A DNA stretch of 42,724 nucleotides from Candidatus Peribacteraceae bacterium (GTDB lineage Bacteria > Patescibacteriota > Gracilibacteria > JAHISY01): the NCBI GenBank assembly GCA_021734705.1, contig JAIPIJ010000002.1, positions 1 through 42,724 on the forward strand, written 5' to 3'. Made by a program: the position numbers and the translations under genes. Under the pieces are notes generated by a model. It had not been told where the DNA came from. It saw only the letters and a program-made list of their open reading frames with translations, and searched no databases. Positions 1-42,724 of this stretch are shown here, piece by piece. Position 1 is the stretch's first letter, and every line of letters begins with the position of its first letter.

Positions 1-1297
1 CATCGACTGGGCCGGTGCCGCCGGACTTTTTGCGAAAGACTTTGCCTTTTGAATCGCGCAGCGCGACTTCGGCGCGCGGTTTTTTACCTGTGCCAGCGAC
101 GACTTCGACTGATTCGACGTGCCATTCAGCCGCTGCTTCGGAAATCTCATTCACGACCAAGGCCTCTAAGTCCTCGTCGAAAATTTCTTTTTTCTTATCG
201 GCTAGGATTTTGAAGCGCTCGAAAGTCTTGTCGATTTCGTTTTTCGTCAATTTAAACCCAAGCTCAACCATTCGTTGGATTAGTGCTGCCCGTCCAGAGT
301 GTTTACCTAAAACTAATTTATTACGCTCCAGGCCGACGTCTTCAGCTTTCATAATTTCGTAAGTCTCGCGCTTGGCCAAGACACCGTGCTGGTGGATGCC
401 GCTTTCGTGAGCGAAAGCGTTGCTGCCGACAATGGCTTTATTCGGTGGGACGACGAAGCCGGTCAGGCTGCTGACCAAGCGGCTAGTGCGGTAAATCTCT
501 TTTGGCTTAACGTTCGTTTTTAAGTTCTTGAAGAAATCTTTGCGCGTGCGGATAGCCATCACAATTTCCTCTAGGCTCGTATTGCCAGCACGTTCACCGA
601 TTCCGTTGATCGTGCATTCGACCTGCCTTGCGCCGTTTTCGACTGCCGCCAAAGAATTCGCGACGGCTAAGCCCAAGTCATCGTGGCAATGGACTGAGAT
701 AGTTACACCTTTTATGCCGCGGACATTTTTCCGAATGTTCTTGATGAATTCGCCAAACTCGCGTGGAGTCGTGTAGCCGACAGTATCGGGAATATTTAGA
801 GTCTTCGCGCCGGCACGAATCGCAGTTTCTAGAGCGCGGTACAGGAACTTCGGATCTGAGCGACTGCCATCTTCCGGTGAAAATTCGACGTCGCTACACA
901 GGCTGTGCGCAAATTTAACCATTGTCTCAATCCGGTCTAGAGCCTGCGCGCGGGACATTTTTAGCTTGTATTTCAAATGCATATCGCTCGTCGCCAAGAA
1001 AGTGTGAATCCGTTTATGCTTAGCGGGCTTGATGGCTTCGAAGGCCGTGAAGATATCTTGCTCGACTGCCCGCGCCAAACCGCAGACCGTTGATTTTTTT
1101 ACAATCTTGGCGATCGCATTGACCGCGCGAAAATCGTCCGGGGAAGCTACCGGAAATCCAGCCTCGATGATGTCGACGCCCAAAGCTTCCAACTGCAAAG
1201 CGACTTTCAGCTTTTCATCGTGATTCAAACTTGCGCCGGGACACTGCTCGCCGTCGCGCAGGGTGGTGTCGAAAATTTTGATGACTTCAGTTTTCAT
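1..1297 (-). CDS. leuA: 2-isopropylmalate synthase (partial, C-terminus beyond window)
   Basis: Condenses 2-oxoisovalerate with acetyl-CoA, the first committed step of leucine synthesis, in the cytoplasm. The protein opens with the [14 protein letters not shown] motif that carries metal- and substrate-binding residues, and later shows [13 protein letters not shown] with the HxH metal ligands and the HESGIHQHG segment of the family. The final residues visible ([12 protein letters not shown]...) are already in the LeuA regulatory dimer domain, so only the end of the protein is missing. The ATG at 1297 is chosen because it places DTTLRDGEQ near residue 10, as is usual, and because a TAAAAT box lies 7 nt upstream. 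It is divergent from leuD; leuB and leuC are not in the window. Identification is secure; IPMS is favoured over the related homocitrate or citramalate synthases by the nearby leuD. Confidence 0.93.
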
Positions 1298-1304
1298 CCT
1301 AAAA

Positions 1305-1310
1305 ATTTTA
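1305..1310 (-). promoter_or_regulatory. -10 box of leuA, leaderless spacing
   Basis: TAAAAT on the minus strand ends 7 nt before the leuA ATG, so transcription should begin at or next to the start codon. No good -35 is visible; that position falls inside the perfect palindrome just upstream. Confidence 0.5.
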
Positions 1311-1312
1311 AA

Positions 1313-1340
1313 TAAAAACCCTCTCGAATTCGAGAGGGTT
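1313..1340 (-). terminator. Perfect 24-bp palindrome with T-run: terminator and/or leuA operator
   Basis: Positions 1317-1340 are a perfect palindrome (arm AACCCTCTCGAA), followed on the minus strand by TTTTTATTT. This suits an intrinsic terminator for the small membrane gene that ends at 1363. The same palindrome overlaps the expected -35 region of leuA, so it could also be an operator or attenuation element. The sequence alone does not separate the two. Confidence 0.6.
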
Positions 1341-1362
1341 TCCGAAAGATTCTCTCAAATTC

Positions 1363-1614
1363 TTATTTTTTCTTCTTGTGCTCGAGGAGGTGAAAGTGGT
1401 GTCCAATTCCCCAATGCGGCAGCATTATGAAGAGACCGGTGAGAACACGGGTCAAAGGTGTGATGAGGTAAGCTGCGTCAAAATTTGCTCCGATAAAAAG
1501 GATGCTCAAAAGATACTCAAACAATCCGTAAACGCCCGCTGAAATTACGACGAGACCGATCAGGGCAGCGAGATAGACGTAGGCTGCTTTCATCAGCTTA
1601 AATGGAGTGCTCAT
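1363..1614 (-). CDS. Small integral membrane protein, unknown function
   Basis: An 83-residue protein with two clear hydrophobic segments (about residues 12-40 and 48-66) and a histidine- and lysine-rich end (GIGHHFHLLEHKKKK). I do not recognise the family. The basic tail suggests that the C-terminus lies in the cytoplasm. It sits alone between leuA and leuD, reads toward leuA and is followed by a palindromic terminator, so it is probably a single-gene unit. The ATG at 1614 follows an AT-rich stretch with a weak TTTAAT box 9 nt upstream. No function is inferred from the neighbours. Confidence 0.6.
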   Translation of the reverse strand: MSTPFKLMKAAYVYLAALIGLVVISAGVYGLFEYLLSILFIGANFDAAYLITPLTRVLTGLFIMLPHWGIGHHFHLLEHKKKK

Positions 1615-1688
1615 TTGGGGAGGATTAAATTGTTTAAATTTTAGACAACTTTTTTATTACGAGCAAATCCTGTATTCAGGAAATTTGT

Positions 1689-1694
1689 TAGAAT
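1689..1694 (+). promoter_or_regulatory. Extended -10 box of leuD, leaderless spacing
   Basis: TGTTAGAAT ends 6 nt before the leuD ATG at 1701. The upstream TG makes it an extended -10 box. No convincing -35 is seen. Confidence 0.5.
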
Positions 1695-1700
1695 GTCTTT

Positions 1701-2180
1701 ATGAACAATATCTCTGGAACGGCACAAATTTTTGCCCGCGACGATATCGATACCGATTTGATTATCCCAGCGAAGTACCTTACTTCTGCGGATTCTGCTG
1801 AATTGGCAGCGCACGCGCTGGAGGCTATCGGCGGTGAGAAGCTCAAATCAGCTGAGGATCCAATTGTGATTGCCGGTAAGAACTTCGGCTGTGGCTCCAG
1901 CCGGGAACATGCGGTTTGGGCCTTGGCTGGAGCTGGCGTAAAGGCTGTGGTCGCGGACTCTTTTGCCAGGATCTTTTTCCGCAATTCGGTTAATTTTGGT
2001 TTGCCGACCTTTACCCTGGAGGGCGCTGCAGGGAAATTCGCTGAAGGTGATGCGATTGAGATTGATGTGGCGAATTCAAAGATCAGGAATCTGACCCAGA
2101 AGACTGAATTTGATTTGACTCCGCTACCGGAGTTTTTGCAGAAAATCGTGGCGGCTGGCGGACTCTTGAACCAAATTTAA
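1701..2180 (+). CDS. leuD: 3-isopropylmalate dehydratase small subunit
   Basis: A 159-residue small (swivel-domain) subunit of isopropylmalate isomerase, which with LeuC interconverts 2- and 3-isopropylmalate in leucine synthesis. The family signatures are present: DDIDTDLIIPAKYL near residue 14 and GKNFGCGSSREHAVWAL near residue 58, followed by ADSFARIFFRNSVNFGLP. The length matches the short LeuD/HacB-type subunits. The large subunit LeuC is not in this window, so the partner must be encoded elsewhere. It is transcribed away from leuA with its own -10 box 6 nt from the ATG. The downstream fusion gene starts 8 nt after the stop and is probably co-transcribed. Confidence 0.92.
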   Translation: MNNISGTAQIFARDDIDTDLIIPAKYLTSADSAELAAHALEAIGGEKLKSAEDPIVIAGKNFGCGSSREHAVWALAGAGVKAVVADSFARIFFRNSVNFGLPTFTLEGAAGKFAEGDAIEIDVANSKIRNLTQKTEFDLTPLPEFLQKIVAAGGLLNQI

Positions 2181-2188
2181 AACTTAAT

Positions 2189-4549
2189 TTGAAGTTTTTT
2201 AGAGACCATGGCGTGCTTGGGATCAACTCGCGGAATTTAGAGTATCTGCGTCCCTTTAACCGTAAAAAAGCGGTTAAGATGGCGGACTCCAAGCTGGCGA
2301 CCAAAAATTTCCTTTCGACGCGGGGGATTCCGGTCCCAAAACTGATCGCGGCGATTCGCAGCCACGCTGAATTCGAGAAATTCGATTTTGAAACCCTGCC
2401 GGATTCTTTCGTGCTGAAACCCAATGCCGGTTTTGGCGGAGAAGGGATTCTCGTAATTAAAGATAAGATTCTTGATGGAGTTTGGCAGAAGATCGGTGGC
2501 GGCAAGATTACCGAAGCAGAACTACGTGAGCATGTCGAAGATATTCTCGATGGTGAGTTTTCGATTGCAGCCCTGCCAGACATCGCTTTCTTTGAGTCGC
2601 GGGTTGATTCAATCGAATTCATCCCGGGCCTCAAAGTCGAGGGTTTGCCAGATATACGCGTGATTGTCCACAATCTGATTCCGGTGATGGCGATGCTGCG
2701 GATTCCGACATCCGCTAGTGGCGGCAAGGCCAATGTGCACCTTGGCGGGATTGGGCTGGGTATTGATCTTGCGAGTGGCAAAACCACACATGCTGTGCAA
2801 TTCAATAATCTGCTTGAAGAGCTTCCGGGCGGGATTCCAATAACCGGGCACACGGTTCCGGATTTTGACGAAATTCTTAGGATTGCCAGCCAGGCACAGC
2901 TACACACTAACCTTGGCTATCTAGCCGCCGATGTCGTAGTGGACCAAAAAGAAGGTCCGGTTCTCCTAGAGGTGAATGCGCGCGCTGGCTTGATGGTACA
3001 AATTGCTAATTTGGCTCCGCTCAAGAAGCGCCTAGAGCGGGTCAAAGGACTACACGTCGAATCTCCGGAAAAGGGCGTTAAGCTTGGCAAAGAACTCTTT
3101 GGGAAAATCAAGAAGAAGAAAAAGTATCCTAAAAAGAAGGTTGTCGACATTGTTGAGTCGGCTGAGATTTTGCTTAAAGAAAATGCGATTCACCGCGTAA
3201 AGGTTGAGTTGGACGCGACACATGCTACGACTGCCGTTGATTCTGATTTAGCGGATAAATTGAACCTGGATCCGGTTGGTGAAAGTACCAAGAATGTGCA
3301 CCTCAAAATCATCGTCGCGGATGAGCGTATTACAACTGTTGCCGAAAAAACCGACCTATCTAAAGAAAATTATAAAGTCATTCTGGGCCGGCGGGATCTC
3401 ACGAATTTTCTGATTAATCCGGTTTCGCGCGAGGAAAAAATCCTGCCAAAGGAGAAAAAATCCGATGCTGTTGCGCAAACTGATTTTGGATTAATTGACC
3501 GCAAACTGGTGGATATAGACAAGAAAATCAAACTGCTGCATTTTCTCAAGCCGACCAACCTGCTTACTGAGAAGAAGAAGTTTTTAGCTTCCAAGAAATA
3601 CGAACCGCAGTTTAGTTACCGTAAACTAACTTTCGATCCAGCCAAGCTTTTGGCTGAACTTGATCTGGTTAAAATTCCTGACACCCCGCTCGGTGGGATT
3701 TTTCGCGACAAGAAGACTGAAATCCGCCAGAAAATTGAGTTGCTGAAGTCTATTGGTACAGCTGATTTTTTTGATAAATCCAAGCAAATTTATGGTTTTC
3801 CGGAAGCTGACATTATTGCGATTGCTAAAAAGACTCTCGGTAAAAAACCGAAAAAATTTCCTAATGAAAAAGCAACGCTGGATGCCAAGGCTGCCGCTAA
3901 AGAATTTGAGAAGATTTTCGCGCAGTATGAGCTCAAAGACTGGTCTGTGAAATTCCGCGATGATCTGGTTGCAGATGCCCTGGCTGGTAAATCGGGGACG
4001 CTCTTCGTGCGCACTGATGCGAAGTGGTCGTCGGAAAGATTGCGGGCGACGATTGCGCATGAAGTTGAAACACACATTCTGCGTGGTGAAAACGGCCGGA
4101 CACAGAAGTATGAGATTTTCTCTCGGGGTACGGGTGGCTATCTAGAGATTGAGGAGGGCCTAGCGATTTTTAACCAAACCCAAGTCCTCAAAGCTAATCA
4201 CGAGAAAGAATTTTGGCCGGTGCTGAGTTTGCTCGCGGTCGCAGAATCCGCCGAAAAATCCTTCCGCCAAATTTTTGATTTTGTACGCGCCAATAATTTC
4301 GACGAAGAACGCGCTTGGAAAACAGCGGTCAAAGTTAAGCGGGGGCTGGCTGACACTTCGGCTCCGGGCGGATTCACCAAAGACGCGGTTTATTTTTCCG
4401 GCCTACAAAAAATTCAACAATTTGTTGATGGTGGAGGAGATTTGAAAAAACTTTATGTCGGTAAGGTTAAGATTTCCGATCTCGATCTGCTTGCCAAGAT
4501 TTCGGAAATCAAACCGCCGCAGAAGTTTCCGGAGTTTTATAAGAATTAA
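2189..4549 (+). CDS. Three-domain protein: ATP-grasp ligase, retropepsin-like domain, DUF1704/MATCAP-like HExxxH peptidase
   Basis: A 786-residue fusion. Residues about 1-290 match RimK-related ATP-grasp ligases: the GVLGINSRNLEYL start, the nucleotide-binding VLKPNAGFGGEG (75-86) and the metal-binding EVNARAG (261-267). Residues about 320-412 resemble the retropepsin-like 'ATP-dependent zinc protease' family often linked to such ligases, with VELDATHATTAV (339-350) and VILGRRDLTNFLINP (397-411). Its catalytic triad reads DAT rather than DTG. Residues about 435-786 match DUF1704 (QEGLA proteins, kin of the tubulin tyrosine carboxypeptidase MATCAP), with HEVETH at 624-629 and EEGLA at 655-659 giving the metal ligands. 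The TTG start is chosen because it aligns with the family N-terminus and lies 8 nt after leuD. The stop overlaps that of a convergent glycosyltransferase. One chain that could both add and remove amino acids is inference; the substrate is unknown. Confidence 0.82.
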   Translation: MKFFRDHGVLGINSRNLEYLRPFNRKKAVKMADSKLATKNFLSTRGIPVPKLIAAIRSHAEFEKFDFETLPDSFVLKPNAGFGGEGILVIKDKILDGVWQKIGGGKITEAELREHVEDILDGEFSIAALPDIAFFESRVDSIEFIPGLKVEGLPDIRVIVHNLIPVMAMLRIPTSASGGKANVHLGGIGLGIDLASGKTTHAVQFNNLLEELPGGIPITGHTVPDFDEILRIASQAQLHTNLGYLAADVVVDQKEGPVLLEVNARAGLMVQIANLAPLKKRLERVKGLHVESPEKGVKLGKELFGKIKKKKKYPKKKVVDIVESAEILLKENAIHRVKVELDATHATTAVDSDLADKLNLDPVGESTKNVHLKIIVADERITTVAEKTDLSKENYKVILGRRDLTNFLINPVSREEKILPKEKKSDAVAQTDFGLIDRKLVDIDKKIKLLHFLKPTNLLTEKKKFLASKKYEPQFSYRKLTFDPAKLLAELDLVKIPDTPLGGIFRDKKTEIRQKIELLKSIGTADFFDKSKQIYGFPEADIIAIAKKTLGKKPKKFPNEKATLDAKAAAKEFEKIFAQYELKDWSVKFRDDLVADALAGKSGTLFVRTDAKWSSERLRATIAHEVETHILRGENGRTQKYEIFSRGTGGYLEIEEGLAIFNQTQVLKANHEKEFWPVLSLLAVAESAEKSFRQIFDFVRANNFDEERAWKTAVKVKRGLADTSAPGGFTKDAVYFSGLQKIQQFVDGGGDLKKLYVGKVKISDLDLLAKISEIKPPQKFPEFYKN

Positions 4550-5367
4550 CCTCGTGGATTTTTCTTACCGCGCCACTTTTTGTAGTATTTCCAAGCGTCG
4601 CGCAGATGTTGGCGCAGAGTCCATTTTTTGAAAAAAGCCGTAAATCCTCCAGCCGAGCAGCGTTCGCCATCGGCATTGACGACAACTTTCGGGAAGTAGA
4701 CGACTTTTTTCCCAGACTCCCAGACGCGGCGGCAGAAGTCCGGGTCTGACATAAAGAGGAAAAAGCGTTCGTCAAGTCCGTCTAGTTTTTCCCAAAGATC
4801 CCGTGGAACGGCCCAAAAGCTGGATTGCAGCCAATCGACTTCCTGTATTTTGGAATAATCCAGATGCTGCATCTCGTCATAAGCTACACGTTTTCTAATG
4901 ATTGGCAATTTGCGTAGGAATGTCCGCCGGGCGATCTGGTTGGAAAGTTTCGGGAAAGCCCGGATGGTCATTTCGGTTTGTTTGTCGGTGTCGCGAATCT
5001 GCCGTGGGGCGACGACTCCGACGTCAGGATTTTTTTCGAGAAAATCAACTAACTCTGCGATTACATCCGGCGAGCTCCAGACAATGTCAGGATTGACGAT
5101 GAAAATAAACTCACCGCTGGTTTCGATCACGCCGCGATTGATACCACGGGTGTAACCCAGATTCACTTTATTAAAAACTAACTTTACGTTTTCAAATCTT
5201 TTAAGCTCGCGCAATTTCTCGGCGTTCGCGACGTTGTTCGAATTATCAACGACGATAATTTCAATTGGGAAACTGACGCGTTGCTTTTGGATGCTCTCGA
5301 CGTTCTCGACTACGCGCTTACTTTTTAGGAAATCAAGTATGACGATGCTGGCCTTGGGTGCATTCAT
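4546..5367 (-). CDS. Family 2 glycosyltransferase (rhamnosyltransferase-like)
   Basis: A 273-residue GT-A glycosyltransferase that should transfer a sugar from a nucleotide-activated donor to a cell-surface glycan at the cytoplasmic membrane face. It has the N-terminal nucleotide-binding fold (ASIVILDFLKSKRVVENVESI), the IIVVDNSNN strand, NKVNLGYTRGINRG, and the metal-site region FIVNPDIVW. The acceptor-side motif is FLFMSDPDFCRRVWESGKKVVYFP. Its start overlaps the stop of the upstream glycosyltransferase gene (ATGA), so the two are translationally coupled. Its stop overlaps that of the convergent fusion gene by 4 nt. The sugar and acceptor cannot be told from sequence; WbbL-type rhamnosyl transfer is the closest resemblance. 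Confidence 0.85.
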   Translation of the reverse strand: MNAPKASIVILDFLKSKRVVENVESIQKQRVSFPIEIIVVDNSNNVANAEKLRELKRFENVKLVFNKVNLGYTRGINRGVIETSGEFIFIVNPDIVWSSPDVIAELVDFLEKNPDVGVVAPRQIRDTDKQTEMTIRAFPKLSNQIARRTFLRKLPIIRKRVAYDEMQHLDYSKIQEVDWLQSSFWAVPRDLWEKLDGLDERFFLFMSDPDFCRRVWESGKKVVYFPKVVVNADGERCSAGGFTAFFKKWTLRQHLRDAWKYYKKWRGKKNPRG

Positions 5368-6353
5368 TCAAACAGTTTTTCAATTTCGACCGCGGAAACT
5401 CGGCGCGGAGTGAGCGCGGCTTTCTTTTGCAATTCTGCTCTTTTCTCTCGAAATTGCCAAAAACCCTTAAGTGTCGATGGTTCAGTGAGCAGCAAAAAAA
5501 GTAGTTTACTTAGATTGTAAAGCTTAGTGGCGAGTTTAGTTTTTAGCGAAAAACTTTGGGAAAAATGTTTTTCTAAGACGGCTAGATGCCCGAAAAGTGA
5601 ACTGGCACGGGCCCAAGGCCTAGTGTTTTTGCGTTTCTGGGCATCCAACTGGCGGTCGTGGTAAGCAATTATTTGTGGTAGGAAAAGGCACTTCCAGCCA
5701 GCCCAGTTCAATCGGTAGGCGAGTTCAACATCATTTTTGTAGTGCAACAGTTCGTCAAAATATTCGCCGTTCATACTCACACTTTCTAACGCTGTGCGGC
5801 GGAAAATTGCCAAAGCTCCGCTGGCCCCGAAGATTTGACGATCCTGATCGAATTGCCCGCCATCGACTCCACCCTGTCCGCGATCGAAGAAATGGTGTGT
5901 CGCGCGTACGCCGATTCCGCAAGAGTCTAGAATTCGCGTCTTTTTCTCACTATCAAAATTCCACCTTCTTAACTTGATGGCGGCACTGCCAAATTCTTGA
6001 TTTACGGGTTTTTCCAATTCGCTAATTGCTTGAATGCTGAGGTCAGCTGGGTAGAGCATGTCGTTGCTAGCGGCGACGTAGTAGTCTGCCCCAGACTCGA
6101 GTGCTTGGCGGATTAACTTATTGTGCCCCCCAGAATGCCAGAGGTTCTGGCCGCGTTCGATTTTGACGCGTGGATCTCGGGCAATCTCTGGCAGGTTTTG
6201 TTCGACGAAATCAGCTCCCGACCAAACATCTTCTTCTTGGTCGAGCAGGTAAAACCCACAATTTTGGTAATTCTGTCGAATTAGCGACGGCAGGCTTTCG
6301 GCAAGATACTTCGTGCCAAACAGAACGATGCCGAAAACGATTTTTGGATTCAA
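5364..6353 (-). CDS. Family 2 glycosyltransferase
   Basis: A 329-residue GT-A glycosyltransferase, first gene of a two-gene unit with the one that follows it (4-nt overlap). Visible elements are KIVFGIVLFGTKYLAESLPSL at the N-terminus, the strand YYVAASNDMLYPADL in the place of the DxD metal site, the FGASGALAIFRRTAL acceptor loop, and HYKNDVELAYRLNWAG in the place of the catalytic ED motif. The C-terminal third is basic and partly hydrophobic (LYNLSKLLFLLLTEP), suggesting membrane association. The TTG start at 6353 is supported by a TGCTAAAAT box ending 7 nt upstream and by direct entry into the first strand of the fold. It probably works with its partner on a surface polysaccharide; the donor is unknown. 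Confidence 0.83.
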   Translation of the reverse strand: MNPKIVFGIVLFGTKYLAESLPSLIRQNYQNCGFYLLDQEEDVWSGADFVEQNLPEIARDPRVKIERGQNLWHSGGHNKLIRQALESGADYYVAASNDMLYPADLSIQAISELEKPVNQEFGSAAIKLRRWNFDSEKKTRILDSCGIGVRATHHFFDRGQGGVDGGQFDQDRQIFGASGALAIFRRTALESVSMNGEYFDELLHYKNDVELAYRLNWAGWKCLFLPQIIAYHDRQLDAQKRKNTRPWARASSLFGHLAVLEKHFSQSFSLKTKLATKLYNLSKLLFLLLTEPSTLKGFWQFREKRAELQKKAALTPRRVSAVEIEKLFE

Positions 6354-6360
6354 CGAAAAA

Positions 6361-6366
6361 ATTTTA
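6361..6366 (-). promoter_or_regulatory. Extended -10 box of the glycosyltransferase pair
   Basis: TGCTAAAAT on the minus strand ends 7 nt before the TTG start at 6353. This supports both the unusual start codon and a leaderless transcript. It shares the 148-bp AT-rich divergent region with the valS promoter. Confidence 0.5.
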
Positions 6367-6488
6367 GCATTTTTACGAGAAAAAATAATTTTTGTAAATT
6401 ATCCGGATAGCATTGATTTTTTACCTAAAATAAGCCACGTTGCAAATTTTTTATTCACGTAAAATTTAACCGAAATACTAAATTTAGC

Positions 6489-6494
6489 TAAAAT
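6489..6494 (+). promoter_or_regulatory. -10 box of valS, leaderless spacing
   Basis: TAAAAT ends 7 nt before the valS ATG at 6502. A weak -35 (TTAACC, 6466-6471) lies 17 bp upstream. No T-box or other long leader fits in the space available. Confidence 0.5.
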
Positions 6495-6501
6495 TAATAG
6501 G

Positions 6502-9153
6502 ATGGAAGAAATTGCCAAAGCTTACATTCCGGGAGAGGTAGAAAATGAAATTTCCGAGAAGTGGGAAGTAGCTGAAATCGGTAAGGCTGCCCCAAAATCG
6601 AAGAAAAATGTTTTCACCATGATGATGCCGCCAGCCAATGTAACCGGAGCACTGCATCTTGGCCACGCTATTACGTTGACGATTGAAGATGTTCTAGCGC
6701 GCTATCAGCGTATGAGAGGCAAAGACGTTTTATGGTTACCGGGGACGGACCACGCTGGCATTGCTACGCAAAATGTAGTTGAAAAACGCTTACTAGAGAA
6801 AGGGCTCTCGCGTGATGATCTCGGTCGCGAAATGTTCGTCACAAAAGTTTGGGAGTGGAAAGACAAATACCACGCTCGGATTAGCGAGCAGATCAAGAAG
6901 ATGGGTGCCAGCTGTGATTGGTCGCGTGAGGCTTTTACGCTAGACGAAGATCGTTCAGCCGCAGTCACCAAAGCCTTTGTGCAGCTTTACCGCAAGAAGC
7001 TGATTTACCGTGATAAGAAGCTAGTCAACTGGTGTCCGCGCTGTAAGACCGTGCTTTCCGATATTGAGGTGGAGCACCGTGAAGAGGAGGGCAACCTCTA
7101 CTTCATCCGTTATTTTGTCAGCGCAACTGACCGCTCGATTTGCGTAGCCACGACGCGTCCGGAGACTATGCTGGGCGACACAGCTGTAGCCGTCAATCCA
7201 AACGATCCGCGATATCGGGACTTTGTCGGCAAGGAGTTGATTTTGCCGATTGTGAACCGGGAAATTAGCGTGATTGCCGATGAGCGCGTCGATCCGAAAT
7301 TCGGGACGGGCGCGGTCAAAATCACACCGGCGCATGATCCACTTGATGCCGAGATTGGCCGCGACCATAAATTACCATCGATAGTTGTGATTGGTCCGCA
7401 CGGCAAGATGACCAAGCATGCTGGACGGCGTTTCGTCGGTATGCCACTCAACGAGGCCCGCAAGGCTGTCGTCAAATACCTTGATGATATCGGCAATCTC
7501 GAGAAGATTGAAAAGCACACACATTCGGTTGGGCACTGCTCGCGCTGTGATGCGACGATTGAGCCGCTTGAGTCTATGCAGTGGTTCGTCAAGATGAAGC
7601 CCTTGGCAGCCAAAGCCCTGAGTCTCGTTAAAAAGAAAAAGCTTGAATTTGTTCCGGCGCGTTTCGAGAAGGAATTCGTGCGTTGGCTAGACGAAATCCG
7701 CGATTGGTGCGTTTCGCGCCAGCTTTGGTGGGGCCACCAATTACCGGTCTGGTATTGCAAGAAAGTGCCTGAATTTGCCGATAAGAGGATTCGCAAGAAA
7801 GAAGGCTGCCAGAGAATTATTGTTTCTGAGAAGCCTCCAAAGAAATGTCCAAGCTGTAAAAATCTGAATATTACCCAAGATCCAGACGTGCTGGACACTT
7901 GGTTTAGTAGCGGACTCTGGCCTTTTGCGACACTGGGCTGGCCGAAATCGACTAAGGACTTTCGCACTTTTTATCCGAACACGGTGCTTGAGACCGGCTA
8001 CGATATTCTCTTTTTCTGGGTGGCTCGCATGGTGATGCTGGGTGCAGAATTTACTGGTAAGTCTCCTTTCGAGACTGTGTATCTCCACGGGCTCGTGCGT
8101 GATGAGCGTGGACGCAAAATGTCTAAGAGCCTTAATAATGGTATTGACCCACTGGAGATGATCGAGAAATATGGCACTGATGCTCTGCGTCTCTCATTAG
8201 TTGTTGGTTCGACGCCAGGCACGGATTTGAAATTTTCCGAAACTAAAGTTACCGGCCAGCGTAATTTCGTCAATAAACTCTGGAACGCTTCGCGCTATGT
8301 TTTTGGCGTGCTAGGTAAGAACCCGACGATCGCCGCCAATCCGACTCCACGTGGTCTACCGGACCGCTGGATTCTCTCAAAATTAAATCGCTTGATTCTC
8401 GAGACTAACGCAGCTTTCACTAAGTATTCCTTCGGAGAGGCAGCCGGTAAAATTCAGGATTTTGTCTGGAATGATTTCTGTGATTGGTATCTCGAAATTA
8501 CTAAAGAGGCTCCGAATAAAAAATTGCTTGGGCACGTACTCGCTCAAATTTTGCGCTTAGCGCACCCCTTTATTCCTTTTGCCACAGAAAAGCTTTGGGA
8601 AAACTTTTTTCCGAAAGCTAAGAAGCCGAAGTTACTGGCACTCGAAAAATTTCCGCGTCCTGTTAAGTCCCGAATTAGCGAGAGGGTAGAAGAGGAGATG
8701 AAAGTTGTGACGGCGATTATTACTTCGATCCGCTCTGTCCGCAATGAGCTCAACGTCGAACCGGCGCGTAAAATTGCGGCGATCGTATACGTAGGCAAGT
8801 TCGAAAGCTTCATCAAGAAACAGGCTGGTGAGATTAAGAAGCTTGCCAGGCTTTCTTCGCTCGTTGTCAAAAAGTCAGGTAAGAAGGTCGAGAATGCGGT
8901 TGCCAAATTCGAAGCTGGACTCGAGATTTATCTGCCGCTATCCAAACTGCTGGATCCGAAAGTCGAGAAGAAACGCCTCAATGCTGACCTGAAAGAAGCC
9001 CAGAATTATCTCGCAGTAGTAGAGAAAAAACTTGCCAACGATGATTTCACTGCGCGCGCACCGAAGAATGTCGTCGAAGCCGAACGCGCTAAACTAGCCT
9101 CAGTCCAGGAGAAGATTACGAAGATTGAGGAGCGCATTAAGGTTTTAGGTTAG
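6502..9153 (+). CDS. valS: Valyl-tRNA synthetase
   Basis: An 883-residue class I synthetase that charges tRNA-Val, close to the usual length. It has the HIGH-type motif in PPANVTGALHLGHA near residue 47, the CP1 editing domain with TTRPETMLGDTAVAV, zinc-ribbon-like cysteine pairs (WCPRC, CPSC), the RDWCVSRQLWWGHQLPVWYC segment and the KMSKSLNNG signature. A helical anticodon-binding domain follows, and the last 65 or so residues form the coiled-coil tRNA-binding arm typical of ValRS. The ATG at 6502 is favoured by the -10 box 7 nt upstream. Its final codons and stop lie inside the first 7-bp repeat array, so the repeat has shaped the extreme C-terminus (IKVLG). Confidence 0.97.
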   Translation: MEEIAKAYIPGEVENEISEKWEVAEIGKAAPKSKKNVFTMMMPPANVTGALHLGHAITLTIEDVLARYQRMRGKDVLWLPGTDHAGIATQNVVEKRLLEKGLSRDDLGREMFVTKVWEWKDKYHARISEQIKKMGASCDWSREAFTLDEDRSAAVTKAFVQLYRKKLIYRDKKLVNWCPRCKTVLSDIEVEHREEEGNLYFIRYFVSATDRSICVATTRPETMLGDTAVAVNPNDPRYRDFVGKELILPIVNREISVIADERVDPKFGTGAVKITPAHDPLDAEIGRDHKLPSIVVIGPHGKMTKHAGRRFVGMPLNEARKAVVKYLDDIGNLEKIEKHTHSVGHCSRCDATIEPLESMQWFVKMKPLAAKALSLVKKKKLEFVPARFEKEFVRWLDEIRDWCVSRQLWWGHQLPVWYCKKVPEFADKRIRKKEGCQRIIVSEKPPKKCPSCKNLNITQDPDVLDTWFSSGLWPFATLGWPKSTKDFRTFYPNTVLETGYDILFFWVARMVMLGAEFTGKSPFETVYLHGLVRDERGRKMSKSLNNGIDPLEMIEKYGTDALRLSLVVGSTPGTDLKFSETKVTGQRNFVNKLWNASRYVFGVLGKNPTIAANPTPRGLPDRWILSKLNRLILETNAAFTKYSFGEAAGKIQDFVWNDFCDWYLEITKEAPNKKLLGHVLAQILRLAHPFIPFATEKLWENFFPKAKKPKLLALEKFPRPVKSRISERVEEEMKVVTAIITSIRSVRNELNVEPARKIAAIVYVGKFESFIKKQAGEIKKLARLSSLVVKKSGKKVENAVAKFEAGLEIYLPLSKLLDPKVEKKRLNADLKEAQNYLAVVEKKLANDDFTARAPKNVVEAERAKLASVQEKITKIEERIKVLG

Positions 9154-9174
9154 AGGTTCTAGGTTTTAGTTTTT
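9140..9174. repeat. 7-bp repeat array, 5 units, left flank of the S23 gene
   Basis: Five contiguous heptamers in perfect register: AGGTTTT, AGGTTAG, AGGTTCT, AGGTTTT, AGTTTTT. The array contains the valS stop codon and ends exactly at the S23 start codon (9175). Its consensus AGGTTNT is the reverse complement of the array on the other side of the S23 gene. Confidence 0.85.
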
Positions 9175-9540
9175 ATGTTGAAAAATTTTAAAGAATTAAT
9201 CGTTTGGCAGAAGGCCTTCACCCTTATTAAAAGTATTTACCGTTTTACAGAGAGTTTTCCCAAAAATGAAGAGTTTGGTTTGAAGTCACAAATTCGTCGT
9301 GCGTCAGTTTCAATTGTGTCTAATATAGCTGAAGGCTCAGTTCGTTCAACGCGTCGCGACTACGCAAATTTTTTAAGTACAGCGCTTGGTTCAGCGGCCG
9401 AACTTGAAACACAGATTTTATTATCAACAGAATTGGGTTATTTTAATAAATATCAAAGTGATAAATTATTATCTGATTTATCCGAAGTTGCTAAAATGCT
9501 CTTTGTGATTCGTCGAAAATTGCTGAAGCCTACAACCTAA
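9175..9540 (+). CDS. Four-helix-bundle protein of the S23 (23S rRNA intervening sequence) family
   Basis: A 121-residue protein with the family pattern: FKELIVWQKAFTLIKSIYRFT helix, FPKNEEFGLKSQIRRASVSIVSNIAEG, then RDYANFLSTALGSAAELETQILLS and a closing basic helix. Relatives are encoded in intervening sequences of 23S rRNA in some bacteria, stand alone in many genomes, and resemble Avd of diversity-generating retroelements. The biochemical role is not established. The ATG is the first base after a 7-bp repeat array, and the stop codon lies inside a second array in inverted orientation, so the gene looks like a discrete cassette placed between valS and cysE. No SD sequence or -10 box is visible at the start. 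No rRNA or reverse transcriptase gene is nearby. Confidence 0.88.
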   Translation: MLKNFKELIVWQKAFTLIKSIYRFTESFPKNEEFGLKSQIRRASVSIVSNIAEGSVRSTRRDYANFLSTALGSAAELETQILLSTELGYFNKYQSDKLLSDLSEVAKMLFVIRRKLLKPTT

Positions 9541-9556
9541 AACCTTTCACCTAAAA
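9529..9556. repeat. 7-bp repeat array, 4 units, right flank of the S23 gene (inverted)
   Basis: CCTACAA, CCTAAAA, CCTTTCA and CCTAAAA in exact 7-bp register. The array covers the S23 stop codon and its last base is the first base of the cysE ATG at 9556. It is the reverse-complement type of the array at 9140-9174. Confidence 0.82.
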
Positions 9557-10083
9557 TGTTTGATTGGATTAAGTCCGCGATTGACCGTGATCCCGCTCTA
9601 CGAGGCGGGATTCGCCCGCTGGAGATTTTGCTCTATCCCGGGATGTGGGCGCTGGTATTTCACCGCGTCGCCCATCCGCTTTTTGAACTCGGATTGCCTT
9701 TCATCCCACGTTTACTTTCGCAAGTCGCGCGTCTGCTGACTGGGATTGAAATCCACCCGGGGGCGAAAATTGGCAAACGTTTTTTCATCGATCACGGCTA
9801 TGGAGTTGTGATTGGAGAAACGGCCGAAGTCGGAGATGATGTGATGATTTACCACGATGTCACACTGGGCGCGATTGGCTGGTGGAAGGAGAATTTGAAA
9901 AAGCAGCGCCATCCGACGGTAGGAAATCGCGTTGTCATCGGCGCGGGTGCGAAAATTCTCGGACCGGTCAAAATTGGTAATGACGCGAAAATCGGTGTGC
10001 TTGCGGTCGTCGTCAATGACGTTCCAGCGAAAACCGTCGTCGCTGGTTCGCTGGGTAAGATTCTAAAAAATAAACGCCGATAA
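9556..10083 (+). CDS. cysE: Serine O-acetyltransferase
   Basis: A 175-residue enzyme that acetylates L-serine with acetyl-CoA, the first step of cysteine synthesis. The N-terminal helical part ([22 protein letters not shown]) leads into a left-handed beta-helix of hexapeptide repeats with the catalytic-site motifs [30 protein letters not shown], then [18 protein letters not shown] and the closing [20 protein letters not shown]. The length fits the short EpsC/CysE form lacking the long N-terminal domain of the E. coli enzyme. The ATG overlaps the last unit of a 7-bp repeat array, so no normal promoter or SD is seen. The partner CysK is not in the window. Confidence 0.93.
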
Positions 10084-10110
10084 GACTTTATTAAACAGAC
10101 TCTCCGCCTA

Positions 10111-10139
10111 TTGATTTTCTAGGTTATTTTTGGTATAAT
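10111..10139 (+). promoter_or_regulatory. Sigma70-type promoter deciding the start of the next gene
   Basis: TTGATT (10111-10116), 17-bp spacer, TATAAT (10134-10139). The -10 box directly abuts an in-frame ATG at 10140, which would lie upstream of the expected transcription start near 10147. The next in-frame ATG at 10161 is therefore the likely initiation codon. Confidence 0.75.
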
Positions 10140-10160
10140 ATGAAGATAACAAAAACAAAT

Positions 10161-11291
10161 ATGGGTGTCGAGCAAAACTCAAACCAAAATCGAGCCGAAG
10201 AATATCAGAACAGGCGTAAGCAAATCAAAGGCGAGTCTACTAATATGCGCCAGTTAGCTGCCAACATGTTTAAAGCAGCTTTGAATGAAAAACTTGCGAA
10301 TAAGCCAAGCGATGCAGAAAAAATAGCGATGGTGATAGCTGCAGCTCAAAAGCAGGCCCTTGGTTCTCCAGAAAAACAGCGAAATAGTGTAGAGAAGCCA
10401 AATACAGCCCTAGAACAATTGAATCAAAAAAATCTTGAGTTAAAGGCTGCAGTTGATAAATTGGGTTTACCTAGAGGTTACAAGTTTGATGGTACATTTA
10501 TCCGTAATCCTGACGGAGAAGCCATAGCAGTTTTTAGCGCTAAAGATAAGCAGTTTAAACTTCAGCACTCGGAATATTCGCATTCCCTGTATCTTTCGGC
10601 AGAAGCTTTAGTTGCCGCGATCCACGAATCGGTCAAAGATTGGGCCGAGATTAATAACAAAAAGATTGAAGCCGCGATTAGGAAATTGGGTCTTCCTAGG
10701 GGTTACAGTTTTAAAAATGGACTTATTCGTGATCAAAAGGGTCGCATAGTTGGCCAATTTGATGCAGCTAAAGGTCAGTTTATGCACCTCGAACTTCTAG
10801 GTCGCGACAGAAATGGTTTAAAGAAAACGAGGATCAGAATTGATGGTTCTGCTGTAGAAATGCTCCATGCAGTTTGGGCTGAGTCAAAAAAAGAACAAGG
10901 TTCTAGTAGGGAGTCTTTGGAATCTCCGCAAGACAAGGTAATTCGGAAAATGATACAGGAGAAAGTTGGCCTACCAATCCTCAAAATTGTTGGTGAATTT
11001 TCTAAAAATGGTCGCCTAACGCCAAAAGCAGAGTTAAAAATTACAAAAACAATAAATGAAGTTCTTTTTTCTAAAGATCGAGCAACTTGGAAAATCTGTA
11101 AACAAATTTTAGATTCGAGAACTCCGATTAATGTTAGTTCATCTTTGTCTTTAGTGAGAGATACGATTCCAGGAGCTGTTAAAGATTACATACAAGGCGA
11201 GATTGATAATAAAAACATAGGAGGAATTAATGAAGCTAGTGGCAGGTTTATAGATGGACTAAGGCAGATTGTCAGTTCATCAATGAAATAA
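10161..11291 (+). CDS. Unknown soluble protein with an internal duplication (KLGLPRGY repeats)
   Basis: 376 residues from the ATG at 10161; the in-frame ATG at 10140 lies before the predicted transcription start and is not preferred. I do not recognise a family. The N-terminal 90 or so residues are polar and rich in N, Q, E and K, probably disordered or helical. The middle holds two copies of a unit of about 75-80 residues: KLGLPRGYKFDGTFIRNPDG...AKDKQF and KLGLPRGYSFKNGLIRDQKG...AAKGQF, each followed by an aliphatic helix (ALVAAIHESV; VEMLHAVWAE). The C-terminal third is helical and basic. There is no signal peptide or membrane segment. The gene looks more AT-rich than valS or thyX beside it, which could indicate relaxed selection or transfer. 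No function is assigned. Confidence 0.7.
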   Translation: MGVEQNSNQNRAEEYQNRRKQIKGESTNMRQLAANMFKAALNEKLANKPSDAEKIAMVIAAAQKQALGSPEKQRNSVEKPNTALEQLNQKNLELKAAVDKLGLPRGYKFDGTFIRNPDGEAIAVFSAKDKQFKLQHSEYSHSLYLSAEALVAAIHESVKDWAEINNKKIEAAIRKLGLPRGYSFKNGLIRDQKGRIVGQFDAAKGQFMHLELLGRDRNGLKKTRIRIDGSAVEMLHAVWAESKKEQGSSRESLESPQDKVIRKMIQEKVGLPILKIVGEFSKNGRLTPKAELKITKTINEVLFSKDRATWKICKQILDSRTPINVSSSLSLVRDTIPGAVKDYIQGEIDNKNIGGINEASGRFIDGLRQIVSSSMK

Positions 11292-11334
11292 TCTATAAGA
11301 TTTATAGTTAGTTCTTCCCAGCGCTTTTTTCCGC

Positions 11335-11340
11335 TAAAAT
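11335..11340 (+). promoter_or_regulatory. -10 box of thyX, leaderless spacing
   Basis: TAAAAT (in CCGCTAAAAT) ends 7 nt before the GTG at 11348. The -35 region is poor. Confidence 0.5.
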
Positions 11341-11347
11341 CACCTGC

Positions 11348-12058
11348 GTGAAAGTTTTTCTCATTTCCCATACGCAGGATCCGGAGGCGGTCGTCGCCGC
11401 GGCGATCAACCAGTGTTATTCGGCGAGTGGGGGAGCGGAGCTCAAGGAAAAAATTTCTCCCGATAAACGTGAACGGCTGATCAATATTGTGATGAATGGC
11501 GGGCACCTCTCGACGATTGAGCACGCCAGTTTTACTTTTGCTGTGGAAGGAGTCTCTCGGGCGTTGACACACCAGCTCGTGCGCCACCGTGTTGCCAGTT
11601 TCAGTCAGCAATCCCAGCGTTATGTGAAATTCAAGGACGGCAAATTTGATTTTGTTACGCCGCCCAAGATCGCTGCGCATAAAGATTTGAAAGAAAAGTT
11701 TGAAACTAAAATGCAGGAGCTGGGTGAGTTTTATGAAGAAATGCTGGAGGCCAAAGTTCCAGCCGAAGACGCCCGTGCGATTCTACCGAATGCGACGGCT
11801 ACGAAAATCGTCTTCACGATGAATGCTCGCTCACTCTTGAATTTCTTCGAACACCGGCTCTGTGTCCGGGCCCAAGCCGAGATTCGGGAAATGGCAACCA
11901 AGATGTTGGAGCTGGTGGAACCGGTTGCACCAAATATTTTTAAATTTGCTGGACCGACCTGCGCAACCCAGAAAATTTGCTGGGAAGGTGATTTATCCTG
12001 CGGCAAGTGGAAGGCAATCGAAGGTGGCGAGTTGCGTTCGCGAAACCCGAAAAGTTAA
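11348..12058 (+). CDS. thyX: FAD-dependent thymidylate synthase
   Basis: A 236-residue flavoenzyme that makes dTMP from dUMP using methylenetetrahydrofolate as carbon donor and NADPH as reductant. The signature RHRVASFSQQSQRY is present at residues 79-92, with R79, H80, R81, S89 and R91 in the expected places. It is preceded by GGHLSTIEHASFTF and followed by ARAILPNATATKIVFTMNARSLLNFFEHR, both standard for ThyX. A thyA-type enzyme or DHFR is not seen here; ThyX does not produce dihydrofolate, so it reduces the need for DHFR. The GTG start is supported by a TAAAAT box 7 nt upstream. The TAA stop is embedded in the TAAAAT box serving hsp20. Confidence 0.96.
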   Translation: MKVFLISHTQDPEAVVAAAINQCYSASGGAELKEKISPDKRERLINIVMNGGHLSTIEHASFTFAVEGVSRALTHQLVRHRVASFSQQSQRYVKFKDGKFDFVTPPKIAAHKDLKEKFETKMQELGEFYEEMLEAKVPAEDARAILPNATATKIVFTMNARSLLNFFEHRLCVRAQAEIREMATKMLELVEPVAPNIFKFAGPTCATQKICWEGDLSCGKWKAIEGGELRSRNPKS

Positions 12059-12061
12059 AAT
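12056..12061 (+). promoter_or_regulatory. Possible -10 box of hsp20 overlapping the thyX stop
   Basis: TAAAAT begins with the thyX stop codon TAA and ends 10 nt before the hsp20 ATG at 12072. This would give a leader of only about 3 nt. No -35 is obvious. Confidence 0.35.
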
Positions 12062-12071
12062 AATCTCCGAA

Positions 12072-12539
12072 ATGAGCTTCGATAATAAACCCATCGGTAT
12101 CGGGAATCTGGCGACGAATTTGAAGCGCGCGCAGAAAGATCCGCCAGCCATCCAGAACTTGAAAAAAGTTCCGGACGAGATTGCGGAGAATGAGGATGGC
12201 GAGGTCGCCCAGCTCGCAGTCGATGTGCGTGAGACCAATGACAACCTGATCATCGTCGCGCCGCTGGCAGGAGTCGCACCGGATGATGTGCGCGTCGAGA
12301 TTACCGAGGACGTCGTCACGATCGAGGGTGAACGCCAGCAGCCCTTGCTTGAATCTAGCGATGACGAATATTTAGTGCAGGAGTGTTTTTTCGGGCCCTT
12401 TTCCCGTTCGATTGTCCTGCCAGAAGCGGTCAACTCCAAGAAAGCCCGAGCGGAATTTAAAAAAAGCGTGCTGGTGCTTACGATCCCGAAACTAGACAAT
12501 GTCCGTACTCGTGTGGTCAAAATTCAGCCGAGCGAATAG
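12072..12539 (+). CDS. Small heat-shock protein, Hsp20/alpha-crystallin family
   Basis: 155 residues from the ATG at 12072; an open frame continues further 5' but overlaps thyX and is not coding. Residues about 50-150 form an alpha-crystallin domain: VAQLAVDVRETNDNLIIVAPLAGVAPDDVRVEI, then DVVTIEGERQ, YLVQECFFGPFSRSIVLP and the closing AEFKKSVLVLTIPK, which contains the A-x-x-x-n-G-V-L-like strand (here KKSVLVL). Members are ATP-independent holdases that bind unfolding proteins in the cytoplasm. The N-terminal arm is short, polar and acidic. The stop codon starts a 7-bp repeat array. No CIRCE or similar heat-shock element is seen. Confidence 0.9.
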   Translation: MSFDNKPIGIGNLATNLKRAQKDPPAIQNLKKVPDEIAENEDGEVAQLAVDVRETNDNLIIVAPLAGVAPDDVRVEITEDVVTIEGERQQPLLESSDDEYLVQECFFGPFSRSIVLPEAVNSKKARAEFKKSVLVLTIPKLDNVRTRVVKIQPSE

Positions 12540-12572
12540 GTTCTAGGTTTCAGGGTCTAGGGAACAGGGTTG
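12538..12572. repeat. 7-bp repeat array, 5 units, after hsp20
   Basis: AGGTTCT, AGGTTTC, AGGGTCT, AGGGAAC, AGGGTTG in exact register. The first unit includes the last two bases of the hsp20 stop codon. The consensus is AGGnnnn. Confidence 0.8.
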
Positions 12573-12589
12573 GCTTAAGAGCTTTGGTG

Positions 12590-12595
12590 TAAAAT
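12590..12595 (+). promoter_or_regulatory. Possible -10 box of the M23 peptidase gene
   Basis: TAAAAT, with an expected start near 12602 and a leader of roughly 29 nt before the TTG at 12631. No good -35 is seen; the upstream sequence is the repeat array. Confidence 0.35.
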
Positions 12596-12630
12596 GCACG
12601 AAGATTTTGCGTTATTTCTCTGCCTGAAAA

Positions 12631-14034
12631 TTGAAAATCCTAAAACTAATTTCTTTCGTTCTTGCCCTGGCAATTCTCACTACTCCTTTTGTGAACGCGG
12701 CGATCGAACGTGAGGGGATTTTTGACCAGGCTAGCAAAACGGTCGATGCCTTGCTTTTCGTGCGCAATGCTATCGATGAGAAATACGAGACCTATCTGAA
12801 TTCGGCAGGACGGGTAGATCAGATCGTGGCGGATAAATTGCCGCTGTTAGAGGCCAAAATCAACACCTTGTCGGCCCAACTACGTAATTTTGATGAAAAT
12901 CTGGCCCGCGAAAAAGTCAACCTGCAGAATTTGCAAGACCAGACCAAAGCCGTGCAGTTAGAGTTAATTGATCTGGGAGAGCTGACCGAGATGCGTGAAG
13001 TTGAGCTGGACCGTTCCCAAGATTTACTCAATGAGTTTATCCGGATCGCTTACGCTGAAACAATGCAGTACACCGATTGGGAAACCGGTGAAGTTTCTAC
13101 GCTGAAATTCCTTTTTACCGATGAGAGTTTGGCAGATGTCGAGACCAAGAAAAGCTACCTTGATGTTTTGCAGAATGTTTCAGCTGGCTTGATTTTAGAT
13201 CTTCAGAAGAAGCAGGCCGACTATGAAAAAGTTAAAGCTAGCCTACTAGCGAAGCGCGGTGAGCTTATTTTGTTACAGCAAGAAATCTTGTTGCGTACAC
13301 GCGAACTGGAAAAAATGCGGGCTGGTAAACAAGCGCTGCTCAATGAAACGCGCGGCCAGGAAGCTCAGTATCGCAAGCTAGTTGAGGAGTCGAAGCGGCA
13401 ACAGCTTGAAGCGTTAGCCGAGATTAATGAGCTTAAATCTCAACTTGGTGTGATTGATGGTAAGTTAAAAACTCTGAAGGGGAGCTTGAGTGAAGAGGAT
13501 TTCGCCAGACTGCTTGAGGACCAGTCGATCGCTTCAATCGCAGGAGTGATTTTCCCGAACCGGATTCCGAAGGTGCTCTGGCCGGCGAGTCCGGCGCGGG
13601 GGATCACGGCTTATTACCACGATTCCAGCTATGTCACGCGTTTCGGCGTGGCGCATCAGGCGGTCGATTTCCGTCTGACGCAGGGCTCCAGGGTGGCTGC
13701 AGCGGCTCCGGGGATCGTCTACAAAGCGAAAGACAACGGCTACGGCTACAGTTACATCACGATCGCGCATCCCGGCGGATTAGCTACAGTCTACGGCCAT
13801 ATTTCCAAAATATTGGTGAAAGAAGGGGACATTGTAAGGGCGGGTGATTTGATTGGCCTCTCGGGCGGGATCCCGGGGACGAAGGGTGCGGGCTATATGA
13901 CCACCGGGGCTCATCTACACTTCGAAGTCATCGATCATGGTGAACACGCCGATCCGTTGGACTATCTGCCGCTGGAGAAGATGCGCCTAGACGATATTCC
14001 AAAGAAATATCTGGATGAGGCGGTGGAGTTGTGA
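12631..14034 (+). CDS. Exported coiled-coil M23 (LytM-type) peptidoglycan endopeptidase, EnvC-like
   Basis: 467 residues. The TTG start gives a classical signal peptide (MKILKLISFVLALAILTTPF then VNAA), so the protein is exported. Residues about 60-285 are a long heptad-rich coiled coil. The C-terminal M23 domain holds the zinc ligands H342 and D346 (HQAVDF) and H430 with H428 (HLHFEV), plus the VYGHIS motif near 387, so it should be active. The coiled coil followed by LytM resembles EnvC/NlpD-type proteins that cut or control cutting of cross-links at division. It lies downstream of a repeat array and is probably transcribed alone. The TTG start is preferred because it is the only one giving a full signal peptide. 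It ends in TGA. Confidence 0.92.
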   Translation: MKILKLISFVLALAILTTPFVNAAIEREGIFDQASKTVDALLFVRNAIDEKYETYLNSAGRVDQIVADKLPLLEAKINTLSAQLRNFDENLAREKVNLQNLQDQTKAVQLELIDLGELTEMREVELDRSQDLLNEFIRIAYAETMQYTDWETGEVSTLKFLFTDESLADVETKKSYLDVLQNVSAGLILDLQKKQADYEKVKASLLAKRGELILLQQEILLRTRELEKMRAGKQALLNETRGQEAQYRKLVEESKRQQLEALAEINELKSQLGVIDGKLKTLKGSLSEEDFARLLEDQSIASIAGVIFPNRIPKVLWPASPARGITAYYHDSSYVTRFGVAHQAVDFRLTQGSRVAAAAPGIVYKAKDNGYGYSYITIAHPGGLATVYGHISKILVKEGDIVRAGDLIGLSGGIPGTKGAGYMTTGAHLHFEVIDHGEHADPLDYLPLEKMRLDDIPKKYLDEAVEL

Positions 14035-14078
14035 TTTGGAAAAAAGCTGTTAAAGTGACTACTTGTAATTAATTTATA

Positions 14079-14402
14079 GTGAATAAAATTGCTTTACCTC
14101 CCGATTTTTCAGGTATAAATGTGGGGGTCTCGTGTCTAAATCAGGCTACTGATACTAATCATCTTGCCGGATTACCTGGGCTAAAAAAATTAGTACGGCT
14201 TGCTAGTATGCAGTCGCCAACGGTTGATTTTCCTGGTGATCCGTTGGCTTTGCTGACTGGGCGAATAGCACTTGCAAGAACTATGGAGAATATGGGCTTC
14301 GAAGACATAGGACATTATCGGATACCAGACGGCATCGTATCTACGAGAACGGCATTGGTGACATGTCTGGCACCGGATCGATATCTTGAGGAAAAGACTT
14401 AA
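14079..14402 (+). CDS. Unknown small protein
   Basis: A 107-residue open frame starting with GTG. It has no signal peptide or membrane segment; it contains short aliphatic helices (LAGLPGLKKLVRLASM; PLALLTGRIALARTMENMGF) and two cysteines. I recognise no family. Supporting it as a real gene are that it fills the gap between two clear genes, keeps a protein-like composition and is not covered by a better frame. Against it, the upstream -10 (TAATTA, 7 nt before the GTG) is weak. It ends 16 nt before the convergent transporter stop. Confidence 0.5.
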   Translation: MNKIALPPDFSGINVGVSCLNQATDTNHLAGLPGLKKLVRLASMQSPTVDFPGDPLALLTGRIALARTMENMGFEDIGHYRIPDGIVSTRTALVTCLAPDRYLEEKT

Positions 14403-14418
14403 AGCTAATCCTTAAGTT

Positions 14419-15981
14419 TTATTTCACAATCTCCTTCTCTCTAATAAACGGCAGCACAATCAGACAGCCGAAGGAGGTGATGATATTGATCCAAATCAGG
14501 ATTTCAATCGCACTTAGATCGAGGGCTTCGGCAGGTAGGCTGGGCGCTTTTAAGTATTCATACAAAATTCCACTCGCGTAGGTCGAGAGCGCCAGGCCGA
14601 TATTCATAACTGCGGCGATGACGGCGAAATTGGTCGCTTCGGCGCGCTTGGGTGTGATGAGTACCGCTAGTTTGAAGAGCGGAATATAAGCGATCATGAA
14701 GAGCATCTCAGCGATGAATCCCTGAACGAAGAGGAAATTTTCGACCGGCTTCAGGCTGACGATATTGCTCCAGAAGTCCGACCAACTGCCAGTCGTAAAC
14801 CAGGAAAGCAGCGCTTCGAAAAAATAGACTGGTGCGGCGATCACAGCTGCTAGGCAACGGGTGATGGAGCTGCTTCCAATTGTGGTGGCAAATTCAACCC
14901 GTGTGATTGCGAAACTGGAAATCCCGAAAAGTCCGGCTGAGATTACTGTCCACGCCAGTACTTTTTTCAAGTGAAAACGGTCGAAAAATTTAACCGCGAG
15001 AATTACTGCTAGCACTGAGGCAACTTGGCCGGAAGTTGAGATGAAGCCAAGAGTCTCTTCGGAAATTTGCAAATCATCTTTCAGGTAAAAGAACATCGGG
15101 CTGCCGGCACCGGGATTGAAACGCCAGAGTAGGATAAAGAGCATCGCGAGGAAGATCATGCCGCTCGCGAGTTTCATTTTCTTGAGTCTCCAGAAGTAGG
15201 CTGTCAGCCATGCGAAGAACGAGCCCCAGGAAAAGACGCTCCAAAAGGTTCGCGGCAGCTGCGACAGGCTGGGCAGAAAATCTGGGAAAGCGAGATTTGC
15301 GATGATGAAGATGAAGACTGCGACGAGGCTGGTGACAAAAGCGGGGGTAAGTTCGCTGCGTGCTTCTTTTTCTTCTTTGCGCGTAATCGCTTCTTCCTGA
15401 ATCCAGAAAGAGAAAATAGCTGTGAAGAGTGGCAGAATCGCGGCAATCCAAAAAATCTGATGGGGAGCTAGGATTTCCCGATAGATCAGCAGACCGGAGA
15501 AGAAGCTGGCGAAGAAAGCTGCTACACGAATCGAGGCTTGGGTAATGCCTTGTAATCTGGCGACATTCTTCGGATTCGACTGTTCGACGACGAAGCCGTC
15601 TGTCGCGACATCGGTGAAGCCAAGACCGACATTCGCGAGGACGAGGGGAATCAGGAAGCCAGTGAAGCTATCTGCAAACAACGCGATCCAAGCGTAGGCT
15701 GCGACGGCGACCAGCGGGAAGATGTGGAGGTAAGGCCGGCGGCGGAATTTCCCAATCGGGAAGAGATCAGTCAGGATTCCGTAGAGCGGTTTGATACTCC
15801 AAGGGATGATCGAAGCGGCGCCGACAACCGCCATTTGGGCAAAGTCTAGACCGAGCTGCTCGCGCAGGATTAGTGCCTCGGCGATCCCGGCGATACTCCC
15901 GCTGCCTTGCACGAAATACACCCACGCGATGAAAAACTCATTAAATGTCCGAAGCGGAATAATCCGGCGGAGGAAATTCAC
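14419..15981 (-). CDS. Major facilitator transporter, folate-biopterin (BT1) type
   Basis: A 520-residue polytopic membrane protein with about 12 hydrophobic segments. The N-terminal half carries PWSIKPLYGILTDLFPIG, the W-x-x-KPLYG-x-x-xD pattern characteristic of folate-biopterin transporters, and GFTDVATDGFVVEQSNP, also typical of that family. It probably imports folate or a related pterin by secondary transport; the exact substrate is inference. ThyX at 11.3 kb and MetF at 32.8 kb use folate cofactors, and no folate synthesis genes appear in the window, which fits salvage. The GTG at 15981 is supported by a TAAAAT box 6 nt upstream. It converges with a small unknown gene. Confidence 0.82.
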   Translation of the reverse strand: MNFLRRIIPLRTFNEFFIAWVYFVQGSGSIAGIAEALILREQLGLDFAQMAVVGAASIIPWSIKPLYGILTDLFPIGKFRRRPYLHIFPLVAVAAYAWIALFADSFTGFLIPLVLANVGLGFTDVATDGFVVEQSNPKNVARLQGITQASIRVAAFFASFFSGLLIYREILAPHQIFWIAAILPLFTAIFSFWIQEEAITRKEEKEARSELTPAFVTSLVAVFIFIIANLAFPDFLPSLSQLPRTFWSVFSWGSFFAWLTAYFWRLKKMKLASGMIFLAMLFILLWRFNPGAGSPMFFYLKDDLQISEETLGFISTSGQVASVLAVILAVKFFDRFHLKKVLAWTVISAGLFGISSFAITRVEFATTIGSSSITRCLAAVIAAPVYFFEALLSWFTTGSWSDFWSNIVSLKPVENFLFVQGFIAEMLFMIAYIPLFKLAVLITPKRAEATNFAVIAAVMNIGLALSTYASGILYEYLKAPSLPAEALDLSAIEILIWINIITSFGCLIVLPFIREKEIVK

Positions 15982-15987
15982 GCTATC

Positions 15988-15993
15988 ATTTTA
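15988..15993 (-). promoter_or_regulatory. -10 box of the transporter gene, leaderless spacing
   Basis: TAAAAT on the minus strand ends 6 nt before the GTG at 15981. Confidence 0.48.
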
Positions 15994-16047
15994 TCCCAGC
16001 TTATTGATAATATTTTTCAAAATATTTTTTTGCTCAATATGTTTTCA

Positions 16048-16056
16048 TGTTACAAT
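16048..16056 (+). promoter_or_regulatory. Extended -10 promoter for the unknown gene at 16088
   Basis: TGTTACAAT is an extended -10 box, with an expected start near 16063 and an AT-rich leader of about 25 nt without an SD sequence. Confidence 0.4.
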
Positions 16057-16087
16057 CACAAACCATTTATTTTTTTAATAAATTTTT

Positions 16088-16660
16088 ATGCCCAAAGATT
16101 TAAATGCAGGTGCGGTCGAGTCGAAAGCTCCCGAAGATTTTTCTCGAGAGACAATTCGTGCAATGCTATCGAGGCTCTATTCGGGTAATTTCTTAAAAGT
16201 GTTGGTCGATAGTTTATCGTCTCATCTCGGAGAACCCGTTGATATGCGTCGTGATCCAGATAGGACGAACTGCGCGGAAGCTCTGAATAATTTAAAAAAC
16301 GCGCGTGAAATTTTTAATCAATTCAAAAAATTATGGGAGGAGCTTATGCCGGGTGTAGAAATTCCGGATGGTGACATTGATATTTTTCGTAATTCGGACT
16401 CAGGTATTCAGGACTCTAAATTTATTTTAGATGTAGTGAAGACTTTTATTAAAATTGTGGGATTTCAAATTGAAAGACTGGAGAAAATAAAAATAAAATT
16501 CGGTGCAGGATCGATTAAAGGCAAAAAATGCGCTTTTGAGTTTAAAGGCGCAAGAGTAGTCGAAACGATAAAAGGCCTTTCCGGGTCGGGTTTTATTCTT
16601 ATTGAGACCAGTGACATAGAAAAGTCTGACGTGTCAGTCGAAGATGTCTCGCCGATTTAG
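16088..16660 (+). CDS. Unknown soluble protein
   Basis: 190 residues with no signal peptide or membrane segment. The first 115 or so residues look helical (SRETIRAMLSRLYSGNFLKVLVDSLSSHL; ALNNLKNAREIFNQFKKLWEEL); the rest includes a basic helix and strands (FKGARVVETIKGLSGSGFILIE) with an acidic end. I recognise no family. The ATG follows an AT-rich leader and an extended -10 box. The stop overlaps the convergent rplU stop by 4 nt. The gene looks AT-richer than rplU. Nothing in the neighbourhood suggests its role. Confidence 0.65.
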   Translation: MPKDLNAGAVESKAPEDFSRETIRAMLSRLYSGNFLKVLVDSLSSHLGEPVDMRRDPDRTNCAEALNNLKNAREIFNQFKKLWEELMPGVEIPDGDIDIFRNSDSGIQDSKFILDVVKTFIKIVGFQIERLEKIKIKFGAGSIKGKKCAFEFKGARVVETIKGLSGSGFILIETSDIEKSDVSVEDVSPI

Positions 16661-16974
16661 CCGTTAATCTTCAAAATCTCGAAAGTCGCCTCCAATTGGC
16701 GGTGGCCTTTGTCACGGCGGTAGCGCTTGCGAGCTTTCATTTTGAAAACACGGACTTTGTCGCCTTTCTTTACTTCTAGCACTTTTGCCTCGACGCTCGC
16801 GCCTTCGACTAGCGGTGCACCGATTTTGACATCGTCTCCGTCGGCGACGAGGAAAACGTGATTAATCTTGATCGGTTTATCGCTGGCGTCCGCAACTTTT
16901 TCCGCGACGATCTGATCGCCTTCACTGACGCGGAACTGTTTGCCGCCGAGACCGATGATTGCAAATTTAGACAT
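16657..16974 (-). CDS. rplU: 50S ribosomal protein L21
   Basis: A 105-residue 23S-rRNA-binding protein of the large subunit, normal in length. It shows FAIIGLGGKQFRVSEGDQIVAEK at the N-terminus and the conserved basic C-terminal KMKARKRYRRDKGHRQ segment. The usual partner rpmA (L27) does not follow; the convergent unknown gene overlaps its stop instead. The ATG at 16974 follows a leader made largely of 7-bp repeats, with a TAGAAT box at 17017-17022 as the likely promoter. That gives a leader of about 35 nt, unusual here because most units seem leaderless. Confidence 0.96.
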   Translation of the reverse strand: MSKFAIIGLGGKQFRVSEGDQIVAEKVADASDKPIKINHVFLVADGDDVKIGAPLVEGASVEAKVLEVKKGDKVRVFKMKARKRYRRDKGHRQLEATFEILKING

Positions 16975-16978
16975 TTAC

Positions 16979-17013
16979 AGGAGTAAGGATTAAGAATTAA
17001 GAAGTAAGTAATT
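16979..17013. repeat. 7-bp repeat array, 5 units, in the rplU leader
   Basis: AGGAGTA, AGGATTA, AGAATTA, AGAAGTA, AGTAATT in exact register, starting 5 nt before the rplU ATG. If the TAGAAT box at 17017-17022 is used, nearly the whole 5' UTR of rplU is this array. Confidence 0.8.
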
Positions 17014-17016
17014 TTT

Positions 17017-17022
17017 ATTCTA
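17017..17022 (-). promoter_or_regulatory. Likely -10 box of rplU
   Basis: TAGAAT on the minus strand, about 42 nt before the rplU ATG. It lies between the tRNA-Thr 3' hairpin and the repeat array. Confidence 0.4.
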
Positions 17023-17025
17023 TAT

Positions 17026-17067
17026 GGCTTGCCATGAGCGATCTCGCGAAGCGAGAGAGCCGAATGG
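17026..17067 (-). repeat. tRNA-3'-flank palindromic element (tRNA-Thr copy)
   Basis: On the plus strand it starts with GGCTTGCCAT, has a central hairpin (TCTCGC, GAA, GCGAGA at 17042-17056) and ends CGAATGG. The final TGG is the complement of the tRNA CCA end. The same framework occurs after tRNA-fMet (33643-33679) with a different central hairpin. It may work as a processing or termination signal, or be a repeat that uses CCA as its edge. Confidence 0.6.
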
Positions 17068-17139
17068 AGCCGCCTTCGGGGATTGAACCCGAGACCCCTC
17101 CCTTACCATGGGAGTGCTCTACCACTGAGCTAAGGCGGC
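17065..17139 (-). tRNA. tRNA-Thr (GGT anticodon)
   Basis: 75 nt including an encoded CCA. It folds as a 7-bp acceptor stem (GCCGCCT with AGGCGGC), a D-arm GCTC/GAGC with loop AGTGGTA, an anticodon stem CTCCC/GGGAG with loop ATGGTAA (anticodon GGT, reading ACC and ACU), variable loop GGGTC and a T-arm CGGG/CCCG with TTCAATC. The discriminator base is U. It sits between rplU and rpsR, and partial copies of its 5' half are found immediately upstream. Confidence 0.96.
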
Positions 17140-17193
17140 GGGTTGAGTTGATTTTATTCCGAGAAGTGAAGGTCGGGTCAGGGGTGCTCTACC

Positions 17194-17243
17194 GGCTGCC
17201 TGTCCGCCGTAGCCCCGAGCGAAGCCGAGGGGCGAAGGTGGAA
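17194..17243. repeat. Palindromic element 1 inserted at the tRNA-Thr D-loop
   Basis: An imperfect outer stem (TCCGCCGTAG against CGAAGGTGGA) encloses a perfect inner hairpin (CCCCGAGC and CCGAGGGG arms). It lies exactly between GTGCTCTACC and GCTAAGG of a tRNA-Thr 5'-half copy. Confidence 0.7.
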
Positions 17244-17303
17244 GCTAAGGCGGCGGGTTGAGTTGATTTTATTCCGAGAAGTGAAGGTCCGGGTCAGGAG
17301 TGC

Positions 17304-17353
17304 TCTACCGGCTGCCTGTCCGCCGTAGTTCGCCGTGGCGAACGAAGGTGGAA
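17304..17353. repeat. Palindromic element 2 at the same site, with a different apex
   Basis: It has the same outer stem as element 1 (TCCGCCGTAG and CGAAGGTGGA), but the inner hairpin is TTCGCC/GGCGAA. Conserved ends with an exchanged apex point to a repeat family evolving by compensatory or recombinational change. The left boundary is approximate, by alignment with element 1. Confidence 0.65.
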
Positions 17354-17371
17354 GCTAAGGCGGCGGGCTGC

Positions 17372-17475
17372 TTAGTTCCTGGTTGCTAGATTTTATTACT
17401 AAGGTAGCTAGCCGATCGTTAGAATTATATAAGCTAGTAACCAGTAACTAGGAACTAGCAACTAGCAACTACAAG
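17372..17475. repeat. 7-bp repeat array (6 units) with an upstream inverted arm
   Basis: Positions 17434-17475 read CTAGTAA, CCAGTAA, CTAGGAA, CTAGCAA, CTAGCAA, CTACAAG in exact register and run into the rpsR stop codon (17469-17471). TTAGTTCCTGGTTGCTAG at about 17372-17389 is close to the reverse complement of the first units (15 of 18 bases), so the locus could form a hairpin with a loop of about 44 nt. Confidence 0.75.
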
Positions 17476-17699
17476 GCAGCGTCCCGGATGAAAGGTATCA
17501 GCCCGGCAATTCGCGCCTTTTTGATCGCGCTTGCTAGCATGCGTTGGTGTTTTACGCATACGCCGGAGTAGCGGCGTGGTTGGATTTTGCCGTCGAGATT
17601 AATATAGCGGCGTAGAATTCGCACGTTTTTGTAATCCATAAACTCTGATTTTGCGGCACAAAATTTGCAGAGTTTGCGGACTGAAGAGTTTTTGACCAT
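17469..17699 (-). CDS. rpsR: 30S ribosomal protein S18
   Basis: A 76-residue small-subunit protein that binds 16S rRNA beside S6. The family core is visible: CKFCAAKSEFMDYKNVRILRRYINLDGKIQPRRYSGVCVKHQRMLASAIKKARIAG in sequence order, here retaining cysteine pairs (CKFC and a later C) that can bind zinc in some lineages. It is the last gene of rpsF-ssb-rpsR, 8 nt after the ssb stop. The stop codon lies inside a 7-bp repeat array. Confidence 0.96.
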   Translation of the reverse strand: MVKNSSVRKLCKFCAAKSEFMDYKNVRILRRYINLDGKIQPRRYSGVCVKHQRMLASAIKKARIAGLIPFIRDAAL

Positions 17700-17707
17700 T
17701 TTGTGAA

Positions 17708-18154
17708 TTAAAAGTTATTTTCGGCTTTAGATTCATTTTCTCCAGTGAAGGCTGCTTCCGCTGCTGAGCCTTCATCTGCGTTCGTGTCGGCTGGCTCTTC
17801 AGATACTTCTTCACTGTTACCGCGTTTCTCGAGCTTGATGATGTCATCAACAACAATTTCAGTGCGGTAACGCTTCTTTTGGGTTTCTTCGTCTAACCAG
17901 TTACGCGTTTTTAGATAGCCTTCAATGTAAACCAGGTTGCCCTTTTTCAAGATCTGGTGGCAGATTTCAGCTCGGCGGGCCCAGGCGGTGATCTCGTGGA
18001 ATTCGACTAAGTCTTTTTGCTCTCCATTTTGATCTTTCCAAACGCGGTTAGTCGCGAGTCCAAAAGTGCAAATTGATTGTCCACCAGTCGTAGCTTTGAG
18101 CTCCGGATCGCGAGTTAGGTTGCCTACGAGAATTACTTTATTAACACTACGCAT
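17708..18154 (-). CDS. ssb: Single-stranded DNA-binding protein
   Basis: A 148-residue OB-fold protein that coats single-stranded DNA in replication, repair and uptake. The N-terminus MRSVNKVILVGNLTRDPEL and the strands FGLATNRVWKDQNG, LVEFHEITAWARRAEIC and GNLVYIEGYLKTRNW are standard. The tail is acidic (SEEVSEEPADTNADEGSAAE...) but ends KAENNF rather than the usual DDDIPF partner-binding tip; the terminal F is kept. It lies between rpsF and rpsR in the conserved order, although 115 bp of repeats and a palindrome separate it from rpsF. Confidence 0.95.
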   Translation of the reverse strand: MRSVNKVILVGNLTRDPELKATTGGQSICTFGLATNRVWKDQNGEQKDLVEFHEITAWARRAEICHQILKKGNLVYIEGYLKTRNWLDEETQKKRYRTEIVVDDIIKLEKRGNSEEVSEEPADTNADEGSAAEAAFTGENESKAENNF

Positions 18155-18156
18155 TT

Positions 18157-18191
18157 AGGTGATAGGTGTTAGGTTACAGGGGTTAGGTAGG
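18157..18191. repeat. 7-bp repeat array, 5 units, between rpsF and ssb
   Basis: AGGTGAT, AGGTGTT, AGGTTAC, AGGGGTT, AGGTAGG in register, starting 2 nt upstream of the ssb ATG. It lies inside a ribosomal operon, so it is transcribed. Confidence 0.8.
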
Positions 18192-18209
18192 TAACGCGCC
18201 TTATGGTCT

Positions 18210-18243
18210 TTTCCACCGGAGGCGGATCCGCCTCCGGTGGAAA
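18210..18243. repeat. 34-bp perfect palindrome in the rpsF-ssb spacer
   Basis: Two 17-bp arms (TTTCCACCGGAGGCGGA and its reverse complement) with no loop. It contains the words TTCCACC and GGCGGA seen at the ends of the tRNA-associated elements. As RNA it would form a very stable hairpin between rpsF and ssb; without a T-run it is not a standard terminator, though it could lower ssb/rpsR expression or protect mRNA ends. Confidence 0.8.
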
Positions 18244-18269
18244 GGCTCTCTATTATCTTTATAATCCTG

Positions 18270-18815
18270 CTAAAGATCAGCCAGGATGTCATCGAGCTTT
18301 TTATCAAGTTCGCCAGCATCGGCCTTGGGTTCAGGCTTCTTTTCAATTTTCTTAGCAGCCGGCTTGCTAGCCGTCTCGATTTTGCTCTCTGTTTTACTGG
18401 TTTTCTCGACTACTGCCTTTCTCTTAATGTAACGCGGTTCGGCTGCAGGCTTGGCGCTTTCCAGCTTCCCATAGTCATGTTCGAGATCCTCTTCTGTATA
18501 TTCACTCCATTTATAATTTTTAGGCGTGCGGCAAATCAGGTGACGAATAATCTTAGGATCTAAACGCAGTGAATTGTCTAAATTTGCAATCTTGTCTCCG
18601 GAAGCTTCGAAATGCGCTATGAAATAACTCCCCGTCGTTTCACCAGAAATTTTGTAAGCGAGTTGGCGGTTTGGCCAAACAGACTTATTCAAAATCTTAG
18701 CCGCCTTGCTGAGTTCAGCTTCTAGTTTTTCTAGTTCCTTTTTAAATTCGCTCTCACGCAAACTGCCCGCGAAAATAGCGAGAACTTCATACGAATTGGC
18801 AGGATTTTTAGTCAT
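18270..18815 (-). CDS. rpsF: 30S ribosomal protein S6 with a long lysine-rich C-terminal extension
   Basis: 181 residues against about 95-135 in most bacteria. The first 100 or so residues are the S6 ferredoxin-like fold (SYEVLAIFAGSLRESEF..., LAYKISGETTGSYFIAHFEA, RLDPKIIRHLICRTPK). The rest is low-complexity K/A/E/P sequence (AAKKIEKKPEPKADAGELDKK), probably disordered, ending LDDILADL. S6 binds S18 on the 30S platform, and rpsR lies in the same operon. Alternative starts upstream are not needed: a TTTAAT box lies 12 nt before the ATG. S6 is the substrate of RimK in E. coli, but this tail does not end in glutamates. Confidence 0.93.
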   Translation of the reverse strand: MTKNPANSYEVLAIFAGSLRESEFKKELEKLEAELSKAAKILNKSVWPNRQLAYKISGETTGSYFIAHFEASGDKIANLDNSLRLDPKIIRHLICRTPKNYKWSEYTEEDLEHDYGKLESAKPAAEPRYIKRKAVVEKTSKTESKIETASKPAAKKIEKKPEPKADAGELDKKLDDILADL

Positions 18816-18936
18816 GCTTTTTATGGGATTAAACCGGGGAGGGAATCTCCTCCGGAGAATTGAGGTCCGACTAGGCGAATCTCAAAAAAGCCGGGAGATT
18901 TTAAGAAAGAGCTAGCAGTCCCGCAAATGTAAGCCC

Positions 18937-19006
18937 TTGACTTTTACTTTTTAAAATGGTAAAATAATATAATAACTTTTACAAAGGTTGGTAAAAAGTT
19001 TAAAAT
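18937..19006 (+). promoter_or_regulatory. Tandem promoters for the DHH-GGDEF operon, with an inverted repeat
   Basis: Promoter 1: TTGACT (18937-18942), 17 bp, TGG-TAAAAT (-10 at 18960-18965, extended). Promoter 2: TTTACA (18978-18983), 17 bp, TAAAAT (19001-19006). Between the elements of promoter 2 lies the inverted repeat AACTTTTAC ... GTAAAAAGTT (about 18975-19001), a possible operator. These are among the best-matching promoters in the window. Confidence 0.72.
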
Positions 19007-19028
19007 CTCCGCTTAAAAAATAGGCAAT

Positions 19029-20243
19029 TTGAATTCTACACCGCTCCAACAAGTCGTTAATCTGGTTCGCCAAAGCGAGAAGATTCTGGTGCTCGGACAC
19101 CAAAATCCTGATGGTGACGCGATTGGTAGTGCTTTGGCGCTCTTACTCGCTTTGCGCAAAGTTGAGAAGAACGTGATTGCCGCTGCTGCGGATCCAGTTC
19201 CGGCTGTTTTAGACTTTCTACCAGCCTTAGAAAATTTTGAGACCTCGATAGCTGGTGCCAATGACTTGGTTCTAAATTTCCCGCTAGAGGGCCGGGAATC
19301 GGCTGAAGTTTTCCACAAAATTGAGGATGGCATGCTCAAGATTTCCGTCCGACCCAGTAATGGTGCGCCTTTCACAAAAGATGAAATTAAGTTTGCTGCC
19401 GGTGAAGCTGATTTTGACTTAATCGTCTGTGTCGATGTCCCAGATTTGCCGCAACTCGGCCGGCTTTTCGAGTCTAACCCAAATATCTTTTATGAAATCC
19501 CAGTTGTGAATATTGACCATCACGCGAGCAATACTGGTTACGGTAAGGTTAATTTTGTCGACACGACCGCGGCTTCGACTTCGGAACTGGTTTTGCGTGT
19601 GCTGCGTTCTCTGGAGTCTGAATATAATAAGAAACTCCTAGACGAAGATGTTGCGACTTTAGTTTTGACCGGAATTATCACCGATACAGGCTCTTTCCAA
19701 AATTCCAATACCACGCCGAGGTCATTGGAATTGTCAGCCGATCTGATCGAGGCTGGCGCCCGCCAACAGGAAATCATTCGCCACGTTTATAAGACCAAAC
19801 AACTTTCGACGTTGAAACTCTGGGGTCGGGTGCTGTCGAAGATTGAGCTGGATGAAAATCACCGAATCGTCTGGAGTACGGTTACAGCTGAGGATTTCCT
19901 CGAGGCCGAAGCAGTCGAAAACTCCACTGACGGTCTGATCGACGAATTGCTTTCACATGCTCCGGGAGCAGAAGTTGTTTTGCTGCTCAAACAAAAAGGT
20001 TCAGTCGTTTCGGGCAGTATTCGCACGACTACGCCAGCGGTCTCAGCTAGCGATCTAGCCGGAATCTTCGGCGGGGGAGGACATCACGCTGCGGCAGGAT
20101 TCAAGATACCGAATAAAAAAGTTGAAGTTGTCGAGTCTGAAATACTTGATAAAATCCGCGCCGTTCAAGCTGAGCGATTGGAGCTGACGACCGAAGATGA
20201 TTCAAAGAAAAGTAAAAAAGTAACTAAGAAAAATAAGAAATGA
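19029..20243 (+). CDS. DHH/DHHA1 phosphoesterase, NrnA-like
   Basis: 404 residues. Metal-binding motifs of DHH phosphoesterases are visible: LVLGHQNPDGDAIGSALAL near the N-terminus, the CVDVPDLPQLG aspartate strand, IDHHASNTGYG (DHH motif), and the C-terminal DHHA1 signature GIFGGGGHHAAAGF. NrnA-type members degrade short RNAs, pGpG and pAp. The protein is longer than typical NrnA (about 320) because of an insertion at roughly residues 80-135 and a lysine-rich tail (KKSKKVTKKNKK). The TTG start follows promoter 2 with a leader of about 16 nt. The stop overlaps the ATG of a diguanylate cyclase gene by 4 nt, so the pair is coupled; degradation of the cyclic dinucleotide breakdown product is a reasonable inference. 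Confidence 0.85.
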   Translation: MNSTPLQQVVNLVRQSEKILVLGHQNPDGDAIGSALALLLALRKVEKNVIAAAADPVPAVLDFLPALENFETSIAGANDLVLNFPLEGRESAEVFHKIEDGMLKISVRPSNGAPFTKDEIKFAAGEADFDLIVCVDVPDLPQLGRLFESNPNIFYEIPVVNIDHHASNTGYGKVNFVDTTAASTSELVLRVLRSLESEYNKKLLDEDVATLVLTGIITDTGSFQNSNTTPRSLELSADLIEAGARQQEIIRHVYKTKQLSTLKLWGRVLSKIELDENHRIVWSTVTAEDFLEAEAVENSTDGLIDELLSHAPGAEVVLLLKQKGSVVSGSIRTTTPAVSASDLAGIFGGGGHHAAAGFKIPNKKVEVVESEILDKIRAVQAERLELTTEDDSKKSKKVTKKNKK

Positions 20244-20992
20244 ATCAAGAGTGCTACAACTGCGAGAATCGGGATCAATGTCCCAAAAATCCAGTTCAAG
20301 GGATTGGGATAAATACAAGTGAGCTTAAAAAATTTTTCCCTAAGCTTACTGAAGAAGATATAGCTACGTTAAAAAAGGCGCGTCCGGACGTGCGCTTGGA
20401 GCTTGCGATTAAGCTTATGAAATTAAATGAAACTTCTACCAAGGATCCATTGACTGACCTTTATAATCGTAGATTTCTTGAAGACAGACTCAGGGAAATT
20501 TTTGCCTTGTCACAGAGACACAAGAAGCAATTTTCGGTTATATATGCTGATATTGATCATTTTAAAGATGTAAATGATAATCATGGTCATGCTGCGGGAG
20601 ACGAAACCTTGAAAATTTTTGCAGAAATTTTAAACAATTTAACTCGCCAAGAGGACATAGTTGCGCGCCTGGGGGGTGAAGAATTTGTAATACTTCTGCC
20701 AGAAACAGATATTGATCAGGCAAGAATAGTTGCTGAAAAGTTACGCAAAGAAATCGCTAGAGCAGATATTTTGTTTCAGGGAAGTAGAATTAAAATTACT
20801 TCAAGTTTCGGTGTAGCCAAAATGATGATTAACAATGGAGACAATAAAAGTGAAAATTCTGAGACGCCACAAAGCCTCTTACAGCGGGCAGACGCATGTA
20901 TTTATGAGGCAAAGGAAGGTGGTCGGAATAGGGTTGTTACTGAAATAGATTCTGAAACTATAGGCAGGCTTACAAAAATTACGACTGCTTAA
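20240..20992 (+). CDS. Diguanylate cyclase (GGDEF domain) with N-terminal cysteine cluster
   Basis: 250 residues. Residues about 70-235 are a GGDEF domain that makes c-di-GMP from two GTP: DPLTDLYNRRFLEDRL, YADIDHFKDVNDNHGHAAGD (metal and substrate residues) and the active-site motif GGEEF at 145-149. RQED at 136-139, five residues before GGEEF, matches the RxxD product-inhibition site. The N-terminus has CYNCENRDQC, which could bind zinc or a metal cluster and act as a sensor; this is inference. No transmembrane segment is present, so it is cytosolic. It is coupled to the upstream DHH phosphoesterase (ATGA overlap). No PilZ or EAL protein is seen nearby. Confidence 0.92.
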   Translation: MNQECYNCENRDQCPKNPVQGIGINTSELKKFFPKLTEEDIATLKKARPDVRLELAIKLMKLNETSTKDPLTDLYNRRFLEDRLREIFALSQRHKKQFSVIYADIDHFKDVNDNHGHAAGDETLKIFAEILNNLTRQEDIVARLGGEEFVILLPETDIDQARIVAEKLRKEIARADILFQGSRIKITSSFGVAKMMINNGDNKSENSETPQSLLQRADACIYEAKEGGRNRVVTEIDSETIGRLTKITTA

Positions 20993-21027
20993 AATTTTTT
21001 GTTTAGTAAACTTACTCGTCTAAATAA

Positions 21028-23277
21028 TTACTTCGCAAACTCACTCGTCTTCGAACCGATTATTTTGATGTAATCCGCAAATGGCATCTTAATCGATTTC
21101 GTATGTTCGCCAGCGTTAAAGACGATGATTTCTTCTGGTTCGAGTGATTTATCTACGAAAACTGGTAGGTCGAAAAGATTGCCAAAGGGCGGGACACAGC
21201 CGATTTCGCAGCCGGTGATTTTTTTGACCTCTTCCGGCTTCGCGAGTTCGAGTTTTTTCACCTCCGCGACTTTTTTCAGTTTGGCCTCGTCGACCTCTTT
21301 CGCAGCCGAGCAGACGGATTGGATATAGCCGTTTTCCGTTTTCCAAACGAGTGCCCGAGCGGCTTGTTCCAGAGTCGTTCCGCGGACTTGGGCGGCTTCG
21401 GCACTAGTTTTTACCGGAGCGTGTTCGAGCTTTTCAAACTTAATTTTATTCGACTCCAACAGCTCGACGATTTCCAAGAAGACATCGCGCTTGGTTTTTT
21501 TCACGTCAGCTGTAGATCGAATATTGGCTTCTTTCAGTTGCTCCGCTGGGATGATGTCCGGTGCGCCGAGCATCAGATCTTCGGCTTTATTGGTCTTCGG
21601 GAAGGCGATGACCTCGCGGATATTCGGCTCACCGGCAAAAAGCATAGCGATACGGTCGAGACCCCAGGCGATGCCGCCGTGGGGCGGTGCGCCAAAAGAG
21701 AAAGCTTTTAAGATATGCCCGAAACGGCGTTCAGCGTCCTCGTCGGAAATTTTCAAAATATCAAAAATCTTTTTTTGCAGATCACGTTCGTGGATCCGGA
21801 CCGAGCCGCCGCCGATTTCATAGCCGTTCAAAATCACGTCGTAAGCTTCGGCTCTCGCTTTCAGAGGATCAGAATCGAGATCAGCTGGATTTTTTGGTCT
21901 AGTAAAAGGATGGTGTATCGAGGCGAGTTCACCGGTTTCTCCGTCTTTCGCGAACATCGGGAAGTCGGTGATCCACGCGAAAGCGAATTCATTTTCTTTG
22001 CCCTCTAATAATTTTAATTTTTCCGCAACTGCGATCCGGACCGCGCCGAGTGAGTTGCAGGCGGTTTCCCATTCATCTGCCGCGAAAAGTAAAATGTCAT
22101 CTTTTTCGCCGCCGCATTTATCGACGATTTTTTTAGTTAAATCCGCTCCTAGTTTTTCGACTGGTACACCTTCGAATTTTTCCGAAATTTTAATCCAGGC
22201 TAAACCTTTCGCGCCGTAGATTTTGGCGGCCTCGGTTAATTCTTCGATATCTTTGCGGCTAAACTTGGCACCGCTCGGGACGCGTAGAATTTTGATCACG
22301 CCGCCACTCTCGACTACATTGGCAAAAATCCCGAAACCGCAACCCTTACATTCTTCCGAAATATCATTAAATTCCAGCTCGTAGCGTAGGTCAGGCTTGT
22401 CCGAACCGTAGCGATTCATCGCATCGTCGAAGGTGAGCCGCGGAAATTTTTCAAATTTCAATTTGGCATCCGGCCGGCATTCTTTCGTAATCGCAATTAG
22501 CGCTGCTTCGTTGACGTTCATCACGTCTTCGGAATCTACGAAAGACATCTCTAAATCCATCTGGGTGAATTCTGGTTGGCGGTCGCCGCGCTGGTCTTCG
22601 TCACGGAAACAGCGGGCAATCTGCATATAGCGGTCGAAACCAGCGACCATCGAGAGCTGTTTTAGCTGCTGCGGGGATTGCGGCAGGACGTAAAATTTCC
22701 CGGCGTGGACACGGCTCGGCACGATATATTCGCGGGCGCCTTCGGGTGTGCCTTTGATCAAGATCGGAGTCTCAATCTCGACGAAATCTTGGTCGTAGAA
22801 AAATTTCCGTGTCGCCTGCAGGAGTTTGTGCCGTAGGACGATATTGCTTTGGAGTCTTTTGCGGCGCAGGTCGAGATAGCGGAATTTCAGGCGGACCTCT
22901 TCGTTTTCGTCGTTTTCGTCGGCGATTTCGAAAGGAGGAGTCTCAGCTTCGTTCAAAACTTTGACTTCGCTTACGAGAATCTCGATTTTGCCGGTCGCCA
23001 TTTTGGAGTTTTCCTGTCCTGCTGGACGGGCTCGGACTTTACCAATAATCTGCAAAACCCACTCCGGACGGACGGTTTCAAAAATTTTGTGCGCGTTGCC
23101 AGATAGCTCCGGATCGGTCACGATTTGAGTTATACCAAAGCGGTCGCGCAGATCAATAAAAATCAGGCCACCGTGGTCACGGCGCCGGTCAACCCAGCCG
23201 ACCAACTGGACCTCTTTATCGATATTCTTCTCAGAAAGCTCGTCGCAAGCATGCGAGCGGTAAAAAGTTTTGAGCAT
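21028..23277 (-). CDS. aspS: Aspartyl-tRNA synthetase fused to a C-terminal YbaK/ProX-type deacylase domain
   Basis: 749 residues from the ATG at 23277 (a TTG lies one codon earlier). Residues 1-590 are a bacterial AspRS: OB-fold anticodon domain (VQLVGWVDRRRDHGGLIFIDLRD), class II motif 2 (FRDEDQRGDRQPEFTQMDLE), the GAD insertion domain, and motif 3 (GIAWGLDRIAMLFAG, GLDR near 540-543). Residues about 595-743 form a YbaK/EbsC-like domain (AEAAQVRGTTLEQAARALVWK, then CEIGCVPPFGNLFDLPVFVD). It keeps the lysine of the LVWK strand (about K647) that is important in these aminoacyl-tRNA deacylases. Normal AspRS ends near 590, so this is a true fusion without an intervening stop or frameshift. The editing substrate is unknown. 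Confidence 0.92.
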   Translation of the reverse strand: MLKTFYRSHACDELSEKNIDKEVQLVGWVDRRRDHGGLIFIDLRDRFGITQIVTDPELSGNAHKIFETVRPEWVLQIIGKVRARPAGQENSKMATGKIEILVSEVKVLNEAETPPFEIADENDENEEVRLKFRYLDLRRKRLQSNIVLRHKLLQATRKFFYDQDFVEIETPILIKGTPEGAREYIVPSRVHAGKFYVLPQSPQQLKQLSMVAGFDRYMQIARCFRDEDQRGDRQPEFTQMDLEMSFVDSEDVMNVNEAALIAITKECRPDAKLKFEKFPRLTFDDAMNRYGSDKPDLRYELEFNDISEECKGCGFGIFANVVESGGVIKILRVPSGAKFSRKDIEELTEAAKIYGAKGLAWIKISEKFEGVPVEKLGADLTKKIVDKCGGEKDDILLFAADEWETACNSLGAVRIAVAEKLKLLEGKENEFAFAWITDFPMFAKDGETGELASIHHPFTRPKNPADLDSDPLKARAEAYDVILNGYEIGGGSVRIHERDLQKKIFDILKISDEDAERRFGHILKAFSFGAPPHGGIAWGLDRIAMLFAGEPNIREVIAFPKTNKAEDLMLGAPDIIPAEQLKEANIRSTADVKKTKRDVFLEIVELLESNKIKFEKLEHAPVKTSAEAAQVRGTTLEQAARALVWKTENGYIQSVCSAAKEVDEAKLKKVAEVKKLELAKPEEVKKITGCEIGCVPPFGNLFDLPVFVDKSLEPEEIIVFNAGEHTKSIKMPFADYIKIIGSKTSEFAK

Positions 23278-23298
23278 CAAAAAAGTTAAAGCCGCCCG

Positions 23299-23304
23299 AT
23301 TTTA
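23299..23304 (-). promoter_or_regulatory. Possible -10 box of aspS
   Basis: TAAAAT on the minus strand, 21 nt before the ATG at 23277, giving a leader of about 14 nt. A weak TTCGAA lies at the -35 distance. Confidence 0.4.
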
Positions 23305-23331
23305 ACAGCTTTTAACTAATTTTCGAATCTC

Positions 23332-24480
23332 CTAGAAATCAGCAGGAATGATTAATTCTGTCTCAGCTTCTGTTGTCTCGGTGAGAGCTAGTGGTTCAAA
23401 ATCTGTATTAGTAGCACTAGCTTCAAGCTGCTCAATCGGGGATACCTCCAAAATATTTGCGCTAAGGTTGCTCCCGCCAAATTTTTCTAAATTTTGCCAA
23501 ATACTTGAGCCGAAATCTTCTTCGGAGAGCTGATCAAATTTAAAGATAGTCAAGTCGGCATATTTCGAGTTGAGCTTATGCAGATATTCGACCTTCCTGG
23601 CTAATTCTGCGAAAGCCGTCTGCAGGCTTTCCATCACGCGCCGAATCGCCTTGAAATGGATCGTTTGGTAGCTCACGCCGAAGATTGTGTCGCCACTTGT
23701 AAAGACACTTGCTGCCATCTTGTTGTTTTCACCCCACATCCAGTAGTAGGAATCATCGCCGAAAACCGCCGGTCGTAGATTGGTTACACCAACACGGTTA
23801 CGCAGGGCTTTGCGCAGCTCATTATAGTTTGTCTCACTCTTCTTCATTTCGAAGATCTTGAAGAATATTTCTCCGGTTGAATTTAGCGCCGTCGTTTCCA
23901 AAATTGGCTCACCGTTGGGTGCATCTACGAAGTTCAAAAATTGGCTGACCTCTTGCTGTGCCCCGACTGAATAATCGAATTCTGTAACATTTTTGCTGAA
24001 AGTTCTGGTCTCGCTCAAAAATCCGTCATTAACCATTGCACTTTCGGCAACACTCAGCAGAGGGTGCTTGTTCAACAGACACTTCCAAAAGCTAGTTTGC
24101 CCATCCGTAACCGTGAAATCGTACTTTTTACCACTGATCACAGTGTCTGTTTCCAGCCGACCACTCAAAACACCAGCGGTGATTGGATCAATGAATTGCG
24201 TATCGAGCGGCGCACCCTCGGCCAAAACTGTATCAAGGTTTGCAGCTACGGCAGTAATGGTCTCGTTATTTTGAGGTGTGCTAGTTTGCTCACAGCTGCC
24301 GATCTTAGTAGGGATTGAGTAGCTATCGAAACTTGTTGCGCTAGCGGAATTTAAACTGGCGTCAATTTTTTCGACAAAACTGGAATTTTTTGCATTTGTC
24401 AGCGTGCCTCCAATGAGAATCGCTAAGCCGATTGTAAAAGCTGCGATCTTGAGAAAGCGTTCCGGATTTTTGGTTTTCAT
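23332..24480 (-). CDS. Exported or membrane-anchored protein, unknown function
   Basis: 382 residues from the ATG at 24480. A start at 24531 is possible by frame but falls inside the -35 element and would put 17 basic residues before the signal sequence. The N-terminus MKTKNPERFLKIAAFTIGLA then ILIGGTLTNAK is a signal peptide or anchor. The rest is an extracytoplasmic protein with two cysteines (CEQ; WKCLLNK), a segment with DSYYWMWGENNKMAASVF, a probable helical hairpin (KAIRRVMESLQTAFAELARKVEY) and an acidic, Thr-rich tail. I recognise no family. It is probably monocistronic. Confidence 0.68.
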   Translation of the reverse strand: MKTKNPERFLKIAAFTIGLAILIGGTLTNAKNSSFVEKIDASLNSASATSFDSYSIPTKIGSCEQTSTPQNNETITAVAANLDTVLAEGAPLDTQFIDPITAGVLSGRLETDTVISGKKYDFTVTDGQTSFWKCLLNKHPLLSVAESAMVNDGFLSETRTFSKNVTEFDYSVGAQQEVSQFLNFVDAPNGEPILETTALNSTGEIFFKIFEMKKSETNYNELRKALRNRVGVTNLRPAVFGDDSYYWMWGENNKMAASVFTSGDTIFGVSYQTIHFKAIRRVMESLQTAFAELARKVEYLHKLNSKYADLTIFKFDQLSEEDFGSSIWQNLEKFGGSNLSANILEVSPIEQLEASATNTDFEPLALTETTEAETELIIPADF

Positions 24481-24502
24481 GTTTTTGTTTTTAAATCCAG
24501 CT

Positions 24503-24531
24503 ATTCTAGCAGTTTTTGCTATTTCTTTCAA
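24503..24531 (-). promoter_or_regulatory. Promoter of the exported unknown protein
   Basis: On the minus strand: TTGAAA (24531-24526), 17-bp spacer, TAGAAT (24508-24503). Expected start near 24496, about 16 nt before the ATG at 24480. This excludes the upstream in-frame ATG at 24531. Confidence 0.7.
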
Positions 24532-24572
24532 TCACGCTGACTTGCCGAAAAAGGAAATTTTGTTTTAATAAA

Positions 24573-24604
24573 AAACGCCTTTTTGTAACAGAGCGCTTTT
24601 TTAT
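24573..24604 (-). terminator. Probable intrinsic terminator after the antiporter gene
   Basis: On the minus strand AAAAAAGCGC and GGCGTTTTTT can pair with one bulged base, ending in TTTTTTATT. It lies 14 nt past the stop of the NhaD-like gene. The A-run also gives T-richness in the other direction. Confidence 0.45.
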
Positions 24605-24617
24605 TAGGGCTAACTAA

Positions 24618-26003
24618 TTATTCGAGATGTTCGGCAGCTTCAGCGACTGGAATTTGGCCACCCGTCCGCTCAAAACTAGTATTGAAGAAATCGAAGAAAA
24701 TATAAAACAAAACTGATGCGACCACTAGCGAAGTGAGCATAATCGGGGTACCTTTTTTAATCCAAGCTCCTGGTTTGATCGCGAGTGTTTGATCACCAGT
24801 TTGCCTAGCGATTCGCTCAGAGAGGGTAACTACAAAAACATTAGCAGTCGATCCGAGATGAGTGCCGTTACCTCCGAGACCCACGCCGAGAGCCAGCGCC
24901 CACCAGAGGGCGTGCACATCCAAGCCCTGGGCTTCCATGCCGAGGATTATCGGAATCATCGCGGCAGTAAACGGGATATTATCGATGGCAGCAGAGAGGA
25001 AGGCTGAGACCCAGAGCAATACAATTGTTGCAAGCGTCAGGTCATTTTGGACAAATGGCACGATGAATTGGCCGATCCACTGCAAGAATTCAGAATGTTC
25101 GACTCCACCGACGATGACAAAGAGTGAAATAAAGAACATCAGCAGCGTGATCTCAACATCTTCAAAAGTTCGGTCAAGATCAATTTTGCGGCCGAAGAGC
25201 ATTAGCAGGCTCAGGCCGATGGCGCTGACGAACCAGGCTTCCCAGCCGAACCGGGAATGCAGGATGAAGAGTACGATCATTATCGCCATGACAGCCACAG
25301 CAACATACCAAGTTTGCGGATCTTTCACGTGCTCTTTCTTTTCGAAATGCGGCACTAAAGCTTTTTGGGATAGCGATTTACGGAAGATGAATTTGACAGC
25401 TAGCAGAGTAGCTAACCAAACGGCGATTACGATTCCGCCCATATGGGTCAAGAAAGTCATAAAGTCAATTCCGGCCGCTGAACCAATCATCAAGTTGGGC
25501 GGATCACCGACAAGTGTGGCGATACCACCGGTATTTGATAAGACTGCGATCGTGATGAGGTAGGGGATCGGTGAGATTTTTAGGGCTGCGGTGATTAAGA
25601 CAATCAGGGGCCCAAAAATAACTACGGTCGTGACATTATCAAGTAGCAGTGAAATTACCGTTACGGCAGTGCCGAGCATAGCCAATAGCAAGAATTGGCG
25701 GCCCTTTGAAAAGTCCGCTAGGAAATAGGCTATTGCCTGAAAGCCCCCAGTCGGTGCCATTATTGCTACAGTTGTCATCATACAGGCCAGAAGGAAAACA
25801 ACATTCCAATCAATTGCTTCGAGCGCCAATTCTGGTCCGTAAAAGCCGAAAATCTGCCCGCCAATAATCATCGCTACAGCTCCGGCCAGCGCGGCCTTAG
25901 AACGGTGAATGCCATGCAGCTCTTCGGTAAAAATTCCGATAAAGGCAAAACCTAGGATTATAGCTGAGACTAGCATCGGCGTATTAAAAGCGAGTTCCTG
26001 CAT
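24618..26003 (-). CDS. NhaD/ArsB-type Na+/H+ antiporter (ion transporter superfamily)
   Basis: A 461-residue polytopic membrane protein with about 11-12 hydrophobic helices. The family markers are SLLLDNVTTVVIFGPLIVLI (helix break with DN), NTGGIATLVGDPPNLMIGSA and, in the second half, SAAIDNIPFTAAMIPIILGM and GGNGTHLGSTANVF, the inverted-repeat partners of the first pair. Such proteins exchange Na+ for H+ (NhaD) or move oxyanions (ArsB); NhaD-like is favoured by DN and GDPPNLM but not certain. The ATG at 26003 has no clear promoter at leaderless spacing. It is followed by a probable terminator and seems to be a single-gene unit. Confidence 0.85.
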   Translation of the reverse strand: MQELAFNTPMLVSAIILGFAFIGIFTEELHGIHRSKAALAGAVAMIIGGQIFGFYGPELALEAIDWNVVFLLACMMTTVAIMAPTGGFQAIAYFLADFSKGRQFLLLAMLGTAVTVISLLLDNVTTVVIFGPLIVLITAALKISPIPYLITIAVLSNTGGIATLVGDPPNLMIGSAAGIDFMTFLTHMGGIVIAVWLATLLAVKFIFRKSLSQKALVPHFEKKEHVKDPQTWYVAVAVMAIMIVLFILHSRFGWEAWFVSAIGLSLLMLFGRKIDLDRTFEDVEITLLMFFISLFVIVGGVEHSEFLQWIGQFIVPFVQNDLTLATIVLLWVSAFLSAAIDNIPFTAAMIPIILGMEAQGLDVHALWWALALGVGLGGNGTHLGSTANVFVVTLSERIARQTGDQTLAIKPGAWIKKGTPIMLTSLVVASVLFYIFFDFFNTSFERTGGQIPVAEAAEHLE

Positions 26004-26142
26004 TTTGAAGTGGGGTTAGAAAATTTGTCAGCTGAAAAATTTTGGGCGAGAGTTTAGCTCGATCAACTGACAAATCAACACTTCTGCAAAAAATTCCTCG
26101 CCAAAAAAGCAGCTTTGTTCTCTAGAAATATTTCTTGAGTAT

Positions 26143-26505
26143 TTATTTCCCGGCTTTCTTGAGTAAAAAACTAATAAACTCGAAGAGGTGCTGACGCTCC
26201 TTAGAATTTAATTTTTCATAACCAGTTGGGATTTTGTCTGGTATTGGCAGCTGGGTTGTAGCTGGGCGATTTTCGTGATCTCGGATATAAAAATGTAAAT
26301 CATCATCATTCTCGACAGCCTTGCGATTAGCAAAGATGAAATCTATAAATTCGGCAACGTGCATTTTTTGCTCTTCATCTAGGTCGGGATAGCGCGGAGG
26401 AAATTTCACCGTAGGATCAAAATCTTTTTGGGGATGCAGCTCGGGGTCTCGTAGGCGAAAGATGCGGCGGCGCTCGGAATTTTGATAATTTCTGCCAGTG
26501 ATCAT
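26143..26505 (-). CDS. Unknown small charged protein
   Basis: 120 residues, soluble, rich in charged and aromatic residues. It contains two similar stretches: KMHVAEFIDFIFANRKAVE and RQHLFEFISFLLKKAGK, each preceded by a proline-rich run (FPPRYPDLDEEQ; PTGYEKLNSKE), which suggests an internal duplication. I recognise no family. The ATG at 26505 is supported by TAAATT on the minus strand, 7 nt upstream. It is divergent from a small membrane gene and faces away from it. Confidence 0.6.
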   Translation of the reverse strand: MITGRNYQNSERRRIFRLRDPELHPQKDFDPTVKFPPRYPDLDEEQKMHVAEFIDFIFANRKAVENDDDLHFYIRDHENRPATTQLPIPDKIPTGYEKLNSKERQHLFEFISFLLKKAGK

Positions 26506-26512
26506 TGTGATA

Positions 26513-26518
26513 AATTTA
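26513..26518 (-). promoter_or_regulatory. -10 box of the small charged protein gene
   Basis: TAAATT on the minus strand ends 7 nt before the ATG at 26505. Confidence 0.4.
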
Positions 26519-26566
26519 AGGCGGAGGCAATTATTATTTTTTTCAAAATAAAAATCAAATTTCCGC

Positions 26567-26572
26567 TAAAAT
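26567..26572 (+). promoter_or_regulatory. -10 box upstream of the small membrane gene and argG
   Basis: TAAAAT (in CCGCTAAAAT, the same 10-mer as at thyX) ends 7 nt before the GTG at 26580. Confidence 0.5.
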
Positions 26573-26579
26573 TTCGTCT

Positions 26580-26774
26580 GTGCAGATAACTGTTTACATT
26601 ATTTACGGACTATTACTGACGGCTTTTCTGGTTTTCGCAGGATTTGCTGTGCACCATGCTTTCACTTACGCCTACATTTCTCCAAGGGTCAGGGCTGTTT
26701 CTTGGATTTTCATTTTAGTTTCGGTTGTTTTAATTGCGGTTTCGCTGTATTTTCTCACGCAGCTTCAAATTTAA
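26580..26774 (+). CDS. Small two-helix membrane protein
   Basis: 64 residues starting with GTG. There are two hydrophobic helices (about 4-26 and 40-60) separated by a short polar loop, HAFTYAYISPRVRA. I recognise no family; similar small membrane proteins are common in compact genomes. The start is supported by the -10 box 7 nt upstream. It ends 11 nt before the argG ATG, so the two are probably co-transcribed, but no functional link to arginine synthesis is evident. Confidence 0.65.
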   Translation: MQITVYIIYGLLLTAFLVFAGFAVHHAFTYAYISPRVRAVSWIFILVSVVLIAVSLYFLTQLQI

Positions 26775-26785
26775 TTTTTTTAAAA

Positions 26786-27970
26786 ATGCAATCCAAAAAA
26801 ATAGTTTTGGCGTATTCAGGTGGCCTGGATACAACCGTGATCGCCCATTTTTTAATTCAGCGTGGTTTCGAAGTGATTGGCTTCATGGCTGATCTTGGTC
26901 AAAAGGTCGAAGACCTTAGCCTAATCCGCGAGCGGGCCAAAAAAACCGGACTAAAAAAATTCGTCGCACTAAACCTACAAAAAGAATTTCTCTATGATTT
27001 CATCCTGCCGATTCAGTGGGCGGCGGCGAAATATGAAAATTATTACCTGCTCGGGACTTCGGTCGCCCGGCCACTAATCGCTAAAGCGCAAGTCGATCTA
27101 GCTAAGCGGGAAGGTGCGGAGTTTCTCTCCCATGGCGCCACTGGCAAGGGCAACGATCAGGTGCGTTTTGAGCTCACTTACCATGCGCTGGCTCCGAAAC
27201 TGCAGACCTGGATTCCCTGGCGCGAACCGAGTTTTTATAAGATTCTGGGCGGCCGTAATTTGATGCTTGATTACGCGAAGCAATACGGACTGCCGGTCAA
27301 AGCCTCGAAGTCGAAACCGTGGAGTAGTGACGAAAACCTGTTGCATATTTCTTACGAAGCCGGGATCCTCGAAAATCCGAATCATGTGCCGCCGGAAGCA
27401 ATGTTCGAGCTGACTGTCTCGCCGGAGAAAGCGCCGAACAAAACGACCAAGATCGAACTTGAGTTCGTAAAAGGCGTGCCGGTTAAACTGGACGGAAAGA
27501 AGATGGACGCACTCGCTATTTTCAAAAAGCTAAACGAACTGGGCGGGAAAAATGGAATCGGCCGGGTTGATCTGGTCGAAAACCGTTTCATCGGTATGAA
27601 GAGCCGGGGAGTGTATGAGACGCCAGGCGGCACGATTCTCTTCGATGCCTTGCGCGCGGTTGAGTCGCTCACAGTCCCGAAAGACGAGCTGCACGCACGT
27701 GATCGGATTTCCGCCGAATACTCTGAGCTAGTTTATAACGGCTTTTGGTATTCACGCCGCCGCGAGGCGCTTGCCAAAATGGTCGACAAGCTGCGCCAAA
27801 AAGTTACGGGCAAAGTTCGGCTCGGACTTTATAAAGGCAATGTCACAATCCTCGGCCGTGAAGCTGCCAAGACTTTGTACGATGAGAAAATTGTAACTTT
27901 CGAAAAAGACGGCATCTACGAACCAGCTAAGGCGACGAAGTTCATTCGTGCGAATTTCAAGAAGCTTTAG
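26786..27970 (+). CDS. argG: Argininosuccinate synthase
   Basis: A 394-residue enzyme that joins citrulline and aspartate using ATP, the penultimate step of arginine synthesis. The P-loop-like SGGLDT motif is at residues 10-15, followed by GFMADLGQK, LLGTSVARPLIAKAQV, SHGATGKGNDQVRFELTYHALAP, SDENLLHISYEAG and NRFIGMKSRGVYETPGGTILF, all standard. The ATG at 26786 is chosen because it puts KKIVLAYSGGLDT at the N-terminus; the longer frame overlaps the membrane gene. The stop overlaps that of the convergent gpsA-like gene by 4 nt. ArgH is not in the window. Confidence 0.96.
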   Translation: MQSKKIVLAYSGGLDTTVIAHFLIQRGFEVIGFMADLGQKVEDLSLIRERAKKTGLKKFVALNLQKEFLYDFILPIQWAAAKYENYYLLGTSVARPLIAKAQVDLAKREGAEFLSHGATGKGNDQVRFELTYHALAPKLQTWIPWREPSFYKILGGRNLMLDYAKQYGLPVKASKSKPWSSDENLLHISYEAGILENPNHVPPEAMFELTVSPEKAPNKTTKIELEFVKGVPVKLDGKKMDALAIFKKLNELGGKNGIGRVDLVENRFIGMKSRGVYETPGGTILFDALRAVESLTVPKDELHARDRISAEYSELVYNGFWYSRRREALAKMVDKLRQKVTGKVRLGLYKGNVTILGREAAKTLYDEKIVTFEKDGIYEPAKATKFIRANFKKL

Positions 27971-29058
27971 AATTCAGCATCTCGACCGCACTCTATTAAG
28001 TTGGCGGCGGCTTTACGCACGCTAATTTTTCCCTCTAAAATTGCTGCAACGGCCTCAATTAGTGGTGCGTGGACGTTCAGCTTTCGTGCGAAATCGCGGA
28101 GTGGTATAGCTGACGCGATTCCTTCGACTGTTTCGTCGCGCGTGATTTCAGAGACCGCAGTGCCAACTGGAATTTTATTTTTCAAAAGCCCAATAAATTT
28201 TTTGCCGGCATTAAAGTTGCGCGTACCAGCGAAAAGGAAATAATCGCTCGCAACACCGCCATTTCGTGGAACTTCAAATTCAGCTTTGCTGCCAATTGCG
28301 GCTGCGATTCGTTCGTATTCTGCGAGCCCGCGCGTTGCGCTTGCCGCTACGGTCGAATCACTAAATACGCTCGCGATTCCAGCGGCAAACGAATGTACAT
28401 TTTTGGTTGGGCCGGCAACATCCAAAATATTTTTATCAAGAGAGCGGTAAACCCTTAATTTTGAATTTGAGAAAAGTTCGGCAACGCGCCTGACGGATTG
28501 CGGATCGCCTGCGATTTCTGTGATCATTGGCATTCCGCGTGCGAGATCAAAAGCGAGATTTCCGCCCAGCAGCACCACAGCACGTTCGCGGACGCCTAAA
28601 GTTTCTTCATGCACTTTGTGAATCAATTGCAGCGTCGAGTTTTCTATTCCTTTAGAGGCAGACAAAATTTCACAATTAACGAAGGCTTTTTGGCCGATTG
28701 CGTCGCGGGTAGCAGTGAGCCCTGCACGAAGTTGTGAAGATTTCCAAATTTGGAAAAATAATTTCCTAATCTGCCCGCGAAACTTCCGTAAAAAAATATC
28801 AGAATCAACGACGAGTGCGTTTTCTGGAAGTTGAATTATTCTGCGCGCCTCCTCGCGCTCATCTTGGTCTTGGATTTCCCCAATTCTGTCGTCGAAAAGA
28901 TGTTCGACTCGTTCCTGCGCGCTCATTCCATTCTTCGCCCGAGTGACAAGGAGAGTTGTCATGTCTGGATTTGATTCGGCTAATACTTTCGCGAGTGCAA
29001 AATTGAATGTTGTGCCAATACCAACGATATCGGGATTTTCAGGGATTGAATTTTTCAC
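27967..29058 (-). CDS. Glycerol-3-phosphate dehydrogenase-like protein, divergent
   Basis: 363 residues resembling GpsA, the NAD(P)-dependent enzyme that makes sn-glycerol-3-phosphate for phospholipids. Conserved parts are SASKGIENSTLQL (first catalytic-site lysine), VVLLGGNLAFDLARGMPMI, LRVYRSLDKNILDVAGPTKNVHSFAAGI (second lysine in TKNV), TRGLAEYERIAAAIGSK and VEGIASAIPLRDFARKL. Divergent parts are the nucleotide loop, GIGTTFN in place of GxGxxG, and an altered SRN segment (GTRNFNAGKKF). The GTG start gives a direct lead into the Rossmann strand. It shares its upstream region with pgsA, transcribed the other way, which supports a lipid role. Activity of this divergent form is uncertain. Confidence 0.75.
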   Translation of the reverse strand: MKNSIPENPDIVGIGTTFNFALAKVLAESNPDMTTLLVTRAKNGMSAQERVEHLFDDRIGEIQDQDEREEARRIIQLPENALVVDSDIFLRKFRGQIRKLFFQIWKSSQLRAGLTATRDAIGQKAFVNCEILSASKGIENSTLQLIHKVHEETLGVRERAVVLLGGNLAFDLARGMPMITEIAGDPQSVRRVAELFSNSKLRVYRSLDKNILDVAGPTKNVHSFAAGIASVFSDSTVAASATRGLAEYERIAAAIGSKAEFEVPRNGGVASDYFLFAGTRNFNAGKKFIGLLKNKIPVGTAVSEITRDETVEGIASAIPLRDFARKLNVHAPLIEAVAAILEGKISVRKAAANLIECGRDAEF

Positions 29059-29086
29059 GAGGCTGCATTTTTATGCCACTCTGCTC

Positions 29087-29092
29087 TAAAAT
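29087..29092 (+). promoter_or_regulatory. -10 box of the pgsA operon, leaderless spacing
   Basis: TAAAAT ends 7 nt before the GTG at 29100 and fixes the pgsA start. The gpsA-like gene starts 42 nt away on the other strand, so both promoters share this short region. Confidence 0.55.
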
Positions 29093-29099
29093 CAAATGC

Positions 29100-29636
29100 G
29101 TGAGAAAAAAGCTTCCTAATATCATTACGCTCAGTCGGCTTCTCGCGACTATCGCGATTGCAGTTTTATTTTTTGTCGAGATTAAATTTCAGTTTGAAAT
29201 AATTTTGGCACTATTTTGGTTCGCCGCACTGACCGATTTTTTCGATGGCTATCTTGCGCGGAGATGGAAAGTCGAGTCGAAGTTCGGCAAAGTCTTTGAT
29301 TCGCTCTTTGATAAAGTTCTCACGCTCACGCTTTATCTGCTGCTTGCGCCATTCTTGATTTTGCCAGTCTGGATTTTTGTCTTGTTGCTTGTGCGTGAGT
29401 TGATCGTTGACGGGTTGAAGAATTTTTCGCTCTCCCGGCAGCGGCCAGTTGCACCGCTATTTTCTGGGAAACTTAAAATGGTCTTCCAAATTTTGATGTT
29501 AAATTTTGCGCTACTCGTATTGATTTTCCCGAATGAAAAAATATTACTCATGCTAGCTCAAATTTTTGCTGCGCTGGCGATCATCACAGCTTACTTTTCT
29601 GGAGTGATTTATCTTAAAAATTTTTTTAAACAATGA
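29100..29636 (+). CDS. pgsA: CDP-alcohol phosphatidyltransferase, PgsA-like
   Basis: 178 residues from the GTG at 29100; the frame is open further upstream but would overlap the gpsA-like gene and lose the family start. It transfers phosphatidyl from CDP-diacylglycerol to glycerol-3-phosphate at the membrane. The CDP-OH-P motif is complete: DFFDGYLAR, then G, D and D at the canonical spacing (ending FGKVFDSLFD). Several transmembrane helices follow, and RKKLPNIITLSRL at the start is typical of PgsA. Its stop overlaps the pgpA ATG by 4 nt. The product would feed directly to PgpA, next in the operon. Confidence 0.9.
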   Translation: MRKKLPNIITLSRLLATIAIAVLFFVEIKFQFEIILALFWFAALTDFFDGYLARRWKVESKFGKVFDSLFDKVLTLTLYLLLAPFLILPVWIFVLLLVRELIVDGLKNFSLSRQRPVAPLFSGKLKMVFQILMLNFALLVLIFPNEKILLMLAQIFAALAIITAYFSGVIYLKNFFKQ

Positions 29637-30106
29637 AATTTATAGCACGTCTTTGCTTATCGTTTTTTGGCTGCGGCTACGCGCCTATCGCCTCTGGCAC
29701 AGTTGGCTCATTCGCGGCTGCTATCGGGATTTATTTTTTACATCCGTGGCTTTGGCAGCTGCCGGATTTAACAAAAGGAGCAGTTTTATTTTTAGCTGCT
29801 GCAGTTATTTTCTTCGGCGGCTGGTTTTTGATTCCCAGAGCGCTTCAGAGAGACTTCGACCAGAGCTGGATTGTACTTGATGAAGTTGTCGGACAACTAG
29901 TTGCCGCCGCACCACTTTTCTTCCGGACAGAGAATTTTTTGCTAGAACTCACGACGGCCTTCTTGCTGTTCCGTTTTTTCGATATTTCTAAAATCGGTTC
30001 GCGCCGGATCGATAATCTCGGTACGCCACTTTCGGTTTTTGCCGACGATTTAGTCGCTGGTATTTTAGCGGCTGGCGCTTTGATTGTAATTCAGCTTTTG
30101 TGGTGA
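29633..30106 (+). CDS. pgpA: Phosphatidylglycerophosphatase A
   Basis: A 157-residue membrane phosphatase that removes the terminal phosphate of phosphatidylglycerophosphate to give phosphatidylglycerol. Family motifs are CGYAPIASGTVGSFAAAIGIYFL near the N-terminus, SWIVLDEVVGQLVA in the middle and the C-terminal FRFFDISKIGSRRID followed by GTPLSVFADDLVAG, which carries the acidic metal-binding residues. There are about four hydrophobic helices. Start and stop overlap pgsA and the SDR gene (4 and 7 nt), so expression is tightly coupled. Confidence 0.92.
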   Translation: MKFIARLCLSFFGCGYAPIASGTVGSFAAAIGIYFLHPWLWQLPDLTKGAVLFLAAAVIFFGGWFLIPRALQRDFDQSWIVLDEVVGQLVAAAPLFFRTENFLLELTTAFLLFRFFDISKIGSRRIDNLGTPLSVFADDLVAGILAAGALIVIQLLW

Positions 30107-31056
30107 AAAATACCCAGATTTTCGTGCTCGGTGGAAACGGATTCGTGGGCCGTGAATTCATTAAAGCCCTCAAGAAATCTGGTTATCAGAAAATTATTTC
30201 CGCTAGCCGTTCTTTACCAAAAGTTAAAATCACGGGCGTTCAATATGTCGCTGGGGTGGATCTCGATAGGCCAAATTCACTGGACAAAGTTATCCGTAAG
30301 AACTTCGTTGTCGTAAATCTGGCTGGTTTGATATCTTTTCGGCGTAAGGATAGCCAGAAGCTTTTTGCGGTTAATGCGCGTGGATCGTTGGCGCTTTTGC
30401 GAGCTTGTGAGCAGAAAAAAGTTCGGCGCTTAATCCAAATTTCTTCTACGGCAGCGCTCGGTTTTAGTCCGTCAAAAATTCATGAGGCGACTAAATTTGA
30501 TTGGCAAAAATATGAATTTTTGAGTTACTCGCACTCTAAGTTTTTCGCCAATAAGGCGATTGATAATTCCAAACTGCCAACAAATATCCTGTTTCCGCCT
30601 CTAGTGCTTGGGCCGGGAGATCCGACTTCAGCACAACGCATATTTGATTTTGTGCGTGGCAGGAGGCGAGTCGCAGTTCCTCCCGGATCTAATGCTTTCA
30701 TAGATGTCCGTGATTTGGCTAGGGCGATTCGCCTGACTCTCGAAAAAGCCAGAGCGAATGATAATTTTATTGTAATTGGGCAGAATTTTTCCATCCAAAG
30801 TTTATTTGCAGCCGCTGCCAAAATTCTCAGGCAAAAAACGGAAATTAAAACCTTACCTGCCGGAATTTGCTCGCTAACTAGTGGTTGTGCTCGGGTGGCT
30901 GAATACTTTGGCTTGCCGATTCCATCCGAGAACATTTTCCTCGGTTTTCAGAAACGGGCTTTCGATTCACGTAAAATTACTCGCGCGCTCGGATTCCGTC
31001 CCCGCTTTACACTTGAAAAAAGCTTGCGTGATTCATTCGAAACTCTGCCAAAATGA
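30100..31056 (+). CDS. NAD(P)-dependent epimerase/dehydrogenase (extended SDR)
   Basis: 318 residues. The Rossmann motif FVLGGNGFVGREF is at the N-terminus, with VVNLAGLISF, the SSTAALG strand and SYSHSKFFANKAI holding the YxxxK-type active site (Y-S-H-S-K). The closest impression is of atypical SDRs such as hopanoid-associated sugar epimerases and NDUFA9-like proteins. A GTG at 30103 is an equally possible start. It is embedded between pgpA and the CarS-like gene with overlaps at both ends, so a role in lipid or glycolipid metabolism is likely but unproven. No membrane segment is seen. Confidence 0.82.
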   Translation: MVKNTQIFVLGGNGFVGREFIKALKKSGYQKIISASRSLPKVKITGVQYVAGVDLDRPNSLDKVIRKNFVVVNLAGLISFRRKDSQKLFAVNARGSLALLRACEQKKVRRLIQISSTAALGFSPSKIHEATKFDWQKYEFLSYSHSKFFANKAIDNSKLPTNILFPPLVLGPGDPTSAQRIFDFVRGRRRVAVPPGSNAFIDVRDLARAIRLTLEKARANDNFIVIGQNFSIQSLFAAAAKILRQKTEIKTLPAGICSLTSGCARVAEYFGLPIPSENIFLGFQKRAFDSRKITRALGFRPRFTLEKSLRDSFETLPK

Positions 31057-31592
31057 AATTTTGCTTAAATCTCTATCTCGCTCTTCCGGCATTCGTCGCG
31101 AACATGTTGCCAGTTGTGGCCAGCAAAATTGGTTTTTGGCCGAAGCTTGATTTTCCGGTTGATGGAGCTAAGACTATGTTTGGTCGTCGGATTTTTGGAG
31201 CAAATAAGTCTTGGCGCGGTTTGGTCGTGGGAGTATTAGGCGGCGCGCTAGTCGGAGCAATCCAATTTATGCTTTTTAAGTTTGGGATTATCGCAATTAC
31301 CGATTTGCAAAATTTACCTGAATTTATAGCTTTTGGAGCCCTAGCAGGGCTTGGCGCTTTGCTTGGTGATTTGGCTGGCAGTTGGCTGAAAAGGCTATTT
31401 AAAATTGCTCCCGGGCGACCTTTTCTCCCGCTTGACCAGATTGACTATATTGTTGGGTTTTTTATCTTCACAGCTATTTTGATTGATTGGAGTTTAGTAG
31501 CGGTTATTTCGCTGCTTGTATTTGTCGCGGTGGCTAACCCGCTTGTCAATGCTGCTGCCTATTTCCTCGGCATCAAGAAGACTTTCTGGTAA
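31053..31592 (+). CDS. CarS-like CDP-lipid synthase (DUF46 family)
   Basis: A 179-residue membrane protein with about five hydrophobic helices. It matches the CDP-archaeol synthase (CarS) family: FGANKSWRGLVVGVLGGALVG near residue 48, and the distal signature LGDLAGSWLKRLFKIAPGRP followed by PLDQIDYIVG. Archaeal CarS activates digeranylgeranylglyceryl phosphate with CTP and is distantly related to bacterial CdsA. In this operon, after pgsA and pgpA, it would most simply supply CDP-diacylglycerol to PgsA in place of CdsA; this is inference, because no CdsA can be excluded elsewhere. Its ATG overlaps the SDR stop by 4 nt. Confidence 0.85.
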   Translation: MKFCLNLYLALPAFVANMLPVVASKIGFWPKLDFPVDGAKTMFGRRIFGANKSWRGLVVGVLGGALVGAIQFMLFKFGIIAITDLQNLPEFIAFGALAGLGALLGDLAGSWLKRLFKIAPGRPFLPLDQIDYIVGFFIFTAILIDWSLVAVISLLVFVAVANPLVNAAAYFLGIKKTFW

Positions 31593-31612
31593 ACGCAGTT
31601 AGACTTTTCGGA

Positions 31613-31618
31613 TAGAAT
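31613..31618 (+). promoter_or_regulatory. -10 box of dprA, leaderless spacing
   Basis: TAGAAT ends 6 nt before the GTG at 31625. Confidence 0.45.
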
Positions 31619-31624
31619 TTTCCG

Positions 31625-32707
31625 GTGGAAAAATACTTCGCTGCGCTAAATTCGCTTGAAAAGGTAACGCCGCTGCGTTTTGCCCGGCTGTTGCGTTTTT
31701 TTCAAAACGATCCTGAAAAAATTTGGCAAGCCTCCCGTCGGGATTGGCAGGCGGCTGGGATCGAAGCTCGAGCAGTCGCGGAAATTTTTGTCGAGAAAGA
31801 TAGGCTTGATCCAGATGAAATATTTCAAAAATTAGAGCAACTCGATATCAAAGTTTTACCGATTACTTCGGAAGAATATCCCAAGCTTCTGAAAGCGATC
31901 TACGACCCGCCTCCAGTCTTACTAGTGCGTGGCCAATTTCCGACGCCCGCAGATGATTTTGCGATTGCCGTGGTTGGTGCGCGTGTGCTCACCAGCTACG
32001 GACGCCAAGTTACGACCGAGATAGCTCGCGGGCTTGCCGCCGCTGGTATTTCGATTATTTCCGGCCTAGCACTGGGTGCGGATGCTGCGGCACACGCTGC
32101 TACCCTCGAGCTCGGTGGCCGGACGGTCGCGGTATTGGGGAACGGGATTGATGCGATTTATCCTCCGCGGAATCAAAAATTGGCCGAGGAAATTTTGCAA
32201 AAAGGCGGTGCGATTATCTCCGAATTTCCAGCTGGTACGCCGCCGAATACTTATAATTTTCCGCTGCGCAACCGAATCATTGCCGGACTGGTTCGCGGGA
32301 TAGTCGTAACCGAAGGCCGTGAAAAATCCGGTAGTTTGATTACCGCCTCTTTAGCCAATGAATTTGGTCGGGAAGTCTTCGCTGTGCCAGGACCGATTTT
32401 TTCCGAAAATTCAGTTGGCCCAGTTCGTCTAATTCAGTCTGGCGCGCGACCAATCGTCTCAGCGGATGATGTAATTGACGCCCTGGAACTGCGTGATTTA
32501 CCAGAAAAAATTCGCATTCGTGAAGTTGTGGCAGACTCAGCAGAAGAAGCTAAAGTCCTAAATATTCTGCAAAAAACGGCCTATCACTCTGATGAAATTT
32601 CGCGCCTGTCTGGTATGACTGCGAGTGAAGCTAGTGCGATACTTTCGCTGCTAGAGATGAAGGGGCTAGCTAAAAATCTTGGTGGGATGAACTGGGTGAG
32701 GACATGA
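31625..32707 (+). CDS. dprA: DNA-processing protein DprA (Smf)
   Basis: A 360-residue cytoplasmic protein that loads RecA onto incoming single-stranded DNA during natural transformation. It has an N-terminal helical domain, the Rossmann-like core (AVVGARVLTSYGRQVTTEIA, ISGLALGADAAAHAATLE, AVLGNGIDAIYPPRN, ISEFPAGTPPNTYNFPLRNR, EGREKSGSLITASLANEFGR, VFAVPGP) and a C-terminal winged helix (residues about 300-358). The length is typical. PilT at 40 kb and SSB at 18 kb fit with competence. The GTG start has a TAGAAT box 6 nt upstream. The TGA stop lies within the first unit of a long 7-bp repeat array. Confidence 0.95.
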   Translation: MEKYFAALNSLEKVTPLRFARLLRFFQNDPEKIWQASRRDWQAAGIEARAVAEIFVEKDRLDPDEIFQKLEQLDIKVLPITSEEYPKLLKAIYDPPPVLLVRGQFPTPADDFAIAVVGARVLTSYGRQVTTEIARGLAAAGISIISGLALGADAAAHAATLELGGRTVAVLGNGIDAIYPPRNQKLAEEILQKGGAIISEFPAGTPPNTYNFPLRNRIIAGLVRGIVVTEGREKSGSLITASLANEFGREVFAVPGPIFSENSVGPVRLIQSGARPIVSADDVIDALELRDLPEKIRIREVVADSAEEAKVLNILQKTAYHSDEISRLSGMTASEASAILSLLEMKGLAKNLGGMNWVRT

Positions 32708-32773
32708 AGCATGAGGCACGTAGCATGAGGCACGTAGCATGAAGCATGAAGCACGTAGCACGTAGCGTGGAGC
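32704..32773. repeat. 7-bp repeat array, 10 units, between dprA and metF
   Basis: Ten contiguous units in exact register: ATGAAGC, ATGAGGC, ACGTAGC, ATGAGGC, ACGTAGC, ATGAAGC, ATGAAGC, ACGTAGC, ACGTAGC, GTGGAGC. The consensus is AnGnRGC/AnGTAGC. It contains the dprA stop codon. Two unit types (ATGARGC and ACGTAGC) alternate, so higher-order duplications of 14 and 21 bp are visible. This is the longest array in the window. Confidence 0.9.
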
Positions 32774-32789
32774 AATCAAAAATATCTGT

Positions 32790-32795
32790 TAAAAT
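32790..32795 (+). promoter_or_regulatory. Extended -10 box of metF, leaderless spacing
   Basis: TGTTAAAAT ends 7 nt before the ATG at 32803. Confidence 0.5.
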
Positions 32796-32802
32796 TTACT
32801 AA

Positions 32803-33627
32803 ATGCTGGATTTAAAGAATTTTCCCGTTACGGTCGAACTTGCGAGCCTCGCGGGTAGTGATGTTGCGGGCGTGATCGAAGAAGCGCAAAAGCTGCAGGC
32901 GGATGCTTTCAATATTCCTGATGGTATTCTCGGTCGCCTGACGATTGATCCAATTACCCTGGCTTTTCGTGTGCATGCAGCGACCGGAACTCCAACAATT
33001 GCCCACCTGACCTGCCGTGATTCGACGGTGTTGGGCTTGGCGCAAAAAATCTTGGCCGCTGGGAATCTTGGTGTTGATGGCGTCTTGGCGCTTTCTGGTG
33101 ACGCTGCAGCCAAGAATGTTTTTGAGATCCGTGCTCCGGGATTAGTTAAGTTAATCGCTGACCTCAATAATGGCGAATTTAACGCCAAGCCGATCAAATC
33201 TCCGACTAAAATTCAGATCGCTGTTGCGGCGAATCCGAACGTTGATGGGCAGATTGATTATCTCAAAGAAAAAGAGGCGGCTGGTGCTCAATTTGTCCAA
33301 ACGCAACCGGTTTTTGATCTTGAGACTGCTACTAAATTTCTTGATGAGGCTAAGCAGGCAGGAATCAAGATTCCGATTCTACTCGGCATTATGCCGCTCA
33401 AGAGCCTGAAAGTGGCTGAATACTTCAATGAAAAAGTTCATGGCGTAACGATTCCGCAGTCTGTCCTGCAAAGGCTGGCGGAAGATGAAAATTGCGGTGC
33501 CGAGCTCGCGATTGAACTTCTGGGTGAGTTGAAAGATCGGCTTGATGGTGTGCATATTATGCCGCTTGGAATAGCTGAATCAGCGAATAAGATTTTTGAT
33601 TTTTTGAAAAATAAAAACCCCGCGTGA
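32803..33627 (+). CDS. metF: Methylenetetrahydrofolate reductase family protein
   Basis: A 274-residue TIM-barrel flavoprotein that reduces 5,10-methylene-THF to 5-methyl-THF, used for methionine synthesis. Family features are VTVELASLAGSDV, the DAFNIPDGILGRLTIDPITLAFR strand with active-site residues, TIAHLTCRDST, ALSGDAAA (flavin-binding region), AAGAQFVQTQPVFDLE and PILLGIMPLKSLK. The length is near that of the short MetF forms. MetF-related proteins can act in other C1 routes, so the exact role is less sure than the family. The stop codon lies within the loop of a bidirectional terminator hairpin. Start chosen by the -10 box 7 nt upstream. Confidence 0.85.
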   Translation: MLDLKNFPVTVELASLAGSDVAGVIEEAQKLQADAFNIPDGILGRLTIDPITLAFRVHAATGTPTIAHLTCRDSTVLGLAQKILAAGNLGVDGVLALSGDAAAKNVFEIRAPGLVKLIADLNNGEFNAKPIKSPTKIQIAVAANPNVDGQIDYLKEKEAAGAQFVQTQPVFDLETATKFLDEAKQAGIKIPILLGIMPLKSLKVAEYFNEKVHGVTIPQSVLQRLAEDENCGAELAIELLGELKDRLDGVHIMPLGIAESANKIFDFLKNKNPA

Positions 33628-33645
33628 GCGAGGCTGCTTTTTGGC
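33613..33645. terminator. Bidirectional terminator between metF and tRNA-fMet
   Basis: Stem CCCCGC/GCGAGG (one mismatch) with loop GTGA at 33618-33633. It is flanked by GCTTTTT on the plus strand and GTTTTTATTTTT on the minus strand. It serves metF, whose stop lies in the loop, and the convergent tRNA-fMet. Confidence 0.65.
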
Positions 33646-33676
33646 TTGCCATTCGAAGCTCCGAAGGAGCGAAGAA

Positions 33677-33679
<3 letters not shown>
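33643..33679 (-). repeat. tRNA-3'-flank palindromic element (tRNA-fMet copy)
   Basis: On the plus strand GGCTTGCCATTC, inner hairpin GCTCC/GGAGC (33658-33670), then GAATGG. The outer stem CCATTC/GAATGG uses the complement of the tRNA CCA end. It has the same framework as 17026-17067 beside tRNA-Thr. Confidence 0.65.
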
Positions 33680-33751
<72 letters not shown>

Positions 33752-33775
33752 ATAAGATTGATGTGATTTGATATT

Positions 33776-33844
33776 GTCGCCCGAATCAGCGATCTTCCCG
33801 CCTAGCGGGACGAGCTATCCGCCGCGGCGGACTCCACCCCGCGA
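33776..33844 (-). pseudogene. Decayed tRNA-fMet copy with palindromes in the D-loop and anticodon arm
   Basis: On the minus strand the copy repeats the 5' part of tRNA-fMet (TCGCGGGGTGGAG at 33844-33832 and TAGCTCGTC at 33817-33809). CAGTGG of the D-loop is replaced by the perfect palindrome TCCGCCGCGGCGGA (33818-33831), and the anticodon arm by TCCCGC-TAG-GCGGGA (33796-33810). The remaining T-arm region is only vaguely recognisable, and the 3' acceptor strand is absent. It cannot be a working tRNA. The 3' limit is uncertain. Confidence 0.7.
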
Positions 33845-33910
33845 CGAGGACTCGATTTTAACGAAAAGCTTTTATTTTTCAACCCTTTTTCGGCGCAAGC
33901 GCTTTTACGG

Positions 33911-33916
33911 TAAAAT
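33911..33916 (+). promoter_or_regulatory. -10 box of the cyclase gene, leaderless spacing
   Basis: TAAAAT ends 6 nt before the GTG at 33923. Confidence 0.48.
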
Positions 33917-33922
33917 TTCAGC

Positions 33923-35911
33923 GTGCCGAAAAATAAACGTCGAAAAATTTTCGTTCCGCTAATACTCATTCTGGCTAACGCCCTGATCTGGAGCGGGATT
34001 TATTTTTACGGAATTTTTGGCGGTTGGCAGCTTGCTCTGCAGGACAAGATTTATTCGACCGAGGATCGCGCTGCTGATGAGATTGTGCTTGTTACGATTG
34101 ACGATCCTAGCTTGGCTGATCCCGAGCTAGGGCGTTGGCAGGATTGGTCGCGGGCTAATTTTGCCAAGGCGCTTGAGAATTTGAACGCCGCCGGAGCCGC
34201 CGTAGTTGGCTTGGACATTATTTTTTCCGAGCCGGCTGATTCTTTCGGCGACGCCACTTTTGCGATCGCCTTGCGTGAGGCACCGCAGGTCGTATTAGCA
34301 GCGCAAAAAGACGTGGAGGGAAATTTATTACCGCTTCCAGCATTCCGTGATTCTGCAGACGTCGGTTTTATTAACCTGTCTGTTGATACTACCGATGGGG
34401 TTGTGCGCCGGATGCCACTTAGTGATGGTGAGATTAAAAACTTTGATATTGCCTTGCTGGAAAAATATTTCTCCACGCCAGCGCAAAATTCGAGCGAATC
34501 AGAATTTATTTTTTCCAACGAAGCATTGCGCCCGCCGTTTGATTTTTCGAAAGCTTACGGGCCAATCCAAGCTCCGCTCGAAAACGGCTCCATGCTAATT
34601 AATTTTTTTGGCAAACCGGGCAGTTTTTCAGAGATTTCTTTTGCTGATATTTTTCATAATGAATTCGACCAATCAGCTATTCAAAATAAGATTGTCTTGG
34701 TCGGAGTCTCGGGAGCAACTGGAATTCACGATGAGCAGCTGACTCCAGTTTCAGCAGGGGAGGCTATGGCCGGCATTGAGATCCATGCGAATATCTTGCA
34801 GACACTGTTGTCTGGCAACACTCTGCAGAACTTAAGCCAGGGGTTAGCTATAGTTTTTATTGCTTCAACTTTACTGCTTCTAGGAGTCTTATTTTTCTCT
34901 AGCTCACTAGCGGTAACTTTAATACTTTTTGCTAGCAGTATTGTGGCAGAATTTTTAGCTGCCGTTTTAGCTTTCCAGAATGGAGTTCTGCTGCCCTTTG
35001 GTTTTTTATTTGGCGGGACTTTTACAGTCTTAGTCGTCGCTTTAGCCTATCGCTACTTCGGCGAGGGAGCGGAGTTGCGTTATTTGCAGCAAGCTTTTTC
35101 GCATTATCTGGCTCCAGAGTTGGTACGCAAAATTGAAAATGACCCAAACGCCCTAGGATTGCGGGGAGCCAAGCGGGAATTAACAATTTTCTTTTCTGAT
35201 CTCGAAAATTTCACCAAGATTTCCGAAAAGATGTCGCCAGTCGCTCTAGTCCGACTGTTGGACAATCGGCTTGGTGCGATCACAAAAGCGGTACTGGCTT
35301 CTGGAGGAACGCTTGATAAATTCATTGGTGATGCAGTAATGGCTTTTTGGAATGCGCCGCTCAAGAGCTCCGACCACGCAATACTAGCTTGCCGGGCAGC
35401 GCTAGCGACACAGGAAGTTCTTGCTGGTAGGTCTCCGCGTGTTCGTATTGGTATCCATACTGGCCCGGCTGTCGTCGGCAATCTCGGACTCTCGACGCGT
35501 TTCAACTACACTGCCGTCGGAGATGCGGTCAACCTGGCTAGTCGGCTCGAAGGCGTTAATAAGATTTATGGCAGCCGAATTTTGATTTCAGGTGAAACTT
35601 ACGAGCGGGTCAAAAATAAATTCCTGGCACGCCCTTTGGATCGCGTGGTAGTAAAAGGCCGCCGCAAATTTACCGAAATTTATGAATTATTGGCTATCAA
35701 AGAATCTGCTACGAGGGCCCAAAACGAATTAGCCGAGCGAACGACTGTCGCTTTTCAGGCCTACTGCAAACGTAATTTTAAGCAGGCCGCCAAGCTTTAC
35801 CGTGAGATTAAGCATCCGGCTTCTGCCGTCCTGCTAGATAAGATAGCGCTTTTCCAGAAAAAATCTCCGCCAAGAGTTTGGCGCGGGGAGACAATTTTAA
35901 AAACTAAATAA
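33923..35911 (+). CDS. CHASE2-domain adenylate cyclase (class III)
   Basis: 662 residues. After an N-terminal membrane helix (about 12-30) comes an extracytoplasmic CHASE2 sensor (about 40-290: DKIYSTEDRAADEIVLVTIDD ... GATGIHDEQLTPV), then three membrane helices (about 295-375) and a cytosolic class III cyclase domain. Catalytic elements are complete: FFSDLENFTKIS (metal aspartate), LDKFIGDAVMAFWNAP (substrate lysine, second metal aspartate), and YTAVGDAVNLASRLEG with Thr in the adenine-selecting position and the transition-state N and R. The Lys/Thr pair fits class IIIb adenylate cyclases, some of which respond to bicarbonate. The next gene encodes a cNMP-binding protein. The signal sensed by CHASE2 is unknown. 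Confidence 0.94.
   Translation: MPKNKRRKIFVPLILILANALIWSGIYFYGIFGGWQLALQDKIYSTEDRAADEIVLVTIDDPSLADPELGRWQDWSRANFAKALENLNAAGAAVVGLDIIFSEPADSFGDATFAIALREAPQVVLAAQKDVEGNLLPLPAFRDSADVGFINLSVDTTDGVVRRMPLSDGEIKNFDIALLEKYFSTPAQNSSESEFIFSNEALRPPFDFSKAYGPIQAPLENGSMLINFFGKPGSFSEISFADIFHNEFDQSAIQNKIVLVGVSGATGIHDEQLTPVSAGEAMAGIEIHANILQTLLSGNTLQNLSQGLAIVFIASTLLLLGVLFFSSSLAVTLILFASSIVAEFLAAVLAFQNGVLLPFGFLFGGTFTVLVVALAYRYFGEGAELRYLQQAFSHYLAPELVRKIENDPNALGLRGAKRELTIFFSDLENFTKISEKMSPVALVRLLDNRLGAITKAVLASGGTLDKFIGDAVMAFWNAPLKSSDHAILACRAALATQEVLAGRSPRVRIGIHTGPAVVGNLGLSTRFNYTAVGDAVNLASRLEGVNKIYGSRILISGETYERVKNKFLARPLDRVVVKGRRKFTEIYELLAIKESATRAQNELAERTTVAFQAYCKRNFKQAAKLYREIKHPASAVLLDKIALFQKKSPPRVWRGETILKTK
35864..35891. 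repeat. Imperfect palindrome inside the 3' end of the cyclase gene
   Basis: TCTCCGCCAA and TTGGCG-CGGGGAGA can form a long imperfect hairpin that encodes the final residues SPPRVWRGE. It shares the TCCGCC word with the tRNA-associated palindromes. It may be another family member that extended the C-terminus, or chance. Confidence 0.35.
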
Positions 35912-35935
35912 AAGTGTTAAATTTTGCGCACTACT

Positions 35936-36340
35936 ATGGACAACACAGTCGAAAAATTACGTGCACTTCCTTTCTTTAGCGGGCTAACGACAGATCAGCT
36001 GAAGATTGTTGAATCAGCTTGCGAAAGCAAAGACTTCAAAAAAGAGGCCGTCGTCATTCGTGAAGGTGATACTCCTGATGGCATGTACGTTATTTTAGGA
36101 GGGGCGGCTGACGTAGTTAAAGGTGGACAAACAATTTCGCAGTTAGCAGAGGATAATTTTTTCGGAGAATTAGCCCTCTTGGCCACAGCCAAACCGCGGA
36201 CAGCTACGATTATCGCTGCCGAAGATTTAAAAACATTATTTTTACCAGCTAATGCTTTTAACAACGTTAAGCTCGGTCTCTCCAAAGAGGTTTTTGACGA
36301 GATTGTGAAGCGTATAGCCGCCAACAACGCTGATAACTAG
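35936..36340 (+). CDS. Stand-alone cyclic-nucleotide-binding protein 1
   Basis: 134 residues from the ATG at 35936 (a TTG four codons earlier is less likely, being too near the TTAAAT box at 35917-35922). The whole protein is one CAP_ED/cNMP-binding beta-roll: LPFFSGLTTDQLKIV, VVIREGDTPDGMYVILGG, and a phosphate-binding cassette FFGELALLATAKPRTATI with the E and R that contact the cyclic nucleotide. No DNA-binding or enzymatic output domain is attached, so it probably acts by binding a partner. It lies 24 nt after the adenylate cyclase gene, which implies cAMP as ligand. Confidence 0.9.
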   Translation: MDNTVEKLRALPFFSGLTTDQLKIVESACESKDFKKEAVVIREGDTPDGMYVILGGAADVVKGGQTISQLAEDNFFGELALLATAKPRTATIIAAEDLKTLFLPANAFNNVKLGLSKEVFDEIVKRIAANNADN

Positions 36341-36357
36341 AAAGAATCCCGTTTTGC

Positions 36358-36386
36358 TTGTTATTTAGCTATTTTTGTGCTAAAAT
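36358..36386 (+). promoter_or_regulatory. Strong extended -10 promoter of the FecR-domain gene
   Basis: TTGTTA (36358-36363), 17-bp spacer, TGC-TAAAAT (-10 at 36381-36386). The spacer end CTATTTTTGTGC is nearly identical to that of the promoter at 39486-39514. Expected leader about 35 nt, with no SD. Confidence 0.75.
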
Positions 36387-36428
36387 GACGGGATACTTTT
36401 GCTAAAAATATAAGTTCAAAAATAAAAA

Positions 36429-38894
36429 GTGAAAAAAATATTACTTGCCGCGTTTCTCCTTGCCACATTTATAGTTCTGGTTCTAAAAACTGGTTTGTTT
36501 TCCTACAATGCGCTTGTTCCGGATATTTTTTCAGCTATCCGTGAACCGACCCATATTGAAATTGAAAAGGGGACTGTCACTGTCAACGGTGTGTCTGTTG
36601 CAGATGGCACCAACTTAAATGAAGGCGATTACATTGAGCTGGGTGAGGCTACTGAAGCCAGTATTGTTTTCTTTGATAACTCTGTTTCTCGTTTGGCCGC
36701 TGGTACCAAGCTGACCGTTACTCAGGCTGGTGGATTCGACTCCAAGCAGAGCGCCAGCCATGTTAAATTAAACCTTAATTTTGGCCAGATTTGGTCGAAA
36801 GTTACCAAGTTAGTTAATAGTGAGTCGACTTTTGAAGTTTCGACTAGTGATGTGGCTGCGGCGGTACGCGGATCGGCTTTTGACGTTGCGGTGAGTGAGG
36901 GCGGCAATACTGCAGTCATGGCTGTAGAACACAGCTTGCAGCTTAAAAAAATTAAAAACAGTGAAGCCGAAAAAGATGAAACCGTGGCCATAGTCGAAGG
37001 TCAGAAGGCTGTCTCACAGCCGCGTGTTCGCCGTGCCACCACAGCTGATACACCTGCCGTATCTGAAAATTCTGTGCGCTTCAAGGTGGAACGTATTACT
37101 GATGCTGAGCGAGAAACAACTTGGTTCCAAAAAAACGAACGGGCTGACATAATTCAAGAGATTAAAGTCCGTCGTAAAATTGAACGGGCCCAGGAAGATT
37201 TGATTGGTTCACTACCGGGGGATTTGGGTTATACAATTAAAGGCTTGCGTGATGCAACTCTCTTGACTCTAGCTAGCAAGCCGGAAAAGAAAGCCGAGGT
37301 AGCTTCTAAAATAGCAGAACGTAAGATTATTGAGGCCCAGGTCTTGATGCGTCGCGGTGACGATGAAACTGCTGAACTGCAACTGGCGGCAGCTCAGGAC
37401 TTAATTTTGCGAGCGGCTAGCGAGCGCGATGCATCGACTAATGCCGAGACAAAATCGAAGATTGACCAAGAGATTGCCCGAACGATTGATAATTCCAAAC
37501 AGATGACAAACTCTACGACTGCCGTTGATCGTGATTACGCTACCAAAGAATTCGTCTACCAGGTTGAAGTGACATCAGCCTCTAAAGAAAATAAAGAGAC
37601 TGTTAAGAAAGATCAATACCAATACCGCATCATTGAGGCTTATGATCTTGCCAAGGCTGGTAAAGAGGAGTCAGCTAAAAAAGTGATGCGCGCTTTGGCT
37701 GAAGATATTCAAACTGATTTTGATAAAGCCTCAGAAGAGAAAGATATTTCTGATGCCAACCTAGAGGAAGTCTTGGTCGACCCTTATCTAGAGGCTACCA
37801 TGCGTAGAATTGAGCAAATTGAATCGACAGACGAATTGTTTGGTACGGAATCTGGCAAGCTCGTACCGTACAAATCAAGTGAGGCTTCTGAGTCAGAGCT
37901 ACAAAATGGCAAAATGATTATTCCTGAGCTTAGTTCTGCCCAGGAATTTGGGACTGAAGGTTTCTTGTCGATACCTAGTTTAGAGCAGCGAGTAGTCGAA
38001 GATGTTTCCGAGCAAGCTATAATTCTGCAAAACAGTGTTGAAATTTCTGAGACGGAAGCGACGACGAACAGTCGCCAGAGCTGGGACAATACTATGCCAG
38101 TCTTGAACGGCAAGACTTCTGAAATTGAACTGACTGAGGTTCAAGCAGGCCAGCCAACAATTCAAATTACGGAAAATGAACCCCCTGAGCTAGATTCACA
38201 GGCTACGGTTGTGCCGACCACGCTTCAGGAGCAGGCCGCTACCACCTCTAGTGCTGGCACACCTAGATTGTCGAGCCCCGTTGCTGTCACTTCGGAGCTA
38301 AATACAGAATCAACTACAGTAACTACAAAAACTACTGCGGGTACACCGCAAGTTTCTGCAGAAGACTGGCTCAAGCAAAAGACTGAAGCAACTAAGGCTG
38401 AAAAAGCCGCCAGCACTTCGGCAACCTCGGTGGAGACAAATAATAACGAAGAGGATTATTTCTTCGGTGAAACTCATAGTGTAGAGATTGAAATTACAGA
38501 TACAAGTTCGGCAGCGGGGTCTAAATTTGATCCGCAAACACAAGCTGCTGTGGAGCAGGAGCTCGATGATGCAGCAGAGAATAGCCATCAAGCCGCTGGT
38601 ACAGGCGCTACCCAGACGGAAAGGACCTCTACTTCTGAGGCCGATAACGGAACACTAAACAGCCAGAGAGAACCTGTCGAATCTACCAACACTGATACTG
38701 CTACTACTGAAGATAGAAGCCGAGCTGACGCGCAAGACATACAAAATAGCACCAGCAACACCAGTGCTGAAATTGATGATGAAGCTTTTGGGGCTACAGT
38801 TCTGCTCGATGGAACTCAGATAGACCTAAATAGGGAAGAGACAGACACGACCCAGAAATTTGAGGATGGCTTAGATTATGGTATGAGCTTCTAA
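36429..38894 (+). CDS. Large surface protein with a FecR domain and helical and disordered regions
   Basis: 821 residues starting with GTG. A basic N-terminus and hydrophobic segment (LLAAFLLATFIVLVLKTGLF) act as signal or anchor. Residues about 45-180 are a FecR-type domain: EIEKGTVTVNGVSVADGTNL, EGDYIELGEATEASIVFFDNSV, LNFGQIWSKVTKLV and DVAAAVRGSAFDVAV. Residues about 210-430 are charged and helical, resembling DUF5667-like regions. From about 450 the sequence is rich in S, T, E and N without hydrophobic core, so long and probably disordered outside the cell. It has no sigma-regulator FecI neighbour, so it is not a classical iron regulator. It lies between two cNMP-binding genes with its own strong promoter, and its stop overlaps a convergent gene. 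Confidence 0.85.
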   Translation: MKKILLAAFLLATFIVLVLKTGLFSYNALVPDIFSAIREPTHIEIEKGTVTVNGVSVADGTNLNEGDYIELGEATEASIVFFDNSVSRLAAGTKLTVTQAGGFDSKQSASHVKLNLNFGQIWSKVTKLVNSESTFEVSTSDVAAAVRGSAFDVAVSEGGNTAVMAVEHSLQLKKIKNSEAEKDETVAIVEGQKAVSQPRVRRATTADTPAVSENSVRFKVERITDAERETTWFQKNERADIIQEIKVRRKIERAQEDLIGSLPGDLGYTIKGLRDATLLTLASKPEKKAEVASKIAERKIIEAQVLMRRGDDETAELQLAAAQDLILRAASERDASTNAETKSKIDQEIARTIDNSKQMTNSTTAVDRDYATKEFVYQVEVTSASKENKETVKKDQYQYRIIEAYDLAKAGKEESAKKVMRALAEDIQTDFDKASEEKDISDANLEEVLVDPYLEATMRRIEQIESTDELFGTESGKLVPYKSSEASESELQNGKMIIPELSSAQEFGTEGFLSIPSLEQRVVEDVSEQAIILQNSVEISETEATTNSRQSWDNTMPVLNGKTSEIELTEVQAGQPTIQITENEPPELDSQATVVPTTLQEQAATTSSAGTPRLSSPVAVTSELNTESTTVTTKTTAGTPQVSAEDWLKQKTEATKAEKAASTSATSVETNNNEEDYFFGETHSVEIEITDTSSAAGSKFDPQTQAAVEQELDDAAENSHQAAGTGATQTERTSTSEADNGTLNSQREPVESTNTDTATTEDRSRADAQDIQNSTSNTSAEIDDEAFGATVLLDGTQIDLNREETDTTQKFEDGLDYGMSF

Positions 38895-39448
38895 ATTAGC
38901 CAGTAAACCGCACCGAAGACAGCGGTCACTATCAGACCGCACCAAATGAATTCCAGCCAGTTATGCTGAAGGTTTTTTTCACCGCGCCAGACAAATTTGA
39001 CAACATCCCAGACGAAAGTAGCTAGCACTAGCGTAATCAAATACAGCAGTAATAAATTTAAATAAGGGCTTTGGAAGATCGATTCGGCGAAGGCGAGCTT
39101 AAGGTTAATCAGACTGAGCCTGTAGGCTACACCAGCCAAGACTGCAAAATGCAGGAGTTGGTCAAGAGCAAGTGCTATAAAAGAGGGGACTAATTTACGT
39201 TTACCAGTGAACTCGATTTTTAGGACGTCTTGGACGAAGTGAATCAAAAGAATTGTACCGACGGCGAGTACAACTACGCGATTAACCAATAGCGGTGCCA
39301 GCACGACCACAAAACACGCCACCAAAATGGCTACATGCAGCAGTGTTCCCAGAGGACTTTTAATCTTTTGGCGGTAAACCCAATTAGTCTGAAAAGGATA
39401 ATCTCCCAACAGGTGGGCGAAGGAAAACAGCAAGAAAAGAGTCAACAT
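38891..39448 (-). CDS. DUF3307 integral membrane protein
   Basis: A 185-residue membrane protein with about five hydrophobic helices. The opening LFLLFSFAHLLGDYPFQTNWVYRQKIKS matches the DUF3307 family (H-x-x-GDY-x-x-Q pattern near the N-terminus), and HFVQDVLKIEF in the middle with a D and H is also typical. The function of the family is unknown. The ATG at 39448 has a TAAAAT box 7 nt upstream. It is divergent from the second cNMP-binding gene and convergent with the FecR-domain gene, so it interrupts the cyclic-nucleotide cluster on the opposite strand. Confidence 0.85.
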   Translation of the reverse strand: MLTLFLLFSFAHLLGDYPFQTNWVYRQKIKSPLGTLLHVAILVACFVVVLAPLLVNRVVVLAVGTILLIHFVQDVLKIEFTGKRKLVPSFIALALDQLLHFAVLAGVAYRLSLINLKLAFAESIFQSPYLNLLLLYLITLVLATFVWDVVKFVWRGEKNLQHNWLEFIWCGLIVTAVFGAVYWLI

Positions 39449-39455
39449 TGATAGT

Positions 39456-39461
39456 ATTTTA
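39456..39461 (-). promoter_or_regulatory. -10 box of the DUF3307 gene, leaderless spacing
   Basis: TAAAAT on the minus strand ends 7 nt before the ATG at 39448. Confidence 0.48.
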
Positions 39462-39485
39462 GCCTGATTTTAATTTTCGACATCA

Positions 39486-39514
39486 TTGTCTTAAGTCTAT
39501 TTTTATGCTAAAAT
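39486..39514 (+). promoter_or_regulatory. Strong extended -10 promoter of the cNMP-pilT operon
   Basis: TTGTCT (39486-39491), 17-bp spacer, TGC-TAAAAT (-10 at 39509-39514). CTATTTTT(A/G)TGCTAAAAT is shared with the FecR-gene promoter. The leader of about 22 nt lacks an SD. Confidence 0.75.
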
Positions 39515-39542
39515 ATAGCAAGTTAAAACTAAAATAAACCTA

Positions 39543-39992
39543 ATGAGCCCGACGGATTTGGAAGCGCTCAAACTGCTGCCTCCATTCTCCGATATCGATC
39601 TAACCCGCGATGCCAGTTTGCTGGAAAAGATTCAAAGCAAAGTTGTGCCGGCGGGGGAGTTTATCTTCCGTGAAGGTGAAGCTGGCGATCAACTTTTTGT
39701 AATTAAAAGCGGCGAAGTTGAGATTGTCAGGATTGAAGATGAAATGTCTGAGGAAATTGCCTTCTTGCAGCCCGGAGATGTTTTTGGTGAGTTGGGCGTT
39801 TTAGGCCAAAAAACTCGCAATGCTTCAGCTAGAGCTTTTTCAGACTCGGAAATTTTGATTATCAATCGTGAGACTACGGCCCAATTGGCTAAGAAGCTAC
39901 CGAGTTTTGATATGCTAGTTGGTAAGCGTTTTCTAGAGCGCTCGAAAGCCAGCGAAGAAATCGAATACCAAAAACCAGCCACCAATGGATGA
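39543..39992 (+). CDS. Stand-alone cyclic-nucleotide-binding protein 2
   Basis: 149 residues forming one cNMP-binding domain: LLPPFSDIDLTRDASLLEKI, AGEFIFREGEAGDQLFVIKSGEVEIV and a phosphate-binding cassette DVFGELGVLGQKTRNASARA that keeps the E and R needed for cyclic-nucleotide contact. A short polar tail (ERSKASEEIEYQKPATNG) follows. No output domain is present. Its last 8 nt overlap the start of pilT, so the two are translationally coupled; a regulatory contact with the PilT ATPase is a reasonable inference. It is similar in architecture to, but not a close copy of, the protein at 35.9 kb. Confidence 0.9.
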   Translation: MSPTDLEALKLLPPFSDIDLTRDASLLEKIQSKVVPAGEFIFREGEAGDQLFVIKSGEVEIVRIEDEMSEEIAFLQPGDVFGELGVLGQKTRNASARAFSDSEILIINRETTAQLAKKLPSFDMLVGKRFLERSKASEEIEYQKPATNG

Positions 39993-41043
39993 AGTTAAGA
40001 TAAATTTCGACCTCAAGAAGCTGCTGGATTTAGCGATTGAGAAGAGCGCTTCGGACATTCATTTTGGTGCTGGCCAAAAGACAGCCTTGAGGATATTCGG
40101 TGACATCCACTTAGTGGAGTCTTTACCAGTCCCAGACGAAGCCACGGCCGAAGAAGTTATTTTTGGGATGCTCAAGGGTGAGGCTGAGATTGAGAAGCTA
40201 AAGCGTGATCGCGAGTTTGATTTTTCTTACGAACATACAGACGGGACGAACTTTCGCTGCAACGCTTTCTTTCGCAGTGGGCGGATTGCTTTAGTGATGC
40301 GGCAAGTTGATAAATTGCTGCCAAGCTTAGAAGAGATTGGCCTACCTACAATTGTGCACGACCTGATTAAACAAAAGCAGGGCTTGATCCTGATGTGCGG
40401 ACCAACGGGCAGCGGTAAATCTACGACGCTACGCTCGATGTTGGAGGAGATTAATGAGACTAGGGTTGAACACGTAATTACGATTGAGGATCCGATTGAG
40501 TTTGTCTTTACCAATAAAAAATGTATTTTCTCTCAGCGCGAGTTGAATTACGATACGCATTCTTTTGATGCCGCGCTGCGGGTTGCCCTGCGTGAAGATC
40601 CAGACGTCGTGATGGTTGGTGAAATGCGGGATCGTGACACCATCACAGCAGCGCTCAATCTTTGTGAAACCGGCCACTTGGTTCTTTCGACCCTGCACAC
40701 TAATTCAGCCTCACAGACTGTTAACCGCTTAATGCAGGCTTTTTCCCTAGATCAAAGGAACGCGGTTCTGGCGCGCCTGGCTGATTCTTTGATCGCAATT
40801 ATTAGTCAGCGGCTAGTTCCCAAGAAGGGTGGTGGCCGAATCGCAATTTTTGAATTAATGATTACCACGAGCGCAATTCGTAATGCTATCCGCAAAGGTG
40901 ATACGCCGCAGCTTGATAACACGATCGCCACTTCCTCGGTGCAAGGTATGATTAGTATGCGCCGTTTTGCCGAAGACCTGATCCAGCGTGGAATTATTGA
41001 TCGGGAGCACGTTGAACCTTTTTTGAAGCGCGACGAACATTAG
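39985..41043 (+). CDS. pilT: Type IV pilus retraction ATPase PilT
   Basis: A 352-residue hexameric ATPase that powers pilus disassembly for twitching and DNA uptake. The motifs run in order: SASDIHFGAG, Walker A GPTGSGKST, Asp box ITIEDPIEF, Walker B DPDVVMVGEMRD, His box STLHTNSA and the PilT-specific AIRNAIRKGD, which separates it from the PilB extension ATPase. The length is typical. It is co-translated with a cNMP-binding protein, and the cyclase is a few genes upstream. No pilin or PilB gene is in the window. The stop is followed directly by a 9-bp repeat array. Confidence 0.95.
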   Translation: MDEVKINFDLKKLLDLAIEKSASDIHFGAGQKTALRIFGDIHLVESLPVPDEATAEEVIFGMLKGEAEIEKLKRDREFDFSYEHTDGTNFRCNAFFRSGRIALVMRQVDKLLPSLEEIGLPTIVHDLIKQKQGLILMCGPTGSGKSTTLRSMLEEINETRVEHVITIEDPIEFVFTNKKCIFSQRELNYDTHSFDAALRVALREDPDVVMVGEMRDRDTITAALNLCETGHLVLSTLHTNSASQTVNRLMQAFSLDQRNAVLARLADSLIAIISQRLVPKKGGGRIAIFELMITTSAIRNAIRKGDTPQLDNTIATSSVQGMISMRRFAEDLIQRGIIDREHVEPFLKRDEH

Positions 41044-41089
41044 AAGGATTATAAGGATTATAAAGAGCGTTAAGAATTATAAAGTTTAT
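41044..41089. repeat. 9-bp degenerate repeat array between pilT and dusB
   Basis: AAGGATTAT, AAGGATTAT, AAAGAGCGT, (T), AAGAATTAT, AAAGTTTAT. The array fills the gap between the pilT stop and the dusB stop. It resembles the 7-bp arrays in degeneracy and placement but has a 9-bp period with one slipped base. Confidence 0.65.
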
Positions 41090-42033
41090 TACGGCCTCCT
41101 AAGAATTCTTTCTAGTTCCGATAGCTTTTCGGTGCGGACTAATTTGGCGCGCAGTTTTTTGGCGCCAGCTTCTCCCCGGACGTAGTTAGCTGAGAATTTG
41201 CGCATTTCCAGCATGGCGCGCTTTTCTCCTTTTGTATCAACGAGCAAACGCGCGTGTTTCAAGATGGTCGGGATTTTTGCTTTCAATGTTTTAGGTGTAC
41301 GAGAATCTTTACCGGCTAAGCGATTTTCGATTTCTCGAAAAATCCAAGGATTTGTAACAGCCGCCCGTCCAATCATAAGCCCGTCGAGATTACCGAGTTG
41401 ATTGAAAAATTTATCAACCGAATCGATGTCGCCGTTTCCAAGCACCGGAATTTGTAAAAGTTTTTTCACGCGGTAAATTGGTTCGAAGTCTGCTTCGCCA
41501 CGATACATTTGTTTTGCTGTCCGGCCGTGGATTGTTAGTAGCTGCGCACCAGACGACTCAACCATTTTCGCGAAGTTTTCTAAATTTTTGTCATCCGCGA
41601 TTCCAAGCCGCATTTTTACACTCGTTGGGATTTTGACCGACTTAGCGACCATCGAAATTATTTCACTCGCGAGTTTAGGATTTTTAAGTAGCGCGGAGCC
41701 GTGGTCGGAGTTCACGACTTTCTTGGCGGGGCAGCCGAAATTCAGATCGACACCGGATGCACCGATTGATTCGACAAATTTAGCTGCTTCAACGAAATTT
41801 TCTGGTCGTCTACCAAAAATTTGCGCCACGAAGGGCTGTTCACGTTTCGCGAAAGCCAGCATTTGTTTGGATTTTTTTGAGTCAAATTTCAACGCGTCAG
41901 CAGAAACGAATTCGCTCCAGAGAATCGTTCGCTTCGAGAAATGGCGAATTAGCTGCCGGAAGGCCGAGTCGGTATAGCCGGCCATCGGGGCGAGGGCGAT
42001 AATCGGGCGAGGGGCCTTTTTCCAGTCCAACAT
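41089..42033 (-). CDS. dusB: tRNA-dihydrouridine synthase (Dus family)
   Basis: A 314-residue flavoenzyme that reduces uridines in the tRNA D-loop. The motifs are PIIALAPMAGYTDSAFRQL (FMN-binding), GVDLNFGCPAKKVV with the catalytic cysteine, TIHGRTAKQMYRG, VLGNGDI and LMIGRAAVTNPWIF, followed by the helical tRNA-binding domain. The ATG at 42033 is chosen because the family begins just before this FMN motif; the longer frame runs into the repeat array. DusB is the likeliest subclass for a single bacterial Dus, but this was not tested against DusA/DusC. Confidence 0.92.
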   Translation of the reverse strand: MLDWKKAPRPIIALAPMAGYTDSAFRQLIRHFSKRTILWSEFVSADALKFDSKKSKQMLAFAKREQPFVAQIFGRRPENFVEAAKFVESIGASGVDLNFGCPAKKVVNSDHGSALLKNPKLASEIISMVAKSVKIPTSVKMRLGIADDKNLENFAKMVESSGAQLLTIHGRTAKQMYRGEADFEPIYRVKKLLQIPVLGNGDIDSVDKFFNQLGNLDGLMIGRAAVTNPWIFREIENRLAGKDSRTPKTLKAKIPTILKHARLLVDTKGEKRAMLEMRKFSANYVRGEAGAKKLRAKLVRTEKLSELERILRRP

Positions 42034-42051
42034 CTTTACTAAGTGAATTAT

Positions 42052-42125
42052 CAATTTACAATGTGCAATGTACAATTAAAAATGGCTATCGAATTGTACA
42101 TTGACTGCCCAACATTGAACATTGA
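42052..42125. repeat. 7-bp repeat array with a perfect 12-bp inverted repeat, at the U32 gene start
   Basis: Left part: CAATTTA, CAATGTG, CAATGTA, CAATTAA (42052-42079). Right part: ACATTGA at 42098, 42112 and 42119, in a common 7-bp register. CAATGTACAATT (42066-42077) and AATTGTACATTG (42092-42103) are perfect inverted repeats with a 14-nt loop that contains the ATG at 42082. Confidence 0.8.
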
Positions 42126-42724
42126 ACTACTAGCTCCCGCTGGTGATCTCGAAAAGCTGCATACAGCCCTCACTTTCGGTGCGGATGCAGTGTATCTGGG
42201 TGCGCCGGATTTTTCTTTGCGAGTGGGGGAGAACAAATTTGGATTAGTCCAGATTCGGCGAGCTATCAAAATCTGCCGGAAAGCTAAAAAGAAAATTTAC
42301 ATTACGACGAACACTTTTCCGCGTGACTATGAGTTCCGCAAGCTGGAAAATTTTCTATCTAAATTAAAGGCTACGCCACCAGACGCCTTTATTTTTTCTG
42401 ATTTAGGTGTGCTGGCGACGCTACAGAAAATTTTCCCCAAAGTAGCTAAACACCTTTCGGTTCAAGCCAATACAGTCAATTCGCGGACCGTTAATGAGTG
42501 GCACAAACTGGGAGTTTCCCGAATAATTTTGGCGCGCGAGCTTTCCTTCGCAGAAATTAAGCAGATTGTCAGAGCGAATCCCAAAATGGAATTCGAAGTT
42601 TTTGTGCACGGTGCGATTTGCATGTCGTACTCTGGGCGCTGCTTACTTTCTAACTTCTTGACTGAGCGGGATGCCAATCGGGGCCAGTGCTCACAGCCGT
42701 GCCGTTGGCAGTATGCGCTATTGG
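42082..42724 (+). CDS. U32 family peptidase (partial, 3' end beyond window)
   Basis: 214 residues visible. Family markers are ELLAPAGDLEKLHTALTFGADAVYLG, the SDLGVLATLQ strand, LSVQANTVNSRTVNEWHKLGVSRIILARELS and the cysteine-rich VFVHGAICMSYSGRCLLSNF and RGQCSQPCRW, which in U32/TrhP-type proteins hold metal- or cluster-binding cysteines. Members act as collagenase-like peptidases or in tRNA 5-hydroxyuridine formation (TrhP); the latter is plausible next to dusB. The ATG at 42082 lies in the loop of an inverted repeat. The first 12 or so residues are encoded by 7-bp repeats, so a TTG at 42115 just before NIELLAPAGD may be the real start. Confidence 0.88.
   Translation, partial: MAIELYIDCPTLNIELLAPAGDLEKLHTALTFGADAVYLGAPDFSLRVGENKFGLVQIRRAIKICRKAKKKIYITTNTFPRDYEFRKLENFLSKLKATPPDAFIFSDLGVLATLQKIFPKVAKHLSVQANTVNSRTVNEWHKLGVSRIILARELSFAEIKQIVRANPKMEFEVFVHGAICMSYSGRCLLSNFLTERDANRGQCSQPCRWQYALL

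Follow-up and report, generated by a model that had tools for sequence, protein, structure and literature searches.

Phages and islands are known to use tRNA genes as landing sites, and we know of no description of these genes as sites at which palindromes replace single arms. Among short palindromic repeats, Rickettsia palindromic elements (RPEs) sit mainly in protein genes, targeting of tRNA arms being, to our knowledge, no part of their description, and REP sequences are normally dispersed between genes. REP sequences are GTAG- and CGTC-tagged, RAYT-associated palindromes that have a constant foot and occur in many copies (PMC3733652). The nearest worked-out case for the loci described here is SegB of T-even phages. 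In phage T4, SegB is a free-standing GIY-YIG enzyme that cuts inside tRNA genes and drives the tandem amplification of tRNA and segB (PMC13096335). A search of the open-access PMC literature returned no precedent for arm-swapped tRNA copies.

The window analyzed here, a stretch of 42,724 nucleotides from a Candidatus Peribacteraceae bacterium, is contig 51 of an 854-kb assembly that is 85% complete and comprises 51 contigs. It carries two tRNA genes, for tRNA-Thr(GGT) and tRNA-Met(CAT), both on the minus strand (Table 1). On the 5′ side of tRNA-Thr lie two tandem units, each composed, on the tRNA strand, of nucleotides 1-12 of the tRNA, a palindrome, CAGG, a degenerate remainder of the D arm (GGTAGAGCAC; CAGCCGGTAGAGCAC) and an AT-rich leader that resembles the leader of the real tRNA-Thr gene. 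The initial annotation had recognized two tandem copies of the 5′ part of tRNA-Thr, of 115 and 110 bp, whose inserts have the outer stem in common and differ in the inner hairpin, and our analysis agrees: these are the periods of the units, each unit begins with nucleotides 1-12, and the two palindromes combine the same outer stem with different apices. Its span of 17129-17367 does enclose two real units but opens inside the functional tRNA, and the copies end at 17364. The D-loop bases, which it described as replaced, are in fact kept after the palindrome, which is inserted between nucleotides 12 and 13 (CAGTGGTAGAGC becoming CAGCCGGTAGAGC). Conserved T.C and C.T mismatches make the outer stem an imperfect one. 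Its exact form was found four times in the genome, each time adjoining a tRNA gene (reversed control, 0), and a tRNA gene lies no more than about 1.3 kb, and in most cases much less, from each of the 13 weaker relatives retrieved by blast. As RNA, the region shows no unusual folding (z -1.9). A second example within the window, missed by the initial annotation, is the copy of tRNA-Met at 33752-33843. The palindromes at the 3′ ends of the two tRNAs follow a layout also observed at other tRNA 3′ ends, where the CCA of the tRNA itself opens a related palindrome. Repeats of the ACTAGTTACTAGCAACTAG type form degenerate runs at positions 17372-17470 of the window and in many tRNA upstream regions of the genome. 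A 34-bp perfect palindrome (TTTCCACCGGAGGCGGATCCGCCTCCGGTGGAAA, 18210-18243) separates an rpsF-like from an ssb-like gene and lies some 55 nt upstream of the ssb start (minus strand).

Table 1. Features of the tRNA-Thr(GGT) and tRNA-Met(CAT) loci in the window
Feature	Position	Strand	Evidence
Palindrome at tRNA-Thr 3′ end, imperfect; 5′ arm opens with the tRNA's own CCA (CCATTCG...CTCATGG), followed by CAAGCC	17032-17067	-	
Functional tRNA-Thr(GGT), single copy, CCA encoded	17065-17139	-	ARAGORN; Rfam RF00005, 65.3 bits
Proximal unit, 115 bp: palindrome-bearing 5′ part of tRNA-Thr followed by leader	17140-17254	-	
Proximal unit, copy of tRNA-Thr nt 1-12 (GCCGCCTTAGCT)	17243-17254	-	
Palindrome 1, TCCACCTTCG-CCCCTCGGCTTCGCTCGGGG-CTACGGCGGA, inserted after tRNA nt 12	17203-17242	-	
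Proximal copy, 3′ part of D arm GGTAGAGCACCCC	17181-17193	-	
Distal unit, 110 bp: second tRNA-Thr copy, other apex	17255-17364	-	
Distal unit, copy of tRNA-Thr nt 1-12 (GCCGCCTTAGCT)	17353-17364	-	
Palindrome 2, TCCACCTTCG-TTCGCCACGGCGAA-CTACGGCGGA	17319-17352	-	
Distal copy, 3′ part of D arm GGTAGAGCACTCC; 13 nt identical to the real tRNA	17297-17309	-	
Palindrome at tRNA-Met 3′ end, begins with the CCA of tRNA-Met	33649-33679	-	
Functional tRNA-Met(CAT), second tRNA of the window	33677-33751	-	ARAGORN and Rfam
Upstream copy of the 5′ part of tRNA-Met, two arms swapped, and leader	33752-33843	-	
Copy of tRNA-Met nt 1-12	33832-33843	-	
Palindrome TCCGCCGCGGCGGA replacing the D loop of the Met copy (tRNA sequence up to nt 12 and again from nt 19)	33818-33831	-	
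Palindrome TCCCGCTAGGCGGGA replacing the anticodon arm of the Met copy	33796-33810	-	

About 22 of the 33 tRNA genes of the genome have a copy of themselves (at least 12 nt) in the flank, the 5′ part upstream and the 3′ part downstream, and other tRNAs, which served as control, seldom match there. In the truncated copies a GC-rich palindrome interrupts the D arm, the anticodon arm or the T arm or takes its place. Palindromes reach a density of 6.1 per kb within the 100 nt upstream of tRNAs and 4.3 downstream, compared with 0.5-1.1 per kb elsewhere. Five palindrome families (TCCGCC..GGCGGA, TCCCGC..GCGGGA, TTCGCC..GGCGAA, TCCCGA..TCGGGA and CCTGCC..GGCAGG) account for 35 occurrences within 250 nt of tRNAs (16.3 kb) and for a single one in the 179 kb sampled as background from this incomplete genome, an enrichment of about 385-fold (Fisher, 6e-37). 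On the strength of these densities and counts we rejected chance palindromes. The distribution bears out the idea that palindromic elements occupy a defined place in decayed tRNA copies, for the elements are not scattered at random away from tRNA fragments but concentrate at copies of the own tRNA. The refuting condition set by the initial annotation, a random distribution unconnected with tRNA fragments, was thereby put to the test and did not hold. The proposal of the initial annotation that the D loop of tRNA genes is the target holds in part: the D loop is one target, but exact replacement most often concerns the anticodon arm, and elements also occur at T arms, T loops and 3′ CCA ends, which led us to reject targeting of the D loop only, and each element resides in a copy of the neighboring tRNA itself, not of a random tRNA. 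We also rejected an assembly artefact, since this arrangement is found again in other contigs, in congeners assembled independently and in cultured Bacteroidota.

A two-sided test, in which the 9 nt on each side of a palindrome near a tRNA were compared with that tRNA, was applied to the genome under study (G000) and two congeners (G003 and G004; the other congeners compared here are G001 and G005). It found 23 palindromes embedded in a copy of the own tRNA, against 1.6 expected using other tRNAs. The stretch of tRNA that is lost corresponds to an arm, most commonly 27|45. In anticodon-arm swaps, observed at Glu, Val, Ala, Pro and Gln, the left side stops at nt 26-27 and the right side resumes at nt 44-45; D-arm swaps were found at Lys, Met and Pro, T-loop cases at other tRNAs, and one-sided cases at Asp (D arm) and at Gly, Thr and Pro (T arm). 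For instance, an Ala copy in G004 reads ...TAGAGCA[TCCCGATGTGATATCGGGA]GGGTCAGG... against CCTGCTTTGCAAGCAGG in the gene, and in a Thr copy of G003 the T arm AGCGGTTCAAATCCGCT is exchanged for ACCCCGCCAAGCGGGGT, of equal length. Among 110 anticodon-arm swaps at 70 tRNA loci, the left part is 100% identical to the own tRNA in 38 of 109, and the swap must therefore be early. Two weak tRNA matches (21 and 19 bits) at C39:10943-11107 of the genome correspond to two tandem copies with a swapped anticodon arm (TCCCGATGGACATCGGGA) at the end of a contig from which the parent tRNA is absent.

The Thr copies are D-arm members of this arm-swapped class that have no GIY-YIG gene. Their insertion point, GTAGCT|CAG, and stem type recur in decayed copies of tRNA-Ala, tRNA-Arg, tRNA-His and tRNA-Thr(CGT) in the same genome and in Arg copies of G003 and G004, the host being in every case a copy of its neighboring tRNA. 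In the 20 D-arm stems, pairs 1-3 and 5-6 are paired in 19-20 of 20, the T.C and C.T mismatches at positions 7 and 9 are present in 20 of 20, and the outer-stem pairs covary (CCAGCC/GGCTGG, CCATCC/GGATGG, CCAACC/GGTTGG); the element further has a constant CARG tail and nested apices. Conserved mismatches and a fixed foot are REP-like features found in the D-arm class only, the perfect palindromes being devoid of them. This imperfect stem argues for autonomous REP-like palindromic mobile elements, perhaps moved by HUH/RAYT transposases on single-stranded hairpins, that would enter hairpin loops including those of tRNA arms; such insertions would be lethal in working tRNAs and so visible in spare copies only, and GIY-YIG genes would merely occupy the same niche. 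The genome does encode five Y1_Tnp proteins of RAYT size (L054-L058, 180-236 aa), and the CCTGCC..GGCAGG family splits loops without deletion (16|16, 58|58, 74|74). However, within 1.5 kb on either side of the five Y1_Tnp genes we found neither a palindrome of the perfect families nor a convincing REP-like stem, and we rejected RAYT-flanking palindromes on that basis. Like REPs, the elements are short palindromes with a constant foot and many copies; unlike them, they are nearly confined to tRNA flanks despite the availability of other intergenic DNA (1 in 179 kb versus 35 in 16 kb) and they replace tRNA arms. Insertion does not exchange a whole arm exactly, and we regard an origin as REP-like elements as possible but rather unlikely.

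At the orthologous rpsR - tRNA-Thr - rplU locus, no upstream copy is present in G001, G004 and G005, which have empty sites, whereas G003 carries two identical copies with the T arm swapped and the genome under study two copies with D-arm inserts; copies therefore arose after the lineages split, and more than once. Variable presence among congeners also weighs against the copies being functional RNAs, that is, tRNA-like decoys or processing leaders whose hairpin arms would be held by structural selection. Such a role would suit the tandem identical units, the observation that swapped arms are always hairpins, and the Thr copies of G003 and the Arg copies of G004, which retain both acceptor strands around the swapped arms. 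Most copies, on the other hand, are without one acceptor strand and cannot fold as a tRNA, so that the complete cloverleaf of a tRNA-like RNA is missing, and the replacements come from a few recurring sequence families instead of arbitrary stems. Folding of swapped and unswapped leaders was alike or went both ways in a comparison that considered avoidance of RNA misfolding as the reason for swaps and whose acceptor-pair index is valid only for tRNAs with an encoded CCA. Selection for an RNA function is in our view improbable.

Of the 13 GIY-YIG genes of the genome, one (715 aa) is most likely uvrC. Eight of the 11 small stand-alone genes with context lie within about 300 nt of a tRNA (p 3e-11), and the GIY-YIG genes linked to swapped-copy loci elsewhere had been missed by the initial annotation. 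Four of the tRNA-linked proteins match PF01541 (E 4e-17 to 3e-14) and thereby possess the catalytic domain that characterizes a homing cassette. The solved structure nearest to a tRNA-linked nuclease is that of the stand-alone UPF0213 protein BH0048 (1zg2, E 3e-5), a group for which the open-access PMC literature yielded no linkage to tRNA genes. Another stand-alone GIY-YIG gene (L074, C4:3000-5500) is located about 200 nt from the tmRNA gene, on the opposite strand. Across the class, a tRNA occurs within 1.5 kb at 40 of 58 GIY-YIG loci and at 3 of 25 rplU control loci outside the genus; the proportion is 23 of 30 for homologues of a Gln-linked protein and 17 of 28 for those of an Ala-linked protein. 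Both sets of homologues adjoin mixed tRNA isotypes, and we rejected isotype-specific GIY-YIG subfamilies. The isotype is thus not conserved at these loci; empty sites in relatives were seen at the Thr locus, which has no GIY-YIG gene and is the only place checked. The parallel with the T-even phages lies in a small GIY-YIG gene beside tRNA genes and in tandem repeats of tRNA and nuclease, while the phage setting differs from the chromosomal one here and SegB is not reported to involve arm-replacing palindromes (PMC13096335). SegB recognizes the motif RAWTSGAAC.

Partial copies next to a complete tRNA are also the known footprint of integration, with one complete and one partial tRNA copy at attL/attR (PMC9897764), and the copies could accordingly be decayed remnants of ordinary tRNA-integrating elements, the downstream 3′ copies being placed as at attR. 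Here, though, 5′ copies are as common as 3′ copies, the spacers measure from 15 bp to about 1 kb and hold no cargo other than GIY-YIG genes, and no integrase lies nearby: the sole tyrosine recombinase of the genome is on contig C37, where no tRNA was detected. Since integration would also leave the palindromes in the arms of the partial copies unexplained, this reading is largely refuted and we consider it very improbable.

A total of 84,980 species genomes were scanned for exact matches to the anticodon-arm swap pattern TAGAGCNTCCCGATGN{1,5}ATCGGGANGGTC, so that the cross-phylum loci were chosen by a single pattern. The scan returned 98 stretches, mostly from Bacteroidota, including cultured species (carriers belong, for example, to Sediminibacterium, Algoriphagus, Niastella, Salegentibacter and Marinifilum), together with Patescibacteria, Armatimonadota, Acidobacteria and a few others. 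An intact tRNA was present within 500 nt in 62 of the 80 stretches examined, many of the remainder being at contig ends; in Algoriphagus sp. A40, three tandem units occur, the last followed by an intact tRNA-Ala. After exclusion of the search-pattern matches themselves, the loci of other phyla contained 39 two-sided swaps against 4.4 expected, and TCCCGA..TCGGGA was found 62 times in 129 kb near tRNAs and 7 times in 566 kb away from them. Within 1 kb of a swapped copy, the same loci encode 36 GIY-YIG domains, all 36 on the tRNA strand, compared with 2 in the remaining 524 kb. The exact TCCCGA signature occurs in 3 of 380 sampled Patescibacteria genomes, and the system is therefore patchy. These results bear on a neutral origin, in which replication slippage would produce tandem tRNA duplicates and template switching at hairpins would produce the palindromes without a dedicated enzyme. 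Perfect palindromes, nesting and swaps bounded by hairpin bases do fit template switching between hairpins, but one palindrome family is conserved at tRNAs between phyla and the GIY-YIG linkage is too strong to be incidental, and a neutral by-product appears unlikely to us.

The observed association and anatomy, namely partial copies of the own tRNA, arm-exact palindromes, lineage-specific gain and linkage to GIY-YIG genes, lead us to read the Thr units, tentatively but as a serious possibility, as remnants of a tRNA-targeted, homing-like process that would combine GIY-YIG cutting, partial duplication and disruption of homology by a palindrome in the spare copy. Small stand-alone GIY-YIG endonucleases would cut tRNA genes of many isotypes at conserved arms, and repair would leave what is seen at these loci, one intact tRNA and one or more tandem partial copies of it, with or without a GIY-YIG gene between them. 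Within the partial copy, a palindrome of one of the few recurring families takes the exact place of an arm or splits its loop. The selective advantage may be twofold: the swap would leave only a short unbroken match to the working tRNA, usually of 12-27 nt, so that the spare copy and its cargo escape deletion by recombination, and it would also remove the nuclease target, in both cases allowing the palindrome-bearing copy to persist. The palindromes themselves might arrive during repair, if another sequence able to form a hairpin is used to mend an extruded hairpin arm that has been cut. We counted in favor of this homing-like process the own copies at about 22 of 33 tRNAs, the family enrichment, the two-sided swaps, the identity of many left parts to the own tRNA, the empty orthologous sites, the GIY-YIG linkage, the GIY-YIG ORFs that stop at the D-loop TAG of a copy and the SegB precedent. 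Against it stand the GIY-YIG subfamilies, which are not tied to one isotype, unlike a classical homing site, and the working tRNA, which apparently stays uncut. The exact signature is rare in Patescibacteria, unbiased two-sided swaps are few (5 in the class-wide set collected without bias towards palindromes), as are GIY-YIG ORFs ending at a D-loop TAG in such a set (2 of 84), and for many swapped copies, the Thr units included, no GIY-YIG gene is nearby. Uninterrupted homology of 61 nt at Ile and 49 nt at the Thr copies of G003, long stretches retained in a few copies, runs counter to the shortening of homology. Exact arm replacement, moreover, is not predicted by homing models; it could be accounted for if an extruded arm were cut at its base in a structure-specific manner and another hairpin were then joined in. 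In a bolder form of this hypothesis, which we consider doubtful, a mobile system exchanging hairpin arms would extend across phyla, with a structure-specific GIY-YIG nuclease excising extruded arms, palindromic hairpins filling the gap and the tRNA being restored alongside.

The pattern has very strong statistical support and is met again in phyla that are not related, cultured species among them. It connects tRNA genes with an abundant family of small GIY-YIG nucleases that have no known function, and points to an apparently undescribed mobile system living on these genes. Replacement of one hairpin by another, if true, would be a mode of DNA movement not described before. The loci form a natural series, from empty site to duplicate, swapped duplicate and nuclease-bearing duplicate, which lets homing and hairpin exchange be tested, and tRNA annotators should be cautious over decoy copies.

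Some GIY-YIG genes extend into the tRNA copy that follows them. In the genome under study, the GIY-YIG ORFs at tRNA-Ile (L068, C49:1048-1311) and tRNA-Val (L059, C43:8471-8720) enter the next tRNA copy and end at its D-loop TAG, as do those at 15 loci retrieved with the search pattern; at tRNA-Ile, the frame stays open across the acceptor strand and the palindrome (LGDYPPQADG*). The D-loop TAG serves as stop for 2 of 84 GIY-YIG ORFs in the class-wide palindrome-unbiased set and is therefore a feature of a subset only; despite these 17 loci, we rejected it as the general GIY-YIG stop. A palindrome in frame within an ORF recalls RPEs, which likewise lie inside existing genes, and the comparison with RPEs made in the initial annotation is apt only in spirit; RPEs, however, sit mainly in protein genes, whereas here these two ORFs are the only ones that enter a tRNA copy, one of them across a palindrome, and the rest of the palindromes are in tRNA copies. 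Among loci L331-L360, most tRNAs have the GIY-YIG gene on their 3′ side, but most tRNA-Leu neighbors have it on their 5′ side, on the same strand. In-frame TGA codons are present in the GIY-YIG and L21 genes of class relatives G018, G036, G044, G057 and others, a sequence feature consistent with TGA recoding in parts of the class.
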